The notes below the pieces were generated by a model. It saw nothing but the letters and a program-made list of their open reading frames with translations, was not told the DNA's origin and searched no databases. 64,000 nucleotides of DNA from Candidatus Gastranaerophilales bacterium (GTDB lineage Bacteria; Cyanobacteriota; Vampirovibrionia; Gastranaerophilales; Gastranaerophilaceae), in assembly GCA_944325665.1 (NCBI GenBank), contig CALVAY010000001.1, forward strand, positions 1-64,000, written 5' to 3'. The position numbers were made by a program, and so were the translations under genes. Positions 1 to 64,000 of the stretch are shown in pieces; positions within the stretch are counted from its first letter, which is position 1; every line of letters starts with the position of its first letter.

Positions 1-218
1 TGTCCTTTTGCAAATATTGCAGCTATTGGTACATTATATCTTTGCACCCCTATTGCCTGCATAAAAGCGTGTTTAAAGGCGTCTGCTTCGTTGTTCCAAC
101 TGGCATGATTCGGGTCCGGATTTGTTTCGTAACCGTAAATTTTTTGGTAATTTCCCGCTTCATCGTACATTTCTTGTTTAAAATTTGTAATAGGGTTAAG
201 TGACTTTTTGTTTGCCAT
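1..218 (-). CDS. Partial protein with NEADAFKHA motif (C-terminus outside window)
   Basis: Only the first 72 codons are present; the frame stays open to the window edge. The ATG complement is at 216-218, preceded by an AAGGAAAAAT ribosome site. The visible protein contains PNHASWNNEADAFKHAFMQA. An N-E-A-D-A-F-x-H-A segment recalls the DUF6973-type domain of phage, secreted and toxin-like proteins, whose consensus is roughly DAFRHA. It reads in the same direction as the prophage genes and probably belongs to them, separated by a plus-strand four-gene cassette. The family link is from memory of the motif; no function is proposed. Confidence 0.6.
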   Translation of the reverse strand, partial: MANKKSLNPITNFKQEMYDEAGNYQKIYGYETNPDPNHASWNNEADAFKHAFMQAIGVQRYNVPIAAIFAKG

Positions 219-241
219 ATTTTTCCTTTCTAAAAAAACTG

Positions 242-256
242 TGTTATACTTGCCCT
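242..256 (+). promoter_or_regulatory. Extended -10 promoter, leaderless start of the four-gene array
   Basis: TGTTATACT at 242-250 is a full extended -10 element. Six bases separate it from the ATG at 257, so transcription should start at or next to the A of the start codon. No Shine-Dalgarno sequence fits in between, and no clear -35 is seen, as is common with extended -10 promoters. Confidence 0.6.
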
Positions 257-703
257 ATGAAATTAATTGGTTTAACTAAACTTACAACTTCAAACCTCCT
301 TTCATTACTTGGATATCCTTGTATTTTGCTGTCGATTTATAACGAATTTATATTTGCCCCATTTGACTGGACAGACCTTGAAGGTTACAACTACGACAGG
401 GATATGCTGGGTTCTTTTTCAACAGTTACAAGCGTGTTTTGCTTTATGCTCGTCTGTTTTATCTGTGCCGCGTTTTTAATTCTCATTCTTATCGAGTACA
501 TTATTAGGATGATAAACAAAACAGAGTTTCAGCTGATTAATAAAATTCCTGATAAATTTAAACTTTTGTATAGAATTCTATTCTGGTTAGGACTCTTTTT
601 TGTTTCGCCTCTTGGTCACCTGAGTATGTTTTTCATACATTTGCTTCTTGAAAAATATTTCAACTACTCGGAACTATTTATAAGGCTGATAGACAAACTA
701 TGA
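257..703 (+). CDS. Tandem membrane paralog A (three predicted helices)
   Basis: First of four tandem paralogs, 148 residues. The start at 257 is chosen over the upstream ATG at 200 because it aligns with the starts of the other three copies and lies 6 nt after an extended -10. The N-terminus MKLIGLTKLTTSNLLSLLGY is nearly identical in all copies. Hydrophobic segments at about residues 12-33, 57-82 and 105-130 suggest three membrane helices, with a conserved cytosolic-looking NKTEFQLINKIPDK stretch between the last two. The stop overlaps the next start in ATGA. I recognise no family. An immunity, superinfection-exclusion or envelope role is possible but only inferred from its place inside a phage region. 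Confidence 0.75.
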   Translation: MKLIGLTKLTTSNLLSLLGYPCILLSIYNEFIFAPFDWTDLEGYNYDRDMLGSFSTVTSVFCFMLVCFICAAFLILILIEYIIRMINKTEFQLINKIPDKFKLLYRILFWLGLFFVSPLGHLSMFFIHLLLEKYFNYSELFIRLIDKL

Positions 704-1146
704 AATTAAACAACTTAACTAAACTTACAACTTCAAACCTCCTTTCGTTACTTGGCTATCCTTGTATTTTATTTTGCATAGGCGTAGAGTTTGTATTCTC
801 TCCGCTTGACTGGGCAGACCTTGAAGGCTATTGTAATGATAGGGATATGCTCGGTTATTTATCGGTTTTGGTAAGTGTACTTTACCTTAATTTTGTCTGT
901 CATCTCTGTGCAGTGTTTTTTGCTCTTATTCTTGGTGAATTTTTTATTAGAAAGAAGAACAAAACAGAGTTTCAGCTGATTAATAAAATTCCTGATAAAT
1001 ACAAACTTTTACATAAAATCCTATTCTGGCTCGGGCTTTTTTGCGTTTCGCCCCTTGGCTGGCTGGGTGTGGTTTTCTTGCACATGGTTCTTGAAGTATG
1101 TTTCAACTACTCGGAATTATTTTTAAGGCTGATAGACAAACTATGA
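700..1146 (+). CDS. Tandem membrane paralog B
   Basis: Second copy, 148 residues, starting in the ATGA that holds the stop of copy A, so its translation is probably coupled to copy A by termination-reinitiation. It shares MKLNNLTKLTTSNLLSLLGY, the DWADLEGY motif and the KNKTEFQLINKIPDKYK loop. Between copies the middle hydrophobic segment diverges most, while the first 20 codons and the loop are close to identical at DNA level. Function unknown. Confidence 0.75.
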   Translation: MKLNNLTKLTTSNLLSLLGYPCILFCIGVEFVFSPLDWADLEGYCNDRDMLGYLSVLVSVLYLNFVCHLCAVFFALILGEFFIRKKNKTEFQLINKIPDKYKLLHKILFWLGLFCVSPLGWLGVVFLHMVLEVCFNYSELFLRLIDKL

Positions 1147-1586
1147 AATTAATTAATTTAACTAAACTTACAACTTCTAACCTCCTTTCATTGCTTGGGT
1201 ATCCTTGCATGTTGTGCTGCATGTATCTTGCTTTTATATTTGCAGTAATTGACAGTGTTGATCCTGAATGGGGTATTCATCCTGAAATGACTGGGTATAA
1301 TACTTCTTGCTGGTTTGGTATTTATTTTTTATTTACCTGTTTTCTCTGTGCTGTGTTTTTTGCTCTCATTCTTATTGAATTTTTTATTAGAAAGAAAAAC
1401 AAAACAGAGTTTCAACTGGTTAATAAAATTCCTGATAAATATAAACTTTTACATAAAATCCTATTTTGGATAGGGCTCTTTTTTGTTTCGCCTTTTGGTA
1501 TGTTCGCAATCATTTTTGTTAGACTAAAAACTGATGAATATTTCAACTATTCCGAGATATTTTTAAGGTTAATAGATAAACTATGA
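1143..1586 (+). CDS. Tandem membrane paralog C (divergent exposed loop)
   Basis: Third copy, 147 residues. The ATG at 1143 (within ATGA) aligns with the other copies; an in-frame ATG at 1098 lies inside copy B and is rejected. It keeps the N-terminal block and the KNKTEFQLVNKIPDK loop but lacks the DWxDLEGYxxDRDMLG segment of A, B and D, carrying instead VIDSVDPEWGIHPEMTGYN. The stretch between helices 1 and 2 is therefore the variable region of this family. Function unknown. Confidence 0.75.
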   Translation: MKLINLTKLTTSNLLSLLGYPCMLCCMYLAFIFAVIDSVDPEWGIHPEMTGYNTSCWFGIYFLFTCFLCAVFFALILIEFFIRKKNKTEFQLVNKIPDKYKLLHKILFWIGLFFVSPFGMFAIIFVRLKTDEYFNYSEIFLRLIDKL

Positions 1587-2023
1587 AATTAATTAATTTA
1601 ACTAAACTTACAACTTCAAACCTCCTTTCGTTACTTGGATATCCTTGTATTTTGCTGTCGATTTATAACGAGTTTATATTTTCTCCGCTTGACTGGGCAG
1701 ATCTTGAAGGTTACCAATACGACAGGGATATGCTGGGTTTTGTTTCAAGCGCCACAAGTGCGCTGTACTTTATGCTGGCATGCTTTATCTGCGCTGTGTT
1801 TTTTGTTCTCATTCTTATTGAATTTTTTATTAGAAAGAAGAACAAAACAGAGTTTCAATTGGTTAATAAAATTCCTGATAAATTTAAACCCTTGTATAAA
1901 ATTTTGTTTTGGTTAGGACTCTTTTTTGTTTCACCTCTTGGTCCTTTGAGCATGTTTTTCTTGTACTTGTTTCTTGAGAAATATTTTAACTATTCCGAGC
2001 TATTTTTAAGGTTGGTAAATTAA
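1583..2023 (+). CDS. Tandem membrane paralog D (last copy)
   Basis: Fourth copy, 146 residues, again starting in an ATGA overlap. Its first 50 residues match copy A best (CILLSIYNEFIF, YDRDMLG), while its loop matches copies B and C (RKKNKTEFQLVNKIPDK), so the copies look like mosaics from recombination or gene conversion. It ends RLVN with TAA rather than the RLIDKL-TGA ending that provides the overlap, which fits it being the terminal gene. The phage gene at 2045-2287 follows on the opposite strand. Confidence 0.75.
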   Translation: MKLINLTKLTTSNLLSLLGYPCILLSIYNEFIFSPLDWADLEGYQYDRDMLGFVSSATSALYFMLACFICAVFFVLILIEFFIRKKNKTEFQLVNKIPDKFKPLYKILFWLGLFFVSPLGPLSMFFLYLFLEKYFNYSELFLRLVN

Positions 2024-2044
2024 TCTATAAATTCTCTATAACCT

Positions 2045-2287
2045 TTAATCTCCATGGGTTTGCAGAAAATAATCATAAATTTTGTCGATTTTTTCCTTTA
2101 TTTCACCCCACTGGTTTTTTAGTTCTTTAATGTAAATAATCGAAGCGAAACGCCCTTGACATTCGTTCAATATTTCTCTGTGCTTTTTCTCCAGCGCCTC
2201 AGGAGTTATAAAAATCCTTGTTTGTGCCGCAAAAAGAATAATTACTATTAAAATTGGTGCAAATTCAATGTAGTTGTCAATATTCAT
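2045..2287 (-). CDS. Small membrane-anchored coiled-coil protein (spanin- or holin-like candidate)
   Basis: This encodes 80 residues with an AAGGATAAAA ribosome site. One hydrophobic helix at about 8-24 (APILIVIILFAAQ) is followed by a charged, helix-prone region (EALEKKHREI, KNQWGEIKEKIDKIYDY). A single N-terminal anchor plus coiled coil matches the layout of phage inner-membrane spanins and some small phage membrane proteins. It lies 11 nt after the large terminase and is the last visible minus-strand gene of the morphogenesis run before the plus-strand array. The lysis assignment is inference from architecture only. Confidence 0.55.
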   Translation of the reverse strand: MNIDNYIEFAPILIVIILFAAQTRIFITPEALEKKHREILNECQGRFASIIYIKELKNQWGEIKEKIDKIYDYFLQTHGD

Positions 2288-2298
2288 TTTTATCCTTT

Positions 2299-3588
2299 CT
2301 ATATAATCGGGAAATAGTACTCTACAAGGTAGCTTGCCGCATCAAAAGGGTGCGAGAGGAATTTTAGCTCTTTGTTGTTTTTAATTGCCCAATATGTCGG
2401 AATATCAATATTAGAGCCGCCCTCTCGATATTTTAGATTGTTAAGGTTGTAGATTAATTTTTCGCATTTTGGGTCAATTAAAATCTTTCTCTGTCCGTCC
2501 ATTGACTTTATCATTGAGCAAAAGGCCGCAACCCTGTTTTTAATCGGCGGGTTGAACTGTCTAAGGTGAAATTCCACGTTTCTTTTCATCTTTTGTGCAA
2601 AAAAGTTTCTTATTAGCATATAATTTGTGTATTCGCTTACACAAGTCCTGTTATCGCCCGATGCATCGCCGTTTATGATGATTTTTCCCTTGTGGTGCGG
2701 GTATTTGCGCGCGAATTCTTCGCAAGTCTGGGTGGTTGTTGTGTTTTCAAGTACAATTTCGTCAAAGAAATAAACTTTATGATTATCAATGTGGGCTAAA
2801 ATCCAGCACATAGGATCAACGTTAAAGTCGCATGAAATGTGCAGGTCGCACCAGTCAATGTAGTTAACTTTTGCAATATTTTCTTCGCTAAAATTAGGCA
2901 CGACAAGCGGGCAATTATCTTCATCAAATTCCCCTAAAACATTCCTTTTGTAATAGTTTTCATCATATGCACTTTTGAGATTTTCGCAAAAATCCTTTGG
3001 CAGATAAATATTCTCGGTTGACGGTGCCATAACGAGCCTGTAGTTAGGCTTTTTTGTGTCATGAAAGTTTTTGTAAATCCAACCTCGTCTGCTTTGAGGG
3101 TTTGTGTGTCCAAAAATTCTATACTTAAAATTTTTCCAACTTTTTCTCTTTTTTTGCCTCATACGCCCTAAAAGCATTTTAAATGTTGCCTCGGGTATAT
3201 CTGACATTTCTTCAATTTCTGCAAAACCTAAATTAAGAGATTTTAGCTTATTTGGTTCGTCAAAGTGCCTGAAAAGTATATTTGAACCGTTTTTAAATAT
3301 TATTTTTTGCTGTGATTTAATAAAATTCCAGTCAGTGCCTTCTTGCAGTTTAAAGTGTTCAAAGTGTTCAAAATAGGCGTTAAGTGTTGTATCTCTTACA
3401 AGGGAGTAAGTTTGCGCCCCGCAAAGACCGTTAATTCCGGGGAATTTTAAACACAAAAGCGTCCCCAAAAGCGAGCCGGCCCAGGTTTTACCCGAGCCGA
3501 AACCGCCTTGATATACACAAACGTCTAACTCTTCATTATGTGGCACTTCCAAGAATTTTTTTTGAGTTCTAAGAAGTTTGTATTTCAT
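2299..3588 (-). CDS. Phage terminase large subunit
   Basis: This is the ATP-driven DNA-packaging motor and headful nuclease, about 429 residues. Walker A is GGFGSGKT near residues 28-35. A Walker B-like acidic strand is LNLGFAEIEEM. The C-terminal RNase H-fold nuclease shows the acidic motifs SCDFNVDPM and INGDASGDN. The ATG at 3588 has a GGAG site; the TTG at 3627 in the same frame lies deeper in the portal gene with no good site and was not chosen. It overlaps the portal stop by 20 nt, so the two are probably translationally coupled. The length and motifs fit terminases of P22/T7-type podoviruses. Confidence 0.9.
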   Translation of the reverse strand: MKYKLLRTQKKFLEVPHNEELDVCVYQGGFGSGKTWAGSLLGTLLCLKFPGINGLCGAQTYSLVRDTTLNAYFEHFEHFKLQEGTDWNFIKSQQKIIFKNGSNILFRHFDEPNKLKSLNLGFAEIEEMSDIPEATFKMLLGRMRQKKRKSWKNFKYRIFGHTNPQSRRGWIYKNFHDTKKPNYRLVMAPSTENIYLPKDFCENLKSAYDENYYKRNVLGEFDEDNCPLVVPNFSEENIAKVNYIDWCDLHISCDFNVDPMCWILAHIDNHKVYFFDEIVLENTTTTQTCEEFARKYPHHKGKIIINGDASGDNRTCVSEYTNYMLIRNFFAQKMKRNVEFHLRQFNPPIKNRVAAFCSMIKSMDGQRKILIDPKCEKLIYNLNNLKYREGGSNIDIPTYWAIKNNKELKFLSHPFDAASYLVEYYFPII

Positions 3589-5257
3589 TTCCTGTTTTCT
3601 CCTTTTGAGTGTTTTCGCTATTTTCAAGCAAAAATTTAGATGTGTTTTCTACTCCTAAATTAACAAGGGCATATTTAAAACACTCTTCCCAATTGATTTT
3701 GCTTGCAAGTTCGGGGATTTTAGAAAACTCGGAGATTGTTCTTTGAATTTCTTTTACTCTTGCATCCTTTAAAATAGTATTTTTTCTGTCGGAATATCGG
3801 TATATAAAGTTGCCTTCCCTTACATCCGGCGTTATTTCAATTGTTGTTGATTTGCCTTCAAACTGTGTGGAGATTTTTGAATTGCCAATCATAAAATTAG
3901 CGTTTGTTTGGGCGGTTTTTTCTAAAAGCGGTAAGATAATTTTCCTGTTAATTGAGTCAATTAAGCTGTTTAAACGTACATTTTGCCCGCCTGCGGTGTA
4001 GTTTAGCTCTGTTGCGGTTCTTTCGCCCGCACTTTGGATTTCACCCGCCATATTGTCAAAAATGCCTGTTGCACGCTCGATTTGACTTTTGAAAAACTTA
4101 ATGAAATCCCAGCCGCTAAGCATTTGGCTGAAATTCAACGGCTGCGGCATTTGCGGTAAAAGTGTCGGGTCATATTCAATTATTTTACCGGGTTTAACTT
4201 CAATTTTTCCTTGGAAAGCTCCTCTTGGTGCTAAAAATGGCGGATTTGACACAAGCTTATGCCCAAGAATTTGAGTTTGCATAATTTCATCAGTTGTGTT
4301 GAGTATGGAAAGTATTGGTGCAAGTGGGCTAAGCCCTCTTTTTGTTGTGGGGTCTTCAATGATATTTGCATAAATATATGGGCAGCTTACATAAGGATTA
4401 GGTTCGTTTTGTACTACTAAAAGCCTTCCTACAACTACAACAAGGCGGTTTTTTAAGATTTTCCCGCCCTCAAGTCTGATGTCGCCCCAGTACTTTAGCA
4501 CCTCAACAAGTCCGTCTGAAATTCCCGTCGTATCTTTGTCAAATTTTGAGCGCTCAAGTCTTTCTTTAAGCTCTTCTCTTTGTGCGTTTGAGATTGTAAA
4601 ATTCTCTTTATTCTCAAAAATTTCATTAATTTCCATCCAGCTTCTATGAATTTTAGGGCAAGAGTCCCACTTTGAGGCTCTTTGGTGGTCAAAAACAAAA
4701 TCGCATGGGTTAATAATTTTAAGGCATGCCCCTTCGTAAGTTTTTTCCTTTACTGTTTTAAAGCACTCCCAGAGCGGGTTTTGGATTTTTTCGTATAAGC
4801 TTGTTGCCACTCTTCTTGTGCGCCAGCGTGTTTCCCAGCCGACAAAAAGTGTTACTTCGCCTGTTTCAATAATGTTTTCAATAATTTGTTCAAGTTTATC
4901 CGAAAATTTCATTTTCTCAAGGGCATTGCATAAAAATATCTTGTGATTATTTGCCCTAATCGAGCTTGAATTATCACTTTCCGTAACGTCAAAAAGCCCT
5001 TCGCTGTGGGATGAAATTGCTTCTAAAAGATGCGCCTTAAGGGTCGTTGCCTGCTGCCATGCGTCGGGCAGATTTAGTCTTTGGTTGCCATACCCCTCAA
5101 AAGCGCTGCCGTATATTGCATTTCTTACATTTTGTATGTGGCTGATTTGTTTTTGCCTTTGCTCGTTTAATTTTTCGAATTTATCACAAATTTTATTTTT
5201 TATTTCATCAAGCTCAAGTTCGCTGAGTTTTTCGAATGTGTCATTTAATTTGTTCAT
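3569..5257 (-). CDS. Phage portal (head-tail connector) protein
   Basis: About 562 residues, matching podoviral portal proteins that form the dodecameric DNA gate at the capsid vertex. Supporting features are the size, position between small and large terminase genes, an N-terminal helical region (EKLNEQRQKQISHIQN), a central LPQMPQPLNFSQMLSGWDF region and the segment GIFDNMAGEIQSAGERTATE, typical of the portal wing/stem boundary where Thr-Ala-Thr-Glu precedes a long helix. The ATG at 5257 follows AGAAAGGCAAAT and is preferred over the in-frame start at 5305, which lies inside the preceding gene. No protease gene lies nearby. Confidence 0.85.
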   Translation of the reverse strand: MNKLNDTFEKLSELELDEIKNKICDKFEKLNEQRQKQISHIQNVRNAIYGSAFEGYGNQRLNLPDAWQQATTLKAHLLEAISSHSEGLFDVTESDNSSSIRANNHKIFLCNALEKMKFSDKLEQIIENIIETGEVTLFVGWETRWRTRRVATSLYEKIQNPLWECFKTVKEKTYEGACLKIINPCDFVFDHQRASKWDSCPKIHRSWMEINEIFENKENFTISNAQREELKERLERSKFDKDTTGISDGLVEVLKYWGDIRLEGGKILKNRLVVVVGRLLVVQNEPNPYVSCPYIYANIIEDPTTKRGLSPLAPILSILNTTDEIMQTQILGHKLVSNPPFLAPRGAFQGKIEVKPGKIIEYDPTLLPQMPQPLNFSQMLSGWDFIKFFKSQIERATGIFDNMAGEIQSAGERTATELNYTAGGQNVRLNSLIDSINRKIILPLLEKTAQTNANFMIGNSKISTQFEGKSTTIEITPDVREGNFIYRYSDRKNTILKDARVKEIQRTISEFSKIPELASKINWEECFKYALVNLGVENTSKFLLENSENTQKEKTGNEIQTS

Positions 5258-5267
5258 ATTTGCCTTT

Positions 5268-5681
5268 CTAAATTTTACTTGCATCAAGTCCTTCGATGTT
5301 TTCAAATACGGATTTTCTCTCTTTTAAATCTTCAAATTTTATATCTCCTAATTGCTTGCAAAGTCCGTCAAGCGCCCTTAGTGCAAGTTGCGGCTCTTTT
5401 ATTCCGTTTTCGTCTTCAAAAAAAGCGTATTCGATTATTTTTAAATATTTTTGGACAACAAAAGCCTTTGTGATTTCCAACTTTTCGACATTTTTTTTAA
5501 TAATTTCGTTTAATAATTTAATTTTTTTCGGCTCATCAAGCATTTTTGCAGCCAAAGATATTGACGCAGGAGTTTTATACCCTGCGGCTTTTGCGCTAAA
5601 TTCGGCATTGAGTGTGTTTGCGTAGTTAATCAGGAATTTTTTTTGTTTAATATTTATATTATCTTTATCCATTTTTAACAT
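5268..5681 (-). CDS. Phage terminase small subunit
   Basis: This encodes 137 residues. The N-terminus NIKQKKFLINYANTLNAEFS followed by AAGYKTPASISLAAKMLDEP is the usual start of Terminase_2-type small subunits, a helix-turn-helix that binds the pac/cos site. The C-terminal half is helical and would mediate oligomerisation. It lies 10 nt upstream of the chosen portal start. A second in-frame ATG at 5672 is a possible alternative start; neither has a strong ribosome site. Confidence 0.8.
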   Translation of the reverse strand: MLKMDKDNINIKQKKFLINYANTLNAEFSAKAAGYKTPASISLAAKMLDEPKKIKLLNEIIKKNVEKLEITKAFVVQKYLKIIEYAFFEDENGIKEPQLALRALDGLCKQLGDIKFEDLKERKSVFENIEGLDASKI

Positions 5682-5696
5682 TTCTTAATAAAGTCG

Positions 5697-5725
5697 TTGC
5701 TTTTTATGAATAATTTATGTACAAT
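5697..5725 (+). promoter_or_regulatory. Sigma70-type promoter of a candidate small RNA
   Basis: TTGCTT (5697-5702) and TACAAT (5720-5725) are separated by exactly 17 bp, with a TG just upstream of the -10. The promoter points plus, opposite to all surrounding phage genes, and is followed by a terminator within 60 bp. Confidence 0.5.
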
Positions 5726-5731
5726 AAGCAT

Positions 5732-5782
5732 GTTGTTAATGCTTCGGCTAGTATGCGAATGGGGTTTCGACCCCTTTTTTTT
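5732..5782 (+). ncRNA. Candidate phage small RNA, about 50 nt
   Basis: The predicted transcript runs from about 7 nt after the TACAAT -10 to the T-run ending at 5782. It ends in a strong hairpin (GGGGT-TTCG-ACCCC) followed by eight T. It sits in the 162-bp gap between the scaffold and small-terminase genes. The overlapping plus-strand reading frame there runs antisense into the scaffold gene and looks non-coding. The layout of promoter, short body and terminator is that of a small RNA; no known family is recognised and no target is proposed. Confidence 0.4.
5761..5782 (+). terminator. Rho-independent terminator
   Basis: A 5-bp GC-rich stem GGGGT/ACCCC closes on a TTCG tetraloop and is followed by eight T on the plus strand. 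Its direction fits the candidate small RNA, not the minus-strand phage operon. Confidence 0.65.
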
Positions 5783-5843
5783 ATCGCTTGAAACAATGAA
5801 AACACACTTTGGCAGTGTGAGCCGCCAAAGTGCGATTGTGGGG

Positions 5844-6455
5844 TTACTTATTTCTCAAAAAGTCCATGATTTGTGCGTCAATTGCCTCTTGGTTTTTTAG
5901 AAATTCTTCGGATGTCATTTTGCCTACACTTTGTGCATCAAAGTAGGGTTTGTTTTGAATACTTCCTTCAAAACCACTGTTAGCAGTGCCTTCCAGCTTA
6001 TTTAAAGTGTTTCGATTTTCTTGTTCAAGAAAATCAGCATACTTTTGATTTTTCGCACAAAAACGCTTAATTGCCTCTTGTTCCAGCTGTTTTGCCAACT
6101 GTGCAATTTTAATTAACTCCTCTAAGTCAAAATTAACATTTGAGTTTTTCAAGTAGTCTAAAAGCGTGTTTCTTTGTTCAAAAAATGTCGGGTCTTGAGT
6201 AGAAAATTCTTCAAAAACTGTCTTGGTCTGTACTTTTTCATTTGGTAAATTATTTACATTTTTAATGTTATAATTTCCCTCTTTTTGGGCATTATTATAG
6301 TACAAGGACTTAAGAAGAGTTTCTAAGGATTCTCTTGTTATTGGTGAATTTTTAGGTGATGTTTGTTGCCCGAGAGTTTTGCCGGTGAGCAATTTACGCA
6401 TAAGTTCACTATTTAGCGTACTTTGCATAAGTTCTTGATCCATATTACCTTTCAT
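5844..6455 (-). CDS. Phage capsid scaffolding protein candidate
   Basis: This encodes 203 residues, acidic and helix-rich. The C-terminus (GKMTSEEFLKNQEAIDAQIM, then a basic RNK tail) resembles the helix-turn-helix capsid-binding tail of podoviral scaffolding proteins, which often carry an M-T-x-E-E-F-x-x-N motif. Its place directly after the major capsid gene supports this. Start ATG at 6455 follows AAAGGAAGGG. The low-complexity N-terminal half (residues 1-60) has no recognisable domain. Scaffold proteins diverge fast, so the call rests mostly on position and tail. Confidence 0.6.
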   Translation of the reverse strand: MKGNMDQELMQSTLNSELMRKLLTGKTLGQQTSPKNSPITRESLETLLKSLYYNNAQKEGNYNIKNVNNLPNEKVQTKTVFEEFSTQDPTFFEQRNTLLDYLKNSNVNFDLEELIKIAQLAKQLEQEAIKRFCAKNQKYADFLEQENRNTLNKLEGTANSGFEGSIQNKPYFDAQSVGKMTSEEFLKNQEAIDAQIMDFLRNK

Positions 6456-6489
6456 CTTATCCCTTCCTTTAACCTAGTTTTACGTAAAC

Positions 6490-6511
6490 GTCCCTTCGGG
6501 GACTTTTTTTT
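6490..6511 (+). terminator. Plus-strand terminator-like hairpin
   Basis: GTCCC-TTCG-GGGAC is followed by eight T on the plus strand. Read on the minus strand, the direction of the flanking phage genes, it is a hairpin preceded by an A-run, which would not terminate but could block exonucleases. Confidence 0.5.
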
Positions 6512-6571
6512 GCGAGCGAAGCTCGAAAGCTGGTGCGACTGCACCGCTTGAGAGCAAGCGAGCTTATGCTT
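6512..6571. repeat. Cluster of short hairpins after the capsid gene
   Basis: Three tight inverted repeats follow one another: CGAGC-GAA-GCTCG (6513-6525), GGTGC-GACT-GCACC (6532-6545) and GCTTG-AGAG-CAAGC (6546-6559). With the GTCCC hairpin at 6490-6503, four stem-loops fill the gap between the capsid stop and the scaffold start. A role as a 3' stabiliser or processing site for capsid mRNA is inferred. Confidence 0.55.
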
Positions 6572-7426
6572 CTATATCTCGCATTTTAACACTGCAAGGG
6601 CTTTAGGGTTAACGGCTAATGCGCCAAATGTGTAAAGACCTCTTACAATAGTGTCAAATGACTGCTCTGCTCTTAATTGTTCAAATTTCTTTAACTGTGA
6701 AGCGTAAGTTATGCCGTCTGTCGTACCTGCCATAATAGTGTAGCTTCCATCACTTTCTAAACCTACGTTATTGCTTACAAATACGTCAAGACCCGCAATT
6801 CTTCCCACAGAACCTTCTCTTTTTGTTTTATCGGATTCGTTTGATGCGCCTGAGAACTGTTCGCAAAGCAATAATACTTCTTCAACATCAGGGTGAACTA
6901 CTACCCAGCCTTGTTTTTGAGAATTAATTGCGCCTGAGTTTTTAAGAGTTTTAGCAAGCATAACAAATTGTGAGTAAATGTTTTCGGGGGTAATATTAAT
7001 AGGTGTTTCGGCTTCACCTTCAACAATGTTTTCTTCTGCTGCTTTTGTGTTAAGTGAGAATATGTACTTGTCAATTCCTTCATCAATTGCCTTTTGGGCT
7101 TTTGTTAAAATTGTTTCCGTTAAAGGAACATTGCTTTGTGCTTGTGCGATGTCAGGAACACTAAAAGCAAAGTATAAGCTTTGGTCTAATTTTAATACAT
7201 CGCTTGTAAACTCTGCTCCTTGATAAGCAGGAAGTGTGCCTGTGTAAGCACCTGTTGTTACGGTGTTTGGCGTAGCGATTTTAATTTCTGATGTACCGTT
7301 GTCAGCTTCTGCTTGGTAATCTCTGTTTACACATTGAAGCATTGTACAGTTTTTGTCCAAACCTGCGTTAATTTTTTTACTCCAAGTGGTGACAATTAAG
7401 CTGTTGTAGTTTGTGTTTTGTGCCAT
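6572..7426 (-). CDS. Phage major capsid protein
   Basis: This encodes 284 residues, probably HK97-fold. Evidence: position between the scaffold and tail-adaptor side of the cluster; a strong ribosome site (AAAGGAAAAACC before ATG); an N-terminal segment NYNSLIVTTWSKKINAGLDK; and the motif KQGWVVVHPDVEEVLLL followed by VGRIAGLDVFVSNNV, which is characteristic of coat proteins of P22- or N4-like podoviruses (the V-x-P-x-V/E and G-x-I-x-G-x-x-V-x-x-S-N-x-V pattern). The C-terminal VNPKALAVLKCEI is also typical. It should be the most highly expressed gene here. Confidence 0.85.
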   Translation of the reverse strand: MAQNTNYNSLIVTTWSKKINAGLDKNCTMLQCVNRDYQAEADNGTSEIKIATPNTVTTGAYTGTLPAYQGAEFTSDVLKLDQSLYFAFSVPDIAQAQSNVPLTETILTKAQKAIDEGIDKYIFSLNTKAAEENIVEGEAETPINITPENIYSQFVMLAKTLKNSGAINSQKQGWVVVHPDVEEVLLLCEQFSGASNESDKTKREGSVGRIAGLDVFVSNNVGLESDGSYTIMAGTTDGITYASQLKKFEQLRAEQSFDTIVRGLYTFGALAVNPKALAVLKCEI

Positions 7427-7449
7427 GGTTTTTCCTTTCTTTTTTATCT

Positions 7450-7989
7450 CTATTCCGCTCTGTAAGCGGGGTTAAACTTTGAAAATATGTATAAATTTTT
7501 AAATTCGCCGTCTTTAAAGCACTCATTTTCAAGCATAGCTTCGCACTTAAAGCCAAGCTTTTCTAAAAGCCCTTTTGCAAGGGTTGTTTCGCCTATTATT
7601 TCAGCACTTAGTTTTCTTACCTTTAGCTTTTCAAAAAGAAATTTAAGCCCTTTTTTTGCAATTGCATACGACCCAAAACCCCAGTAAGGGCGACTTACGC
7701 AGAATGTAACTTTGCAGTCTTGCCCGAAAGGGTTTAATTTTGGCTCGTAGAGGTAAATAAAAGCCGCGAATTTGTTGCTTTTCCCGATTGTTACGTAGAA
7801 AATATTATGTTTAAATTTTTTTATAAATTTCACGAAATTTTCAAAACTTGAGAAATTTTCCTTAAAAAAGTTATCTGCAAAAAGTCTTGAATGATATTTA
7901 AAGCATAATTTTAAGAAGTTTATAAATTGTTTTCCTTTGGCATGCTTAAAATTAATTTCAAAAAAATCATGGAGTTTATTTATTTTCAT
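7450..7989 (-). CDS. GNAT-family N-acetyltransferase in prophage
   Basis: This encodes 179 residues. The acetyl-CoA-binding motif region is SRPYWGFGSYAIAKKGLKFL (a Q/RxxGxG/A-like turn), followed by KLSAEIIGETTLAKGLLEKL and GFKCEAMLENECFKDGEFKN, the pattern of RimI/RimL-type acetyltransferases. The N-terminal 60 residues are Phe/Lys-rich. It lies 23 nt upstream of the capsid gene and shares its direction, so it is part of the morphogenesis operon. GNAT genes next to capsid genes recur in phage genomes and may modify a virion or host protein; substrate unknown. Confidence 0.75.
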   Translation of the reverse strand: MKINKLHDFFEINFKHAKGKQFINFLKLCFKYHSRLFADNFFKENFSSFENFVKFIKKFKHNIFYVTIGKSNKFAAFIYLYEPKLNPFGQDCKVTFCVSRPYWGFGSYAIAKKGLKFLFEKLKVRKLSAEIIGETTLAKGLLEKLGFKCEAMLENECFKDGEFKNLYIFSKFNPAYRAE

Positions 7990-8040
7990 TATTGCCTCGC
8001 ATTTTGATTTGTGCTATTTTATGTTTGGAGAAAGTTGTTA

Positions 8041-8510
8041 TGAATAATGATGAAAAGTTTTTAATTCTGGAACAGTACAGAATTTACTCTGAAGCTAAAG
8101 AAGCTTTTACGAACAGAAATTTCCAAACAAACAGATTTTATCTGGTTTTGTCTTTAATATTGTTTTTACTTTTATACATTTTTAATGCTCTAACTCCTGC
8201 CATAATGCCGCTTGTTGTAGGCTCTGTTATTGGTATGGCTGTTTGTGTAATGTGGTGGTTAAACTTGGACAGTTACCAATTCTTAATCAAGATTAAATAT
8301 GCTAAAGTTTTGGAAGAAATGGAAACTAAATTGCCGTTTGACCCTTGCAAAAGAGAATATCAGGCGTTTGTTGAAGCAAAGAAGAACAAAAAAGCAGTTG
8401 TATTTTCTGATTTTCAAAAATTCCTTACCATTGTTCTTTTCTGCTTGTTCTTAGTAGTTTTTTCAAACAATATTACAGCAGTATTGATGAACGCTTTTAA
8501 ACTATACTAA
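8041..8510 (+). CDS. RipA-like octameric-type membrane protein (moron candidate)
   Basis: This encodes 156 residues from ATG 8041, chosen for its GGAG site 9 nt upstream; an in-frame ATG at 7992 lacks one. Three hydrophobic segments occur at about 31-50, 55-75 and 130-150. The pattern LEQYRIYSEAKEAFTNRNFQ, then a helix pair, then LDSYQFLIKIKYAKVLEEME and LPFDPCKREYQAF follows the RipA family of small membrane proteins (LEQYKLY..., SYRxLNxxKF, LPxxPYxxEW). Its stop overlaps the opposing adaptor-gene stop by 3 nt. It is opposite to the phage operon with its own TGCTATTTT -10, as expected for an accessory moron gene. The assignment is from motif memory. Confidence 0.6.
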
Positions 8511-9175
8511 CCAAAGGAGATTACAGGTGAATCTTCGTAAGTCTTTGAAGTAGTACTTCTAAGATTTGTGAGTGCTTCATAGTAAAGTGTTCTCCAGTAG
8601 TTGAATTTAACAAAAGACGGATTTGCTTTTACCTTAATCAGTGTCCCGTAAACTAATACAGGCTCAAGATAAGGCATGGGGATTATGCTTGTGTCAAATT
8701 CGCCTTCCATTACACTCTTTAAATTCCCTTCGCTATCTTGCGCATAGCAGTTTGATGCGTATATCAGGGCAATTTTTCTTTTGTATTTTATTGGGTTTGT
8801 GATTATTGAATTTTTCGTTATTGAGTAAACGTCGGCTAAATTGCTGTTTTGTGTCATTTGAGTCGGTGTAAGGTAGCGATATTTTTTTCTTCCTTCCCAA
8901 ATTGAAATTATTCTGGCTTCAAAATTTTCAACAATTGTGCTTGAATTTTCTTCTATTTCAATATCCGTTTTCTCAATTTGAAAATTCCAAAGATAAGAGC
9001 TTAAAATATCACTGTTAGTAGCATTTAGCAGGTTCAAAATTCGTTTGTGTTCGGTTTTTTCAATGGCGTCAAAGGATGATACCTCGCGCCAATTCAGTTC
9101 GTTTAAAACTTTTTTAAAAAGCTCAAAATATGTAGGTTTTTTGTGCTTTGCCCCAATTATAGAATTTTCGCTCAT
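8507..9175 (-). CDS. Head-tail adaptor / tail-tube candidate (P22 gp4 / T7 gp11-like)
   Basis: This encodes 222 residues with a textbook AAGGAGGAAAA site before ATG. It is mixed alpha/beta: an N-terminal helical part (YFELFKKVLNELNWREVSSF) precedes a beta-rich core with an aromatic C-terminal portion (KVKANPSFVKFNYWRTLYYE) and a Thr/Ser-rich end. Size and place between the propeller-type tail gene and the capsid fit the connector that docks under a podoviral portal. No diagnostic catalytic motif exists for this family, so the role is inferred from order and size. Confidence 0.5.
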   Translation of the reverse strand: MSENSIIGAKHKKPTYFELFKKVLNELNWREVSSFDAIEKTEHKRILNLLNATNSDILSSYLWNFQIEKTDIEIEENSSTIVENFEARIISIWEGRKKYRYLTPTQMTQNSNLADVYSITKNSIITNPIKYKRKIALIYASNCYAQDSEGNLKSVMEGEFDTSIIPMPYLEPVLVYGTLIKVKANPSFVKFNYWRTLYYEALTNLRSTTSKTYEDSPVISFG

Positions 9176-9191
9176 TTTTCCTCCTTATTAT

Positions 9192-9425
9192 TTATGCAAA
9201 TCCTAAAAATTCGTATTTAAAACCTCTGCAAACAAATTTGTCCAAACCGCCAAAATATATCTGAGATGCAAGCTGCTTACCTTTTTGGCTTTTTCTTAAA
9301 TCGTCAAGGAGATTGCTCGCCTGAATTTTTACACTTATGTCTGCAAAAAGAGATTTTTTAGTCCAAAATGCGTGTGCGCCAAGCATTTGTGTGTATTCGT
9401 AATTTATTTTTTTATCAGAAGTCAT
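9192..9425 (-). CDS. Small phage protein, unknown
   Basis: This encodes 77 residues, overlapping the end of the upstream tail gene by 11 nt and lying 16 nt before the adaptor gene, so it belongs to the structural operon. It has aromatic and basic clusters (AHAFWTKKSLF, LRKSQKGKQLASQIYFGGLD) and no membrane segment. Position suggests a small virion or assembly component; no family recognised. Confidence 0.6.
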   Translation of the reverse strand: MTSDKKINYEYTQMLGAHAFWTKKSLFADISVKIQASNLLDDLRKSQKGKQLASQIYFGGLDKFVCRGFKYEFLGFA

Positions 9426-10947
9426 TTAAAAGCTCCTTAAATTCTATCCCTACAAGTTTAAAACCGTCGCCTTCGTTTTCGCCTTCAATATGGAGTGCAA
9501 CAGATAAATTTGAATCAAAAATTTGCATGCTTATTGCACTTTCAAACGACCTTGCCCAAATCGGCGAGAAAGCGGTTTCAAAGCAGTTGTAGTCATTTTT
9601 TTCTTCTTCCTCGCTTGCCCAGACTAAAGAACCCTTTTGCTCTGTTTTAATGTATTCGCTATCTGTTTTAATTTCTCTTACAAAGTCTTTAGAAACGCTG
9701 AATTTAAAGCGATTTTCGCCTGTTTCATCCAGAAGAAGAGAAAAATCTTCGACAATTTTTCTCTCCGAAGGTTTACCGAGGTGAAAAAATGGGGTTGAAA
9801 AGCTAAATTTAATAGGGTTTCCGTCAAATGTCGAGCCTATATTCTCCATTAAAATTCGACCCTCATCAGTTCCGGATATTATTTGAGAAAAAACATTTGC
9901 GCTTGAGGTTATGTTTTGTTCCTCTATCCTTTTTGTCCAGCAATCATGTGCAAAGTCATAAACTAAAATATTATTGAAAAACATACTGTTTGGGTATGGA
10001 AGATAGAACCAAATTTGATTTTTCTTTTCGTAAGGGACGCAAAATGCTTCTCTCATCCTGCTTTTGTCTGCTTCTTTAAAGGAATTTTCAACATTTGCTG
10101 CAATATTTCCGCTCATCATAATCTGTGAAAGCTCTCCGACTTGAGATAATGCAAAGAGCCCGTCGTTGTTAAAGAAATATTGCTTATTGTTGCAGGTGCA
10201 AACAGCTTTAGCTCCTTGTGTTCCTTTATCGGCAAATTTTATTACGCTAAAATCATCAGGAGAAGTTCCTGAAAGCAGGTAAACACCGTCTTCTTTAAAT
10301 ATTGCAAGATTTCCGCAATAAAGAGAAAGAGATGAAATTCTTGTTATTGATGAGTGAAAGTTTGAGATGTAACCTGCGTCTTGTTCACTTTCCCAATCGT
10401 CATATCTTCCTAAAGCGCTAAAATAAAGAGTTGAGCCGCAGCCTATCCAAAGTCTGCCCGAGTAAGAACACATTGCTTCCGGTTTTATAGGGTTGCCTTT
10501 GTTGTCTTTTGCATTGAGCGGTTTAACTTTTTCTTTTGAATTGGTGTTAAAATAAAATCCTTCATTATCTCTTGCATAAAATACAACGCCGTCGAGGAAT
10601 TGCGTGAAATTTACTTCGTTTATTTCTTTTTTGTAGTCATAAATTACGCTTGCTGTCCTTGTTATGTGGCTTAAATGTTTAATTTTGCCGTCAGAGCGGG
10701 CATAGACGAAGCCTTCGGTGTTTTTGGGATATTCGCAAATCCCGACAATAGAGCATAAGTCGCTAATGTCTTCATCAAAATATGTTTTATTGCCTAACAT
10801 TCGCTCAACACCTTGATTTTTGTATAGTTCGACATTGTAGCTGTCGTCCCAATGAAGCTTTTTTGCGCCGTAACCAAGCATAATTTTTGTCGAGCTTGTA
10901 TTTATGCCGCCTGAAAAATCATAAAATGCAAGTTTATTATCGCTCAT
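9415..10947 (-). CDS. Phage tail hub/stabilisation protein, beta-propeller type
   Basis: This encodes 510 residues. Multiple strand-rich repeats resemble blades of P22 gp10 / T7 gp12-type tail proteins: FVYARSDGKIKHLS, CSYSGRLWIGCGSTLYFSAL, LYCGNLAIFKEDGVYLLSGT, TCNNKQYFFNNDGLFALSQV and NILVYDFAHDCWTKRIEEQ. Such proteins cap the portal-adaptor stack and anchor fibres. The N-terminus FYDFSGGINTSST is characteristic, since many stabilisation proteins start with a D/NFSGGLN motif. The ATG has an AAGGTGG site and overlaps the endolysin stop by 11 nt. Confidence 0.7.
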   Translation of the reverse strand: MSDNKLAFYDFSGGINTSSTKIMLGYGAKKLHWDDSYNVELYKNQGVERMLGNKTYFDEDISDLCSIVGICEYPKNTEGFVYARSDGKIKHLSHITRTASVIYDYKKEINEVNFTQFLDGVVFYARDNEGFYFNTNSKEKVKPLNAKDNKGNPIKPEAMCSYSGRLWIGCGSTLYFSALGRYDDWESEQDAGYISNFHSSITRISSLSLYCGNLAIFKEDGVYLLSGTSPDDFSVIKFADKGTQGAKAVCTCNNKQYFFNNDGLFALSQVGELSQIMMSGNIAANVENSFKEADKSRMREAFCVPYEKKNQIWFYLPYPNSMFFNNILVYDFAHDCWTKRIEEQNITSSANVFSQIISGTDEGRILMENIGSTFDGNPIKFSFSTPFFHLGKPSERKIVEDFSLLLDETGENRFKFSVSKDFVREIKTDSEYIKTEQKGSLVWASEEEEKNDYNCFETAFSPIWARSFESAISMQIFDSNLSVALHIEGENEGDGFKLVGIEFKELLNDF

Positions 10948-11422
10948 AATACCACCTTACTTTGTTTCTGATGTAATCTCCGACTTCATCCTTATTAAGC
11001 TTTGGCTCATAAGGTATAAAGGTTATGTCAATTTTGCCCGCACTTGTTGAATTTGGGAGCATTTTTCCAACTTCATAGTGCGTCATAACACATTGTTTTG
11101 TAGGAGTCAGTTGATATTTTTTTAAAAGTGTTGCGCAATATGCAAACATAGCCTCGGCTTGAACTCTTAAAAACGGGTAATTCCCTTGGCTGGTCGGGCT
11201 TTTGTAGCCATACATCGCGCAAAGTGCTATTCCTATTGAGCCTGTGTTATAACCTCCGCAGTGAGCCGCATATTTTCCGTCCTGACAATTTAAGTTATCC
11301 TCCGGATTATATTTGCCCTTTATTATTTGCCCGTTTCCGTCGGATAAAAAATGATAATGTTCAATATCAACGGATGAGGGAGTATATTTGCCCCCACTCC
11401 AGTGAAGTATTATCCTCTTCAT
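10937..11422 (-). CDS. Phage endolysin, N-acetylmuramoyl-L-alanine amidase (Amidase_2)
   Basis: This encodes 161 residues without a signal peptide. Zinc and catalytic motifs of the T7-lysozyme/PGRP fold are visible: IILHWSGG (first His ligand), DIEHYHFLSDGNGQIIKG, YAAHCGGYNTGSIGIAL (second His), MTHYEVGK (late conserved His) and the DITFIPYEP end. It would cleave the amide between muramic acid and L-Ala of the peptide stem for host lysis. A strong AGGAGAAAATA site precedes the ATG. Its start overlaps the LuxR-type regulator by 56 nt. A lysis gene at the head of the structural operon is unusual. Confidence 0.88.
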   Translation of the reverse strand: MKRIILHWSGGKYTPSSVDIEHYHFLSDGNGQIIKGKYNPEDNLNCQDGKYAAHCGGYNTGSIGIALCAMYGYKSPTSQGNYPFLRVQAEAMFAYCATLLKKYQLTPTKQCVMTHYEVGKMLPNSTSAGKIDITFIPYEPKLNKDEVGDYIRNKVRWYYER

Positions 11423-11639
11423 TATTTTCTCCTGATATAATATCCAAAGCGAATTTTCCGTAATTATTCAAAAATTTAGAAATAGCTTGTGTCCTGTTTT
11501 GAGCTCTGTATTTTAAGTAAATTCTTGACAGATGATTTTGTACCGTTCGAACGCTCAAGCCCAAAGTATTTGCAATAGCACGGTCTTTCAGCCCGCTGCA
11601 AAGCAAAGACATAACCTGAAGTTCTCGCTTAGTTAGCAT
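11367..11639 (-). CDS. LuxR-type HTH regulator (no receiver domain)
   Basis: About 90 residues from the ATG at 11639, which has a GAGGGG site; an in-frame start at 11687 would add 16 residues. Residues 1-60 are a GerE/LuxR helix-turn-helix: LTKRELQVMSLLCSGLKDRA, IANTLGLSVRTVQNHLSRIY. No receiver or ligand domain is present, as in stand-alone phage activators. It is positioned to control the phage late operon starting just downstream. The C-terminus (ISKFLNNYGKFALDIISGEN) overlaps the endolysin start. Confidence 0.8.
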   Translation of the reverse strand: MLTKRELQVMSLLCSGLKDRAIANTLGLSVRTVQNHLSRIYLKYRAQNRTQAISKFLNNYGKFALDIISGENNEEDNTSLEWGQIYSLIR

Positions 11640-11696
11640 TGTTTTTTCCCCTCTATTGCAACTGAATTTATTCATATCAACAACCAAAAGAAAAAA

Positions 11697-11846
11697 TTAA
11701 ATGTATTTTCCACCCTTAGTTTTTGTTTTTAAGGTTTTATTTAAAATAAATTTGAAAAGCTGCTTAAAAACAAAAAACAATATGCTCTTTGGTGCGAATT
11801 TACTCAAACGCAGAACATTTGACAATGCTTCAACAATTTTTTTCAT
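11697..11846 (-). CDS. Small basic hydrophobic ORF (49 residues)
   Basis: The ATG complement is at 11844-11846 after an AGAGGAATTGAG site, and the TAA complement is at 11697-11699. The predicted protein has a hydrophobic centre (SILFFVFKQLFKFIL) and a Lys/Thr-rich tail (NKTLKTKTKGGKYI). It is the first gene of the minus-strand run that continues with the LuxR regulator and endolysin. Size and composition would fit a tiny membrane-active protein such as a holin, but this is speculative; it could be non-coding. Confidence 0.4.
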   Translation of the reverse strand: MKKIVEALSNVLRLSKFAPKSILFFVFKQLFKFILNKTLKTKTKGGKYI

Positions 11847-11906
11847 TAAACTCAATTCCTCTATTTAAAACTTTAAACGGCTTAAGGGGAAATTTAACCG
11901 TTGTGT

Positions 11907-11923
11907 TGTATATTTTATATACA
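11907..11923. promoter_or_regulatory. Inverted repeat in promoter region of the phage run
   Basis: TGTATAT-TTT-ATATACA is a perfect 7-bp inverted repeat centred about 70 bp upstream of the 49-residue ORF on the minus strand. It contains TATA-like -10 candidates, so it could be both promoter and operator. No other copy was noticed. Confidence 0.4.
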
Positions 11924-11994
11924 CATAATAGCAGACAATTTTTTTTTGAAAATCGCTAGAAATACTTGAGTAATTTTAACTATTTTACTTATAA

Positions 11995-12038
11995 AAAAAC
12001 GCTGAAAAACTTTGTGGTAAAAGTAATTCAGCGTTTTT
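11995..12038 (-). terminator. Terminator downstream of the pseudopilin gene
   Basis: The arms AAAAACGCTGAA and TTCAGCGTTTTT form a 12-bp perfect stem with a 20-nt loop, ending in T-runs on either strand. It lies 60 bp after the pilin stop on the minus strand and marks the border between chromosome and phage region. Confidence 0.75.
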
Positions 12039-12096
12039 ATAAAATCTAAATTATTGAAAGATAAAATTATAATTTTACAAAACTTAGTAATTAAGT

Positions 12097-12708
12097 TTAC
12101 TCGTAATATTCCGAGCAAGATGGTAAGGGTGTAGGAGAGGTGGCCGAATTGTTACTGTAACCACTGTGCATTATAAATACGTCAACGAGATTTAGTTTAT
12201 CCCAATTGTTTATATTGTTTAAGTCATAAATACCGCAATTCCAAAGCGAGCCGCCACTTTTGCATGATGATGTTATACAGTTAGTGCTGTCTGTTTGACT
12301 TGTATTTGGTCCTAAATCTCCATTTACATCTATTAAAATATCAAAATTGCCCCATCTTGTAGTATTTCCATAGCTATATGCTATACCGTCTGCCGTGTAA
12401 TACCAGCGTCCAGACTTCTTAACAATATTTAAATGTTTAGCCAGTTTATCCATAAAATAAAATTTATCAATTTGATTATTTGTATCTTGTGGTATTCGTT
12501 CACTAAAATCAACCCCGTCTTCTATTTGAGCCAGTGTCATTGCCTGTGAGATAACTGAGGCGGCTTTAAGTGCTCCCGTTTTGTACTGTTGCTGTTCTGT
12601 TCTTATAATTAATGAAGGAATTGTTAGAGCGGCTACAACCCCGATAATGACTAAAGTGATTAACACTTCGGCTAATGTAAAGGCGTTGTTTAAAGTTTTT
12701 GTTATCAT
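12097..12708 (-). CDS. Type IV pilin / type II secretion pseudopilin
   Basis: This encodes 203 residues. A prepilin-type N-terminus is present: a short leader MITKTLNNA then FTLAEVLITLVIIGVVAALT, with Glu at +5 after processing before Phe, followed by the hydrophobic stalk helix. The C-terminal globular part contains four Cys that could pair, and segments ILIDVNGDLGPNTS and NLVDVFIMHSG typical of the pseudopilin type abundant in Gastranaerophilales, where a calcium-site-like DVNG-D appears. It should be cleaved by a prepilin peptidase and built into a pseudopilus. It is divergent from the XRE gene across a palindrome. Confidence 0.85.
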   Translation of the reverse strand: MITKTLNNAFTLAEVLITLVIIGVVAALTIPSLIIRTEQQQYKTGALKAASVISQAMTLAQIEDGVDFSERIPQDTNNQIDKFYFMDKLAKHLNIVKKSGRWYYTADGIAYSYGNTTRWGNFDILIDVNGDLGPNTSQTDSTNCITSSCKSGGSLWNCGIYDLNNINNWDKLNLVDVFIMHSGYSNNSATSPTPLPSCSEYYE

Positions 12709-12739
12709 TTTCTACCCCACAAAGTAATGCAAATAATTG

Positions 12740-12767
12740 TCAGGATGTCTATATATAGACATCCTGA
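12740..12767. promoter_or_regulatory. 28-bp perfect palindrome, likely operator
   Basis: The half-site TCAGGATGTCTATA is followed at once by its exact reverse complement with no spacer. It sits between the divergent pseudopilin and XRE genes and overlaps the likely -35 region of the latter. Its placement fits the binding site of the adjacent dimeric HTH repressor, controlling itself and perhaps the pilin. Confidence 0.65.
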
Positions 12768-12794
12768 AACTATTTTATCATTAGAATTCTATGT

Positions 12795-13070
12795 ATGCAA
12801 CATGTCAATCATAAAAAAGCCGCAATAATTTTTGAAGCTCTTTCAAAAATAATTATAAAAAGACGCGAGGAGCTTAACAAATCACAAAGAATATTAGCAG
12901 ATGAATTTGGTTTTCCGCGTTCCTTGCTCTCAAGGCTGGAAAACTGCATGAGCGAACCCAAGCTTATTTCAATTTGGACAATTGCAGAGGCACTTGAACT
13001 TAAGCCTCATCAACTTATTAAGCTCATAGAAGAGGAGCTTGGAGAAGGTTTTAGTTTGATTGAAAAGTAG
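12795..13070 (+). CDS. XRE/Cro-type HTH regulator
   Basis: This encodes 91 residues. The helix-turn-helix spans about residues 15-70: LSKIIIKRREELNKSQRILA, DEFGFPRSLLSRLENC and PKLISIWTIAEALELKPHQL, the standard Cro/CI fold. A TAGAAT -10 at 12782-12787 is 7 nt before the ATG, so the mRNA is probably leaderless. It is the obvious candidate to bind the upstream palindrome. It could be a host gene or a leftover immunity repressor of the adjacent prophage. Confidence 0.85.
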   Translation: MQHVNHKKAAIIFEALSKIIIKRREELNKSQRILADEFGFPRSLLSRLENCMSEPKLISIWTIAEALELKPHQLIKLIEEELGEGFSLIEK

Positions 13071-13071
13071 C

Positions 13072-13356
13072 TTAAAAAGGAACAGTGTTTTCTTGAATAA
13101 ACTTGAAAAGTTGGTACTCATCTTGCTTTTCGGGCGGGTTTTCTTTTTCTCTTTCAAGACGTTCTTTTTCCTCTTGTGTTTCAGAGGTCAGCTCAATCAT
13201 TTTTTCGCCTTCGCGTCTGCCAAAGACGTTAAATTTAAACCCGTCAATTAGCCCGTAGTTTGTTTCGGTTTTGTAAGTACCAATGTTTACCGCACCTGAG
13301 GGCAAAATTGAGAATAAAAATAAAAATAAAAAAACTTTAGCCAGACACTTTTTCAT
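13072..13356 (-). CDS. Small secreted protein, unknown
   Basis: This encodes 94 residues with a signal peptide (MKKCLAKVFLFLFLFSILPS, cleavage near the following GA-V). The mature part starts with NIGTYKTETNYGLIDGFKFN and ends in a highly charged region (ETQEEKERLEREKENPPEKQ). It converges with the XRE gene, whose stop is 2 nt from its own. No family recognised. Confidence 0.6.
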   Translation of the reverse strand: MKKCLAKVFLFLFLFSILPSGAVNIGTYKTETNYGLIDGFKFNVFGRREGEKMIELTSETQEEKERLEREKENPPEKQDEYQLFKFIQENTVPF

Positions 13357-13371
13357 ATTACTATTTTAGCA
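13357..13371 (-). promoter_or_regulatory. Extended -10 promoter, leaderless start
   Basis: On the minus strand TGCTAAAAT (13371-13363) is followed by 6 nt and the ATG of the secreted-protein gene. There is no room for a ribosome-binding site. Confidence 0.6.
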
Positions 13372-13429
13372 TATCAGCTTCATTATAACAAACGATGTAA
13401 AAAAAACTTTTTGGGTATTTAATATATAT

Positions 13430-13753
13430 ATGTATGACTACGATTTTGATCAAGAAGATAAAGAGCTAAAAAAAGTTGGTCTTGAACTTATGTTTATGAC
13501 CAATGAAAAATGTGCTTCCGATTTGGGGATAAGCGCAGTTGAGCTTTCTAAGCTTCTTGATATGAATATAGATGTAGTTAAGAAAAAATTGAAAATTTTA
13601 TATGAGCATAATATTGTTAGAGTTATAGGAATTAATCCTAAATTGTGGAAGTTTGATGAATATTCTTTTCAGAGAATGGACGAGGATGACCCTGTTTATC
13701 AGCTTTTGTGTTCATTTGATGATGTAGATTTTGACAGGTATTTTCAATATTGA
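13430..13753 (+). CDS. Winged-helix-like small protein, unknown
   Basis: This encodes 107 residues, very acidic at both ends. Residues 25-65 (EKCASDLGISAVELSKLLDM, NIDVVKKKLKILYEHNIVRV) look like a winged-helix DNA-binding core. Its stop overlaps the TTG start of the methyltransferase gene by 4 nt, so the two are probably co-translated. It may regulate the operon or act with the RNA methyltransferase; no named family. A TTTAAT hexamer 6 nt before the ATG hints at leaderless expression. Confidence 0.65.
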   Translation: MYDYDFDQEDKELKKVGLELMFMTNEKCASDLGISAVELSKLLDMNIDVVKKKLKILYEHNIVRVIGINPKLWKFDEYSFQRMDEDDPVYQLLCSFDDVDFDRYFQY

Positions 13754-15147
13754 TTAAAGCAGGCGATATAGTTGAATTAGAGATTGAAAAACTTTTATAT
13801 CAGGGCTCTTCCTTGGCTCGTTATTACAGCGATGAAACCCCTTCGGGTTTTAGCGTTTTTGTCTTTGGCGGAGCAGTAGAGGATAAGCTGAAAGTTAAGA
13901 TTTTAAAGGTCAACAAAAGCTACGCAACGGGCGAAATTGTCGAAATTGTTAAACCTTCAAAGTATAGAAAGAAGCCTTTTTGTCCTCTTTTTAACGCTTG
14001 CGGCGGCTGTTTTTATCAATATTTGGATTATGATTTTTTAGTTGAGCAAAAAAATAATATGCTCAAAGAAAGTTTTTCAAAACTTGATTATGATGTAGAA
14101 ATTTTAAATCCTATTAAAAGCCCCAATAAAGAAGGTTACAGGCGAAAAATTCAATACAGGGTTTCTCAGACTAAAAATTCAAAAAGACTTCTTGTGGGTT
14201 ATTACAAAGAAAAAAGCCACGATATTGTAAATATTAAATATTGTCCTATTCAGCCTAAAATTGCCGATGATTTGGCACAGTTTTTAAGGGATAATTGGGC
14301 TTTGGGTGCTTATGTTGAAAAGACCCACAAGGGGCTTTTAAGAGCCTTTATATTAAGGCTTTCTTCTGATTTAAAAAGTGTTTTAATCACCTTGGTTTTA
14401 AATTCAAATCTTGAAGATTATCTAAAAATTGAAAATGATGTTTTGGATTTTGCTCAAAAAATAACTTCTAAATTTCAGGTCGTTAAGGGCGTTAATGTCA
14501 ATTTAAATCCTAATAAAACAAATTTAATTTTTTCTTGTGATTTTAAAAATGTCTTAGGAGATGAATATATTGTCGAGAACTTAAAATCTCAAGACGGCAC
14601 TGTAAAATCCTATAAAATATCTCCCGAGAGCTTTTTTCAGGTCAACCCGGACTGTGCCTCTTTAATTTTTGATGAGGCTAAAAAATATATTGATGATAAT
14701 TCAACAATCCTTGATGCTTATGGCGGAGTCGGTACAATAGGAATTTATCTTTCGGATAAGGCAAGGAAAATATATCTTGTTGAGGAAAACGAAAGTGCAA
14801 CTAAAAACGCAAAGGAAAATTTCAAACTTAATAACTGCAAAAATTACGAAGTGTTTTTGGGTGATGCAAAAGAGTGCTTTAGAAAATTTTTGAAAGAAAA
14901 GAAAACCTTTGATACGGTTATCCTTGACCCGCCAAGGGCAGGATGCGACAAAGAGGCACTGGATTTAATTTCAAAAATGTGCAATAAAATAATCTATATA
15001 AGCTGCAATCCGCAAACTCTGGTGAGGGATTTAAACTACCTCTTTGAGCTTAATTTTAAAGCAAAGCAAACAAGAATGGCAGATATGTTCCCTTATTCTT
15101 ATCATCTTGAAAGTATTACTCTTGTTGAGAAGGTGCAAGATGTGTAA
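13750..15147 (+). CDS. rlmD: 23S rRNA (uracil-5-)-methyltransferase, RlmD/RumA family
   Basis: This encodes 465 residues. An N-terminal TRAM domain (residues 1-65) is followed by the iron-sulfur cysteines CPLFNACGGC (C78, C84, C87) and a SAM-binding Rossmann domain (ILDAYGGVGTIGIYL). The catalytic motifs are FFQVNP, ILDPPRAGCDKEAL (nucleophile region) and YISCNPQTLVRDL. It methylates uracil C5 of 23S rRNA, or of tRNA in some family members; the exact uridine cannot be told from sequence. The TTG start overlaps the upstream stop, and its own stop overlaps mtaB by 8 nt. Confidence 0.88.
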   Translation: MIKAGDIVELEIEKLLYQGSSLARYYSDETPSGFSVFVFGGAVEDKLKVKILKVNKSYATGEIVEIVKPSKYRKKPFCPLFNACGGCFYQYLDYDFLVEQKNNMLKESFSKLDYDVEILNPIKSPNKEGYRRKIQYRVSQTKNSKRLLVGYYKEKSHDIVNIKYCPIQPKIADDLAQFLRDNWALGAYVEKTHKGLLRAFILRLSSDLKSVLITLVLNSNLEDYLKIENDVLDFAQKITSKFQVVKGVNVNLNPNKTNLIFSCDFKNVLGDEYIVENLKSQDGTVKSYKISPESFFQVNPDCASLIFDEAKKYIDDNSTILDAYGGVGTIGIYLSDKARKIYLVEENESATKNAKENFKLNNCKNYEVFLGDAKECFRKFLKEKKTFDTVILDPPRAGCDKEALDLISKMCNKIIYISCNPQTLVRDLNYLFELNFKAKQTRMADMFPYSYHLESITLVEKVQDV

Positions 15148-16420
15148 AAAGTTTTTAGTCAGAACTTTAGGATGTAAAACAAATCAAATAGAAGGGCAAA
15201 TAATAGCACAAAGTCTTGTTGGGCTTGGATTTATAGAGGTTGATGAAATCAGTCAGGCCGATATTTTTATTCTCAATTCCTGCTCTGTTACTTCTCACAG
15301 CGATTCTCAAGTGAGCTATATTTTAAATAAAGCAAAAAGGCAAAAGCCTTCAGTTAAAACGGTTTTAACGGGTTGCTGCGCTCAAACAATAGATTTACAC
15401 AAGAATTTTGATTTAAAAAATGTTGATTTAATTTTGGGAAATAATGAAAAATTAGACATTGAAAAACACATTAATTCGCTTTTTGAGAACGATTTTAACA
15501 AAAAAAACGTACAAGACATTTTTAAAGTTGACGAGTTTAATTTTAAATTTGTTAAAAATCCTTCTCAAACTCGCCCGAGCATTAAAATCCAAGAAGGCTG
15601 CAACAACAGGTGCTCATACTGCATAATTCCTTTTGCAAGGGGAAACTCACGCTCAAACAGTGTGGAAAATATTATCTCTCAAATAAATTTTCTTTCTCAA
15701 AGCGGTGTAAAGGAAGTTGTTTTAACGGGCATACACATAGGACAGTGGGGCTTAGATATAAACTCAAAACTTCAATATTTGCTTGAAGAGATTGAAAAGT
15801 CCAAAATACACCGTTTTAGGCTGGGTTCGCTTTACGTTAATGAGCTTGATGATGATTTGATTGAATTTTTAAAAAATTCCGAAAAATTCTGTCCGCATTT
15901 TCATCTCTCCCTTCAATCACTCTGTGATAAGACCCTTATGGATATGAACAGAAAATATAGTGTTGAGCTTGCACTAAAAACCATAGACAGGCTTTATAAT
16001 ACCTTTAGCGAGCCTTTTTTGGGTTGTGATATTATTGCAGGTTTTCCAAATGAGAGTGATGAAGATTTTGAAACTACTTTTGAAAACCTTAAAAATTCTA
16101 AGCTAAGCGCAATTCACGCTTTCCCTTATTCAAAAAGAGAAGGCACCGTTGCGGCTGGGATGAAAAATCAAATTCAAGATAGTGTTAAAACCCTTCGTAC
16201 ACAAAGGCTTTTGGAGTTGTCTAAGACAAAACATGCAGAGTTTTTAAACAGATGTAAAAATCAAAATTGTGAAATACTATTTGAAAAAAAATCTGCTAAA
16301 ACCGGGCAATATAGTGCAATTACAAGAAATTATATAAAAGTTTTTATAAAAGATGATAGGGATGATTTAAGAAATACTCTTAAAACCGTTAATTTGAGCG
16401 AATTTGACAGACTATATTAA
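15140..16420 (+). CDS. mtaB: tRNA t6A37 methylthiotransferase MtaB
   Basis: About 426 residues from the ATG at 15140; an earlier in-frame ATG at 15044 lies within rlmD. The MTTase N-terminal domain binds an auxiliary cluster through C12, C48 and C79 (RTLGCKTNQIEG, NSCSVTS, TGCCAQ). The radical SAM domain has EGCNNRCSYCIIPFARG with the CxxxCxxC cysteines. A TRAM-like domain (about 365-426) ends the protein. TLGCKTNQ and the family order point to MtaB, which adds the methylthio group to t6A37 of tRNA-Lys, rather than MiaB or RimO. It is co-transcribed with rlmD. Confidence 0.88.
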   Translation: MCKKFLVRTLGCKTNQIEGQIIAQSLVGLGFIEVDEISQADIFILNSCSVTSHSDSQVSYILNKAKRQKPSVKTVLTGCCAQTIDLHKNFDLKNVDLILGNNEKLDIEKHINSLFENDFNKKNVQDIFKVDEFNFKFVKNPSQTRPSIKIQEGCNNRCSYCIIPFARGNSRSNSVENIISQINFLSQSGVKEVVLTGIHIGQWGLDINSKLQYLLEEIEKSKIHRFRLGSLYVNELDDDLIEFLKNSEKFCPHFHLSLQSLCDKTLMDMNRKYSVELALKTIDRLYNTFSEPFLGCDIIAGFPNESDEDFETTFENLKNSKLSAIHAFPYSKREGTVAAGMKNQIQDSVKTLRTQRLLELSKTKHAEFLNRCKNQNCEILFEKKSAKTGQYSAITRNYIKVFIKDDRDDLRNTLKTVNLSEFDRLY

Positions 16421-16514
16421 GAAATATTACAGAAAGTATATATTTCTTATCTAAAAAGTCAATATTTTTTCTATTAATTTTTTTATTAATACAAGAGGAA
16501 ACAAAGAGGAAAAA

Positions 16515-16718
16515 ATGTTAACACAAGCTCAAATCAACGAAAACATCGAAAACTTTTTTATAGTAAATTCTGCGGTAAATGAATACAAGCAAACTAAAAT
16601 TGCCATAACAGATGCAATTAAACCGCCGAAGAAAAAAGTATATCGCAGTATGGACAAGCTTTTAAAGGAATGTTATTTCATTGGTTCGCTAAAATACGGA
16701 AATAATTTCATTGCTTAA
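16515..16718 (+). CDS. Small hypothetical protein
   Basis: This encodes 67 residues with an AGAGGAAAAA ribosome site before the ATG. It is basic and soluble, with no signal or membrane segment (IKPPKKKVYRSMDKLLKECY). Its stop overlaps the opposing YvyF-like gene stop by 4 nt. Coding support is the good ribosome site and the lack of any competing frame; no family known. Confidence 0.55.
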   Translation: MLTQAQINENIENFFIVNSAVNEYKQTKIAITDAIKPPKKKVYRSMDKLLKECYFIGSLKYGNNFIA

Positions 16719-17197
16719 ATATCGAAATTTTGAATAAAGCCGCAACGATCCTTTGGGTCTTGAAAATAAGCCCTTCTGGTTTTTTTAGAAGAAAGCTCTT
16801 TTTCTTTTTCCTTTTGTTCTTCCTTTAGAGCATTTATTTTTGCTAATTCGCCCTTGGGGCTGAACTTATTTAAACATTTTGTGCAGATAAAATTTATTTT
16901 ACTCTGTTCGTCTTCAATTTCTACACCGCAAAATCGACATTTTATAATAAGTTTTGGCATAATTGAGAATAATTTGCCTCTTTCAATTAAATCTTCTAAA
17001 TCAAGTTTGTCGATTTTTAGCTCTTTAATAATTTCGCTTAAATTAACTTTGTTTTGAGAATTTTCATTTACAAAATGTTTGATTTTATCTATAAGTTCTA
17101 TCTCTGTCCTAAAGCAGTTTTCGCATATATCTCTGGAGTTTTTGATAAACAAAGAACCACATTTTTTACAATTAACTAATTCGCCTTTTTCTTTCAT
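16715..17197 (-). CDS. YvyF-like flagellar operon zinc-ribbon protein
   Basis: This encodes 160 residues. The N-terminal zinc ribbon CKKCGSLFIKNSRDICENCF, then a helical HTH-like part (LSEIIKELKIDKLDLEDLIE), match the flagellar operon protein family TIGR03826 (YvyF/FlaT), whose start is typically CPKCGRLFVKNLRDVC. This lineage version has a second zinc ribbon (CRFCGVEIEDEQSKINFICTKC written in part: C-x2-C and C-x2-C near residues 93-113) and a charged tail. In Firmicutes it sits beside flgM/flgK; here it is alone, 30 kb from the other flagellar genes. A role in flagellar gene control is inferred. Confidence 0.65.
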   Translation of the reverse strand: MKEKGELVNCKKCGSLFIKNSRDICENCFRTEIELIDKIKHFVNENSQNKVNLSEIIKELKIDKLDLEDLIERGKLFSIMPKLIIKCRFCGVEIEDEQSKINFICTKCLNKFSPKGELAKINALKEEQKEKEKELSSKKTRRAYFQDPKDRCGFIQNFDI

Positions 17198-17212
17198 AAT
17201 TTCATTCTAACA
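17198..17212 (-). promoter_or_regulatory. Extended -10 promoter, leaderless start of the YvyF-like gene
   Basis: On the minus strand TGTTAGAAT (17212-17204) is followed by GAAATT and the ATG. The 6-nt spacing predicts a leaderless mRNA. Confidence 0.6.
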
Positions 17213-17376
17213 CCATAAACTTTGACCGACAAATAAAAATAATACTTGTATTAATTAAATTTTAATTATAAAATAAACTTAACAAGCCAGATTTACCTTT
17301 TTAATTTAGGGAGAATTTAAGTTATTGCTTACTTTTCTGATGGAAACATACTATAAAGCCAAGAAGGATATTTTTT

Positions 17377-18117
17377 ATGTACACAAATAAATGCACAAAA
17401 TGTGGCAAGGAGTTTGAAACAAAAAACCCTAAGAGAGTGATTTGCCCCGAATGCTTATATCCGGATAGAACCCCAATTTTGCAAGACTCTCCGTCCTCAC
17501 ATAGTGCAACTTCTGCACCTCAAAATCAGTATCCGAGAAGTTATAGTGCCGGAACGGGTAATGAAGGCAATTATAAAAGATTTAATAAAGATCAAAACCG
17601 CCAAGGGCAAAGAGGCGGATTCCAAAAGAGAGACGGTGGTTTCAACCAAAGACGTCCTCAAAGACCAATGGGTAACAGACGTCCTAACCGTCCGCAGGGT
17701 AAACCAAAACCGCTTTTGGTTAACAAAGAACAATTAATGCAAATTGAGGAATTGTACAAAAAAATGCTTCCTCTGCCTAATCCTGATGCTCATGAAGTAA
17801 TCGGAGAAAAAATCGGCTTAGAGCCTAAAAAGGTTTTCTTTGGCATTAACTTAATCAGACAAAAAATGATGTTGCCGAAAATTGCATATCCAAAGAGAAA
17901 ACTTGCAATTACGCCTGATCAAATGATGGCTATTAAAAATCTTTATGAACCCTTGTTGCCGCTTCCGCCAATCGGTTGTCACAAGATACTTGCAGCGCAA
18001 TTAAAAATGGATGAGTGGCGTGTACACGTTGGTATCGGACTTGTCAGAAAGCAAATGGGCTTAGAGCGTTGGAATCAGGAAAGAGAAGACGCACCCGAAG
18101 AATACAGAAAAAAATAG
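17377..18117 (+). CDS. Zinc-ribbon, RG-rich protein with a duplicated C-terminal domain
   Basis: This encodes 246 residues. Order: a zinc ribbon (residues 6-26, CTKCGKEFETKNPKRVICPE with CxxC pairs), a Ser/Gln linker, an Arg/Gly/Asn-rich stretch (about 60-112, GQRGGFQKRDGG, RRPQRPMGNRRPNRP), then two copies of a 58-residue helical unit at about 113-170 and 176-232. Shared residues include QLMxIxxLYxxxLPLPxxxxH and G-I-x-L-I/V-R-x-K/Q-M. The composition points to nucleic-acid binding, perhaps RNA, by analogy to RGG-box proteins. A 179-bp gap with an AAGAAGGATATT site precedes it. I know no named family. Confidence 0.75.
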   Translation: MYTNKCTKCGKEFETKNPKRVICPECLYPDRTPILQDSPSSHSATSAPQNQYPRSYSAGTGNEGNYKRFNKDQNRQGQRGGFQKRDGGFNQRRPQRPMGNRRPNRPQGKPKPLLVNKEQLMQIEELYKKMLPLPNPDAHEVIGEKIGLEPKKVFFGINLIRQKMMLPKIAYPKRKLAITPDQMMAIKNLYEPLLPLPPIGCHKILAAQLKMDEWRVHVGIGLVRKQMGLERWNQEREDAPEEYRKK

Positions 18118-18208
18118 CTTTATAAAACTTAATATATGCTTGTTTTTCTGCAAAAAAAAATCTTGATTGTTTTTAAACTGTCAGAACAAGATATATCTAA
18201 GGTAGCAA

Positions 18209-18760
18209 ATGAAGATTACAAGTTCTCCTAAAGTTTTTGAACGTTTTAGCGCAGATGTAAAATCCGCTTCAGTTTCATTTGCAAAAAATGAGGATGATAA
18301 GAGTAAAGGCCATGACGCTTCGTTAAGAAAGAAAGGCTTTTTTAGACTTAGCGAAACACAAAAATACGGACTTGGCGCTTTTGGTATTGTTGCTGCCGCT
18401 TCGTTTGTTATACCTGCAATCAGAAATAAACTTTACAAAGATGTTAACCCCGGACTTATTGATATAAGCAAGAAGGGCGCTAAATCAAAAAGAAATTATA
18501 TATTTTTTGCAGATCAGGTAAAGGCTAAAAGGGACTTAACCTTTAAATATTTTGCAGATACCTTTGGCTCAATTAAAGAAATTATAAGAAGAAATTTCTT
18601 CTCTTATAACAGAAAAGAACCTGCAAAACTAACTCCCGTTCTCGGTTTCCCCAAAAAGCTTGTAGAATGTGCTACAAACCAAGTCTTTAGGACTGCTGAG
18701 TACCTTAAAAATATGTTTAAGCACGTAAACGTTGATTATTCAAGAATGACTAAATCTTAA
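18209..18760 (+). CDS. Lineage-specific membrane-associated protein
   Basis: This encodes 183 residues. After a polar N-terminus (MKITSSPKVFERFSADVKSA) there is one likely membrane helix at about 55-72 (YGLGAFGIVAAASFVIPAI) and a basic cytosolic C-terminus. Short proteins starting MKI-x-S/N-P with a later helix are common in Gastranaerophilales genomes; none has a known role. An AAGGTAGCAA site precedes the ATG. Confidence 0.6.
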   Translation: MKITSSPKVFERFSADVKSASVSFAKNEDDKSKGHDASLRKKGFFRLSETQKYGLGAFGIVAAASFVIPAIRNKLYKDVNPGLIDISKKGAKSKRNYIFFADQVKAKRDLTFKYFADTFGSIKEIIRRNFFSYNRKEPAKLTPVLGFPKKLVECATNQVFRTAEYLKNMFKHVNVDYSRMTKS

Positions 18761-18768
18761 GCATAATA

Positions 18769-18783
18769 TGTTATTATGTATAT
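18769..18783 (+). promoter_or_regulatory. Extended -10 promoter, leaderless start
   Basis: TGTTATTAT at 18769-18777 is followed by 6 nt and the ATG at 18784. It lies 9 bp after the stop of the previous gene, so the next gene has its own promoter. Confidence 0.6.
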
Positions 18784-19788
18784 ATGGCTAAGATTAAAAA
18801 GTTAATTTTTTGTGATACAAAAAAATTAAAAAATGTACTTAAAGATTCGGGTTTTGAACTGGAAGAGTTTAGCTTTTTTTCATTCTTTTTCGCGCTGATA
18901 AACAGTTTTTTGCCAATAAAGTGGAAATTTTTGAGCGAATCTTTTGTTGCTTTTGATAAAAACAAGGTTCTTGGAATAATTACGCTTGAGAGAGATAACA
19001 AAAGCAGAAAAAAATTCAAAATCTCAAGATTATACTTGGAGCAAAATTCTCTGGATGTCGGAAAAATGCTTATAGACTATTCGACTGCTCGCTATAATGC
19101 GCAAGGGGCTCTGTCTTATCAGGTTACAGTTGAAGAGAATAGGCAAGATTTAGTCTCTCTTTTTGTTGATGGTTGCGACTTTAGAAAGTCAGCTAACGAG
19201 TATTTGTATAAAATTACAAATGAAGATGTTAAATATGAAATTCAAGAGCATTTTGAAGGCTTTAAACCTTATAAAAATGAAAATGCTTATGATGTTGCAA
19301 GACTTTTTAATACAAATATAAATTCTTATCAAAAAATTTCTTTTTCAAGAAATGCAAGACAGTTCAATCCCGAATTTGCCCGCGGGTTAGCTCAGAAAAT
19401 CAGCTATTCTTATGTTTTGGAGGATGAAAGCGAAAATAAGGTTTACGGTTATTTTTGCGTATCTACATATAATAATATTGATTATGTTTTAGATTTTGTT
19501 TTTGAACCTACATTTGAGATATATTTTTCTGATGCTTTGAAATATATTGCTCTAAACCTTAACAAAAGGGTTAAAAAATGGAATTTGTATGTGAAAATAA
19601 AGAGCTTTTTTATTAATTACAACTATTTTAAGCAATATATAGAGGATAAAAACTTTAACTGTGTTGTGTCGAGCTGTATTTTGACAAAGGATTACTTAAA
19701 AACAGTAAAAGAAAAACATTTGATTAACAACGCAAAAATTATATTTAACGACGCAACTCCTGCTTTCAAAGTAAAAACGGATTCCTAG
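18784..19788 (+). CDS. Tandem GNAT-like domain protein, unknown
   Basis: This encodes 334 residues, soluble. Residues 55-130 (FVAFDKNKVLGIITLERDNK, SRLYLEQNSLDVGKMLIDYS) have the strand-strand-helix pattern of GNAT acetyltransferases, and residues 160-320 repeat it with a YSYVLEDESENKVYGYFCVS strand pair. The GNAT acetyl-CoA loop is not clear, so an active enzyme is uncertain. Its stop overlaps the opposite-strand membrane-protein gene by 4 nt. Fold assignment is tentative. Confidence 0.5.
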   Translation: MAKIKKLIFCDTKKLKNVLKDSGFELEEFSFFSFFFALINSFLPIKWKFLSESFVAFDKNKVLGIITLERDNKSRKKFKISRLYLEQNSLDVGKMLIDYSTARYNAQGALSYQVTVEENRQDLVSLFVDGCDFRKSANEYLYKITNEDVKYEIQEHFEGFKPYKNENAYDVARLFNTNINSYQKISFSRNARQFNPEFARGLAQKISYSYVLEDESENKVYGYFCVSTYNNIDYVLDFVFEPTFEIYFSDALKYIALNLNKRVKKWNLYVKIKSFFINYNYFKQYIEDKNFNCVVSSCILTKDYLKTVKEKHLINNAKIIFNDATPAFKVKTDS

Positions 19789-20705
19789 AATTTTTTGGCA
19801 GGTCTTCTTTTGAGTTTGTATAGCTCGAAGTCTTCAAAATCATCAGGTTCTTCAAAAAATCTGGAAGTGCCAATTGGAACAACAACAAATCTGGAATTTA
19901 TGTCTTTTTCATATTTGTGCTTAAATGCTGATGTTGCGATGACGGAATTTTTATAGTTAAAGGAGTCTATTTTTTCTAAAAATTCCATTGCCTTAAAGAT
20001 ATTTCTTTCCGGCTTAATGGCGTCTATTGAAAGACAAAAATCTGTTGTAATGTCTTTTTCTATGTTTTCAAGAATAAAGATTTTTACCTCTTCGACAAAT
20101 TTTTCTATAAACTGGTCAAAATGTTCGAAATCTTCGCAAACCAAAAACATTTTATCGGACATGATACCTTTGGCATTTTTGTATTTCGAACTTATTTTCT
20201 TAACTAAATGTGCGTAGAAATCCTTTTTTAAAAGGTTAAATTCATTTTTTCTTTTTGCGGTTTTATCATAAGCAGGGTTTAAAATAAGATTAAAGAGTAA
20301 AGTAAACCTGCTGTAATTGGTCATTTCTCTTTCATACTCGCGTTTAATTACGGTGTTCATTTCTTTAACTTCGCGGTCTTGTTTTCGAATTTTTAAAATT
20401 TCATCGTAATTGTATAAATCGCCCATTTTATTTGCAAAAAAGCCAAAAATATAGTGAAAACCTATAAAGAGGGCGGATGAGATTATGTATGACATATCGA
20501 TAACTTCGCCCTGAAAAATGATTGCTGAAGGGTGAAGCTCTCTCACTATAATTGCAAAAGGTTCAAAAGGACCGTTTAAACTTAAGAAAAGCGTTCTGTC
20601 AAAAAACGGTATAAACCACATTAGAGCATACAAAAAAGAAATTATAGGACAGAGGACTTTTAAAATTGTCAAAAAATTATATAACAGAGTATAAATTTTT
20701 TTCAT
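19785..20705 (-). CDS. Membrane protein with a cyclase-like cytosolic domain, unknown
   Basis: This encodes 306 residues. Two or three hydrophobic segments occur in the first 110 residues (VLCPIISFLYALMWFIPFF; MSYIISSALFIGFHYIFGFF), then a charged linker with NYDEILKIRKQDREVKEMNT, and a cytosolic part from about 150. Segments KMFLVCEDFEHFDQFIEKFV and TTDFCLSIDAIKP loosely recall a class III cyclase fold but lack clear catalytic Asp pairs. It lies 6 nt after the panC stop and may share its mRNA. Function unknown. Confidence 0.5.
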   Translation of the reverse strand: MKKIYTLLYNFLTILKVLCPIISFLYALMWFIPFFDRTLFLSLNGPFEPFAIIVRELHPSAIIFQGEVIDMSYIISSALFIGFHYIFGFFANKMGDLYNYDEILKIRKQDREVKEMNTVIKREYEREMTNYSRFTLLFNLILNPAYDKTAKRKNEFNLLKKDFYAHLVKKISSKYKNAKGIMSDKMFLVCEDFEHFDQFIEKFVEEVKIFILENIEKDITTDFCLSIDAIKPERNIFKAMEFLEKIDSFNYKNSVIATSAFKHKYEKDINSRFVVVPIGTSRFFEEPDDFEDFELYKLKRRPAKKF

Positions 20706-20711
20706 GTTTTC

Positions 20712-21560
20712 TTATAATTCCATGTTGTCTATAAGTCTTGTGTTGGATGGGGAAACTTTTGCTGCAATAAGCATTAAAGCTCTTTTGTCTCCTTCTTTGT
20801 AATCTTCAAAAGTTTCAGGGTCAACTATTTCAACATAATCAACATCTAAACCTTCCAATATCTTAAGAGCATTATCGCACAAGGTCTGCTTATCTTTTAT
20901 TCCCTTCTGCCACAATTCTTTTGCCCATTTTAGCGCTTTGCTTAATTTTAGCGCATCAGCTCTTTTGCTTTCTTCAATATAGCTGTTTCTGCTGGAAAGT
21001 GCAAGCCCGTCTTCTTCTCTTATAATAGGGCAAGGAATAATTTCAACATCAAAGTTTAAATCTTTAACCATTTTTTTGATTATAAAAAGCTGCTGAGCGT
21101 CTTTTTGCCCAAAATAGGCCTTATCACACTTTGTTATATTAAAAAGCTTTGATACAACCGTTGCAACGCCGTCAAAATGCCCGGGGCGGCTTTTACCGCA
21201 AAGTTTATTTATAGCGGAGTATGGCGGGCAAACCAAAGTTAACTCTTGCGTATCTTGATACATTTCATCTGCCGAGGGTGCAAAAACAACGTCTGCGCCT
21301 AATTCTTTGCATAATTTTGCATCTTTTTCAAGAGTTCTCGGGTATTTATCAAAATCTTCATTTATGCCAAATTGGACAGGGTTAACAAAAACGCTTACCA
21401 CTGTGAAGTCATTCTGCTCAACACTTTTTTTGATTAAACTGCCATGTCCCAAATGCAGTGCGCCCATGGTCGGAACAAGTCCAATTGAGCCGTGTTGATT
21501 TTTTATAATTTCTCTTAATTCGTTAATTTTGTGTATAATTTTCAAGTTTTTTCGCCTCAT
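20712..21560 (-). CDS. panC: Pantoate-beta-alanine ligase
   Basis: This encodes 282 residues, the usual length. It joins pantoate and beta-alanine with ATP to make pantothenate. HIGH-type motif VPTMGALHLGHGSLI (residues 29-43); pantoate/beta-alanine site VFVNPVQFGINEDFDKYPR; KPGHFDGV-type segment SRPGHFDGVATVVSKLFNI; KMSKS-like SSRNSYI. The start overlaps panB by 38 nt; a downstream TTG at codon 6 is a possible real start. It forms the standard panB-panC pair for coenzyme A precursor synthesis. Confidence 0.95.
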   Translation of the reverse strand: MRRKNLKIIHKINELREIIKNQHGSIGLVPTMGALHLGHGSLIKKSVEQNDFTVVSVFVNPVQFGINEDFDKYPRTLEKDAKLCKELGADVVFAPSADEMYQDTQELTLVCPPYSAINKLCGKSRPGHFDGVATVVSKLFNITKCDKAYFGQKDAQQLFIIKKMVKDLNFDVEIIPCPIIREEDGLALSSRNSYIEESKRADALKLSKALKWAKELWQKGIKDKQTLCDNALKILEGLDVDYVEIVDPETFEDYKEGDKRALMLIAAKVSPSNTRLIDNMEL

Positions 21561-22365
21561 CTTCGCTTAGTGCAAAACTTTGCTCATCATTTGGAAAATT
21601 GCCTTCCAGTACATCTTTAACATAATTCTGTGCTGCTTTTGAAATTTCTTCTTTTAAATTTACATACTGTTTTGCAAATTTTGGGCAGAAATTATCATAT
21701 TTTCCAAGAGCATCATCACTTACAAGTATTTGACCATCACAGAATTTCCCCGCCCCTATTCCGATTGTAGGAACATCTAAATTCTCTGAAATAAACTTAG
21801 CACTTTGTGTCGGCACCATTTCAAGAACTATTGAAAACACCCCTGCTTCTTCAAGCTTTTTTGCTGCCTTTAGAATTTCAAGAGTTGTTTCGAGATTTTT
21901 ACCTGAAACAAAATGCCCGCCAATTGTGTTTATGTACTGCGGAGTGAAGCCTAAATGCCCCATAACCGGAATGCCGCTTTGAACAATATGTTTGATTGTT
22001 TCAATAATATATGGGCTTGCACCTTCAATTTTGACTGCTTGAGCACCGGATTTAATGAATTCGCCTGCGTTTTTCGTCGCTTCCTGAGTTGAGATTTGAT
22101 ATGACATAAATGGCATATCTCCAACTACAAGAGCATTTTGCACGCCTCTTGAAACGGCTTTAGTAAATACAAGCATCTCCTCAAGGCTTACTTTTGTTGT
22201 CGAGTCGTACCCGAGAGCAACTTGCGCAAGTGAATCACCAACAAGAATAATATCAACATTTGCCTTGTCAAAATATTTTGCGGTTGAATAATCATAGGCA
22301 GTCAGTGCCGTAATTTTTTTGTTTTGCTTTTTATAATCTATTATTTTTTTTGCTGTTAATCTCAT
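21523..22365 (-). CDS. panB: 3-methyl-2-oxobutanoate hydroxymethyltransferase
   Basis: This encodes 280 residues. It transfers a hydroxymethyl group from 5,10-methylene-THF to alpha-ketoisovalerate, the first committed pantothenate step. Motifs: ITALTAYDYSTAKYFDKANV, DIILVGDSLAQVALGY (metal and substrate site), VVGDMPFMSYQ, AVKIEGA, PVMGHLGFTPQYINTIGG and IGIGAGKFCDGQILV. It lies 6 nt after the yvcK stop and overlaps panC, in one operon. Confidence 0.95.
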   Translation of the reverse strand: MRLTAKKIIDYKKQNKKITALTAYDYSTAKYFDKANVDIILVGDSLAQVALGYDSTTKVSLEEMLVFTKAVSRGVQNALVVGDMPFMSYQISTQEATKNAGEFIKSGAQAVKIEGASPYIIETIKHIVQSGIPVMGHLGFTPQYINTIGGHFVSGKNLETTLEILKAAKKLEEAGVFSIVLEMVPTQSAKFISENLDVPTIGIGAGKFCDGQILVSDDALGKYDNFCPKFAKQYVNLKEEISKAAQNYVKDVLEGNFPNDEQSFALSEDEAKKLENYTQN

Positions 22366-22371
22366 AAGTTA

Positions 22372-23712
22372 TTATTTTTGCCCATGTTTTTTTGAAGATG
22401 ATTTTCGATACCACCAGTAAATTGCCTTAGCAAGTCTTGAAGGTGAGTGTCGAACAAGTCCTTCTTTGTTATCTTCAATTAATTTATTGGAAACAATTTC
22501 AAGCCCCATTTTCTTGATTCTTGTGCTGTCAACTTCAACAGGCAAGCTGCCAGCTTCTTCGTATTTTTGAGCAAGGTTTTGCGGTGTAAAATTGTTAACC
22601 AAAATGGCGTCAAATAATTTCTTATCACATATTCCCGTTGCAAGTTTAGAGTGCTTGAATAAAACCTCTGCGTGGTCTGCTGCCGAGTAGTTATCCGTTT
22701 CACCCGGTTGAGTCATGATGTTGCAGATGTAGATTTTCTTAGCTTTAGAATTTAAAATTGCTGCGGAAATTTCTTTTACCAATAAATTAGGTGTAATTGA
22801 AGTATATAGGCTTCCGGGGCCTAAAACAATTAAATCTGCGTTATTTATTGCCTCAATTACATCTTGAGTAGGTCTGCAAACTTTTGGTTCGCAAGATAAT
22901 TCTATAATCTTTTTGCCGACTTCTGGAATTCTGCTTTCGCCTTTAACAATCGAGCCGTCTTCCATTTTGGCAACAAGTCGCATATCATCTGTTGTTGCGG
23001 GCAATACTCGTCCTCTGATTAAAAGAACTTTTGAGCATTCTTTAATTGCGCTTACCATATCGCCGCAAATGTTAGTCATAGCAGTTAAAAACAGGTTGCC
23101 GAAACTGTGTCCTTCAAGCCCTTCGCCTGTTTTAAATCTGTATTGGAATAATTTTGTAACAATATCCTCATCATCCGCTAATGCAGCGATACAGTTTCTG
23201 ATGTCTCCGGGGGGTAAAACGCCCATCTCTTCACGCAATCTGCCTGAAGAACCGCCGTCATCACCAACTGTTACAATGGCTGTAATATTATTTGTAATTT
23301 TCTTTAGTCCTTTAAGCATTGTAGAAAGACCTGTACCACCGCCAACGGCAACAATTTTTGGGCCGTGGTCAAGTTTCATTTTGCGATATACAACCTCGCC
23401 CAATGATTTTTGCTTTCTTTCTTCATTAAGTCCAAAGGACATAAAGTTTGTTTTTTTCCATGCTTGAATGAAAATAACTGCACCAAGTAAAATGCAAGCT
23501 ATACCAACAGGCTCGGGAGGCATAAAGTTGACAATTTTCTTTGCTGTTTCAACAATGAAATAAATGGGTTGCAGCTTAAACAGGAAGGTAACGCCAAGGG
23601 CAGCTAAAATTGAGCCTATTATAATCAGCGCAAACCACCTTTTGACTTTAAGCCCCGGTACAAGCCAGATAGCGTCTTTAGGCATTTTGACTTTTCTTTT
23701 AAATATTTTCAT
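22372..23712 (-). CDS. YvcK/CofD-like protein with two N-terminal membrane helices
   Basis: This encodes 446 residues. Two membrane helices (about 25-47 and 60-82: ALIIIGSILAALGVTFLFKL; PVGIACILLGAVIFIQAW) precede a soluble domain with VAVGGGTGLSTMLKGLKKIT, TVGDDGGSSGRLREEMGVLP PGDIRNC (split motif) and VLGPGSLYTSITPNLLV. The soluble part is the YvcK/gluconeogenesis-factor family that binds UDP-sugars and affects cell wall and carbon use in Firmicutes. The anchored form is typical of Cyanobacteria and relatives, unlike the soluble Bacillus protein. Confidence 0.88.
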   Translation of the reverse strand: MKIFKRKVKMPKDAIWLVPGLKVKRWFALIIIGSILAALGVTFLFKLQPIYFIVETAKKIVNFMPPEPVGIACILLGAVIFIQAWKKTNFMSFGLNEERKQKSLGEVVYRKMKLDHGPKIVAVGGGTGLSTMLKGLKKITNNITAIVTVGDDGGSSGRLREEMGVLPPGDIRNCIAALADDEDIVTKLFQYRFKTGEGLEGHSFGNLFLTAMTNICGDMVSAIKECSKVLLIRGRVLPATTDDMRLVAKMEDGSIVKGESRIPEVGKKIIELSCEPKVCRPTQDVIEAINNADLIVLGPGSLYTSITPNLLVKEISAAILNSKAKKIYICNIMTQPGETDNYSAADHAEVLFKHSKLATGICDKKLFDAILVNNFTPQNLAQKYEEAGSLPVEVDSTRIKKMGLEIVSNKLIEDNKEGLVRHSPSRLAKAIYWWYRKSSSKKHGQK

Positions 23713-23715
23713 TGT

Positions 23716-24357
23716 TTAAATTTGACCTCCAACACGATTGTAATTCACAGGTGTAGGCTTAAGCACTTCTCTTGCCTGTTTTGCGCCCTCTAAGGTTTTA
23801 AAGTGAATTGTATCGGGCTTAAAATCAAGTTCGCGGATAGCTCTGATTGAGCCTAAATCCTCGAAAGCAACTTCCAGAGCACACTTAATGCCTATTTCTT
23901 TTTCTAAAATTTCTTTTGTTTCAGGGTTGTTAACGTATAAATTTAACCAAGGGTTAAAAATTTTCACCGCTGAAGCTACTTTTTTTGCAAATTCTATATT
24001 GTTATTTAACTCGTCCTTCATAGCTCCATGTAATCTTACATGTTCAATTTCAAGATTAAGAGCGTTTGCAAAAGAAGTAATTGCGCCAATTTGGTATAAA
24101 ACAGTGGTTTCAATTTCTTCATCGCTTAATTCGACTTTTCTTGAGCCAAAACCTTGAATGTCTTGATAACCAATGTGAGCGCCAACTGTTACGTCGTGCT
24201 CTTTTGCAAAATTAAGAGCTTTTTTAATACTTAACGGGTCGCCTGCGTGGAAACCTGCCGCAATATTAATCGAGCTTACATATTGAGCTATTTCAAGCTC
24301 TTTCTCGTTTTTGTAAATTCCATATTCCTGAGCACAATCACAATTAAAATCAAACAC
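23716..24357 (-). CDS. LamB/YcsF (PxpA-like) protein, divergent and without partners
   Basis: This encodes 213 residues, shorter than the usual 245-255. PxpA opens 5-oxoproline with ATP together with PxpB and PxpC. Family motifs are partly kept: FNCDCAQEYG (usual DLNCDLGEGFG), INIAAGFHAGDPLSIKKAL (usual NIACGFHAGDP), VGAHIGYQDIQGFGSR (usual GAHPGYPDLxGFGRR) and VRLHGAMKDE (usual KPHGALYN). The GTG start at 24357 has an AGGA site. No pxpB or pxpC lies nearby, so the substrate may differ. It sits in the upp-yvcK-pan operon. Confidence 0.75.
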   Translation of the reverse strand: MFDFNCDCAQEYGIYKNEKELEIAQYVSSINIAAGFHAGDPLSIKKALNFAKEHDVTVGAHIGYQDIQGFGSRKVELSDEEIETTVLYQIGAITSFANALNLEIEHVRLHGAMKDELNNNIEFAKKVASAVKIFNPWLNLYVNNPETKEILEKEIGIKCALEVAFEDLGSIRAIRELDFKPDTIHFKTLEGAKQAREVLKPTPVNYNRVGGQI

Positions 24358-24435
24358 GAATTTTGTTCCTATAATCCTCTTTTAACAAAAATTATACAAC
24401 AAAATCAGGTATTCAAGTCAATATTTATATTTTTT

Positions 24436-25092
24436 TTACGTGTTAAATATTCTGTCGCCTGCATCGCCAAGACCGGGAACAATGTAGCCTTTTGCGTTTA
24501 ATTCTTTGTCGATTGAGCAAGTTATAACATTTATGTCAGGATAAGTTGATGTTAGCTTTTCAATTCCGCAAGGAGCTGCAAGAAGGCAAACGAAGGTGAT
24601 ATTTTTTTGAGGTATGCCTTTTTTAACAAAGTTGCCGACTCCGTCAACTCCCGAGTTTCCTGTTGCAAGCATTGGGTCAAGTACGAAAACATAAGTGTTT
24701 TCAGGGTCTTTTGGCACTTTGCTTGTTTTGTTGTAGTACCAAACAGGCTGAAGTGTTCTCTCGTCCCTGTACATACCAAGGTGATGAACGTGTGCTTGAG
24801 GCATCATCTCTTGCGCTACTTCGCAAAACATTACTCCTGCTCTTAGAATAGGAGCAATAATTAAGTTTAAATCTTCTTTAATAACCTCGCATTCGCAAGG
24901 GCAAATGGGTGTTTGGATTTGCTTTTTCTCAGTGGGCAAATTCTTTGTAGCTTCAAGAAAAACAGCATACGAAATTCGCTTTAATGCGCATCTGAATTTT
25001 TCTCCGTCAGTGTTTTCATCCCTTAAAACGCTTAAATTATGCTTAATTACAGGATGATTTATTACGCAAACTTTTTGAGATATCTTTTCCAT
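24436..25092 (-). CDS. upp: Uracil phosphoribosyltransferase
   Basis: This encodes 218 residues. It makes UMP from uracil and PRPP in pyrimidine salvage. Motifs: INHPVIKHNLSVLRDENT, APILRAGVMFCEVAQEMMPQ, the PRPP-binding VFVLDPMLATGNSGVDGV and the C-terminal uracil-site YIVPGLGDAGDRIFNT. It is first in the minus-strand run; a TATAGTAAAAT-type -10 and AAGGGAATTG site precede the ATG. A 78-bp gap separates it from pxpA. Confidence 0.95.
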   Translation of the reverse strand: MEKISQKVCVINHPVIKHNLSVLRDENTDGEKFRCALKRISYAVFLEATKNLPTEKKQIQTPICPCECEVIKEDLNLIIAPILRAGVMFCEVAQEMMPQAHVHHLGMYRDERTLQPVWYYNKTSKVPKDPENTYVFVLDPMLATGNSGVDGVGNFVKKGIPQKNITFVCLLAAPCGIEKLTSTYPDINVITCSIDKELNAKGYIVPGLGDAGDRIFNT

Positions 25093-25177
25093 ACAATTCC
25101 CTTTTTTTAAATATTTTACTATAATAAAACATCAATATAAAATAATTTTTGTATAAAATTTTTATTTTTGAGGCAAG

Positions 25178-26065
25178 GTGAAACGTTTTTTTGCAAAAAA
25201 TCTGGAAAAATTTTGTGATTCTCACGCGCATTTGGGTGTTTGGGAAAATTCAGCGTTCTTTACAAAAAGTGATTTGGACATTTTTTTAAGAAAGCAGGAC
25301 AAAATTATTGTTTCAAATCTCGATTGTATTTTTCAGGATAAATTATCAGATGAAATTGAGGGAAATAAGGCACTTTTAGACTACATTAAAAATGACAGCC
25401 GCTATCTTGCACTTTTGGTTTGCGAGCCTAATTTAACTTGCGGTTGTACTGATAACATAGAAAAATTATTGCAGGACTATCCAAATACTTACGTAGGCTT
25501 AAAGTTTCATCCGAGGGCGATGGAGTTATCGGTTTTAGAGGATGAAAAAAAGTATCTGGATTATATAAAATTAGCCCAAAAATATAATCTGCCCTGTGTT
25601 TTTCATTCTGAAGGCTGCTATTTTGCTGACGTTGACCACATTTTTAAACTGGCAAAAAAGTTTCCCCAAGTGCCGTTTGTTTTTGTTCATATGGGAGCCG
25701 GTTCAAAAGAAGCGCACATAAAGGCAATTTCGCACTTTAAGGATTCGCTTATAACAAAGTGTGCAAATATTTATATGGATATTTCTTGGGTTGATACTTA
25801 TAATGACAGATTTATAAAAGAAGCGCCGAGCATTAAAGATTTGCTTGACGTTGCAGAAAAATACGGAGGCGAAAACAAGATTTTATTTTCAACCGATGCT
25901 CCGCTTGGTTGTTTCGGGCAGAGGGCGAAGTCCAAACACGCTGCAAAGAAGGCATATTTAGCTTCAATTCAGCGAGTTTTAGATATTCTTGAAGGGTATA
26001 AAAACAAAAAAGAGCTAAGAGATAAGATATTCTACTTTAATGCTCAAGAGTTATTTAAGTTTTAA
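25178..26065 (+). CDS. Amidohydrolase family 2 / TatD-like metal hydrolase
   Basis: This encodes 295 residues. The metal-binding signature is SHAHLGVW near the N-terminus (HxH), with further ligands in GLKFHPRAMEL, PCVFHSEGCYFAD and FVFVHMGAGSKEAH, and a late Asp in ILFSTDAPLG. This order (HxH, H, H, D) is the amidohydrolase TIM barrel of the Amidohydro_2 type. The real substrate is unknown. The GTG start follows GAGGCAAG. The terminator at 26069-26091 closes it. Confidence 0.75.
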   Translation: MKRFFAKNLEKFCDSHAHLGVWENSAFFTKSDLDIFLRKQDKIIVSNLDCIFQDKLSDEIEGNKALLDYIKNDSRYLALLVCEPNLTCGCTDNIEKLLQDYPNTYVGLKFHPRAMELSVLEDEKKYLDYIKLAQKYNLPCVFHSEGCYFADVDHIFKLAKKFPQVPFVFVHMGAGSKEAHIKAISHFKDSLITKCANIYMDISWVDTYNDRFIKEAPSIKDLLDVAEKYGGENKILFSTDAPLGCFGQRAKSKHAAKKAYLASIQRVLDILEGYKNKKELRDKIFYFNAQELFKF

Positions 26066-26068
26066 AAA

Positions 26069-26091
26069 AAAGCCCCTTTAAAAGGGGCTTT
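26069..26091. terminator. Bidirectional terminator
   Basis: AAAGCCCCTTT and AAAGGGGCTTT pair in a perfect stem, flanked by A- and T-runs, between the convergent amidohydrolase and GH57 genes. It serves both strands. Confidence 0.85.
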
Positions 26092-26095
26092 AATT

Positions 26096-27829
26096 TTAGT
26101 TTTGATATAGAGGTGCAAGTTTCTTTTCCTGTTGAGGAATTACACCTTCTTCAATCGGCAGATATACTCTGTAATCTATAACAGGAAAGCAGTTGTCGAT
26201 TGATTCGATTTTTACAAGTTCGTCGTTGTCGATAGCGTTATTTTCAATCATATCGGCAATTTTTTCAAATCTTTCGACGTGCTCTCTAAATCTGTCGGTT
26301 GCGTAGTCTTTAGCCTGCCAAGTTGTAATTAAGAACGGCCAGTCTGAACTTTGAAGAAGAAGATTTTCTCTTGCAAGTTGATTTAGAGCTCTTAATAAAA
26401 GCTTGTCTTCAGGCTGTTTTTCGTATTTTGCAACGATATCGATTATTCTTTTTTCGCAGGCATGGATAATTGGCCACATCCATTCTGTCAAATGGTTTTG
26501 CCATACCCAGAAGTGTCCGCCCTGACCCCAGCTTGATTCCGGGATTTGAATAGCTTCGGTCGGCGGATGAGCTTTTAAGTATTCGCCTGCTGTCATTCTT
26601 TCAACTTCAGGTAAGTATTGGTTGAATTTTTTGATAACTTGTTTAATAAACTCAACTCCTTCAAACCACCAGTGTCCGTATAATTCCGTATCGAATGATA
26701 CCATTACAAGACCTTCTTTACCGTTGTTTGCCATTTTGTAATCGTTTAGTAGGTGGTAAATCAAAGTTGTGTAGTGGTCTGAGTTTGAATTAACCTGATT
26801 CATAGCAAGTACAGGATCATACAACATTTTGTCGCCTAAATCTGTTGTAGATGATGTAATTCTCCAGTAGTGCATACCTGAATTCGGGTCTTTTCTGTGG
26901 AATTCACGGTAGCAGCCATCACCGGGGTAACCGTCTGCTGCTGACCATACTTGGAAACCTGCTCTATCATTTCTACCCATCACGGCTACTTGTGCATCAG
27001 GCAACCAGTAAGCACTGTATGTGTCGTAGCCTGTTTTTTCCCTCTGTGGAAGAGGAATATATTCAATATTTCCGTAAACTCCGATTGTTCTTCTGTTACC
27101 GATTGAATTACCGCCTTCAATAACGTGTGATTCGGTAAAGAAGTATTCTATGTCATTGTTTTGAAGTGTAACTTCAATTGCAGGACGCCATTTTTTCTTG
27201 CCGTCTTTGCCTATAAACTCATAACCTTGTCTGTATGCACATTCAGGCAGCCAGCAGCCTTTTGCTTTTTTGCCGAAAAGTCTTTTTGTAGTATCCGAAC
27301 CTACTTTAAACTGTGCATTTAAGTTAGTATCAGTTGCCAAAAGCGGTGAGAAACCGTGAGTTGCACCGGATGTTGTTATCTCGATACACTCAAGCTCTTG
27401 GTATTTTTTAAATCCTGCAATAAGGTCTTTGTTGAATTTGTTGATAAACAAATCTTTGATGTGGTTAAACCAATCGTAATAATATTTTGCAAGATATTTT
27501 AAGTGTTGTGAGTGTGCAACTTTAGGATCGGGATATCTTTCCAAATCCCCTGATACGGCTTCAATTCGTGAGTCTAAGTATTTGATAAAGCCTTCTTTTA
27601 AGTGCTCATCGTTAAGTTGCTCTGCCAAAATTGGCGTGATACCTACTGTAAGCTTTGCTTTAATTCCTTCGTCATATAACTCGGAAATTATTTGCAAAAG
27701 AGGAACGTATGTTTCTGCCATACATTCGTACAAGTTTTCTTCCCCAAAAGGCCACATACCGGCCATTCTGTAATAGGGGAGGTGAGAGTGCAGCATAAAT
27801 ACAAATTGCCCCACTTTTTCTTTTGCCAT
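26096..27829 (-). CDS. GH57 1,4-alpha-glucan branching enzyme-like protein
   Basis: About 577 residues from the ATG at 27829, which has a CGGAGGCAATAG site; the ORF could start at 27907 but without one. Motifs of the GH57 branching-enzyme/DUF1957 family: FVFMLHSHLPYYR, TSGATHGFSPLL, GCWLPECAYRQGYE (catalytic Glu), VWSAADGYPGDGCYREFHRK and VSFDTELYGHWWFEG (catalytic Asp), with a helical C-terminal domain containing the Trp-rich SSWGQGGHFWVWQN. It adds alpha-1,6 branches to glycogen. A free-standing GH57 branching enzyme is common in Cyanobacteria relatives and thermophiles. Confidence 0.9.
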   Translation of the reverse strand: MAKEKVGQFVFMLHSHLPYYRMAGMWPFGEENLYECMAETYVPLLQIISELYDEGIKAKLTVGITPILAEQLNDEHLKEGFIKYLDSRIEAVSGDLERYPDPKVAHSQHLKYLAKYYYDWFNHIKDLFINKFNKDLIAGFKKYQELECIEITTSGATHGFSPLLATDTNLNAQFKVGSDTTKRLFGKKAKGCWLPECAYRQGYEFIGKDGKKKWRPAIEVTLQNNDIEYFFTESHVIEGGNSIGNRRTIGVYGNIEYIPLPQREKTGYDTYSAYWLPDAQVAVMGRNDRAGFQVWSAADGYPGDGCYREFHRKDPNSGMHYWRITSSTTDLGDKMLYDPVLAMNQVNSNSDHYTTLIYHLLNDYKMANNGKEGLVMVSFDTELYGHWWFEGVEFIKQVIKKFNQYLPEVERMTAGEYLKAHPPTEAIQIPESSWGQGGHFWVWQNHLTEWMWPIIHACEKRIIDIVAKYEKQPEDKLLLRALNQLARENLLLQSSDWPFLITTWQAKDYATDRFREHVERFEKIADMIENNAIDNDELVKIESIDNCFPVIDYRVYLPIEEGVIPQQEKKLAPLYQN

Positions 27830-28035
27830 ATCTATTGCCTCCGATTTTTCTAATATAACTTTTATATCATAAAACGAAAAAAAATATAACCCATAAGAAT
27901 TAACCACATGGATTATTATTTAGTCTAAAACACTGCCCTGAAGGCTAGTGTGAGGATATATAAATTTTTGTTAAATTCTGCGGCAATTTTTTGTATTCAC
28001 ATGTTTTGTATTTTATGCAACAAAAAGGAGACAAA

Positions 28036-28692
28036 ATGAAAATACCCGGACTAAAAAATAAAGGTTTTATAAATAAAATCAGTACAAATGCACAGGACAG
28101 CGCAGCTGATATACTTAAAAATGCAGCAAAAAGCATTGATTCCGGCACACCCAAGGATTTACAAAAATCTCTCGACGCACTGGGCGCTTACAATGCTCCT
28201 ATGGTAAAAATAATAAAAGAGCAAAAAGATTCTACCGGGGAGCTGCTTGAAAGAGCATATATAAATTCAAACGGCGCACAGGTGCAGGAAAGCTTTATTC
28301 CGGGAATAGGATTATTTGAAAGGTCGGTAACAGACAGCAAAACAGGTACCGTTATATATGAAAACTTTGCCGGCGACAAAATAGTAAGCGATAAAATAAC
28401 AGGAAACTACTATAAATTTGACAAAAACGGAACATTAAAAGAGTCAAAAGACGCTTTAACCGGTGCTTTCGCCTGCTATTACCCGGATGGCAAAACAAAA
28501 ACGAGCGAACTTTTTCAAAATTATTCAAAAACGGGTGAATTTATTTCTTCAAGGTTTATTGAATACCAAAAAGACGGCACAACGGTAAGGGAATTTGTAA
28601 GAAACAACAAGGGTGAAGCTGTTTTAAGAGAATTCCGCCCGGATGGAAAAGTAACACAAATAAGCGGCCGGCCCGACGGAACGGTGATATAA
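28036..28692 (+). CDS. YwqK/MORN-like repeat protein
   Basis: About 218 residues from the ATG at 28036 with an AAAGGAGAC site; an upstream in-frame ATG at 27991 is less likely. Short repeats such as YYPDGKTKTSELFQNYSKTG, YQKDGTTVREFV and FRPDGKVTQISGRPDGTV have the D-G-K/T-x pattern of YwqK-type antitoxin and MORN-like repeats. No signal peptide. Base use (ATA, GGC, CCG codons; higher GC) differs from the neighbours, suggesting horizontal acquisition. It faces a similar broken gene on the other strand. Confidence 0.6.
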   Translation: MKIPGLKNKGFINKISTNAQDSAADILKNAAKSIDSGTPKDLQKSLDALGAYNAPMVKIIKEQKDSTGELLERAYINSNGAQVQESFIPGIGLFERSVTDSKTGTVIYENFAGDKIVSDKITGNYYKFDKNGTLKESKDALTGAFACYYPDGKTKTSELFQNYSKTGEFISSRFIEYQKDGTTVREFVRNNKGEAVLREFRPDGKVTQISGRPDGTVI

Positions 28693-28761
28693 ATATATAA
28701 GACAAAAGGTGTTATTGAACACAATTATTTATTGATTCTTATAATACACCATGCCGGAAAA

Positions 28762-29616
28762 TTATCTTTCCCACGGTTTTAGGTCGTATTTTGAATCCCT
28801 GCCGGTGTCATACTCATTTAGTCTTGATTCCGCGGGCAATGTATATCCTAAATAATTATTTTCGGTGTCAAACCATCTCATTGCTCCCGGCGTATATAGG
28901 GAAGCGTCATGATTGAGTTTTTCCCATTCATCACTTTTTTCAACTTTTCCTGTTTCGGGATTGTACATCATCTCCCTTATTTCATTACCATCTTCATCGT
29001 AGAATATTTTCTCGCTTTTTCCAAGATGGTCTACCCAGCCGACTTCGCCCAAATACTCCTGCTGGCCGATTCTTTTGCTTTTATATGAAACATTTCCTTC
29101 TTCATCATAATAATATGTAACAGTATCCCTTGTATCTTTATGCTCAGGATTATTCGGGTCGCCGCTGTATTTATCCTCTATACTTTTAACCAGTTTATCG
29201 CCGTCATAAATATTAGTAATAACAGTACCGTCATCATACTCTATAGTTTCACGATACATAGGGGTATTCCCGATTTCTCTGTCAGAATATTAGATAATTT
29301 CTTTTTTATACGATACCGCACCGTCTATGCTTTTTTTAGACACGCCATTTACAGGAGGCTCGGGGATACTTTCGGGAATGTCCGTAACGGCCTCGCTGTT
29401 TTGTTTGTTTTGTTTTTCTTCTCCTATATCTTCTTCGGATATTTCCGCTTTTTGCAGGTTTTCTTCGGATGATTGTGAAGGCGCTGCGTTATTAGCGCTG
29501 TTTATTTCCGCGTAGTTTTCTGTTTTTATAAAATTAGAATTACCGCCCGCTTTCACACCGGCGCTTGATGAATCATTTCCGATTTTAATAAATTTAAATT
29601 CTATTTTTTTACACAC
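28762..29616 (-). pseudogene. YwqK/RHS-like repeat gene interrupted by an in-frame TAA
   Basis: Two open frames (29616-29290, 108 codons; 29259-28762, 165 codons) lie in the same reading frame, separated only by one TAA at 29292-29290 and ten sense codons. Read through, the joint is a plausible protein (SYKKEII-stop-YSDREIGNTP MYRETIEYDDGTV). The downstream half contains D-G-T/N-x repeats (YDDGTVITNIYDGDKLVKS, FYDEDGNEIREMMYNPETG), the upstream half is Ser/Asn/Glu-rich. The simplest reading is a CAA-to-TAA nonsense mutation of one 284-codon gene; it may instead be two genes, the second starting at 29259 with no good ribosome site. Start GTG at 29616 has AGGAG. Confidence 0.55.
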
Positions 29617-29764
29617 TCCTGCAGCTTACTTACTTTCTATCGACAGCAGGCAAACAAAAACTTAAATATAAAAACTGTTTTTTACAAAATTTAACATCGT
29701 TTAAGCTAACCGTATTTCGTTTTCAGTTTTATGATTAGGGTGCTTTTATCCTGTTAATAAAGTA

Positions 29765-29797
29765 AAATTCCCCGCAAGCTATCCTTGCGGGGAATTT
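29765..29797 (-). terminator. Terminator of the acetyl-CoA synthetase operon
   Basis: AAATTCCCCGCAAG pairs with CTTGCGGGGAATTT around a 5-nt loop. It lies just after the stop at 29819 on the minus strand; the pair is 14 bp and perfect. Confidence 0.8.
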
Positions 29798-29818
29798 GAT
29801 GTGAATTACGGTTATTGA

Positions 29819-31975
29819 TTATTTTGCACAAGCACAGGTGTCATCGCAGCCCAGGGCTTTTTTAGCTTCTTCTATGCGAACTTTGATACGTCCGTCAACT
29901 GCGATACCTTCGCCTGTTTTTTCAGAAATTAACAGCGGGTTAATGTCTAATTCGTCGATGAATTTAAAGTCATTAACAAGTTGAGATAATCTCAAAAGTG
30001 TTTCTTGAATTTGTTCGATTTGCGCAGGTTTTGTACCTCTTGCACCTTCAAGAAGTTTGTAAGCTTTAACTGATTTAATCATTTCCATTGCGTCGTTATC
30101 AGTTAACGGTGCAATTCTGAATGTTACGTCTTTCATAACTTCAACGAATACGCCGCCAAGACCGAACATCATCATAGGACCGTATTGCGGGTCTGTTGCA
30201 ATACCGCAAACCATTTCGCGAGAACCTTTAACCATTTCTTGGATGATTACACCTTCAAGACCTTCCAAAAGTCCTTTTGCTTTTAGTCTTTCAAGAAGTG
30301 CTTTGTATTCGCTTCTTAGTTGTTCTTCGTCTTTAATATTTACAACTACGCCGCCAACATCAGTTTTGTGTGAAGTAGTTTTTGAAGTCATTTTCATAAC
30401 AACAGGGTAGCCGATTTCATTACCGAGTTTTGCAACTTCTTCTTCGTTTGTGGCTAAACCGTATTTGCAAGCTCTAATACCGTATGCTTCAAGCACATCG
30501 ATTGATTCTAAAGTTGTAAGTTGAGCTCTGCCTTCTTTTAGGGAATTTTTGATAATAGCTTCAACTTTAGCTTTATCTACATTATAGCTTGGAATTTTAC
30601 CTTCGGGTTTTTCCATCCATTGACGTTGCTGATCAAGTCTTGTCATAGCCTCAGCTGCTTCTTCGGCGTACATATAAAATGGCATATTAACTTCCATATT
30701 TGAAATTTTTACAAAGAAGTCAGATGTTGTCATAAATACGCCGATGATTGGTTTTTGAGGATTTTTAGCCTTAATTTCCATCAACGCTTGAGCAACGTCG
30801 ATATCTTTTAAACCTAAGAACGGTAAGTAAATTACAGCTATCATATCTACGTTTTCATCTTGAAGAACTGTTTCAAGAGTTTGCTTGTAGTGCTCAATCG
30901 GAGCTGATGCTATCATATCAATCGGGTTTTTAACAGATGCAGCTGATGGCAAGAAGCTTCTTAGTTTTTCTTTTGTTTCATCTGTAATTTGTGCCATTTG
31001 CATACCTGATTCACAAACAGCATCGGTTGCCATAATACCGGGGCCGCCTGAGTTTGTAATGATAGCTACTCTGTTGCCTTTTGGAATCGGGCAGTTAGAG
31101 AATGCTTTTGCGTTAGCAAAAAGGTTTTTAAGTGAGAATTCTCTTATAACGCCTGATTGTTTTAAAAGTGCAGCAGCTGCTTTATCCGCACCTGCAAGAG
31201 AACCTGTGTGAGAACTTGCAGCTGAAGCTCCTGCCGCAGAGCGACCTGCTTTAAGAGCTAAAATTGGTTTTTTCTTTGTAATTCTTGAAGCAAGTTTTCT
31301 AAAGTTTTGAGGGTTTTGGATTGATTCCATATATAGAAGAATTTGTTTTACATCATCGTCATTTTCCCAGTATTCAAGCATTGTTTCAGCATTAATATCA
31401 GCTTGGTTACCGATTGAAACAAATTGAGCAAAACCAAGGTTTAAGTCTTTTAAAATATTTAAAATACCGCCGCCAAGCGCACCTGATTGAGAAACAAAAC
31501 CGATGTCGCCTTTAACGGGAAGAGATTCGGCAAATGTAGCATCCATTCTGATGTCATCATTTGTGTTTAAAACACCTAAGCAGTTAGGGCCTACGCATCT
31601 CATACCGTATTCGCGTACTTTTTGAAGAAGTTGACGTTCAAGCTCAGCACCTTCTCTACCTGTTTCTTTAAAGCCTGCTGTGATTATGCAAAGCCCTTTG
31701 ATGCCTTTATTGTGGCATTGGTCAATTGTATCAAGTACGAATTTTGAATTAACTACAATTACTGCTAAGTCAACTTCGCCTGGTACTTCGTTAATTGAAG
31801 TGTATGCTTGGAAACCTTCAATCATACCGCCTTTTGGGTTGATAGGATAGATATTTCCATTGAATTTATAATCTCTTAGTCTTTGCATTATTTCAGAACC
31901 GATTGTTTTGGGCTTTGTTGAAGCACCAATAACCGCTACTGATTTAGGTTTCATAATTTTGTCAAGTACGTTCAT
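29819..31975 (-). CDS. Acetate-CoA ligase (ADP-forming), fused alpha and beta subunits
   Basis: This encodes 718 residues. It converts acetyl-CoA, ADP and phosphate into acetate, CoA and ATP, giving ATP in fermentation. The CoA-binding domain begins SVAVIGASTKPKTIGSEIMQ. A ligase domain carries FVSQSGALGG and the phospho-His loop SSHTGSLAGADKAAAALLKQ. The C-terminal ATP-grasp part has GIRACKYGLATNEEEV, GYPVVMKMTSKTTSHKTDVG and DINPLLI. Fusion order alpha then beta is one of the two common forms. It follows the radical SAM gene by 21 nt. It may accept other acyl-CoAs. Confidence 0.9.
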   Translation of the reverse strand: MNVLDKIMKPKSVAVIGASTKPKTIGSEIMQRLRDYKFNGNIYPINPKGGMIEGFQAYTSINEVPGEVDLAVIVVNSKFVLDTIDQCHNKGIKGLCIITAGFKETGREGAELERQLLQKVREYGMRCVGPNCLGVLNTNDDIRMDATFAESLPVKGDIGFVSQSGALGGGILNILKDLNLGFAQFVSIGNQADINAETMLEYWENDDDVKQILLYMESIQNPQNFRKLASRITKKKPILALKAGRSAAGASAASSHTGSLAGADKAAAALLKQSGVIREFSLKNLFANAKAFSNCPIPKGNRVAIITNSGGPGIMATDAVCESGMQMAQITDETKEKLRSFLPSAASVKNPIDMIASAPIEHYKQTLETVLQDENVDMIAVIYLPFLGLKDIDVAQALMEIKAKNPQKPIIGVFMTTSDFFVKISNMEVNMPFYMYAEEAAEAMTRLDQQRQWMEKPEGKIPSYNVDKAKVEAIIKNSLKEGRAQLTTLESIDVLEAYGIRACKYGLATNEEEVAKLGNEIGYPVVMKMTSKTTSHKTDVGGVVVNIKDEEQLRSEYKALLERLKAKGLLEGLEGVIIQEMVKGSREMVCGIATDPQYGPMMMFGLGGVFVEVMKDVTFRIAPLTDNDAMEMIKSVKAYKLLEGARGTKPAQIEQIQETLLRLSQLVNDFKFIDELDINPLLISEKTGEGIAVDGRIKVRIEEAKKALGCDDTCACAK

Positions 31976-31996
31976 TTTTTAACCTTTCCGTTTATA

Positions 31997-32626
31997 TTAA
32001 TAACCTTCTTTTATCCATTCTCTGTTTCTGAATTTTGCACCTGTATTTTTTGCAATTTCTTCGCATTTTTTCAGGTCTAATTCATATTCATCTTCTCTAA
32101 ACTTTGAAACAACGCTCATTGTGGTGTCTATACCGCACTTTGTGCACTCTTGTGCAAAGTCAAGCATAGCCTGATAAGCTCCTTCAAATTTTGGTTGAGA
32201 TAATCTGTTGTATAAATCTTCATTTTGAGCATTTAAGCTGATAGAAATAGAGTCTATTAGCCCTTTTAGCTCCGGAACAATATTCTTTTTGTTAACAAAG
32301 TTGCCGTGTCCGTTTGTATTAATTCTTATTTTTAACTCGGGCATCTCTTTTCTTAGGTATTCGCAAACTTTTTTAACTTCTTCAAATTTTATAAGCGGTT
32401 CGCCGTATCCGCAAAAAATAATTTCTCCGCCTTCAAGTACTTTTTGGGCGGAGTTTTTAATTTGTTCTATAACATCATCTGCTTTGACGTTTTGCACGTC
32501 AAGCCATAAGTTTGCACCTTTGACATTGTCTTTAATATCTCTCACGCAAAATTTGCACGAATTTGTGCAGGCGTTAGTGATATTTATATAAGCTTTTCCC
32601 CCAAGAAAATAAACTAAGTTTGACAT
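31997..32626 (-). CDS. TatD-associated radical SAM protein
   Basis: About 209 residues from the ATG at 32626 with a TGAGGTTTTT site. The cluster motif is CTNSCKFC (CxxxCxxC) within YINITNACTNSCKFCVRDIK; GYGEPLIKFEEV is the SAM-binding GE-type motif. The start VYFLGGKAYINITN and the LWLD segment match TIGR04038 (TatD-linked rSAM). In other bacteria it sits beside or fused to tatD; here the nearest TatD-like hydrolase is 6 kb away at 25178. It is directly upstream of the ADP-forming acetyl-CoA synthetase, on the same transcript. Reaction unknown. Confidence 0.8.
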   Translation of the reverse strand: MSNLVYFLGGKAYINITNACTNSCKFCVRDIKDNVKGANLWLDVQNVKADDVIEQIKNSAQKVLEGGEIIFCGYGEPLIKFEEVKKVCEYLRKEMPELKIRINTNGHGNFVNKKNIVPELKGLIDSISISLNAQNEDLYNRLSQPKFEGAYQAMLDFAQECTKCGIDTTMSVVSKFREDEYELDLKKCEEIAKNTGAKFRNREWIKEGY

Positions 32627-32697
32627 AAAAACCTCAGAAAACTTACACAATAAATTATTGCACTTAAAGTTTTTAAATCAAGCGTTTTGGAAGATTG

Positions 32698-33087
32698 TTA
32701 TACTTGGGCAGTGTTAGTTGGCGTGGGGTTAAGAAGAACATCAGTCGTAATTAAAGCCATACGTTGAGCTTCTTGCGGGGTTACGCCTTTTTGAATATAT
32801 CCTTGAATTAAATCTTGAGTAAATTCCTGCATTAATTGGAATGTAAAAATGTCATCCTGAATGTTTTGAGGATTAACAGAGGGTGCTTTTTGTACACCTT
32901 GAGCCTGATTTACCATAGCACGACCGTATTGATCACCGGGTACAAATTTAAGGGGATCATTATTTTGTGTATTTTCTACTTGAGCAGGTTCAGTGTTTTC
33001 AGCTTGACCTTGGGGTGATTGTTTAGCACCTTGAGGATTGTAGCCTATCGGACCAACTGCATTCATATTTGGGATGTTGTTGCTCAT
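32698..33087 (-). CDS. Asn/Gln/Pro-rich small protein, unknown
   Basis: This encodes 129 residues with a strong AAGGAGATTAA site. The first 75 residues are low complexity (MSNNIPNMNAVGPIGYNPQG; QGQAENTEPAQVENTQNNDP). Residues 78-115 form a predicted helical unit (DDIFTFQLMQEFTQDLIQGY, TPQEAQRMALITTDVLLNPT). No signal peptide or membrane helix is seen. Such proteins are frequent in this lineage; function unknown. Confidence 0.6.
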   Translation of the reverse strand: MSNNIPNMNAVGPIGYNPQGAKQSPQGQAENTEPAQVENTQNNDPLKFVPGDQYGRAMVNQAQGVQKAPSVNPQNIQDDIFTFQLMQEFTQDLIQGYIQKGVTPQEAQRMALITTDVLLNPTPTNTAQV

Positions 33088-33288
33088 TTAATCTCCTTAA
33101 AAATTAACTCGTGTTTTGAGCTTTACTATATAAAACATGAAATTAATATTTTTTGCTAGTGATATTTAAAAATTATATACTTTTTTGAATTTTAAATATT
33201 ATAATTGCCCAAAAACACAATAAAATCAATAGCCTAGGAGTATATATTTTGTCTTAATATTTCTTAACAATATACTATTTTTTGGCAT

Positions 33289-33320
33289 AAAAAAAAGCCA
33301 AGTTTTAAAAACAATGGCTT
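33289..33320 (-). terminator. Orphan minus-strand terminator-like hairpin
   Basis: AAGCCA and TGGCTT form the stem on the minus strand and are followed by a run of T. No minus-strand gene ends just upstream of it. Confidence 0.45.
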
Positions 33321-33442
33321 AACAAGGATGACAATAAAGTTAATATATGGTGTGTTTTAGTATGTTTTCTCTCTTATGTTTTTTGTATCGGATGTATTTT
33401 TCCACGATTTACTTTTTTGTATCAAAAATCCTCTGTTTGGTG

Positions 33443-33454
33443 TAGAATTATCCT
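33443..33454 (+). promoter_or_regulatory. -10 element, leaderless start of the glycosyltransferase gene
   Basis: TAGAAT at 33443-33448 is preceded by TG and followed by 6 nt and the ATG at 33455. Confidence 0.55.
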
Positions 33455-34384
33455 ATGAAATTAGTTATTCAAATACCTTGTTACAACGAGGAGCAAACGA
33501 TTTTAACCACGCTTAATGCTATTCCAAAGTCTATTTGCGGTGTTGATAGTATAGAAATTCTAATTGTAGATGACGGCTCTTGTGATAAAACGGTTGATTT
33601 AGCAAAGAGCTGGGGCGTTAATAAGGTTGTTTCACATAAGAGAAATCTTGGGCTTGCGCGTGCTTTTTCAACAGGTTTAAATGAAGCCTTAAACATGGGC
33701 GCAGATATCATAGTTAATCTTGATGCGGATAATCAATATTGTGCATTGGATATAGAAAAGTTAATCAAGCCAATTTTAGATAAAACTGCCGATATGGCAA
33801 TCGGAACTCGTCCGATAGATAAAATAAAACATTTTTCGCTTTCGAAAAAGTTTTTCCAAAAATTAGGCTCAAGTGTTATGAGAAAAGTTTCTGGTTCGAA
33901 TGTTGAAGACGCCCCAAGCGGGTTTAGGGCGTTTAGTTCTCATTGCGCAAAGTCGTTAAATGTTTTTGACAATTATACATACACGCTTGAAACTATTATT
34001 CAGGCGCAGAAAAAGGGTTTAAAAATAGAGTGTATTCCAATAAGGGTGAATGAAGATTTAAGAGCTTCAAGGTTGGTTAAAAATAATTTTAGCTATATTT
34101 TGCGCTCAATTATAACTATGGTAAGAATATTTATCATATATCGACCTTTTAGGTTTTTTGCATTTTTTGCGTTATTACTCTTTGCTTGCGCTTTTGTTAT
34201 AGGACTTAGGTTTATTTACTATTATTTAATGGGAGACGGGCAAGGACATATTCAATCACTTATTTTATGCGCAATATTGTTTATTCTTTCTTTTCATTGC
34301 GGTCTTTTGGCATTAATTTCGGATTTACTTGCAATAAATAGAAAATTATTAGAAGACATACAGATTAAATTGAGTAATAAGTAG
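33455..34384 (+). CDS. Family 2 glycosyltransferase with C-terminal membrane helices
   Basis: This encodes 309 residues. The GT-A fold starts VIQIPCYNEEQTILTTLNAI, with IEILIVDDGSCDKTVDLAKS, the DxD-like metal motif NLDADNQY and a GTRPIDK loop. Two membrane helices (about 232-252 and 265-290) close the protein. It resembles dolichol/undecaprenyl-phosphate sugar transferases, which load a lipid carrier for envelope glycans. Donor sugar unknown. A terminator follows at 34404. Confidence 0.88.
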   Translation: MKLVIQIPCYNEEQTILTTLNAIPKSICGVDSIEILIVDDGSCDKTVDLAKSWGVNKVVSHKRNLGLARAFSTGLNEALNMGADIIVNLDADNQYCALDIEKLIKPILDKTADMAIGTRPIDKIKHFSLSKKFFQKLGSSVMRKVSGSNVEDAPSGFRAFSSHCAKSLNVFDNYTYTLETIIQAQKKGLKIECIPIRVNEDLRASRLVKNNFSYILRSIITMVRIFIIYRPFRFFAFFALLLFACAFVIGLRFIYYYLMGDGQGHIQSLILCAILFILSFHCGLLALISDLLAINRKLLEDIQIKLSNK

Positions 34385-34403
34385 TTGTTGTTAGGTAATG
34401 AAA

Positions 34404-34433
34404 AAACCCGCAGGAGTTTCCTCTTGCGGGTTT
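34404..34433. terminator. Terminator after the glycosyltransferase gene
   Basis: AAACCCGCAGGAG and CTCTTGCGGGTTT form a 13-bp stem with one G-T pair and a TTTC loop; A- and T-runs flank it. Confidence 0.8.
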
Positions 34434-34440
34434 AAAATTT

Positions 34441-35726
<1,286 letters not shown>

Positions 35727-35779
35727 CTACGGTAAAATTATGTAACAAACAAAAAACATGTGCAACAAATTTAATTAAA

Positions 35780-35801
35780 AACCCCTCATTTTAGAGGGGT
35801 T
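35780..35801 (-). terminator. Terminator after the MFS transporter gene
   Basis: AACCCCTC and GAGGGGTT pair around an ATTTTA loop, 7 nt downstream of the MFS stop on the minus strand, so it ends that transcript before gap. Confidence 0.75.
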
Positions 35802-35807
35802 AATTTT

Positions 35808-37178
35808 TTAATCTTCTTTTACCGTTAAAGTAGTTGCTGCCGCCAGAATAAGCATTATTGCACCGACCAAAAATGCATATTCATAATGATTATTGGGCAG
35901 ATTGTTTATCGTTGTTGAGGATATATTAATAAACCAAGCTAAAATCGTGCACACAAGCACTTGCGGTGCTGCAATAAAGATATTAAATATACCCATAACA
36001 GAGCCTTCCGTACCTTCTTTAATGTATTTTGAAAGCATTGCAAAAGGAAGTGCCAAAATGCTTGCCCAGCCTATGCCTGCTAACATCATCGCCGCAACTG
36101 TTGAAACCTTGTTTTGTAAAAATGCAAGGAAAATGTAAGCTAATGCCATTAAAATAAGGGCTATAAAATGAATTTTTTTGTTTCCGTGGCTTTGAGTTAA
36201 TTTGCCCAAAGGTATTGCAACTATAAAGCAAATTAAGTTAAATGCCGCAAAGCAAAGTGAAGAGAAGTTTTGTCCTTCAAGAACAAGACCTTGATAGCTT
36301 GCTTGAAACTCTTGCGGTATAGCGGTTAAATCCGGAACCTGATACATAATATGCACTACATATTGAGTAAAGAATATCATAAGGCTCATAACACCAATCC
36401 AAGAGAAGAATTGAATAGTGCATATTTTTGCAACTTCGGGTGAAAGTGCAAAAAAGTCAGCCATATTTTGCCAGAAAGATTTTTTAATTTCTTCTCGAGC
36501 GTTTTGTTCTTCAATTTGTAATTCGGCCTTTGATAGCTTTCTTTCTTTTATAGTAAGGCAGGTCCAAGTCATACCAAGTAAAAATGCTATTGCCGCCATA
36601 TAAAATTGAGCTGAAGTTGACATTTGATAGTTAAAGACAATTTTTAAAACCGGAGCTGTTGCAGCAGCAATTACCGAGCCTAAACCGATTGCAAAGCTAA
36701 GGTAGGAATTAGCCACAGAGTGTTGTTCTTGAGGCATATTATCCGGAACAAGTGCTCTGTATGGGCCTTGTGCTGCGTTAACGCAAGCATCGATAATCCA
36801 AATCATAATGGCTGCGATGAACAATGCAAGCCACCATGGGGCGTTTGTGCCAAGTAAATTTGCTATGTTCCCTGAGTTAGGCAGGATGAATAATCCTATT
36901 GCACCCAGAATTGCTCCGCCCATAAGGTAGGGAATTCTTCTGCCAAAAGGAGTTTCCGTGTTGTCGCTGAGAGCGCCTATAATCGGCTGAACAACAATAC
37001 CCGTTACGGGCCCTGCAAGCCAAATTAGTCCGAAAAGCAAAGGACTTGCGCCAAAAGACTCCGTTAGCGGCCCTGATAAAATAATTCTCATTTGCCAAGC
37101 AAATTGCAGACCAAAAAAGCCTATGCAAAAGTTCAAAAGCTGTGAGTTAGTGAACTTTTTTAGATTTTCAGATGCCAT
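35808..37178 (-). CDS. MFS sugar transporter (SLC45 / glycoside-symporter type)
   Basis: This encodes 456 residues with about 12 membrane helices. The MFS loop 2-3 signature is GALSDNTETPFGRRIPYLMG, and LQFAWQMRIILSGPLTESFG plus GLIWLAGPVTGIVVQPIIGA are typical of sucrose/maltose proton symporters of the SLC45/GPH kind. It probably imports a disaccharide for glycolysis, in line with gap next to it. The GTEGSVMGIFNIFIAAPQVL end is conserved in that family. Strong AAGGAG site before ATG. Confidence 0.8.
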   Translation of the reverse strand: MASENLKKFTNSQLLNFCIGFFGLQFAWQMRIILSGPLTESFGASPLLFGLIWLAGPVTGIVVQPIIGALSDNTETPFGRRIPYLMGGAILGAIGLFILPNSGNIANLLGTNAPWWLALFIAAIMIWIIDACVNAAQGPYRALVPDNMPQEQHSVANSYLSFAIGLGSVIAAATAPVLKIVFNYQMSTSAQFYMAAIAFLLGMTWTCLTIKERKLSKAELQIEEQNAREEIKKSFWQNMADFFALSPEVAKICTIQFFSWIGVMSLMIFFTQYVVHIMYQVPDLTAIPQEFQASYQGLVLEGQNFSSLCFAAFNLICFIVAIPLGKLTQSHGNKKIHFIALILMALAYIFLAFLQNKVSTVAAMMLAGIGWASILALPFAMLSKYIKEGTEGSVMGIFNIFIAAPQVLVCTILAWFINISSTTINNLPNNHYEYAFLVGAIMLILAAATTLTVKED

Positions 37179-37240
37179 TAAAAAATTCTCCTTAATACCT
37201 CAAACAAGTACTTTTATTTTACATTAGAATATGTTAATTG

Positions 37241-37252
37241 TAAAATTTGATT
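37241..37252 (+). promoter_or_regulatory. -10 element, leaderless start of the SpoIID-like gene
   Basis: TAAAAT at 37241-37246 is followed by TTGATT and the ATG at 37253. Confidence 0.55.
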
Positions 37253-38959
37253 ATGAAATTTTTAGTAAATGGAATTTTGAAGTTTATATTTTTGGGAGTG
37301 CTTTTTTGTTTTTTCTTGAACAATTATGCATTTTGCCAAGAGGAGAAAACCACTGTAAGAGTTGGAATTTCAAACCAAAGCTTTTCCGTGTACGAACACT
37401 CAAGTGCAAAATTTTCTTCTCCGGATGACATTTTGCTTGTGGATATGGCATCAAATAAGCAATACAATATACCCAAAAATCGTGTAATTTCAGTTGAGAT
37501 AAAAAATTCAAAATTCAAAGTTACTCTTGATGACGGGGTGGATTTTCAAAACCTTTACGGCCCTTTAGTTCTGACACCCAAAGAAAAAATCGCAATAGTT
37601 GATTTAAACAGAAAAGGCTCACCTGCTTACTATGGCGGCTTAATTGAGCTTAAAAGTACAAGAGCGGATAAGTTTAATATAATTAATGTATTAGACTCCG
37701 AACTATACCTTGGCGGTGTTGTACCAAATGAAATGCCTGTTTCATTCGGTTTTGAGGCACTAAAAGCACAAGCCGTTGCGGCAAGGAATTATGTAAATCG
37801 TCCGCAAAACCCTTATAAAAATTATGACGTATGTGATTCCACCGCTTGTCAGGTTTACTATGGTCTAAATTCTAACCGTGAAATATCAGATAAAGCGGTT
37901 AATCAGACAAAGGGCATTTTTGCTCTTTATGACGGCGAGCCGATTTTAGCCCTCTACTGCTCAACTTCGGGCGGTATAACAGAAGATTGGAAAAATGTTT
38001 ACGGGCTTAATTCAAAAGAGCAAAAGCCTTATTTGGTTTCGGTTTCAGACGATAAAAATCAACCCTTGCTTAAGTCAGAAGAGGACGTCAGAGAATATTA
38101 TTCAAAAAAACAACTTTCCTATGATATTAAATCACCGCGATACAGATGGAGTGTCGAGTGGGGAAAAGACGAGCTTGAAAAAGTTTTGAACAAGACTCTT
38201 TTAGAGCAGTCAAAAAGCGGTCTTGTGCAGCCAAAATTTGACGGAAGCTATACTCTTAAAGATTTAAAAGAAATTAATGTTTTAAAGAGAGGTAACTCAG
38301 GCAAAGCTCTTGAGATAGAAATTGTCTTTAAAAACGGTACTTTTAGAGTTCAAAAAGAGCTGATTATAAGAAGAGTTCTAAAGAAAAATAATCAAATGCT
38401 ATACAGCGGTAATTTCTTTGTAGATAAAGTTGTTCAAAAGAAGGATGAAAAAACCGACAACGACGAAGAAAAAAGCATTTTTAGCTTTGAAAAAATGGTG
38501 AATGAAGCTTGCGAAGAAAAATTCGTTATAACGGGCGGAGGCTTTGGACACGGTGTTGGCATGAGCCAGTATGGCGCGGGCTATATGGCACAGAGCGGTT
38601 ATAATTTTGCACAAATTTTAAAACATTATTACAGTAAAATTACTCTTGGCACAATGAAAAAAGAAGTTTTCTACAATCCCTATTTAATTGAGTATAAAAC
38701 TGAATTTTACTGGGATAAGAAAGCTTTTAACAAGGCGATTTTGAAGGTTGACAACCATAAGAGAGTTTCAAAAGTTAAATTTAGAGTTAACTCCCAAACT
38801 TTTGAAACGGATATGAACTCATACAGTGCAAAAAATTTAGGCATGGACATTACGAAATACTTAAAAGAGGGGCTAAATACTGTTGTATTTGAACCTTTGG
38901 AAGAAAAAGATGCCAATAAATCTATTATATATCAAATTGAGGTTTTAGAAGGTGAGTGA
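37253..38959 (+). CDS. SpoIID/LytB-domain secreted protein
   Basis: About 568 residues; the ATG at 37253 is chosen for its position 6 nt after a -10 hexamer and for giving a clean signal peptide (MKFLVNGILKFIFLGVLFCF, cleaved near YAFCQ). The SpoIID domain contains YLGGVVPNEMPVSFGFEALK, AQAVAARNYVNRPQNPYKNY, QVYYGLN, ALYCSTSGGITEDWKNVYGL and GGGFGHGVGMSQYGAGYMAQ. SpoIID is a lytic transglycosylase active on denuded glycans in spore formers; in non-spore formers it works in cell-wall remodelling. Its stop overlaps murJ by 8 nt, which fits a peptidoglycan operon. Confidence 0.88.
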   Translation: MKFLVNGILKFIFLGVLFCFFLNNYAFCQEEKTTVRVGISNQSFSVYEHSSAKFSSPDDILLVDMASNKQYNIPKNRVISVEIKNSKFKVTLDDGVDFQNLYGPLVLTPKEKIAIVDLNRKGSPAYYGGLIELKSTRADKFNIINVLDSELYLGGVVPNEMPVSFGFEALKAQAVAARNYVNRPQNPYKNYDVCDSTACQVYYGLNSNREISDKAVNQTKGIFALYDGEPILALYCSTSGGITEDWKNVYGLNSKEQKPYLVSVSDDKNQPLLKSEEDVREYYSKKQLSYDIKSPRYRWSVEWGKDELEKVLNKTLLEQSKSGLVQPKFDGSYTLKDLKEINVLKRGNSGKALEIEIVFKNGTFRVQKELIIRRVLKKNNQMLYSGNFFVDKVVQKKDEKTDNDEEKSIFSFEKMVNEACEEKFVITGGGFGHGVGMSQYGAGYMAQSGYNFAQILKHYYSKITLGTMKKEVFYNPYLIEYKTEFYWDKKAFNKAILKVDNHKRVSKVKFRVNSQTFETDMNSYSAKNLGMDITKYLKEGLNTVVFEPLEEKDANKSIIYQIEVLEGE

Positions 38960-40544
38960 AGTACAAAAAGCAGAGCAAAACGGCACGGGGCTTTTAAGAG
39001 CGGCTTGGTGGATTGCGGTTATTATATTTTTATCTAAAGTTGCAGGTTTTCTAAGGGATATAGTTGTAGCAAATTATTATGGTGCAAGCGTTGTATCCGA
39101 TGCTTACTTTTTTGCATATCAAATTCCCGCTCTTGTAATTGTCATCTTAGGCGGTGTCGGCGGGCCTTTTCACTCTGCAACGGTTGCAGTTTTTTCTAAA
39201 TTGGTTAAGGATTTTACAAAAAAGCCCGAGCCTGAAGTAAAAAAGCTGTTTAACACTTTTGAAACCTTCTCTATACTTCTATTTTTGTTTTTGTCGATTT
39301 TATGTTATTTCTTTCCAAAAGAAATTATGAGCGTGATAATAAACGACGGCTCAGAGGAGCTGTTGAATTTAGCTGCATATCACTTGAAAATTATGTCGCC
39401 CATGGTGGTTATGGGTTCGGTGTTGGGGCTTTATTACGGTATTTTGGTTACTTATAAAAAGTTTTTGTTACCGAATATTTCCCCCTCAATGGTTTCTTTT
39501 GGGATAATTGCAGTACTGCTTTTCTCAAAAGGTGATACAAACGGTTTTTATCTTGCAGTGGGTACGACTTTCGGATGTTTTTTACAGTTAATATTGCAGT
39601 CGCCCGCGGTAAGAATGCTTGGTTACGGCTATCGCCCCTCGTTTGATTTTTTGCATAATAAAAACTTTAACGAACTTTTAGAGCTTTTATTCCCCGCGTT
39701 TTTAAGCTCTACAATAGGTCAATTAGGTGTTTATGTCGATATGTTTTTCTCATCGGGCTTAAAAGAAGGCGCTTGGACTGCTTTTGGGTATGCAAACAGA
39801 ATTTTCCAATTTCCTGTGGGACTTTTGTTGAGTGCAATTTTAGTTCCGCTTTTCCCTTTGTTTTCAAGACTTGTGGCACAAAAAGATTACGACGGCGTAA
39901 GGCACTATTTTACAAAAGGAGTCGGCTCTCTTATCTTTGCGGGCACATATCTTATGATTTTAATTTTCATTGTAAGAACGGACGCTATTCGCCTTGCCCT
40001 TGAGCGTGGTGCTTTTGGTTCAGATGCCACTTTAATGGTTTCTGAAATTTTGTTCTTTATTTCCTTGTCAATTATCCCTTATGTCTTTAGGGACAGCGCT
40101 ACAAGGCTTTTTTATTCTTTTAACGATTCAAAAACTCCCTTTTATATAGCTATGGCGTGCATTTTGCTCAAGGTATTTTTAAACTGGATATTGGTTAAAC
40201 CCTTTGGAATAAACGGTATTGCACTTTCAACAACACTAATTACTCTATTTAACGGCGCTTGCCTTGCCCTGCTTTTAAGGAAAAAAATCTCAATAGGTTA
40301 CAGAAAGCTCTTAAGAACAGTCGTAAAAATACTTTTGGCGGGTCTTTTGGCGTTTTTGGCAGGTGATTTTGTAAGTGTCGTTTGGGATAAATCTGTTCAC
40401 TGGAGTTTAATTTTGGGCGTCATAAAGCTTTCCTTGGTAAGCGTTGTAAGCCTTTTAGTTTATATTCTTGCCTCATTTATCTTAAAAATTGAATATATGA
40501 AAGAATTATACGAAAGATTGGCGGCAAAATGTCGGAGAAATTAA
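38952..40544 (+). CDS. murJ: Lipid II flippase MurJ
   Basis: This encodes 530 residues with about 14 membrane helices. The MVF/MurJ start ISKVAGFLRDIVVANYYGAS (observed with leading L) and later GYANRIFQFPVGLLLSAILV, PLFPLFSRL and RDSATRLFYSFNDSKTPFYI are highly diagnostic. It moves lipid II across the membrane for peptidoglycan growth. GTG start inside the end of the SpoIID gene; its stop lies 16 nt inside the next gene. Three overlapping genes suggest one envelope operon. Confidence 0.93.
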   Translation: MSEVQKAEQNGTGLLRAAWWIAVIIFLSKVAGFLRDIVVANYYGASVVSDAYFFAYQIPALVIVILGGVGGPFHSATVAVFSKLVKDFTKKPEPEVKKLFNTFETFSILLFLFLSILCYFFPKEIMSVIINDGSEELLNLAAYHLKIMSPMVVMGSVLGLYYGILVTYKKFLLPNISPSMVSFGIIAVLLFSKGDTNGFYLAVGTTFGCFLQLILQSPAVRMLGYGYRPSFDFLHNKNFNELLELLFPAFLSSTIGQLGVYVDMFFSSGLKEGAWTAFGYANRIFQFPVGLLLSAILVPLFPLFSRLVAQKDYDGVRHYFTKGVGSLIFAGTYLMILIFIVRTDAIRLALERGAFGSDATLMVSEILFFISLSIIPYVFRDSATRLFYSFNDSKTPFYIAMACILLKVFLNWILVKPFGINGIALSTTLITLFNGACLALLLRKKISIGYRKLLRTVVKILLAGLLAFLAGDFVSVVWDKSVHWSLILGVIKLSLVSVVSLLVYILASFILKIEYMKELYERLAAKCRRN

Positions 40545-41092
40545 TTAAAACAGGTGAAGTAGTAGGCTTTCAGACGGATACTGTCTGGGGATTGGGGTGC
40601 TTACCAAATGATATTTCAGCTATTGATAAAATATATGAAATAAAAAACCGCGACCGTTCAAAACCGTTAATTTTAATGAGTCATGATGTAAAATATTTGG
40701 AAAAATATGTCTTAGGTATTTCTACTCAAGCAAAAAGACTTATGGAAGAATTTTTCCCCGGAGCTTTGACTTTAATTTTTAAACGTTCAAATCTTTGTCC
40801 GCCCTCAATTTGTGCAGGTTTTGACACTGTTGGAATAAGAGTTCCGAACAGTAAAAATTTTTGGGAAATAACTACTCAAGTAGAAGGCTGTACTTTGGCA
40901 ACTACTTCGTTAAATATCTCAAATGAATTGCCCTGCAAGGATTACAAGGAAGCTTGCGAAAAATTTGGCTACAGGGTAAAAATTATTGAGCCAAAATATA
41001 GTGAAAATATCCAAAACATAGCCTCAACAGTGGTTTTATGCGTTGATGATGAAATTAAAATTTTAAGACAGGGCAGCGTAAAAATACAGTAA
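40529..41092 (+). CDS. TsaC/YrdC-type L-threonylcarbamoyladenylate synthase
   Basis: This encodes 187 residues. YrdC motifs: VVGFQTDTVWGLGCLPND, IYEIKNRDRSKPLILMSHDV (K-x-R-x-x-x-K-P-L substrate loop), FFPGALTLIFKR and VGIRVPNS with a TTSLNISNE adenylate region. It makes threonylcarbamoyl-AMP for t6A37 of ANN-decoding tRNAs; MtaB in this window acts on that same base. It overlaps murJ by 16 nt. Confidence 0.9.
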   Translation: MSEKLIKTGEVVGFQTDTVWGLGCLPNDISAIDKIYEIKNRDRSKPLILMSHDVKYLEKYVLGISTQAKRLMEEFFPGALTLIFKRSNLCPPSICAGFDTVGIRVPNSKNFWEITTQVEGCTLATTSLNISNELPCKDYKEACEKFGYRVKIIEPKYSENIQNIASTVVLCVDDEIKILRQGSVKIQ

Positions 41093-41134
41093 AATTGAGT
41101 ATTTTAGGTAAATGTAAAATTTATCGTACAAGGG

Positions 41135-41146
41135 TAAAATTCTTGT
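41135..41146 (+). promoter_or_regulatory. -10 element, leaderless start
   Basis: TAAAAT at 41135-41140 is followed by TCTTGT and the ATG at 41147. Confidence 0.55.
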
Positions 41147-42217
41147 ATGAAAAGAACTTTGCCGTCTGAAGAATTTTTCGGAATAATATTTTTTGCATAC
41201 TTCGCATACTTAAAATTGCTTTTAATCTCGCAAAAGTCTGCTTTTGTGTTCGATTTTTTTGTAAAAGACAACTCGAAGGGGGTGAGGCCGATTGCCTTTG
41301 AGGGTGAAATTTCTTGCAACTTTGTTTGTCCTGACGCAAAAATAAGCGAGAAAATTTTTGTTAGTATTAAATATATTGAAAGGTCAAAAAAAATTGTTGT
41401 CATTTTCAAACTGAAAAGTCCTGCAAGTTTTTTTGCCGCTCTTGAGGTACTTTTGCACACGAAATCAACGAGCCTTCTTGCAAGCTTTTTAGATGAGCTT
41501 GCTTGGGGGCTTTTTGAGTGTTTTTTAAGTGTCGAAAAGCCAAAATTTTCCGATAATTACCTTTTTTGCCCCTGTGTTTTATTTTCAAATAAATTTATAA
41601 ATCCTTATAAACTTCTCTTTTCACCTTGTTTGGATATTTTATCGGATGATGTTTTGTGCATTTTATATTCTCTTTTTCAAAAAAGAAAAAGCAAGTTTTC
41701 ATATATAAACGTAAGTGCTGACGATATTTTATTTTTGCGTGGGATAAAAAAGAATTCGAAAAATTATAAAATCGAGGACAAAAAACGCATATTGCGTTCA
41801 CTTGAGGCCCTTGGTGCGTTTGGTTTAGTTCGTTTTAAGAAAATAAAGCGTTTTGAGTGGATGGTTTTTATTCCTCAAGCAAAGTTTGATTGCGGCTTTT
41901 TAATGCCAAGGGGGCTTTTCGAGCTTAATTTTAAAAATAAATATTTTGAAAAATTTTTGGCACAAATTGTCTCTTATTTAATTTATAAAGGCAAATTTAA
42001 ACTCAAGCTGAAAGTGCCTGTGGACTTTATTTTAAGCCACAATAAATACATAAAACCGTATTTAATAAGAGAAAAAATTGAAAATACTTTTGACTATTTT
42101 GTTAAAACAGGGCTTATTTCTTCTTGGCAATATCTAAAAATTAACGAAGACGAGCTTTTGGGGGCAAATTGGCTTGTTAAGTATAAAAAATTAAAAATTG
42201 AATTTTGTGTAAATTAG
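41147..42217 (+). CDS. Unknown Phe/Lys-rich protein with winged-helix-like region
   Basis: This encodes 356 residues, very rich in Phe, Lys and Ile. Residues 180-250 (SADDILFLRGIKKNSKNYKI, EDKKRILRSLEALGAFGLVR, FKKIKRFEWMVFIPQ) and 290-350 (FILSHNKYIKPYLIREKIEN, TFDYFVKTGLISSWQYLKIN) each look like a helix-turn-helix plus wing. Such tandem winged helices occur in replication initiators and transcription factors, but no specific family is recognised. No signal peptide. It has its own leaderless promoter and a terminator at 42227. Confidence 0.55.
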   Translation: MKRTLPSEEFFGIIFFAYFAYLKLLLISQKSAFVFDFFVKDNSKGVRPIAFEGEISCNFVCPDAKISEKIFVSIKYIERSKKIVVIFKLKSPASFFAALEVLLHTKSTSLLASFLDELAWGLFECFLSVEKPKFSDNYLFCPCVLFSNKFINPYKLLFSPCLDILSDDVLCILYSLFQKRKSKFSYINVSADDILFLRGIKKNSKNYKIEDKKRILRSLEALGAFGLVRFKKIKRFEWMVFIPQAKFDCGFLMPRGLFELNFKNKYFEKFLAQIVSYLIYKGKFKLKLKVPVDFILSHNKYIKPYLIREKIENTFDYFVKTGLISSWQYLKINEDELLGANWLVKYKKLKIEFCVN

Positions 42218-42226
42218 GCACTAAAA

Positions 42227-42258
42227 AACCCGCTCAAGCGAGCGGGTTAATTTTTTTT
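42227..42258. terminator. Bidirectional terminator
   Basis: AACCCGCT and AGCGGGTT form a perfect 8-bp stem with CAAGCG loop, A-run before and eight T after, between convergent genes. Confidence 0.85.
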
Positions 42259-43639
42259 AAACAGTAACGCCTTGAAGAGCTTCTATAATTGCTTTTGCAG
42301 CAACTTTACCTGCGCCCATTGCGTTTATTGCGGTTGATTCGCCTCTCGGTGCAACGTCTCCGCCTGCATAGATATCTTTTACTGATGTTTCGCCGTTTTC
42401 ATTGATTACAATGTAGCCTTTTCTGTCAGTTTCAATATCGATATTTTCTTTTGTTGCACTTTGTTGAATAATCGGGTTCGGGCCTGTACCAAGTGAAACA
42501 ATTACCGCATCAACATCCATGGTGTCAAACTTGCCTGTCGGAACGGGTCTTCTTCTTCCCGATTCATCAGGTTCACCAAGTTCCATAACTTCAAGTTTAA
42601 TAGCGTTTACAAAGCCGCCTTCTCCCAAGATTTCAACAGGAGAGTGAAGAAGTTTGAAGATAATGCCTTCTTCTTTAGCGTGGCGGATTTCCTCTTTTCT
42701 TGCAGGAAGTTCTTCTTCTGTTCTTCTGTAAACGATGTAAACTTCTTCATAACCAACCCTTACGGCAGTTCTTGCAGCATCCATTGCAACGTTACCGCCG
42801 CCTATAATAGCTGCTCTTTTACCTACTTTAAGGGGTGTCGGGCTGTTTTTATCATTAGCGTGCATCAAGTTTACACGAGTTAAAAATTCATTTGCGCTAT
42901 ATACGCCGTTTAGGTTTTCACCGGGGACGCCAAGCATTTTCGGAAGCCCTGCGCCCGAGCAGATGAAAATCGCGTCATAGCCTTCTTCTTTTAGTTGGTT
43001 TAGTGTAATTGATTTACCAACAATTACGTTTTTGAAGAATTTAACGCCTATTTCTTTTAAGCCTTCAATTTCTCTGTCCAAAACCGTTCTTGGAAGTCTA
43101 AAAGGCGGAATACCGTATCTTAAAACGCCGCCAAGCTCGTGAAGAGCTTCAAAAACACTAACTTCAAAGCCTGCGTTTCTAAGGTCTGCCGCTGCTGACA
43201 TACCTGCACAGCCTGAGCCTACTATTGCGACTTTTCTTCTGTTTTCTTTGATTTCAACCCTTTTTGGAGCGGAATTATCGCCAACATATCTTTCTAATGC
43301 ACCGATTGCAACGGATTGACCCTTAATTCCCAAAATACATTTGCTTTCGCATTGTCTTTCCTGAGGGCAAACCCTTCCGCATACAGAAGGTAACATGTTT
43401 GATGTTCTTATTATTTCGCCTGCTGCTTGAATATCTCCTTCTTTAACCTTTTGAATAAAGGAAGGAATGTTAACGCTTACAGGGCAGCCTTTTTGGCACA
43501 TAGGGTTTTTGCAGTTTAAACATCTTGAAGCTTCAAGTGCTGCCTGCTCGGGTGTAAAGTTATCTTCAACAGGATTAAAATTAGATCTTCTTTGAACTTC
43601 GTCTTGTTCATGAGGTCTTTGGCGTTCCACTTTGTTCAT
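42257..43639 (-). CDS. NADPH-dependent glutamate synthase small-subunit-type oxidoreductase (GltA/NfnB-like)
   Basis: This encodes 460 residues. The N-terminal iron-sulfur part has CLNCKNPMCQKGCPVSVNIP and VCGRVCPQERQCESKCILGI, two 4Fe-4S cysteine sets. The FAD site is VAIVGSGCAGMSAAADLRNA, and the NAD(P)H site AAIIGGGNVAMDAARTAVRV. C-terminal GDVAPRGESTAINAMGAGKV ends the FAD fold. It may be the homotetrameric GltA (glutamate synthase), or the NfnB/SudA-type transhydrogenase partner; no large GltB or NfnA gene is next to it. Confidence 0.85.
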   Translation of the reverse strand: MNKVERQRPHEQDEVQRRSNFNPVEDNFTPEQAALEASRCLNCKNPMCQKGCPVSVNIPSFIQKVKEGDIQAAGEIIRTSNMLPSVCGRVCPQERQCESKCILGIKGQSVAIGALERYVGDNSAPKRVEIKENRRKVAIVGSGCAGMSAAADLRNAGFEVSVFEALHELGGVLRYGIPPFRLPRTVLDREIEGLKEIGVKFFKNVIVGKSITLNQLKEEGYDAIFICSGAGLPKMLGVPGENLNGVYSANEFLTRVNLMHANDKNSPTPLKVGKRAAIIGGGNVAMDAARTAVRVGYEEVYIVYRRTEEELPARKEEIRHAKEEGIIFKLLHSPVEILGEGGFVNAIKLEVMELGEPDESGRRRPVPTGKFDTMDVDAVIVSLGTGPNPIIQQSATKENIDIETDRKGYIVINENGETSVKDIYAGGDVAPRGESTAINAMGAGKVAAKAIIEALQGVTV

Positions 43640-43717
43640 AATTTATAATATCTCTCCATACTTAACCTTATGATTTTATTGTATAATAAAAACAATAAAA
43701 TGTGAAATGAGGTTTTT

Positions 43718-44521
43718 TTGAGTAAAATTAAGCTTTGGATAACAGATATTGACGGCACTATTATTGATGAAACAAATGTTTTTTCAAAACGTATGCTCGA
43801 TACAATTGAAAAGGTTAAAAAAACATCAACTAAAATGGTGCTTGCAACAGGGAGAATGTTTAGAGGTGCAAAGCCTGTTGCGGATTTTTTGGGGCTCGAT
43901 ACTCCTGTTGTTTGCTATCAAGGTGCAATGGTTCGCTTAAATGATGAAATCCTTTGGCAGTCGCCTGTTAAGGTTGAACTTGCTCGAGATGTCATCGAGT
44001 TTTTAAGAGAAGAAGGTGTGCATACAAATTTGTATAATAATGACGAATTAATTGTTGAAGATGATAACAAAAGAATGATGCAGGAATACTGTCAGGGCAG
44101 ATTTGTCGAGTATCGTGCGGTAAAATCATTTGATGAAGTTGAATTGAAAAATGTCAGCAAACTCCTTGCAATAGTCGAGGAAGAAGAATTAATGCAGGAA
44201 CTTATAAGAAAGACCTCAAAAAGGTACGAAGGAAAGCTTATGATTGTCCGCTCGAACAAAAATTATATGGAAATCACTGACCTTAATGCCACAAAAGGCT
44301 CTGCACTTAAGTTTCTTGCACATTATTGGGGTATAAAAAAAGAAGAAATTATGGCATCGGGTGATCATGACAATGACTATGAAATGCTTAAGGAAGCAGG
44401 TATTGCAGTTGCAATGGGTAATGCTACTCAAAAGCTTAAAACCGCTGCAAGTGTGATTTGTAATGACATTAAGCACGATGGCATTTGCGATATGGTTGAA
44501 AGGTATATTTTATGCGAATAG
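43718..44521 (+). CDS. HAD-superfamily Cof-type phosphatase
   Basis: This encodes 267 residues. Class IIB HAD: motif I LWITDIDGTIIDE (nucleophile and acid Asp), motif II LATGRMFRGA, motif III Lys in KNYMEITDLNATKG, motif IV MASGDHDNDYEMLKEAG. The alpha/beta cap lies at about 85-190. These hydrolyse sugar phosphates or flavin phosphates; substrate not predictable. TTG start at 43718 after TGAGG, with a consensus TATAAT -10 at 43682. It overlaps ispF by 10 nt. Confidence 0.88.
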   Translation: MSKIKLWITDIDGTIIDETNVFSKRMLDTIEKVKKTSTKMVLATGRMFRGAKPVADFLGLDTPVVCYQGAMVRLNDEILWQSPVKVELARDVIEFLREEGVHTNLYNNDELIVEDDNKRMMQEYCQGRFVEYRAVKSFDEVELKNVSKLLAIVEEEELMQELIRKTSKRYEGKLMIVRSNKNYMEITDLNATKGSALKFLAHYWGIKKEEIMASGDHDNDYEMLKEAGIAVAMGNATQKLKTAASVICNDIKHDGICDMVERYILCE

Positions 44522-44985
44522 GTATAGGTTATGACCTTCATAAACTTGTTGAAGGACGTGATTTAATATTAGGCGGAGTTAAAATTCCTTATGAAAAGGG
44601 ATTGTTGGGGCATTCTGATGCGGATGTTTTAATTCATGCCATTATTGATTCAATTTTGGGTGCAATGGGTGAAAGAGATATTGGAGTTCATTTTCCCGAT
44701 GATAACATTAGCTTCAAGGATATAAGCAGTGTTGTTTTGCTTATTAAAACAATGAGTATTCTTGAGGATAACGGGTACAAAATTGTAAATATAGACTCAA
44801 ATATAATTTGCCAAAAACCTAAACTAATGCCCTATATTGAGCAGATGAGACAAAAGCTTGCGCCTATTTTAAATATTTCGCAAAGAGATATTTCAATAAA
44901 AGCTAAAACAAATGAAGGTGTGGATTCTGTTGGACAGGGTGAAGCAATTTGCGTTCAGTGTGTTTGTTTGATTGAGAAGGCGTAG
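44512..44985 (+). CDS. ispF: 2-C-methyl-D-erythritol 2,4-cyclodiphosphate synthase
   Basis: This encodes 157 residues. It is the MEP-pathway cyclase. Metal and substrate motifs: GIGYDLHKLVEGRDLILGGV (DxH), LLGHSDADVLIHAIIDSILG, DIGVHFPDD and IKAKTNEGVDSVGQGEAICV near the end. Length fits the family. Co-transcribed with the HAD phosphatase; the IPP/DMAPP made by its pathway would feed the isoprenyl synthase gene at 57790. Confidence 0.95.
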   Translation: MRIGIGYDLHKLVEGRDLILGGVKIPYEKGLLGHSDADVLIHAIIDSILGAMGERDIGVHFPDDNISFKDISSVVLLIKTMSILEDNGYKIVNIDSNIICQKPKLMPYIEQMRQKLAPILNISQRDISIKAKTNEGVDSVGQGEAICVQCVCLIEKA

Positions 44986-45399
44986 ATGAAAATTAAGAAA
45001 AGACATATAAAAATATTTGTTGCTTTAATTGCGTTTGTCTTGGGTTATTTTTTTTACAGCGAAGACGGTTTAAGCAAGAATTTTAAGCCTGTTTCTTATG
45101 TGCAAAATAATCAAATAAAAGAAAAAGATTACGTTCAAAAGTACTGCAAGGGTACAATTGAGTACGTTTTGAGCGATAAAACAAGGGTAGATTGTTTAAC
45201 TGACGAATATGCAATTGAATACGATTGGGCGCATAAGTGGGCAGAAAGTGTCGGACAGTCTTTATATTATGCTCGCATGACAGGACTAAAACCCGCTGTT
45301 GCAATTATTTTAAAGCGTCCCGAGGATGAAAAATACATCAAAAGAATTGAGCTGGCAGACGAGAGAATTACAATTTTTAAAATTAAAGCGTATGAATAG
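44986..45399 (+). CDS. Membrane-anchored or secreted small protein, unknown
   Basis: This encodes 137 residues starting 1 nt after the ispF stop. A basic N-terminus and hydrophobic helix (KKRHIKIFVALIAFVLGYFF) act as signal anchor. The rest is periplasmic: YCKGTIEYVLSDKTRVDCLT, EYAIEYDWAHKWAESVGQSL, YYARMTGLKPAVAIILK. The D-x-A-H/EYDWAxKWxExIGQxLxYA pattern recalls small restriction-nuclease-like secreted proteins found beside HAD or ispF genes in Proteobacteria; fold assignment tentative. Confidence 0.65.
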   Translation: MKIKKRHIKIFVALIAFVLGYFFYSEDGLSKNFKPVSYVQNNQIKEKDYVQKYCKGTIEYVLSDKTRVDCLTDEYAIEYDWAHKWAESVGQSLYYARMTGLKPAVAIILKRPEDEKYIKRIELADERITIFKIKAYE

Positions 45400-45408
45400 C
45401 TTTAATTA

Positions 45409-46089
45409 TTACCACAAAGCTTTTGGCATTAATCTTTCATAAAACCAAACAGGTACATCATCATAGCTGCCGCTTTTAAAGTCGTACTCAAAGCGCTTGT
45501 CTGCGCCAATTGCAACAATTGGTATATTCACTTCTTGAGATATTTCCTTCATTAAATCATAACCTCGAATTATGTCTGAAACAGTTGTTTCGTCAGACAA
45601 ATGGGTATTTGAGATAAAGCCTGAAAATTTCTTCCAAGGGGTTTTATTCAGACCTGATGAGAATTCAATGTATTCTAAAATACTTTCTTTGTCGTGAGTT
45701 TCAAATTTTGAAGTGTTGACAACAAGGTATATTTTTAAATTTTCCTCTTTTTCAATGCCGTTTAGAATATCTAAAGTATCAAGCCCCGTTGCACCGTAGC
45801 CCACGTCTATGATTATATCTCCTTGTGTATTAAGACAGTTGATTTGCTCTCCTGTAACATAGCTTCCGGCTTCACCTAGTCCAAAGTAATCAGTTTGAGC
45901 GATAACATCTATCCCTCTTTGTGTTAATTCGCCGATAATAGGTCGCATGCAATATGCAGGTTCAACCGTGTCTAAGTCAACCAAGGTAATTTTTTTATTG
46001 TTTTTAACATATTGTAATGCTCGATTTATAGAGGTTTCACTCTTGCCTGAGGCGTATGCGCCCGTAAATACTTCAACTGTTCTTTTCAA
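45409..46089 (-). CDS. P-loop ATPase of unknown role in the signalling/flagellar cluster
   Basis: This encodes 226 residues. Walker A variant GAYASGKSETSINRAL near residues 10-17, then KKITLVDLDTVEPAYCMRPI and the acidic DIIIDVGYGATGLDTLDILN (Walker B-like DVGYGA), with a late IPIVAIGADKRFEYDFKSG. The layout recalls MinD/ArsA-type SIMIBI ATPases but without the deviant K of MinD. TTG start with an AGGAAC site, 13 nt after the regulator stop. Substrate unknown; it may be a positioning or chaperone-like ATPase for the cluster. Confidence 0.6.
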   Translation of the reverse strand: MKRTVEVFTGAYASGKSETSINRALQYVKNNKKITLVDLDTVEPAYCMRPIIGELTQRGIDVIAQTDYFGLGEAGSYVTGEQINCLNTQGDIIIDVGYGATGLDTLDILNGIEKEENLKIYLVVNTSKFETHDKESILEYIEFSSGLNKTPWKKFSGFISNTHLSDETTVSDIIRGYDLMKEISQEVNIPIVAIGADKRFEYDFKSGSYDDVPVWFYERLMPKALW

Positions 46090-46102
46090 TTTTTGTTCCT
46101 AT

Positions 46103-47137
46103 CTATACATCTGTTGAGAAAATATCTTTTTTCCCTGCTTTTTCTTCGTATTCTTTAACTTCTCTTAGAGCTTCAGGTAGGACATCTTTAAATAATCTTA
46201 CTAAATCAGGGTCAAATTGACTGCCTGAGCGCTCTTCTATTATCCTCATTGCTTCTTGAGGGTCAAGCCCTTGCCTGTATGCTCTATCTGAAACCATTGA
46301 GTCAAAAGCGTCCGCAACCGCAATTATTCTTGAGCCAAGCGGGATTTCATCACCCTTAAGCCCGTAAGGATAGCCGTTGCCGTCGTAGTATTCGTGGTGA
46401 TACTTAATGATTTCAATAACTTCATAAAGCTGTTTAATGTCTTCAAGAATTCTGACAGAGTGCTGTACGTGCTTTTTGATTTCTTCAAATTCTTCTTGAG
46501 TAAGCTTTTGGCTTTTATTTAATATATCCTCTGCAACACCTATCATACCTATATCATGCAGAAGTCCTGCAAGCTCAATTCTGCTTTTTTCGGTATTGTT
46601 TATATGAAGCCTTTCAACCATTTTAAGTGAATAAAAAGTAACTCTTCGGCTTCTGCCAAGTGTAAAAGAGTCTTTTGCATCAAGTGCTTCAATAATTGCT
46701 CTTATAGTTCCCGAGAAAAGTTCTTTCAGGTCTTTAATCAAATTTTCATTGTCAACTTTCAGTTGATGATATTCAAGACTTGCTTCGACAATGTGCAAAA
46801 GTTCATCAGGGTTAAATGGTTTTTTAATGTATCTGTAAATTTTACCGTAGTTGATTGCATCAATTAGAATTTTAACGTCAGAATATGCTGTAACAAGCAA
46901 CCTTGTTGTGTTTGGGCAGACTTCATAAGTTCTTCTTAAAAACTCAACGCCATCCATCTGCGGCATTTTGTGGTCAGATAAAATACAGTTAAAAGACTGA
47001 TTTTTTAATATTTCAAGAGCTTCAATCGCACTCGTTGCTTTTGTGATTTCATATTTGCCGCGCAGAGTTCTATATAAAAGTGCCAAGTTATCGGGTTCGT
47101 CATCTACTATTAATATTTTGTATTTTTTCTCTTCCAT
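46103..47137 (-). CDS. Response regulator with HD-GYP c-di-GMP phosphodiesterase domain
   Basis: About 344 residues from the ATG at 47137 (AGGAG site). Receiver domain 1-125: KILIVDDEPDN, phosphorylation Asp55 in LSDHKMPQMDG, Lys in YIKKPF. HD-GYP domain: LAGLLHDIGMIGVAEDILNK, HHEYYDGNGYPYGLKGDEIP, AVADAFDSMVSDRAYR. The usual HD-x-G-K is HD-I-G-M, so the Lys is replaced by Met. Known HD-GYPs hydrolyse c-di-GMP to GMP; this variant could be altered in activity. It is the output partner of the kinase gene directly upstream. Confidence 0.9.
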   Translation of the reverse strand: MEEKKYKILIVDDEPDNLALLYRTLRGKYEITKATSAIEALEILKNQSFNCILSDHKMPQMDGVEFLRRTYEVCPNTTRLLVTAYSDVKILIDAINYGKIYRYIKKPFNPDELLHIVEASLEYHQLKVDNENLIKDLKELFSGTIRAIIEALDAKDSFTLGRSRRVTFYSLKMVERLHINNTEKSRIELAGLLHDIGMIGVAEDILNKSQKLTQEEFEEIKKHVQHSVRILEDIKQLYEVIEIIKYHHEYYDGNGYPYGLKGDEIPLGSRIIAVADAFDSMVSDRAYRQGLDPQEAMRIIEERSGSQFDPDLVRLFKDVLPEALREVKEYEEKAGKKDIFSTDV

Positions 47138-47140
47138 CAA

Positions 47141-48745
47141 TTAGCACTCCTGAATTTCTTTTTCTTTTTTGCTGTTTATAGGTAAAGTAAGTGTAAAAGT
47201 TGTTCCTTCACCCAATTTTGATTTAATGTCGATATTTCCGTTATGGTTTTTAATAACACGATATGCAATAGACATGCCCATACCGGTTCCTTGTCCCGGC
47301 GGTTTTGTTGTAAAGAAAGGTTCAAATACCTTTTTGATGTCTTCTTCTTTGATACCTTCTCCTGAGTCGGAGAATTTTATTACAACGTTTTCGCCTTCCT
47401 GATTAACGCTTATCTTAACTGTTCCTTCGCCTTTAATAGCGTACTGAGCATTGTCTAAAATGTTCATAAATACTTGGTTTAGCTGACCTCCGTACGCTTC
47501 AATTTTGGGAACATTTCCGTATTCTTTAATAACGGTAATTCTGTTTTTGTATTTGTTGTTTAAGATGTTTAGAGTTGTGTCAATTTCCTTTGGAATGTCA
47601 AATTGTGTAAGAACCATCTCTTCCATTCTTGAGAAGTTTTTAAGGTCAAGAACGATATTTTTTGTTCTTTCCGTTCCTTCAATGCAACTTTTTATAAGGT
47701 CTTTGACATCATCTCTTATAAAGTCAATGTCAATGTCAGATTTAGTTTTGTTGATTTTTTTCAATTCCTCTTCAGGTATTGAGGCTTCATTTGCAACATA
47801 TAAATCTATCAGTTCAAAAATGTCTTTAACGTATTTATCTAAAATCATTATGTTGCCGTGAATAAAGTTTACAGGGTTGTTGATTTCATGAGCAATACCT
47901 GCAACAAGTTCGCCCAAGGAACGCATTTTTTCGGAGTGAACCATCATGGCTTGAGTTTCTTTAATTTCCTGATTAGCTTTTTCAAGCGCTATTGTTCTTT
48001 CCTGAACTTTTAATTCTAACGAGTCATATAAATCATGAAGTTGAAAAGCCATATAGTTGTACGCATCGACTAACTCGTCAACTTCAGAGAAATTGGATTC
48101 TTTTAATCGATAATCAAAATTACCTTTTGCAAATTCTTTAACGCCTTCCATTAGTTGATTAAGAGGGTTAAGAACAATTTTTGACATAACTGCACTTGCA
48201 AGAACGCCAAGGAATAGGAATATTGCAAGGAATATTTTTACACTTTCCAAAAGTGAATTCAGGTGAGTTGAAGCAATTTTTTCAACCGGTGTACCTATAT
48301 ATAAGGTATAATTGTCGCCGTTAATCGGGGTGTCCATTATGCTTTGATTTTGGAATTCGAAGAATAAATCACTTTTTGCAATTGGAGCATCTTTGCCAAT
48401 TATTTTTGGCATTGTTGACCAAAAGACCGTATTTGTATTTTTATCTACCGCATAAGCGTACGATATTAGCCCTCTATTTTTAAGGTTTTGAGTGATTTTT
48501 GAGGTTTTTTCAAGGTCATTATTGTGATAAGCCTCGGAAAAAGTTTCACCTATTAAAGAAGAGATTGAATAATTAAGCGTTTTAAGATTTATATTATATT
48601 CTATTGAGATGTTTTTAATGTGGTTGAAAACATATCCCATAATAAGTATTGTAATTGTTGCAATTAAAATACTTGTCATATAAGCAAAATATGAGCTTAG
48701 GTTTCTTTTTCTTATTATTTTTATTTTCTTAAAAAAGTTAATCAT
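47141..48745 (-). CDS. Membrane sensor histidine kinase
   Basis: About 534 residues from the ATG at 48745; longer in-frame versions have no ribosome site. Helix 1 at 18-41, a periplasmic sensor of about 120 residues, helix 2 at 168-190 (VKIFLAIFLFLGVLASAVMS), HAMP at about 190-245, coiled coil, then HisKA with His286 in VAGIAHEINNPVNFIHGN, and the HATPase N box NILDNAQYAI, G1 FSDSGEGIKEEDI and FFTTKPPGQGTGMGMS. It should phosphorylate the adjacent HD-GYP regulator. It overlaps the preceding gene by 8 nt and is followed directly by the regulator. Confidence 0.92.
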   Translation of the reverse strand: MINFFKKIKIIRKRNLSSYFAYMTSILIATITILIMGYVFNHIKNISIEYNINLKTLNYSISSLIGETFSEAYHNNDLEKTSKITQNLKNRGLISYAYAVDKNTNTVFWSTMPKIIGKDAPIAKSDLFFEFQNQSIMDTPINGDNYTLYIGTPVEKIASTHLNSLLESVKIFLAIFLFLGVLASAVMSKIVLNPLNQLMEGVKEFAKGNFDYRLKESNFSEVDELVDAYNYMAFQLHDLYDSLELKVQERTIALEKANQEIKETQAMMVHSEKMRSLGELVAGIAHEINNPVNFIHGNIMILDKYVKDIFELIDLYVANEASIPEEELKKINKTKSDIDIDFIRDDVKDLIKSCIEGTERTKNIVLDLKNFSRMEEMVLTQFDIPKEIDTTLNILNNKYKNRITVIKEYGNVPKIEAYGGQLNQVFMNILDNAQYAIKGEGTVKISVNQEGENVVIKFSDSGEGIKEEDIKKVFEPFFTTKPPGQGTGMGMSIAYRVIKNHNGNIDIKSKLGEGTTFTLTLPINSKKEKEIQEC

Positions 48746-49112
48746 TATTTTCGCCTTCGCCCTTCTTATCCTCTGTATTATCGAAAAAATCTTGCTTTGT
48801 TTCGTCTTGTTCTTCACTGTTTTGAACAAACATGCTTTCGATTTTATATGCGTCTTTTTGATTGTTAGGGTTGTTCGCCTGTGTCTGAACTTCTGTTTTT
48901 TCGTTACTGTCAAGCATTTTGCCTATTGCGTATCCTAAAAAACCTAAAGATAATGAAGCGGGCACGGCAATTTTTAGCATGAAAATGATACTGTATGTGT
49001 CCATGGAAAAATTATTCAAAAGGCTCAATGTGCCAAATGCTAATAGTGAAGTTGAAGCAAATAAGGCACATAAGTTTTTTTGATAAAATGTATTTTGGAC
49101 TTTATCACTCAT
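48738..49112 (-). CDS. Small membrane protein, unknown
   Basis: This encodes 124 residues. Two hydrophobic segments (LCALFASTSLLAFGTLSLLN and IIFMLKIAVPASLSLGFLGY) are followed by a polar acidic tail ending KKGEGENND. It overlaps the PilZ gene by 8 nt and the kinase by 8 nt, so translation is coupled through the block. No family recognised; position suggests a helper of the kinase or of flagellar export. Confidence 0.6.
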   Translation of the reverse strand: MSDKVQNTFYQKNLCALFASTSLLAFGTLSLLNNFSMDTYSIIFMLKIAVPASLSLGFLGYAIGKMLDSNEKTEVQTQANNPNNQKDAYKIESMFVQNSEEQDETKQDFFDNTEDKKGEGENND

Positions 49113-49722
49113 TTTCTTTGTTTTCTGTTTCCATTAAGACTTTGAAAGAGTATTGAACAAGTGCTACTCTGTCTATGCTTGAAATATCTTTGTAGCATCC
49201 TGAAATTGCGTAGCAGGTTTCATTTCCTACTGTTTTTTCTTCAATTCTTATCGGGTGGAGCGCACATTCAATTTGCATATTGTTAATAAGAGTAATTTTT
49301 AACTTGTAGCTTTTAGCAACCTCAAGCGGTTTTTTGGTAATAATTTTCATACCGCCTGCTGAAATATCTTCAATGGAAACTATGTTGTCATTTTGTCCTT
49401 CAAGGTCAATTTCGCCCATGAATTTTACCCTTGAGTATTCTCTTCTTTGAATGTTTTTATATCTTACGGGAAGATTGATTACAACTTTGTTTCCTTCCTG
49501 TTCTTTAATTGTTGTTTCAAAGAAAATTAAGCCTTCTTGGCCCGAGCCGAAGATTTCAACATTTGACCCTTTTTGATAGTCTTTTAGCTCATCTTCGCTG
49601 GCTTTTATTAATTCGGCTACAAAATCTTTGTCCGTAACTTCTTTAACTTCAAAAATTGTCGCACTTTCAAAGTTTTCAGGGATTATTCTAAAATCATGGC
49701 CTTTTGTAATAAGTTCACGCAT
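49105..49722 (-). CDS. PilZ-domain c-di-GMP receptor (YcgR-like)
   Basis: This encodes 205 residues. An N-terminal YcgR/flagellar-brake-like beta domain (residues 1-90) precedes a PilZ domain with the c-di-GMP motifs RREYSR (RxxxR, R94-R98) and EDISAGG (D/NxSxxG, about 118-124). Known YcgR proteins slow or stop flagella on c-di-GMP binding. It sits between flhA and the kinase-HD-GYP pair, giving receptor and regulator of one messenger on the same transcript. GAGGAAAT site before ATG. Confidence 0.88.
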   Translation of the reverse strand: MRELITKGHDFRIIPENFESATIFEVKEVTDKDFVAELIKASEDELKDYQKGSNVEIFGSGQEGLIFFETTIKEQEGNKVVINLPVRYKNIQRREYSRVKFMGEIDLEGQNDNIVSIEDISAGGMKIITKKPLEVAKSYKLKITLINNMQIECALHPIRIEEKTVGNETCYAISGCYKDISSIDRVALVQYSFKVLMETENKENE

Positions 49723-49738
49723 ATTTCCTCATTTCCAG

Positions 49739-51838
49739 TTAAGCTAAAGCTTTTAAATCTACTCTTATAGTTCCTATTGATTTTGCTTTTGTATTATTTG
49801 TAACTTCATTATAAGACATTATAACAATTTGTGGGTAAGTTCGCTCTATTAATCTTCTAAAAATCAACCTTATGGGCGATGAGCATAAAATGACGGGACG
49901 GTTTCCTGTTTGCTGAACAGCTTTTGCAAATTCATAATTAAGATTATCCATAAGCTTTTTAACAAAATCGGGGTTAAGCGTTAAACTTTCTCCGTCAGGA
50001 TTTACGCCTTGAGCAATTTGCTGCTCAACATCTTGAGCTAATGTAATAGCGAGTAATTCTCCCGTGTCTGCAAGATTTTGTTTGCAAATATTCCTTGCTA
50101 AAGCTTGTCTGCAATATTCGGTTAAACTGTTGTGATTTTTATTTGTACGGGCTTGCAAGCTCATTGTTTCAAGAATTGTTTTTAAGTCTCGAATTGAAAC
50201 ACACTCTTTAAGCAGATTTTGGATAACCTGTTGAACATCAGCGGTTGAAATTTCTTTCATAAGGTCATTAACGTATTCATCCGAAACTTCTTTTTTAAGG
50301 TTATCTATTAATTGTTGAACATCCGCACGAGTAATTATCTCGCTTGCGTTTTTCCTTATAATCTCTGTCAAGTGTGTTGAAATTACGGCAGAAGGGCTTA
50401 CAACAGTGTAGCCGACTGTTTCAGCGTATTCTTTGTCTTTTTCTTCAATCCAAATTGCAGGAAGTTTAAAGGCCGGCTCAATAGTATTTATGCCTTTGAC
50501 ATTGGGGTCTTCCGCACCACCCATAGAGTTCATGGCAAGTGAGCGGTCAGGATAAACTTCACCTGTTTCAATTGATACGCCTTTTAATTTTACCTGATAA
50601 GTATTTGGCGGAAGCTGTAAATTATCTCTTACACGAATTGAGGGAAGTACAATACCTAAGTCCAGTGCGCTTTGACGTCTTATTTGAGCGATTCTGTCAA
50701 GCAAATCGCCACCCTTTTCGGGATCTAAGAGACTTACAAGTCTGTAACCTATTTCAATTTCAAGTGTTTCAACGTTTAGAAGTTCAAGCACGCTTTCACG
50801 TGTAGCTTTTTTCCTCTTTTTGCCCAATTTTTGTGCTTTTTTAGCGTCTTCTTGGGCTTTTATTTCCTCAAGTTCCTTAAGTTGTAATTCTTTGTGCTTT
50901 CTCCAGCCGTACCAGCCTGAAGCTATTGATACCAATACAAAAGGCACTGTCGGCATACCGGGGACTATACCCATAACAAACAAAAGTCCTGAGACTATAA
51001 ACAACACTTTCGGATTTGAAAACATTTCAAGCCCGATATCTTCGCTTAATGAACGGTCAGAACCTGAAGCTCTGCTTATAATTAAACCTGTTGCAGTTGA
51101 GATTATAAGAGCGGGAATTTGAGATACAAGGCCATCCCCGACAGTTAAAATGGTATAAGTTGAAAGAGCGGTTGCCGGTTCCATTTTAAGCTGTACCACC
51201 CCAATAATTAAGCCGCCGACAATGTTTATGACAGTAATTATAATACCTGCCGTTGCATCACCTTTAACAAATTTTGAAGCACCGTCCATAGTACCGTAGA
51301 AATCGGCTTCTCTTTCAAGCTTTTTCCTTCGTATTTTTGCTTCTTTCTCATCTATTAAGCCTGAATTTAAATCAGCGTCAATTGAAAGCTGTTTACCGGG
51401 CATAGAGTCCAATGTAAACCTTGCGGATACTTCGGCAACCCTTCCTGCACCGCCTGTAATTACCATAAAGTTGATAATTACAAGAATTACAAATATTACA
51501 AAACCTACAACGTAATTTCCGCCTACTACAAACTGTCCGAAAGACTCAATTACGCTCCCTGCGTTTGCCTCAAGCAAAATAAGACGGGTTGAAGTAACGT
51601 TCAAGCCCAATCTAAAAAGTGTTGCAACAAGTAATATAGTCGGAAAGGAAGAATAGTCGAGCGGTTCTTTTGTGTAAAGACAAACAAGCAAGATTAATAC
51701 GGAAAGAGAAATATTTATTGTTAAAAGCAGGTCAAGAAGCCCTGAAGGTATCGGTATAACCATCATAAGGACAATTACAACAAGACCTATCGCAAGGACA
51801 ATATCGTTATTCTTAAGTAACTGTGCAAGTTTTCCCAA
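49739..51838 (-). CDS. flhA: Flagellar export gate protein FlhA
   Basis: This encodes 699 residues. It forms the nonameric export gate. N-terminal half: about 8 membrane helices (LLKNNDIVLAIGLVVIVLMM; LLDLLLTINISLSVLILLVC), then the conserved cytosolic FHIPEP-type loop region RFTLDSMPGKQLSIDADLNS, GLIDEKEAKIRRKKLEREAD FYGTMDGASKFVKGDA (split), and a C-terminal cytosolic domain from about 340 with PAIWIEEKDKEYAETVGYTV. The TTG start has a GGGGAG site at a longish spacing. It is 19 nt downstream of flhB. Confidence 0.95.
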   Translation of the reverse strand: MGKLAQLLKNNDIVLAIGLVVIVLMMVIPIPSGLLDLLLTINISLSVLILLVCLYTKEPLDYSSFPTILLVATLFRLGLNVTSTRLILLEANAGSVIESFGQFVVGGNYVVGFVIFVILVIINFMVITGGAGRVAEVSARFTLDSMPGKQLSIDADLNSGLIDEKEAKIRRKKLEREADFYGTMDGASKFVKGDATAGIIITVINIVGGLIIGVVQLKMEPATALSTYTILTVGDGLVSQIPALIISTATGLIISRASGSDRSLSEDIGLEMFSNPKVLFIVSGLLFVMGIVPGMPTVPFVLVSIASGWYGWRKHKELQLKELEEIKAQEDAKKAQKLGKKRKKATRESVLELLNVETLEIEIGYRLVSLLDPEKGGDLLDRIAQIRRQSALDLGIVLPSIRVRDNLQLPPNTYQVKLKGVSIETGEVYPDRSLAMNSMGGAEDPNVKGINTIEPAFKLPAIWIEEKDKEYAETVGYTVVSPSAVISTHLTEIIRKNASEIITRADVQQLIDNLKKEVSDEYVNDLMKEISTADVQQVIQNLLKECVSIRDLKTILETMSLQARTNKNHNSLTEYCRQALARNICKQNLADTGELLAITLAQDVEQQIAQGVNPDGESLTLNPDFVKKLMDNLNYEFAKAVQQTGNRPVILCSSPIRLIFRRLIERTYPQIVIMSYNEVTNNTKAKSIGTIRVDLKALA

Positions 51839-51857
51839 CTGCTAAAATTTCTCCCCG

Positions 51858-52928
51858 CTATTTTCCTTTTGCTGTATATACAAATCTTAGAACTTCTGCA
51901 ACTGCAACATATAGTTCTTGTGGTATTATACCACCAATCGGAACTAATTTGTACAAGCTTTGTGCAAGTGGTTTATTCTCCACAATCGGTATATTGTTAT
52001 TTTTTGCAACCTCTCTGATTTTAAACGCAAGAAAATCCACGCCTTTTGCAAGCACTTGAGGAACGGGAGTAGTGTTTGGGTCATATTTAATTGCAACCGC
52101 ATAGTGAGTAGGGTTTACAACAACTACATCCGCTTCTTTTATGTTTGCCATCATCTTTTGTTGCATAATTTGCATCTGGAAAGCTCGAACCTTGCTTTTG
52201 ATTTTCGGATCTCCTTCCAAGTTTTTCCACTCGTCTTTTACCTCTTGTTTTGTCATTTTAATTGACTTTTCATATTGGTAGTCTTGGAATTTTTTATCAA
52301 TAATTCCGATTATCAAAAGAATTATGCAAATATTTATTACAAGCTCAAAGATAACCGAGCCGACAATGGCAAAGCTTGTATTTACCTCAAGCCCTATTGT
52401 TGAAAACAGGTCATCTTTTCTTTTGTTAATTACATTGAAACCAACAACCCCGACAACTGCCAATACGGCAAGTGATTTTGCCAGCTCCATCATAGTTTTT
52501 TGTTCAAAAAAGTTAAACTTTTTAAGAAGAGCTTTAATCATATTTGCAGGCATGAGCTTGTCTATATTTGGTTTTAGGGCTTCTTTTGCAAAAAGTGCCC
52601 CTGTTTGCAACCTTAAAACCAAAATTGCCCCAATACAAAGAATAACAAGAAAAGGAGCGAGAATTTTCCCCGTCATAACCGCATAAGGTACAAAAAGACC
52701 CATGGTGTTCATTTCGTTTATTTCGTTAGGGTTTATGTGCGTAAAGGTTTGATACAAGAGTGTTTGAATATTTTGAAGAATGCTCGGGCCAAGAGCATAC
52801 ATAACCCCAACGCCCAAGGTCAGCATAATTGACGAGGTAAAATCCTGACTTTTTGCAATATTACCTTTGTCTCTTTCCTTTTCCCGCCGCTTGGGGGTCG
52901 CACTCTCTGTTCTTTCTTCGTTTGCCAT
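51858..52928 (-). CDS. flhB: Flagellar export switch protein FlhB
   Basis: This encodes 356 residues, four membrane helices. It switches substrate class when hook length is reached. N-terminus EERTESATPKRREKERDKGN is typical. The autocleavage site NPTH lies in ADVVVVNPTHYAVAIKYDPN, with the C-terminal domain following (VLAKGVDFLAFKIREVAKNN; PLAQSLYKLVPIGGIIPQEL). It has a perfect TATAAT 6 nt before the ATG, so besides the operon transcript it probably has its own leaderless message. Confidence 0.95.
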   Translation of the reverse strand: MANEERTESATPKRREKERDKGNIAKSQDFTSSIMLTLGVGVMYALGPSILQNIQTLLYQTFTHINPNEINEMNTMGLFVPYAVMTGKILAPFLVILCIGAILVLRLQTGALFAKEALKPNIDKLMPANMIKALLKKFNFFEQKTMMELAKSLAVLAVVGVVGFNVINKRKDDLFSTIGLEVNTSFAIVGSVIFELVINICIILLIIGIIDKKFQDYQYEKSIKMTKQEVKDEWKNLEGDPKIKSKVRAFQMQIMQQKMMANIKEADVVVVNPTHYAVAIKYDPNTTPVPQVLAKGVDFLAFKIREVAKNNNIPIVENKPLAQSLYKLVPIGGIIPQELYVAVAEVLRFVYTAKGK

Positions 52929-52940
52929 AATTTAATTATA
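52929..52940 (-). promoter_or_regulatory. Consensus -10 inside the flagellar operon, leaderless flhB start
   Basis: On the minus strand TATAAT (52940-52935) is followed by TAAATT and the flhB ATG. It lies in the 22-nt fliR-flhB gap with no clear -35. Confidence 0.5.
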
Positions 52941-52950
52941 AACTTTTTTC

Positions 52951-53742
52951 TTACGTAAATAAACCTAAAATTGCTTGCAGATACTCTGCTATAACATCAG
53001 TTAAATAGCTTGTTGAACCTTTTAAGAAGATTAATATTAAAACTAAGCCCAAAAATACTTTAAAGGGCAGTGAAACCATAAAAATATTCATCTGCGGCAT
53101 GACTTTGCTCATAAGCCCGAGTAAAATATCGCAAACAAGAAGGACTGAAAAAATCGGCATTGCAAGACCAAAAGCTATTTGAAACATTTTACCCGACAGA
53201 AGTAAAGCCCCTTCAATTATTCCTGAATTAAAAGTTCCCTCAAGCCCCACAGGAAGTACAAAAAAGCTTTTATATACCGCTGCAAAAAGGTACTCATAAG
53301 CCCCAAGACCCAAGAAAACCAAGGTTACAAGATAAACGTATAAGCTTGAAATAACCGTTGTACTCTCGCCTGACACGGGGTCTAAAATGTTTGCCATAGA
53401 AAGCCCCATTTGAATACTTATAAGTTCGCCCACCATTTGTACGCCAACAAACAAAAGGTTTGCAAGAAAACCCAACGCAAAGCCTATTGCAAATTCAATT
53501 GCGATTAAAACCGCAAATTCAGGCATGGAATGAGGCATAATAAAGTGAGCTTTTGCGCTTAGGATAGGATATAAAATAAAAGAAATTAATGCACAAAACC
53601 AAATTTTAACCTGCTCAGGCATTTGAAAAGTCGAAAAAAACGGTGCCGTTGCAAATAGCCCTGACATTCTTGTAAAAATAAGCATAAATACAACAATGTT
53701 CTTTGGTGAAAAAAGAGTAAGCAAGCTCGGTGCATCAGCCAT
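52951..53742 (-). CDS. fliR: Flagellar biosynthesis protein FliR
   Basis: This encodes 263 residues with about six membrane helices. FliR is part of the FliP5-Q4-R1 export pore. Family segments: VVFMLIFTRMSGLFATAPFF, EFAIGFALGFLANLLFVGVQ, GELISIQMGLSMANILDPVS and LLSGKMFQIAFGLAMPIFSV. Ribosome site TAGGTCAAA. Starts 6 nt after the fliQ stop. Confidence 0.93.
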   Translation of the reverse strand: MADAPSLLTLFSPKNIVVFMLIFTRMSGLFATAPFFSTFQMPEQVKIWFCALISFILYPILSAKAHFIMPHSMPEFAVLIAIEFAIGFALGFLANLLFVGVQMVGELISIQMGLSMANILDPVSGESTTVISSLYVYLVTLVFLGLGAYEYLFAAVYKSFFVLPVGLEGTFNSGIIEGALLLSGKMFQIAFGLAMPIFSVLLVCDILLGLMSKVMPQMNIFMVSLPFKVFLGLVLILIFLKGSTSYLTDVIAEYLQAILGLFT

Positions 53743-53748
53743 TTTGAC

Positions 53749-54018
53749 CTACCCTATAAAAGCTCTCATATAATCAAAAAGTTCATTTGTTCTTGAGATA
53801 AATACATTCAGCATCCAAGGCATGCAAATAATTAGTGCCAAAATGCAGGCAAAAATCTTGGGAACAAATGTAAGAGTTGATTCTTGAATTTGTGTAACTG
53901 ATTGAACAATACTTATTAAAAGCCCTACAACTATTGAAGTTATAAGAACGGGTGCACACATTTCAATAGTGAGGATTAAAACCTTTTGAAAAATTGTTAA
54001 AAATACTTCTTCTTCCAT
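53749..54018 (-). CDS. fliQ: Flagellar biosynthesis protein FliQ
   Basis: This encodes 89 residues, two membrane helices, typical size. Segments APVLITSIVVGLLISIVQSV, TQIQESTLTFVPKIFACILA and MLNVFISRTNELFDYM match the family. It is part of the export pore with FliP and FliR. It lies 8 nt after the fliP stop. Confidence 0.93.
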   Translation of the reverse strand: MEEEVFLTIFQKVLILTIEMCAPVLITSIVVGLLISIVQSVTQIQESTLTFVPKIFACILALIICMPWMLNVFISRTNELFDYMRAFIG

Positions 54019-54026
54019 CTATCCCC

Positions 54027-54794
54027 CTATGTTACAAAGCCTTCAATAAGTGATTTGGTTATTAAATACCAACCGTCAACCATTACAAACATTACGAGCT
54101 TAAAAGGCATAGCAATGGTTGTGGGCGGTAAAAACAGCATACCCATTGAAACCAATATACTTGAAACAACAATGTCGATTACAAGGAAAGGTAAAAATAT
54201 TATAAAACCTATCTTAAAGGCTGTTTTAAGTTCAGACAAAACAAAAGCCGGAATTAAAACGTAAGTCGGAACAGAATCGGGGTTTTTAAACTTGGGTAAT
54301 TTGGCTAAATTTCTAAACAGCTCAAGCTCTTTGTCGTGCGTTTGTTTGAACATAAAGACCCTTAGGGGTTTTATGGCATTTGTAATTGCTGCCTGCTGTG
54401 TTATTTGGTTTTTAATGTAGGGTTGATAGGCGGTTTCATTTATTTTTGAGAATGTCGGGGACATAACAAAAAAGGTCAAAATTAACGCCAAACCTATTAT
54501 AACCTGTGTCGGCGGCAAACTCGTTGTACCGATTGCCTGTCTTGTCAGGGTTAAGACGATTACAATTCGCACAAAAGCCGTGGTCATAATAATTATACTG
54601 GGTGCAAGAGTTAGAATTGTTAATAATATAAGAACTTGTACACCTTGAGTAAATTCTTGAGGAGTGTTTGCTCCGCTCATACCAACGTTAATTGTAGGAA
54701 ATGAAATTGCAGCGTATGATTGCACAGTTGTTAAGATGAGTGTGCAAAATACGCATAGTAATTTAAAAAATCTTTTTAAACTTCCGCTCCCCAT
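54027..54794 (-). CDS. fliP: Flagellar biosynthesis protein FliP
   Basis: This encodes 255 residues with a cleavable signal peptide (SLKRFFKLLCVFCTLILTTV, then QSYA) followed by four membrane helices. Signature parts: LTILTLAPSIIIMTTAFVRI, VIVLTLTRQAIGTTSLPPTQ, VIIGLALILTFFVMSP and ELKTAFKIGFIIFLPFLVID. Export pore core. AGGGAGAG site before ATG. It lies 17 nt after accA, so flagellar and fatty-acid genes share the run. Confidence 0.95.
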   Translation of the reverse strand: MGSGSLKRFFKLLCVFCTLILTTVQSYAAISFPTINVGMSGANTPQEFTQGVQVLILLTILTLAPSIIIMTTAFVRIVIVLTLTRQAIGTTSLPPTQVIIGLALILTFFVMSPTFSKINETAYQPYIKNQITQQAAITNAIKPLRVFMFKQTHDKELELFRNLAKLPKFKNPDSVPTYVLIPAFVLSELKTAFKIGFIIFLPFLVIDIVVSSILVSMGMLFLPPTTIAMPFKLVMFVMVDGWYLITKSLIEGFVT

Positions 54795-54811
54795 AACTCT
54801 CCCTTTTGGTT

Positions 54812-55762
54812 TTATGATTGAAAGACGCCCATTCTTCTGAATTTTTCGTACCTGTCCGCTCTTAACTGTTCAGGTGTCATATTTTTGTATTCATCAAGAG
54901 CTTTGATTAGTGATGCTTTCAAGTTATTCGCCATTTGTTCGGGGTCATAATGAGCACCGCCTGTAGGTTCTTTAATTACTTCATCAACTATACCGAATTT
55001 TAGAAGGTCTTTACCTGTGATTTTAAGTGCGTTTGCAGCCTTAGAGGACATATTTGCATCTCTCCAAAGGATTGAAGCACAACCTTCGGGTGAAATTACG
55101 GTGTAGTAAGCATGTTCAAGTATCATAACTTTATTTGAAACAGCTAATCCTAAAGCACCGCCCGAGCAGCCTTCGCCTGTTATTACGGCAATAGAGGGAA
55201 CTTCAAGTTTTGCCATTTCTTTTAAATTCACGGCAATTGCAATACCTTGACCTGTTTGTTCTGCTTGCATACCGGGGTAAGCACCCATTGTATCAACCAA
55301 TGTTATGATAGGTAAATTAAATTTTGATGCGTGTTCAAAAAGTCTTAGAGCCTTTCTGTAACCTTGAGGTTGAGGCATGCCAAAATTGTACTCAAGGTTT
55401 TCCTTGGTAGTTTTACCTTTTTGAGTACCTACAAGCATAACCGCTCTTCCGTCAATTGTTGCTACACCGCCTATAATTGCCCTGTCATCAGTTCCCGCTC
55501 TGTCCCCGTGCATTTCAATAAAGTCTTCGCACATATAATGAACGTAATCAAGAAAGTTTGGTCTTTGCGGATGACGCGCAATTTGAAGTTTTTGATACGG
55601 TTCCAAGGAATCATACAATTCTTTTTTGTATTCTTCTGTTTGATTTTCAAGCTTTTTAATTTCTTCGTTATAATCCATATTTGTATCCGCACTTATTTTT
55701 TTCAGTTCTTCAATTTTTTCTTGCATTTTATATATGGGTTTTTCAAATTCCAGTATTTGCAT
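54812..55762 (-). CDS. accA: Acetyl-CoA carboxylase, carboxyltransferase subunit alpha
   Basis: This encodes 316 residues. With AccD it transfers the carboxyl group from biotin to acetyl-CoA to form malonyl-CoA. N-terminal coiled part LEFEKPIYKMQEKIEELKKI; crotonase-fold segments GDRAGTDDRAIIGGVATIDG, GMPQPQGYRKALRLFEHASK, FNLPIITLVDTMGAYPGMQA, EQTGQGIAIAVN, VITGEGCSGGALGLAV and SPEGCASILWRDA. SD AAGGATTG. It follows accD by 21 nt. Confidence 0.96.
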   Translation of the reverse strand: MQILEFEKPIYKMQEKIEELKKISADTNMDYNEEIKKLENQTEEYKKELYDSLEPYQKLQIARHPQRPNFLDYVHYMCEDFIEMHGDRAGTDDRAIIGGVATIDGRAVMLVGTQKGKTTKENLEYNFGMPQPQGYRKALRLFEHASKFNLPIITLVDTMGAYPGMQAEQTGQGIAIAVNLKEMAKLEVPSIAVITGEGCSGGALGLAVSNKVMILEHAYYTVISPEGCASILWRDANMSSKAANALKITGKDLLKFGIVDEVIKEPTGGAHYDPEQMANNLKASLIKALDEYKNMTPEQLRADRYEKFRRMGVFQS

Positions 55763-55783
55763 AGTTTTTCAATCCTTATGTAA

Positions 55784-56650
55784 TTATTTTTTTGAATGAA
55801 TTTTAATTAATTTTGATAATTTATCCTTCATTTCCGCCCTTGTAACGATAAAGTCGATTTGACCGTATTTAAGCAGATATTCCGCTGTTTGGAAATCGGC
55901 GGGAAGTTTTTGTTTAATTGTTTGCTCAATTACCCTTCTGCCTGCAAAACCAATTCTTGCACCTTTTTCAGCGATTATTATGTCGCCGATTGTGCCGAAA
56001 CTTGCCGTAACACCGCCAAAAGTGGGCTCTGTTAACACGGTTATGTATAAAAGTTTCGCATCGTTTAATTTTGCAACCGCACAGCTTGTTTTAGCCATTT
56101 GCATAAGGCTTAGTGCGCTCTCTTGCATTCTTGCACCGCCTGATGAAGTAAATACAATTACGGGAAGTTTTTCTTTTAGAGCATGCTCCATAATAAGAGT
56201 AACTTTTTCACCAACAACAGAACCCATTGAGCCGCCCATATAATCAAAGTCCATAACGGCTGTTGCAACTTTTTGACCGTCAATTTCACCTACACCGCAG
56301 ATAACCGCTTCATCAAGGTTTGATTTTTCCTTAGCCGCCTTTTGTCTGTCTTTGTACGACTGTGTATCGTAGAAATCAAGCGGGTCTTCGCCTAGTATAT
56401 TTTGGAACATTTCGCAAAATGTACCTTCATCAAAAATAAGTTTAATTCTGTCTCTTGCACCTATTCTAAAGTGGTAGTCGCAATTCGGACATACCATATT
56501 ATTATGTTCCAAGTCCTTCTTGGGTAACTGTGAGTTGCAGTTGTAGCAAAGCATCCAAAGTTTTGATATAGAATCGTCAATTTTAACGTCATTATCACGT
56601 GCTGCTATTTGCTGCATCTTTCTCTTATTAAACCAATCGGTCAGCGTCAT
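55784..56650 (-). CDS. accD: Acetyl-CoA carboxylase, carboxyltransferase subunit beta
   Basis: About 288 residues from the ATG at 56650 with a GAGGATATT site. The N-terminal zinc finger is CYNCNSQLPKKDLEHNNMVC followed by PNC (CxxC twice). Crotonase fold: IVFTSSGGARMQESALSLMQ, AKTSCAVAKLNDAKLLYITV, EPTFGGVTASFGTIGDIIIA, GARIGFAGRRVIEQTI. Partner of AccA, encoded next. AccB and AccC are encoded 4-5 kb away on the plus strand. Confidence 0.96.
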   Translation of the reverse strand: MTLTDWFNKRKMQQIAARDNDVKIDDSISKLWMLCYNCNSQLPKKDLEHNNMVCPNCDYHFRIGARDRIKLIFDEGTFCEMFQNILGEDPLDFYDTQSYKDRQKAAKEKSNLDEAVICGVGEIDGQKVATAVMDFDYMGGSMGSVVGEKVTLIMEHALKEKLPVIVFTSSGGARMQESALSLMQMAKTSCAVAKLNDAKLLYITVLTEPTFGGVTASFGTIGDIIIAEKGARIGFAGRRVIEQTIKQKLPADFQTAEYLLKYGQIDFIVTRAEMKDKLSKLIKIHSKK

Positions 56651-56756
56651 TATAATATCCTCAACCAAAATAACTACAACATATTAATTTAATAATATTA
56701 TAATACAAATATCACAATCGTAACAAAAATAAATTGCTTGTCTTGAATTTTTTAAC

Positions 56757-56768
56757 TATTATTAATAT
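56757..56768 (+). promoter_or_regulatory. -10 element, leaderless start of rsgA
   Basis: TATTAT at 56757-56762 is followed by TAATAT and the ATG at 56769. It is the first plus gene after the divergent accD promoter. Confidence 0.55.
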
Positions 56769-57800
56769 ATGCAAGGGCAGGTTTATAAAATTCATTCCGA
56801 TTTTTATTATGTAAAGTGTGAAAATTCCGATATTTTGGAATGTAAACTTCGTGAAGTTTTAAAAAAGCAAAAACAAAAAATTGTTGTGGGTGATTTTGTA
56901 GAACTTGAAAACAGCAATGTGATTTCGGCGCTTTTGCCAAGAAAAAACGAACTTATTCGCCCGAGCGTTTCGAATATTGATTTGGCGGTAGTTGTGTCTT
57001 CTTTGCTTGAGCCTAAACTGGACTTTATTCAGCTGAATCGCTACTTAACTTTTTTGAAATATCATAAAATTGAAGCCCTGCTTTGCTTTAACAAAGAAGA
57101 TTTGCTCAAAAACCCCGATTTTAAAGAGCTTTCTCAAAAAATTGTTTCAATTTACGAACCGTTAGGGTATAAAATTTTATTTACTTCCGCAAAGGAAAAT
57201 CAAGGCTTTGAGGAGTTTAAGCAAGCCGTAAAATCAAAAACAATAGTCCTGTGCGGACTGTCAGGTGTAGGTAAAAGCTCTGTAATTAATGCGCTTGACC
57301 CGAATTTAAACCTAAAAACAAAAAAAGTAAGCTCTTACACAAAAAGAGGCGTTCATACCACAAGACACTCAAGTATTTTGGATTTTGACACATTCAGAAT
57401 TATTGATACACCGGGGTTTTCTAATTTAAAATTTGACTTTTTACTTCCAAAGGACTTAGATGAGTTATTCTCGGACATTTTTGAATTTGCAAAAGAGTGT
57501 AAATATTCGGATTGTTTGCATATAAAAAACGACGAGCACAGCGAAGACTGCTGTGTTCTTAAAAACCTTGATAAAATTGAGCAAACAAGGTATGAAAGTT
57601 ATGTTGAGTTTTTATCCGAAACTCTTGAGTACAAGAAAAAAGTTACTTACCAAGGTACAAAAGAAGAGGAATTTAAAAAAGTAAGCCATGGTAAAGATAA
57701 GGTAAAAATCAACAGAATTAAACGAGAAAGCTCAAGAAATACAAAAAAACAAAAAATTAAAGATTTATACAATTTAGTAGGTGAGAATGATGAATATTGA
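56769..57800 (+). CDS. rsgA: Ribosome small-subunit-dependent GTPase RsgA
   Basis: This encodes 343 residues. It aids late maturation of the 30S subunit. OB domain at 1-65; circularly permuted GTPase with G4 CFNKEDL, G1 LCGLSGVGKSSVINAL (about 161-176), G3 DTPGF. The C-terminal zinc motif is CKYSDCLHIKNDEHSEDCCV (C, C, H, C). The tail is very Lys-rich (KTKKQKIKDL-type), longer than usual and probably RNA-binding. It overlaps the isoprenyl synthase gene. Confidence 0.93.
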   Translation: MQGQVYKIHSDFYYVKCENSDILECKLREVLKKQKQKIVVGDFVELENSNVISALLPRKNELIRPSVSNIDLAVVVSSLLEPKLDFIQLNRYLTFLKYHKIEALLCFNKEDLLKNPDFKELSQKIVSIYEPLGYKILFTSAKENQGFEEFKQAVKSKTIVLCGLSGVGKSSVINALDPNLNLKTKKVSSYTKRGVHTTRHSSILDFDTFRIIDTPGFSNLKFDFLLPKDLDELFSDIFEFAKECKYSDCLHIKNDEHSEDCCVLKNLDKIEQTRYESYVEFLSETLEYKKKVTYQGTKEEEFKKVSHGKDKVKINRIKRESSRNTKKQKIKDLYNLVGENDEY

Positions 57801-58680
57801 TGAATATAAGCAAATAGTGCAAAATGAGTTGGAAAAATATTTTGATGAGCAAAAGAAGAATTCAAAATATTCTTCAACAATTTGGGAAGCGATGAGCTAT
57901 ACCACTTTACTTCCCGGGAAAAAATTAAGAGCGATATTTTGCCTTGAAACAGCTAAATTGCTATGCGGCGACTATAACTTGGCCCTTCCCTGCGCTTGTG
58001 CGATAGAAATGCTCCATGCTCAAAGTTTAATCCATGATGATTTACCTTGTATGGATAATGACGACCTAAGACGCGGAAAGCCTTCCAATCATAAGGTGTA
58101 TGGCGAGGCAATGGCAGTTTTAGCGGGTGATGCACTTATTTCCTTTGGTGCTCAAACAATTATTGAAAAAACCCCAAAAAGTGTTGAAATTGAAAAGGTT
58201 TTAGAAGTGGTAAAGCTTTATATGCACTCAGCAGGCGCATTAGGGATTGTTGCGGGTCAGTGTGCCGATATGGAAGCTGAAAAAAATGTTAAAAATGTTG
58301 ATTATGAAAATTTAAAATATATTCACACTTATAAAACAGCCAAATTATTTGAATTTTCAATATTATCGGGTGCAATTTTAGCGGGTGCGGATATAAAAAC
58401 TTTGGATAAATTAAAAGAATTTGCAAATACTTTCGGTCTTGCTTTTCAAGCTTATGATGATATCTTAGATGTTATCTGCACGACTGAAGAGATGGGAAAA
58501 ACGGTCGGAAAGGACGAAAAAGAGGCAAAAGCTACCTATGTAAGCCTTTTTGGACTTAATGACGCCAAGGCTAAATTTAATAAATTAATTGCAAAAAGTT
58601 ATGATATACTCAAGGAAATCGGTTTAAAATCGCAAATATATAATGATATTTTGGACAAAATGTTTGAAAGGGTAAATTAA
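57790..58680 (+). CDS. ispA: Farnesyl/geranylgeranyl diphosphate synthase
   Basis: About 296 residues from ATG 57790 (AGGTGAG site; 57787 and GTG 57781 are possible alternatives). First Asp-rich motif LIHDDLPCMDNDDLRRGKPS (DDxxxxD), second QAYDDILDV (DDxxD), with LLPGKKLRAIFC at the IPP site. It condenses IPP with DMAPP/GPP for quinone, undecaprenol or carotenoid precursors. Chain length cannot be fixed; FPP synthase is most likely by overall pattern. It overlaps rsgA by 11 nt. Confidence 0.92.
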   Translation: MNIDEYKQIVQNELEKYFDEQKKNSKYSSTIWEAMSYTTLLPGKKLRAIFCLETAKLLCGDYNLALPCACAIEMLHAQSLIHDDLPCMDNDDLRRGKPSNHKVYGEAMAVLAGDALISFGAQTIIEKTPKSVEIEKVLEVVKLYMHSAGALGIVAGQCADMEAEKNVKNVDYENLKYIHTYKTAKLFEFSILSGAILAGADIKTLDKLKEFANTFGLAFQAYDDILDVICTTEEMGKTVGKDEKEAKATYVSLFGLNDAKAKFNKLIAKSYDILKEIGLKSQIYNDILDKMFERVN

Positions 58681-58682
58681 AA

Positions 58683-59168
58683 GTGAATTTTTTTAACACA
58701 GGTTTTGAAGTTTTAGGTTCAGGCTTATTGGCAGCCGGAATTGCCCAGTCTTTGAAAGTAATTTTTTTCTATGTAAAAAATAAGAAAATAGATTTTAAAA
58801 TTTTTACCACAACAGGCGGCATGCCTTCTTCTCACTCGGCGGGGGTTATTTCTCTTGCAACGAGTGTAGGGATAATTGAAGGCATAAGCTCAATTGAATT
58901 TGCCATGTCGCTTGGATTTTCATTGATTATTATGCAAGATGCCGCAGGGCTAAGACGTGCCGCAGGTAAAACTGCCGCAACCTTAAACCGTGTTGTAAGG
59001 GAGTTTGTGGAACATCAGGAAACAAAACCCTATGAAGTTTTAAAAGAACTTTTGGGGCACACGCCTTTTGAAGTTTTCTGCGGTGCTATTTTGGGTGTTG
59101 TGGTTGCTTTTGCCGTACACTCTCTTAAATATATTGAAGCTGTTAATGCTTTAATTGGCTCTTTTTAA
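58683..59168 (+). CDS. Divergent PAP2-family (DUF212) membrane protein
   Basis: This encodes 161 residues, four membrane helices. The conserved segment TGGMPSSHSAGVISLATSVG and IMQDAAGLRRAAGKTAATLN with LLGHTPFEVFCGAILG define DUF212, related to acid phosphatases (P-S-S-H-S and late H-x-x-x-E). Often next to isoprenyl synthase genes, so it may dephosphorylate a lipid phosphate; function unproved. GTG start 2 nt after the synthase stop. Confidence 0.88.
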   Translation: MNFFNTGFEVLGSGLLAAGIAQSLKVIFFYVKNKKIDFKIFTTTGGMPSSHSAGVISLATSVGIIEGISSIEFAMSLGFSLIIMQDAAGLRRAAGKTAATLNRVVREFVEHQETKPYEVLKELLGHTPFEVFCGAILGVVVAFAVHSLKYIEAVNALIGSF

Positions 59169-59318
59169 AAGTTCGGTCAAAGTCGGCTCTCTTCTTAGCA
59201 CTTTCTTTTCTTGAGGTTTTTTATCTTCAAGACATTTGCTGTTGTTGTTAAAGCTTGAAAGTCCGATGAAGTCTTCATCGTTAGCTGATATGCCGAATAA
59301 TTTTTTAATAAAGTTCAT
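59151..59318 (-). CDS. Small hypothetical protein (55 residues)
   Basis: The ATG complement is at 59316-59318, with AGGTGAAAT before it; the TAA complement is at 59151-59153. The predicted protein starts MNFIKKLFGISANDEDFIGL and ends EKKVLRREPTLTELLKRAN. It has an amphipathic start and a basic tail. It overlaps the DUF212 gene end by 18 nt on the other strand. Coding support is the ribosome site and sensible composition only. Confidence 0.5.
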   Translation of the reverse strand: MNFIKKLFGISANDEDFIGLSSFNNNSKCLEDKKPQEKKVLRREPTLTELLKRAN

Positions 59319-59420
59319 ATTTCACCTGCTCGTTTTTTCTTGATTATACACTAAACGCCCTTTTTGTGCGTAGTTTATAAATATGATAATTTGAGAACTG
59401 CTTTTTTAAATTACCGCTTA

Positions 59421-59436
59421 TGTTATATTTTATCTT
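59421..59436 (+). promoter_or_regulatory. Extended -10 promoter, leaderless start
   Basis: TGTTATATT at 59421-59429 is followed by 7 nt and the ATG at 59437. One of the repeated leaderless signals of this window. Confidence 0.55.
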
Positions 59437-60159
59437 ATGAATAAGTCTAATGAAAATTTTTTAATAGTCCAAAATGCTATGAACATTTCGCAGCAGGAAG
59501 CATTTTCTATTCTTGAAGGAGAGGATGAAACCCTTAAGCCTCTTGCTTTTTTCTCAATCGATAAAATTGAAAATAAAAATCAGGCCGAGCTTTTTCTCTT
59601 TCAGCTTACAAATCACTCCAATCCGACAAGAGAAGCTTGTGCCATAAGGTTTTTGGATGTTGATTTTGATATAAAATTTTTTGAAGACAAAAACTCTCTT
59701 AATACTTTTGTAAACGCTATATGCGATATAAATCCGAATGTTGCAAGAGCTATAATTGAGCTTATTTCAAGGCACAAGACTTTTGCTAAACTTATTATGC
59801 CTAAAATTATTGAAAAAATTGAAGCTTTGATAGATGAATTTAAGGAATACGAAAAAAGTTTCGGTGCGCTGAGCGATAATAAAATGAAAAACAGAAAAAA
59901 CCATGCCAAAAATAAAAAATTGTTTAATTTGTATTGGTGCCTTGAAGCTTTGGGTGAAATTGTCGAGGAAAAAAACGAGTATGACGAAAGAATTGTTAAG
60001 ATAATTTACCTTGGTGCGGACTTTTTAGACTACACGATAAGGGAGAAAAGTGCAAAAATTCTTGCAAAAATTTCTTGCGCACCAAAAGAATTGTTACAGA
60101 AATTGAAAAATGATGAAAATTTTTATGTAAAAAATCAAGTTTATGATAAAATTTGTTAA
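59437..60159 (+). CDS. HEAT-like helical repeat protein, unknown
   Basis: This encodes 240 residues, all-helical. Repeating helix pairs (LKPLAFFSIDKIENKNQAEL; TREACAIRFLDVDFDIKFFE; VARAIIELISRHKTFAKLIM; TIREKSAKILAKISCAPKEL) resemble HEAT repeats used as protein-binding scaffolds. No catalytic motif, no signal. It is 23 nt upstream of efp, so it may share the message. Confidence 0.65.
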   Translation: MNKSNENFLIVQNAMNISQQEAFSILEGEDETLKPLAFFSIDKIENKNQAELFLFQLTNHSNPTREACAIRFLDVDFDIKFFEDKNSLNTFVNAICDINPNVARAIIELISRHKTFAKLIMPKIIEKIEALIDEFKEYEKSFGALSDNKMKNRKNHAKNKKLFNLYWCLEALGEIVEEKNEYDERIVKIIYLGADFLDYTIREKSAKILAKISCAPKELLQKLKNDENFYVKNQVYDKIC

Positions 60160-60182
60160 GATAGCACAAATAGGAATACTTT

Positions 60183-60740
60183 ATGATTTCAGTAAACGAT
60201 TTAAAAACAGGTCTTACACTCCAACTTGATAACGGACTTTGGTCAGTTGTTGAGTTCTTGCACGTAAAACCCGGTAAGGGTGCGGCTTTTGTTAGAACAA
60301 AGCTAAAAAACGTTGAAACAGGTCAAGTTGTTGAAAGAACGTTCAGAGCAGGCGAAAAAGTTGCAAAAGCTATGCTTGACAGACGTGAAATGCAGTATCT
60401 TTACCTTGAAGGCAAAGATTACGTTATGATGGACCTTGAAACATACGAACAGCTTCCAGTTCCCGAGTCTCAAATCGGCGACGGCAAAAAGTATTTAAAA
60501 GAAAATATGAATGTTCAAATTCTATTGCACGACGGCAAAATTATCGGTGTTGATTTACCGAACTTTGTTGAATTGGAAGTTGTTGAAACTCCTCCGGCTG
60601 AAAAAGGAAACACTGCTCAAGGCGGTACAAAACCTGCTACTCTTGAAGGCGGCGCGGTTGTTAACGTTCCTTTCTTTATTAACGTTGGGGATAAATTAAG
60701 AATTGATACCAGAACAAATGAATATTTAGACAGAGTATAG
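60183..60740 (+). CDS. efp: Elongation factor P
   Basis: This encodes 185 residues. It relieves ribosome stalling at poly-proline. KOW-like domain I with the tip loop [15 protein letters not shown]; the modifiable residue is Lys32 in PGKGA. S1-like domains II and III with [10 protein letters not shown] and [17 protein letters not shown] at the end. No modification gene (epmA/epmB or ymfI) lies nearby. AGGAATAC site. Confidence 0.97.
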
Positions 60741-60752
60741 GAATATTAAAAA

Positions 60753-61217
60753 ATGAATTTCGAAGTAGAATACATTGAAAAGCTCGCAAAATTAATCGAC
60801 GAAAAGTCTTTAAGTGAAATTATCTTAGAAGACGGCGAGCAAGCCATCACAATTAAAAGAGAAATTAATCAAACAGTTGTACAAACAGCACTTCCTGCTC
60901 CTGCTCCCGCTCCCGCAGTTGCTGCACCTGTGCAAGCTCCTGCTGCTGAAGCATCAAGTGAACCTGCTGCACCTGCTCAAAAAGGTACTCCGATAACATC
61001 GCCAATGGTTGGTGCTTTCTATGCAGCTCCAAGCCCCGGTGCAAAACCGTTTGTTAAAGTTGGTGATACGGTTAGCGCAGGTCAGGTTGTTTGTATCGTT
61101 GAAGCTATGAAATTAATGAACGAAATTGAATCTGAAGTTTCAGGTAAGGTAGTTCAAATTTGCGTAGAAGACGGTCAAAGCGTTGAATACGGTCAAGTTT
61201 TAATGTATATCGAATAA
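60753..61217 (+). CDS. accB: Biotin carboxyl carrier protein of acetyl-CoA carboxylase
   Basis: This encodes 154 residues. N-terminal helical part, an Ala/Pro-rich linker ([20 protein letters not shown]), then the biotinyl domain with [20 protein letters not shown] and the biotin Lys in [12 protein letters not shown]. It carries CO2 from AccC to AccA/AccD. It follows efp by 12 nt, the efp-accB-accC order common in bacteria. Confidence 0.96.
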
Positions 61218-61226
61218 AATTTATTT

Positions 61227-61253
61227 AAGGACACATTATTTTGATGTGTCCTT
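61227..61253 (+). terminator. Terminator or attenuator between accB and accC
   Basis: AAGGACACAT pairs with ATGTGTCCTT across a 7-nt loop, followed by TTTAAATTT. It could give accB more mRNA than accC, whose stoichiometry is usually 2:1. Confidence 0.6.
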
Positions 61254-61300
61254 TTAAATTTAAGATATGTTATCACCTATGGTTTTAAGGTTAAGAAGTT

Positions 61301-62662
61301 ATGTTTAAGAAAGTATTAATAGCAAACAGGGGGGAAATTGCCCTAAGAATTATTAGAGCTTGCAGAGAGTTAGGGATTGCAACGGTTGCAATTTATTCTC
61401 AAGCTGATTCCGAGAGTTTACATGTGTCTTTGGCTGATGAGGCTTACTGTATCGGGCCGGCACAAAGTGCAAAGAGCTATTTGCACATTCCTGCAATAAT
61501 TTCAGTTGCTCTTACATCGGGTGCGGATGCTATTCACCCCGGTTACGGTTTTATGGCCGAAAGAGCGGACTTTGTTGATATTTGCGACGAGCATAATATT
61601 AAATTCATCGGCCCGAGCTCAAAAGCAATGAGAGCAATGGGCGATAAAGCTTCAGCAAGAGCTACCATGATAGCTTCAAATGTTCCTGTTACCCCGGGTA
61701 CGGGTCTAGTTGAAGATGTAGAGCAGATAAGAGAATTTGTAAGCAAAGTCGGCTATCCTGTAATTATTAAAGCAACAGCAGGCGGCGGCGGTAAGGGTAT
61801 GAGAATTGTAAGAGAAGATTCTGAGCTTGAAGATGCTTTTAACTTATGCCGAAACGAAGCTAAAAATGCTTTCGGTAACCCCGAGGTGTACTGTGAAAAA
61901 TATCTTGAAAACCCAAGACACATAGAAGTACAAATCCTTGCCGACTCATTCGGTAATGTTGTTCACTTGGGCGAAAGAGATTGCTCAATTCAAAGACGCC
62001 ATCAAAAACTTTTAGAAGAAGCTCCTTCACCTGCTATTAGCGAAGATATAAGAAAAGCAATGGGCCAAGCTGCTGTTAATGCTGCAAAAGCTATTAACTA
62101 CGAAGGCGCAGGTACAATTGAGTTTTTACTTGATGAAACCGATCCAAAAAATAAAAAATGGTATTTTATGGAGATGAACACAAGGGTTCAGGTTGAACAC
62201 TGTGTTTCTGAAATGATTTCAGGAGTTGACATCGTAAAAGAACAGGTAAGAGTTGCGGCAGGTCAAAGGCTTAGCGTAAAACAAGAAGATATTTGCCTAA
62301 GGGGCCATGCTATTGAATGCAGAATTAACGCTGAAGACCCTGACAGAGACTTTATGCCTTTTGCAGGTAAAATTGAAGGCTACATTGCCCCCGGTGGTTT
62401 TGGCGTAAGAGTTGATTCGCACGTTTACACGGGATACAAAATTCCGCCTTATTACGATTCAATGGTAGGCAAATTGATTTGTTGGGGTAAGGACCGCGAA
62501 GAAGCCAGAAACAGAATGCTAAGAGCTTTAAACGAATACGTTATTACGGGTATTAAAACTACAATTCCTTTCCACAGGGAAATTTTAAACGATGACGTAT
62601 TTATCAGCGGTAACTTTAACACAAGCTTTTTAGAGAAAAGCTTTAAGAAAAATGCAGATTAA
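61301..62662 (+). CDS. accC: Acetyl-CoA carboxylase, biotin carboxylase subunit
   Basis: This encodes 453 residues. It carboxylates biotin with ATP and bicarbonate. [20 protein letters not shown] start; ATP-grasp segments [81 protein letters not shown]-terminal [48 protein letters not shown] site. It overlaps the next gene by 11 nt. Confidence 0.97.
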
Positions 62663-63770
62663 TTTTGATAATAAAATAAATGAAATAATTAAAATTTTAG
62701 CCCTTGAAGCCGAGCGTTTCGGGGTTAAAATTTATTTCATAGGCGGCTTGGTGCGAGATGTCCTTATGGGCAAAAAGCCTTTGGATATTGATATTTTAGT
62801 CGAAGGGGATGCTATTGAATTCGTCCAATCTCTTGGCGACTTTGTTCAAATAAAGTCTTTGCATAAAGATTTTGGCACGATAAAGACGCAAATTTTAGAT
62901 GTAGATATAGATTTTGCTTCAACAAGAAAGGAAATTTATCCGATTTCAGGATGTTTGCCCACTGTTGAAAAAATCGGCTGCAAGCTGGAAGAAGACTTAA
63001 TAAGACGTGATTTTACAATTAACGCAATGGCTTTTTTAATTAATCCTAATCTTGATTTTACTCTTGTAGATAAATTTTCAGGCCAAGAGGACTTAAAAAA
63101 AGGTATTTTAAGACTATTGCACGACAACAGCATAATTGACGACCCCACAAGGATTTTAAGGGGATTAGATTTTGAGCTTAGGTTTAATTTTAAGTTTGAT
63201 TCAAATGCTCAAAAATTAATTCAAGAGTATCTTAAAGCTCCAAATCGCGAGGGTTTAAGTGTTGATAGGGTAATTTTAACGCTAAGGAAGCTTTTTTGCT
63301 CTCCTGATAGGGCGCAAAAGGCATTTAGAGAGTTTTTAAAGAGAAATTATTATAAAATTTTATTTGATAAATGTGATTTAAATTATTCGGAAATAGAAAA
63401 AGCCGTTTCGCTTTTTTCGCCCGAAAATCTCTCCGAGGTTTATATTAACTACATATTTGCTCAAAATATAGAAAAAAAAGAGTTTAAAAACAGGGTTGAA
63501 ATATATAAATATTTTAAAACCTTAAATGTTGAAGATTTGTGCGTGTATTGGGCAAAAACCAAGGATGATAATGCAATTTTGTATTTTAATAAATTAAAAA
63601 ATGTTGAGCTTAAAATCTCGGGTCAGGATTTATTAAATTTAGGTTTTAAGCAAGGCAAGATTTTCGGTGAAATTTTTGACGCTCTACTTGAAGCTAAATT
63701 GGCTGATAATTGCGATATAGAAAGCTTTGAGGACGAGATTGAATTTGTTAAAAACAATTTTTTAAAATAA
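62652..63770 (+). CDS. CCA tRNA nucleotidyltransferase / poly(A) polymerase family
   Basis: This encodes 372 residues. The nucleotidyltransferase head has [20 protein letters not shown] and [11 protein letters not shown] (GGxVRD and DxD), then [10 protein letters not shown] and [10 protein letters not shown], then the [11 protein letters not shown] and [20 protein letters not shown] motifs. It adds or repairs the 3' CCA of tRNA. Lineages with two such genes split CC- and A-adding; the flexible-loop residues that decide cannot be judged here. No C-terminal HD or CBS domain. Confidence 0.9.
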
Positions 63771-64000
63771 CCATACTTTAGTATGAGAAAATTTAAACTC
63801 TATTATAATGTATTATCTCTTAAAAAAAACGTAATATGATAATGTCAAAACAAGGAACGACAATTACATATTTTGTAAAAAGTTAATTGGATGACAAAGG
63901 ATGATAATAAATTTCCCCATGGTCTTTATGCCTTCGTTGGCTTGCTTTGGAGCGATTTTTATCGTTCTTGTATGAAACCTTGAAGAAAATTATTTATAAG
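63771..64000. other. 230-bp end region without assigned gene
   Basis: After the CCA gene there is a short palindrome CATACT-TT-AGTATG at 63771-63784, then a TATTATAATG promoter-like stretch at about 63803. A 24-codon frame (63901-63975) lacks a spaced ribosome site. A CGAT-TTTT-ATCG hairpin lies near 63953-63964. A gene or RNA may begin here and continue beyond the window. Confidence 0.3.

Follow-up and report, generated by a model that had tools for sequence, protein, structure and literature searches.

A palindrome between a pseudopilin gene and an XRE gene as a predicted regulator operator in Gastranaerophilales

Introduction

Gastranaerophilales are uncultured gut relatives of cyanobacteria. 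In the genome of Candidatus Gastranaerophilales bacterium (accession no.: GCA_944325665.1) a perfect 28-bp palindrome lies between a pseudopilin gene and a divergent gene encoding a small XRE-type regulator, and the question arose of what this palindrome does. The stretch analysed comprises the first 64,000 nucleotides of contig CALVAY010000001.1 and is called the window hereafter. The original prediction was a dedicated switch that controls one pseudopilin, perhaps left by the prophage next door. Some of the papers on Gastranaerophilales, Melainabacteria and Vampirovibrionia mention type IV pilus genes only in general, and no description of pilin control in Gastranaerophilales or of an XRE-operator-pilin module was found in the open-licence PubMed Central literature.

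Results

The palindrome and its conserved core

TCAGGATGTCTATA is followed, without a spacer, by its own exact reverse complement; the predicted 28-bp palindrome with abutting halves was thus found exactly as described, between the pseudopilin and the XRE gene (Table 1). It is the sole perfect zero-spacer palindrome with arms of at least 9 in the window and is single-copy in the 1.65-Mb genome, up to 3 mismatches being allowed; a dispersed repeat element was therefore rejected. From base composition, perfect symmetry over 28 bp is expected 7e-4 times per window and 0.018 times per genome, and 40 first-order Markov simulations of the window contained no 28-bp perfect palindrome. Therefore, a chance origin was rejected, in agreement with the original prediction. 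The divergent arrangement, with the pilin gene on the minus and the XRE gene on the plus strand, was confirmed as well, but the intergenic region measures 86 bp (12709-12794) and not 90 bp.

Table 1 Features of the pilin/XRE locus in the window.
Feature	Position	Strand	Basis
Two-gene cassette (pilin, O1/O2, XRE)	12086..13071	.	missing together from G001 and G009
Pseudopilin, 203 aa, prepilin N-terminal motif AFTLAEVLITL	12097..12708	-	N_methyl; GFxxxE domain above cut-off
Shine-Dalgarno-like GGGG of the pilin gene	12715..12718	-	sequence
Perfect 28-bp palindrome, operator O1; outer arms specific to the species	12740..12767	.	predicted operator
Conserved 16-bp operator core TGTCTATATATAGACA	12746..12761	.	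genus comparison
Predicted extended -10 of the pilin promoter, TGATAAAAT	12772..12780	-	predicted
Predicted XRE -10, TAGAAT, 7 nt before ATG	12782..12787	+	predicted
Half-site O2 (TTCTATGT) abutting the XRE start codon	12787..12794	+	family comparison
XRE/HTH_3 regulator, 91 aa, predicted leaderless	12795..13070	+	HTH_3, AlphaFold model
Weak -35-like TTGCAT of the pilin promoter, within the XRE start and 17 bp from the pilin -10	12795..12800	-	predicted
Recognition helix, residues 42-49 (RSLLSRLE)	12918..12941	+	AlphaFold; residue 42 varies with operator position 7

Conservation in genus relatives is confined to the inner 16 bp, with the halves TGTCTATA and TATAGACA; each arm's outer 6 bp are private to the species of the window. 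The site shared by the genus, TGTCTATANATAGACA, matched exactly at one place per genome, just upstream of the XRE orthologue, in 11/11 genomes, and the exact core was found in none of the four genus genomes in which no XRE orthologue was detected (G001, G007, G009 and G012). In G007 and G012 the contig stops at the locus, so that the absence of XRE there may be an assembly gap only, and G007 has a core with one mismatch on another contig. Sites with two mismatches were discarded, since they were about as frequent as a reversed control pattern. Absence of the palindrome from close relatives that keep both genes was named in the original prediction as evidence against it; such absence was seen for the outer arms but not for the core, which is kept in all 10 other genus members with an XRE orthologue. 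A pilin start adjoins in 8 of these, and in G004 and G006 the contig ends before any adjoining pilin start could appear. The 16-bp core is most likely, judged by its conservation, the operator of the adjacent XRE regulator.

The operator across the family

Homologues of XRE were present in 45 of 58 related genomes (E<=0.001) and in 102 of 239 family genomes (E<=1e-12); many have an upstream palindrome, but of a sequence other than the 28 bp of the window. Removal of duplicates and of two hits that lack a start (L081 and L147) from 162 hits left 92 distinct rows of XRE plus upstream DNA. Within the region searched (-70 to -30 relative to the XRE ATG), O1, which reads TTCTATATATAGAA or near it in other genera, was found in 57 family members with its centre 41 bp (30 members) or 42 bp (27) before the XRE start codon in every case. 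Distant XRE clades carry other palindromes, of the CGTTCGTGAACG, TTCTAATATTAGAA and TGTATA types. On a tree of 88 rows (the incomplete rows L132 and L134, which were also excluded from the O2 and Shine-Dalgarno counts, and one row each of L013 and L021 are absent), the operator type requires 6 changes over the 73 rows with an assigned type, a count that leaves aside the other 15 rows and rests on few columns and many open forks.

A scan starting from DNA, independent of protein similarity, was made with O1, 22 to 30 bp and TTCTATNTATGCA (O1-spacer-O2-ATGCA) in genome_contigs, which holds one genome for each of 84,980 species. It gave 49 matches in 47 stretches, and 48 of the matches open an XRE frame of 89-91 aa; the sole exception (L228) opens a frame of 17 aa. 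The 46 distinct XRE proteins obtained are 39-67% identical to that of the window. By title, the stretches belong to Gastranaerophilales (32), Melainabacteria (3), a cyanobacterium (1), unspecified bacteria (9) and two others, Clostridiaceae and Muribaculaceae, which are possibly mislabelled bins. As a separate observation, O1 and O2 are apparently fused by deletion in L015 (genus g18, near 1501), where a single GGTTCTATAT stands directly before the XRE ATG and adjoins the pilin Shine-Dalgarno sequence.

The XRE protein and its recognition helix

The XRE protein contains an HTH_3 domain (E=1.4e-7, 31.8 bits against a curated cut-off of 23), and its AlphaFold model consists of five helices (pLDDT 90.5) with residue 42 as the first of the recognition helix. 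This residue is Arg in 14 of the 57 O1 members, 13 of which have G at operator position 7, counted from the dyad, in both halves and 1 in a single half; of the 43 members with another residue, none has this G in both halves and 3 have it in a single half. Comparison thus reveals, at the level of sequence, that the operator letters covary with the recognition helix, albeit through few independent events, since 13 of the 14 Arg42 rows lie within one clade of 15 rows; the row outside this clade (genus g8) bears a half-way operator. Residue 42 presumably aligns with Gln28 of the 434 repressor and operator position 7 with the outermost base of its operator. Gln28 of the 434 repressor reads the outermost base of the 14-bp operator, the seventh from the dyad.

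The XRE protein of the window shares 66% identity with those of 10 other genus members, whose mean identity to one another is 93.6%, whereas for five flanking proteins the values are 65-88% (window vs genus) against 74-90%. Horizontal replacement from another genus was considered and rejected, because the tree places the protein, on a long branch, with its own genus (support 94/96, below the starred level of the tool); rapid divergence or an exchange between genus members is the likelier explanation.

O2 and the predicted promoters

A half-site, O2 (TTCTAT..), abuts the XRE start codon in 56/57 O1 members but in only 3/33 other homologues, two of which carry near-variants of O1. In 44/57 members the best -10-like hexamer of the XRE strand ends 7 nt upstream of the ATG; the XRE -10 was found in 43/57, as compared to a mean of 13.2 and a maximum of 23 with shuffled spacers. 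On the pilin strand, 53/57 have an extended -10-like match (shuffled mean 15.4, maximum 25), the best match starting 13-14 nt from the XRE ATG in 51/57 and including the TG in 49/57. Both controls comprised 200 shuffles, and they overstate independence because the relatives share ancestry. Neither promoter in the window has a convincing -35, and no hexamer of the -35 consensus lies at 15-19 bp from the -10 of XRE. A Shine-Dalgarno-like motif precedes the XRE start in 0/57 O1 members and is present in 22 of 24 pilin genes with an ATG at 55-120 bp from that of XRE. The predicted -10 elements place the XRE transcript start at about 12794-12795 and that of the pilin near 12765, at the margin of O1. 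These promoter-like elements suggest that the XRE transcript is leaderless and that the pilin promoter overlaps and diverges.

The pilin partner

The pseudopilin carries the prepilin motif (N_methyl 23.8 against a cut-off of 21.2; TIGR02532 24.3 against 16.3) but scored below every equivalog cut-off for a specific pilin class (GspG, ComGC, ComGE, PilA). In each genome's own DNA, a divergent gene with a prepilin motif was found at 37 of 53 O1 loci, in 11 of 16 genera. The 53 loci are the 57 minus four with less than 300 bp of upstream DNA, two of which show a pilin; L122 (interrupted motif) and L193 (FTPAELLIAL) are pilin-like by eye and were left uncounted, as calls were made by motif. In the match set from genome_contigs, which overlaps the 53 loci, 28 of 42 loci with more than 250 bp have a pilin. 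The genome of the window has 15 N_methyl matches in 1.65 Mb, so that, if one gene per kilobase is assumed, about 1% of neighbours should be pilins by chance. The notion of a dedicated switch is thus well supported by the pairing of site and orthologue, the fixed distance, the covariation with the helix and the pilin at 37 of 53 loci, and that of a switch for one pilin by a single O1 site beside 15 N_methyl matches.

At 16 of the 53 loci no pilin was detected by motif, and at 4 of these the divergent gene encodes a HAD-like protein (DLDGVLN), indicating that XRE is not tied to pilins as such. Proteins of this kind, of about 113-125 aa, recur as a second partner of O1-type XREs (L017, L130, L135, L139 and one L230 match). 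Complete partner pilins span 95 to 875 aa, and a tblastn search (1e-5) with the 203-aa pilin of the window gave no match in the other 14 genus loci. A pilin partner was also found at 7 of 8 loci in the g1/g38/g53 branch of a second XRE clade, which has operators of the TATCACGTTCGTGAACGTGATA type, the eighth locus having 210 bp of context; no pilin was seen at three related loci in other genera (g33, g15 and g20).

Several further observations concern the pilin genes. The partner pilins of L036, L120, L138 and L148 have in-frame inserts in the leader, directly ahead of the prepilin motif or within it (AFTL...insert...AFTLAEVL), and a number of these resemble dispersed repeats; the prepilin leader is normally cleaved, which may explain the tolerance of inserts. 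In 8 of the 10 genus relatives with XRE (G013, G008, G003, G011, G014, G006, G004 and G005) the contig ends 0.1-1.5 kb from XRE on the pilin side, as if large pilin genes break assemblies. Contig C10 of the window's genome (L065) carries a pilin of more than 530 aa divergent from an XRE of a different type (the pair lies at 979-1335 on the minus strand and from 1462 onward on the plus strand), and no O1 is visible in the gap of this pair.

The cassette and its surroundings

In G001 and G009 the same flanks are present, with phage-like genes and a LuxR-type gene on one side and the gene of a small secreted-type protein on the other, but pilin, O1, O2 and XRE are all missing. Compared to G001, which has 7 bp at this place, the window contains 986 extra bp, which begin immediately beyond the pilin stop codon and finish immediately beyond that of XRE; in G009 an unrelated spacer of its own takes this place. 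Since pilin, O1 and XRE are missing jointly while both flanks stay, they form one removable cassette, and the difference may reflect either gain or loss. Other genera carry the cassette in other surroundings.

The phage-like cluster (2299-11422 of the window) encodes large and small terminase subunits, a head-tail adaptor, a major head protein and an endolysin. The head protein occurs once in each of 14 of the 15 genus genomes. The terminase occurs in 13 of the 15 (main copies 90-95% identical) and in 15 of 35 genera searched, is better conserved than a neighbouring tRNA_U5-meth_tr-family protein (65%) and has one TAG inside its frame in G003, G008 and G013. The cluster looks vertically kept and is perhaps a domesticated or gene-transfer-agent-like element. 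Near the start of the window, 200-2023 encode four tandem paralogues of a membrane-type protein of about 150 aa with KLINLTKLTTSNLLSLLGYPC-like starts in common.

Discussion

The pairing of operator and XRE, their fixed geometry, the covariation, the pairing with pilin genes and the presence or absence of the whole block emerge from the comparison of sequences. We consider it likely that the palindrome is operator O1 of the adjacent XRE protein, which would repress the pilin gene and autoregulate via O1 and O2. An XRE dimer would bind the 16-bp core. If the extended -10 is predicted correctly, O1 lies at the pilin transcript start, from about -2 to +26, and since it covers this start, bound XRE would block the pilin promoter; repression of the pilin gene, taken by itself, is held to be fairly probable. 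The XRE promoter would point in the opposite direction, with the message beginning at or near its own ATG, and O2 at this start would be a weaker site that limits XRE at high level. The XRE -10 and the extended -10 of the pilin promoter are only 1 bp apart, so that polymerase at one would exclude the other. Indirect positive feedback via the overlapping divergent promoters, as in Kpn2I, is conceivable, a net positive feedback being rather unlikely. The outcome would be a small self-adjusting switch for one pilin, borne as a two-gene cassette.

The sign of autoregulation could also be the reverse. XRE might be mainly an activator that, like lambda cI, activates its own promoter from O1 and represses the pilin gene, and the circuit would then be bistable, with differences from cell to cell. 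The fixed centre of O1 at -41/-42 fits such a role, because about -41.5 from the transcript start is a position used by contact activators, and so does the lack of a -35 consensus hexamer at the XRE promoter. Residue 32, however, is an Arg that is invariant in 47 sequences (SQR motif) and aligns with the Glu that follows SQ in C.BclI and C.AhdI, which makes classical contact activation of the XRE promoter less likely even with O1 centred near -41, and O2 is a half-site only. In favour of activation, C proteins act as activators at one site and as repressors at a second (PMC4824078), and in Kpn2I (PMC6237814) contact-free positive feedback arises where the C protein represses one of two overlapping divergent promoters and thereby raises the other. 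In sum, a mainly activating XRE appears doubtful. A different reading concerns the outer arms: only the 16-bp core would be functional, and the perfect 28 bp would have arisen when template switching corrected an imperfect inverted repeat. Mutations of this type have been described for quasipalindromes (PMC7202029, PMC3820800), the probability that the extra arms are symmetrical by chance is about 4e-4, and the right outer arm resembles those of relatives by eye whereas the left does not; selection for tighter binding would explain the perfect 28 bp equally well. This origin has somewhat less than an even chance and is compatible with an XRE operator. The perfection of the outer arms is a local trait that was possibly selected or made by template switching.

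At the RNA level, the palindrome might form a hairpin at the 5' end of the pilin transcript that stabilises the message or tunes its translation. The predicted leader in the species of the window does fold at -19.9 kcal/mol (z -4.9), but those of two genus relatives reach only -7.5 kcal/mol (z -0.6) and -5.3 kcal/mol (z -0.3), conservation does not extend to the outer arms, and the core follows the XRE helix instead. The hairpin was rejected because the fold was not conserved in the two relatives, and we regard it as very unlikely. Least probable of all is that the site is a relic of the control region of a neighbouring prophage, as the original prediction had suggested in its last part. Phage-like genes do lie just left of the locus, and XRE is weakly similar, below the cut-off, to the phage repressors RstR and DicA. 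However, the phage-like genes persist in G001 and G009, which lack the cassette, other genera have it in other surroundings, and viral contigs gave no match to two DNA patterns. Regulator and operator therefore do not travel with phage genes as in a prophage immunity region, and this part of the prediction had to be abandoned.

With XRE as a repressor acting at O1, a compact two-gene switch with a readable operator code would make pilin control testable in E. coli reporters, and the natural matched pairs of regulator and operator would be a ready set for studying the evolution of HTH specificity. The locus would also show a controller-protein-like circuit serving a surface structure instead of restriction. 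A more far-reaching idea, which we put forward as speculation and judge improbable on the whole, is that Gastranaerophilales carry mutually insulated XRE-operator-pilin cassettes with operator codes of their own. Promoter overlap and repression would make each a two-state switch, cells would differ in their surface pilins without DNA rearrangement, and cassettes would be gained, lost or re-armed with new pilins as units.

Among known regulators, the nearest solved relatives of XRE in a profile search were C.BclI (E=9.6e-9) and C.AhdI (9.8e-6). C.BclI and C.Esp1396I also topped the Foldseek list, where the fold match was moderate (best E 1e-3), followed by ClgR, DdrO, SinR and P22 c2. C proteins (C.BclI, C.AhdI, C.Esp1396I) and XRE have the small XRE/HTH_3 fold and a palindromic site in the promoter region of their own gene in common, and a leaderless message, which is predicted here, is a common property of C proteins (PMC4824078). 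Unlike C-protein systems, which have two C-box inverted repeats, the locus has one full site and a half-site at the start codon, and the acidic residue of the SQE motif is replaced by Arg. In type II restriction-modification circuits (Kpn2I, Csp231I) the partner is a methyltransferase or nuclease, whereas here it is a pilin. Among the 8 window proteins scanned at 9415-15147 no restriction endonuclease or DNA methyltransferase was found, the only methyltransferase being the tRNA_U5-meth_tr family protein; therefore, XRE was not filed as a restriction-modification controller.

Operators of the lambda/434/P22 type combine divergent overlapping promoters, an AT-centred dyad and a repressor-sized HTH protein, and there are three of them. 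The locus in the window likewise has divergent overlapping promoters, as predicted, an AT-centred dyad and a repressor-sized HTH protein, but a single dyad, and the cassette is not tied to phage genes. MrpJ of Proteus, a fimbrial XRE regulator that controls motility genes, resembles XRE in being a small HTH regulator encoded with a surface-fibre gene; it belongs to a chaperone-usher operon, whereas XRE forms a divergent gene pair with prepilin-type proteins. The best reading is that XRE works like a C-protein or phage-repressor switch.
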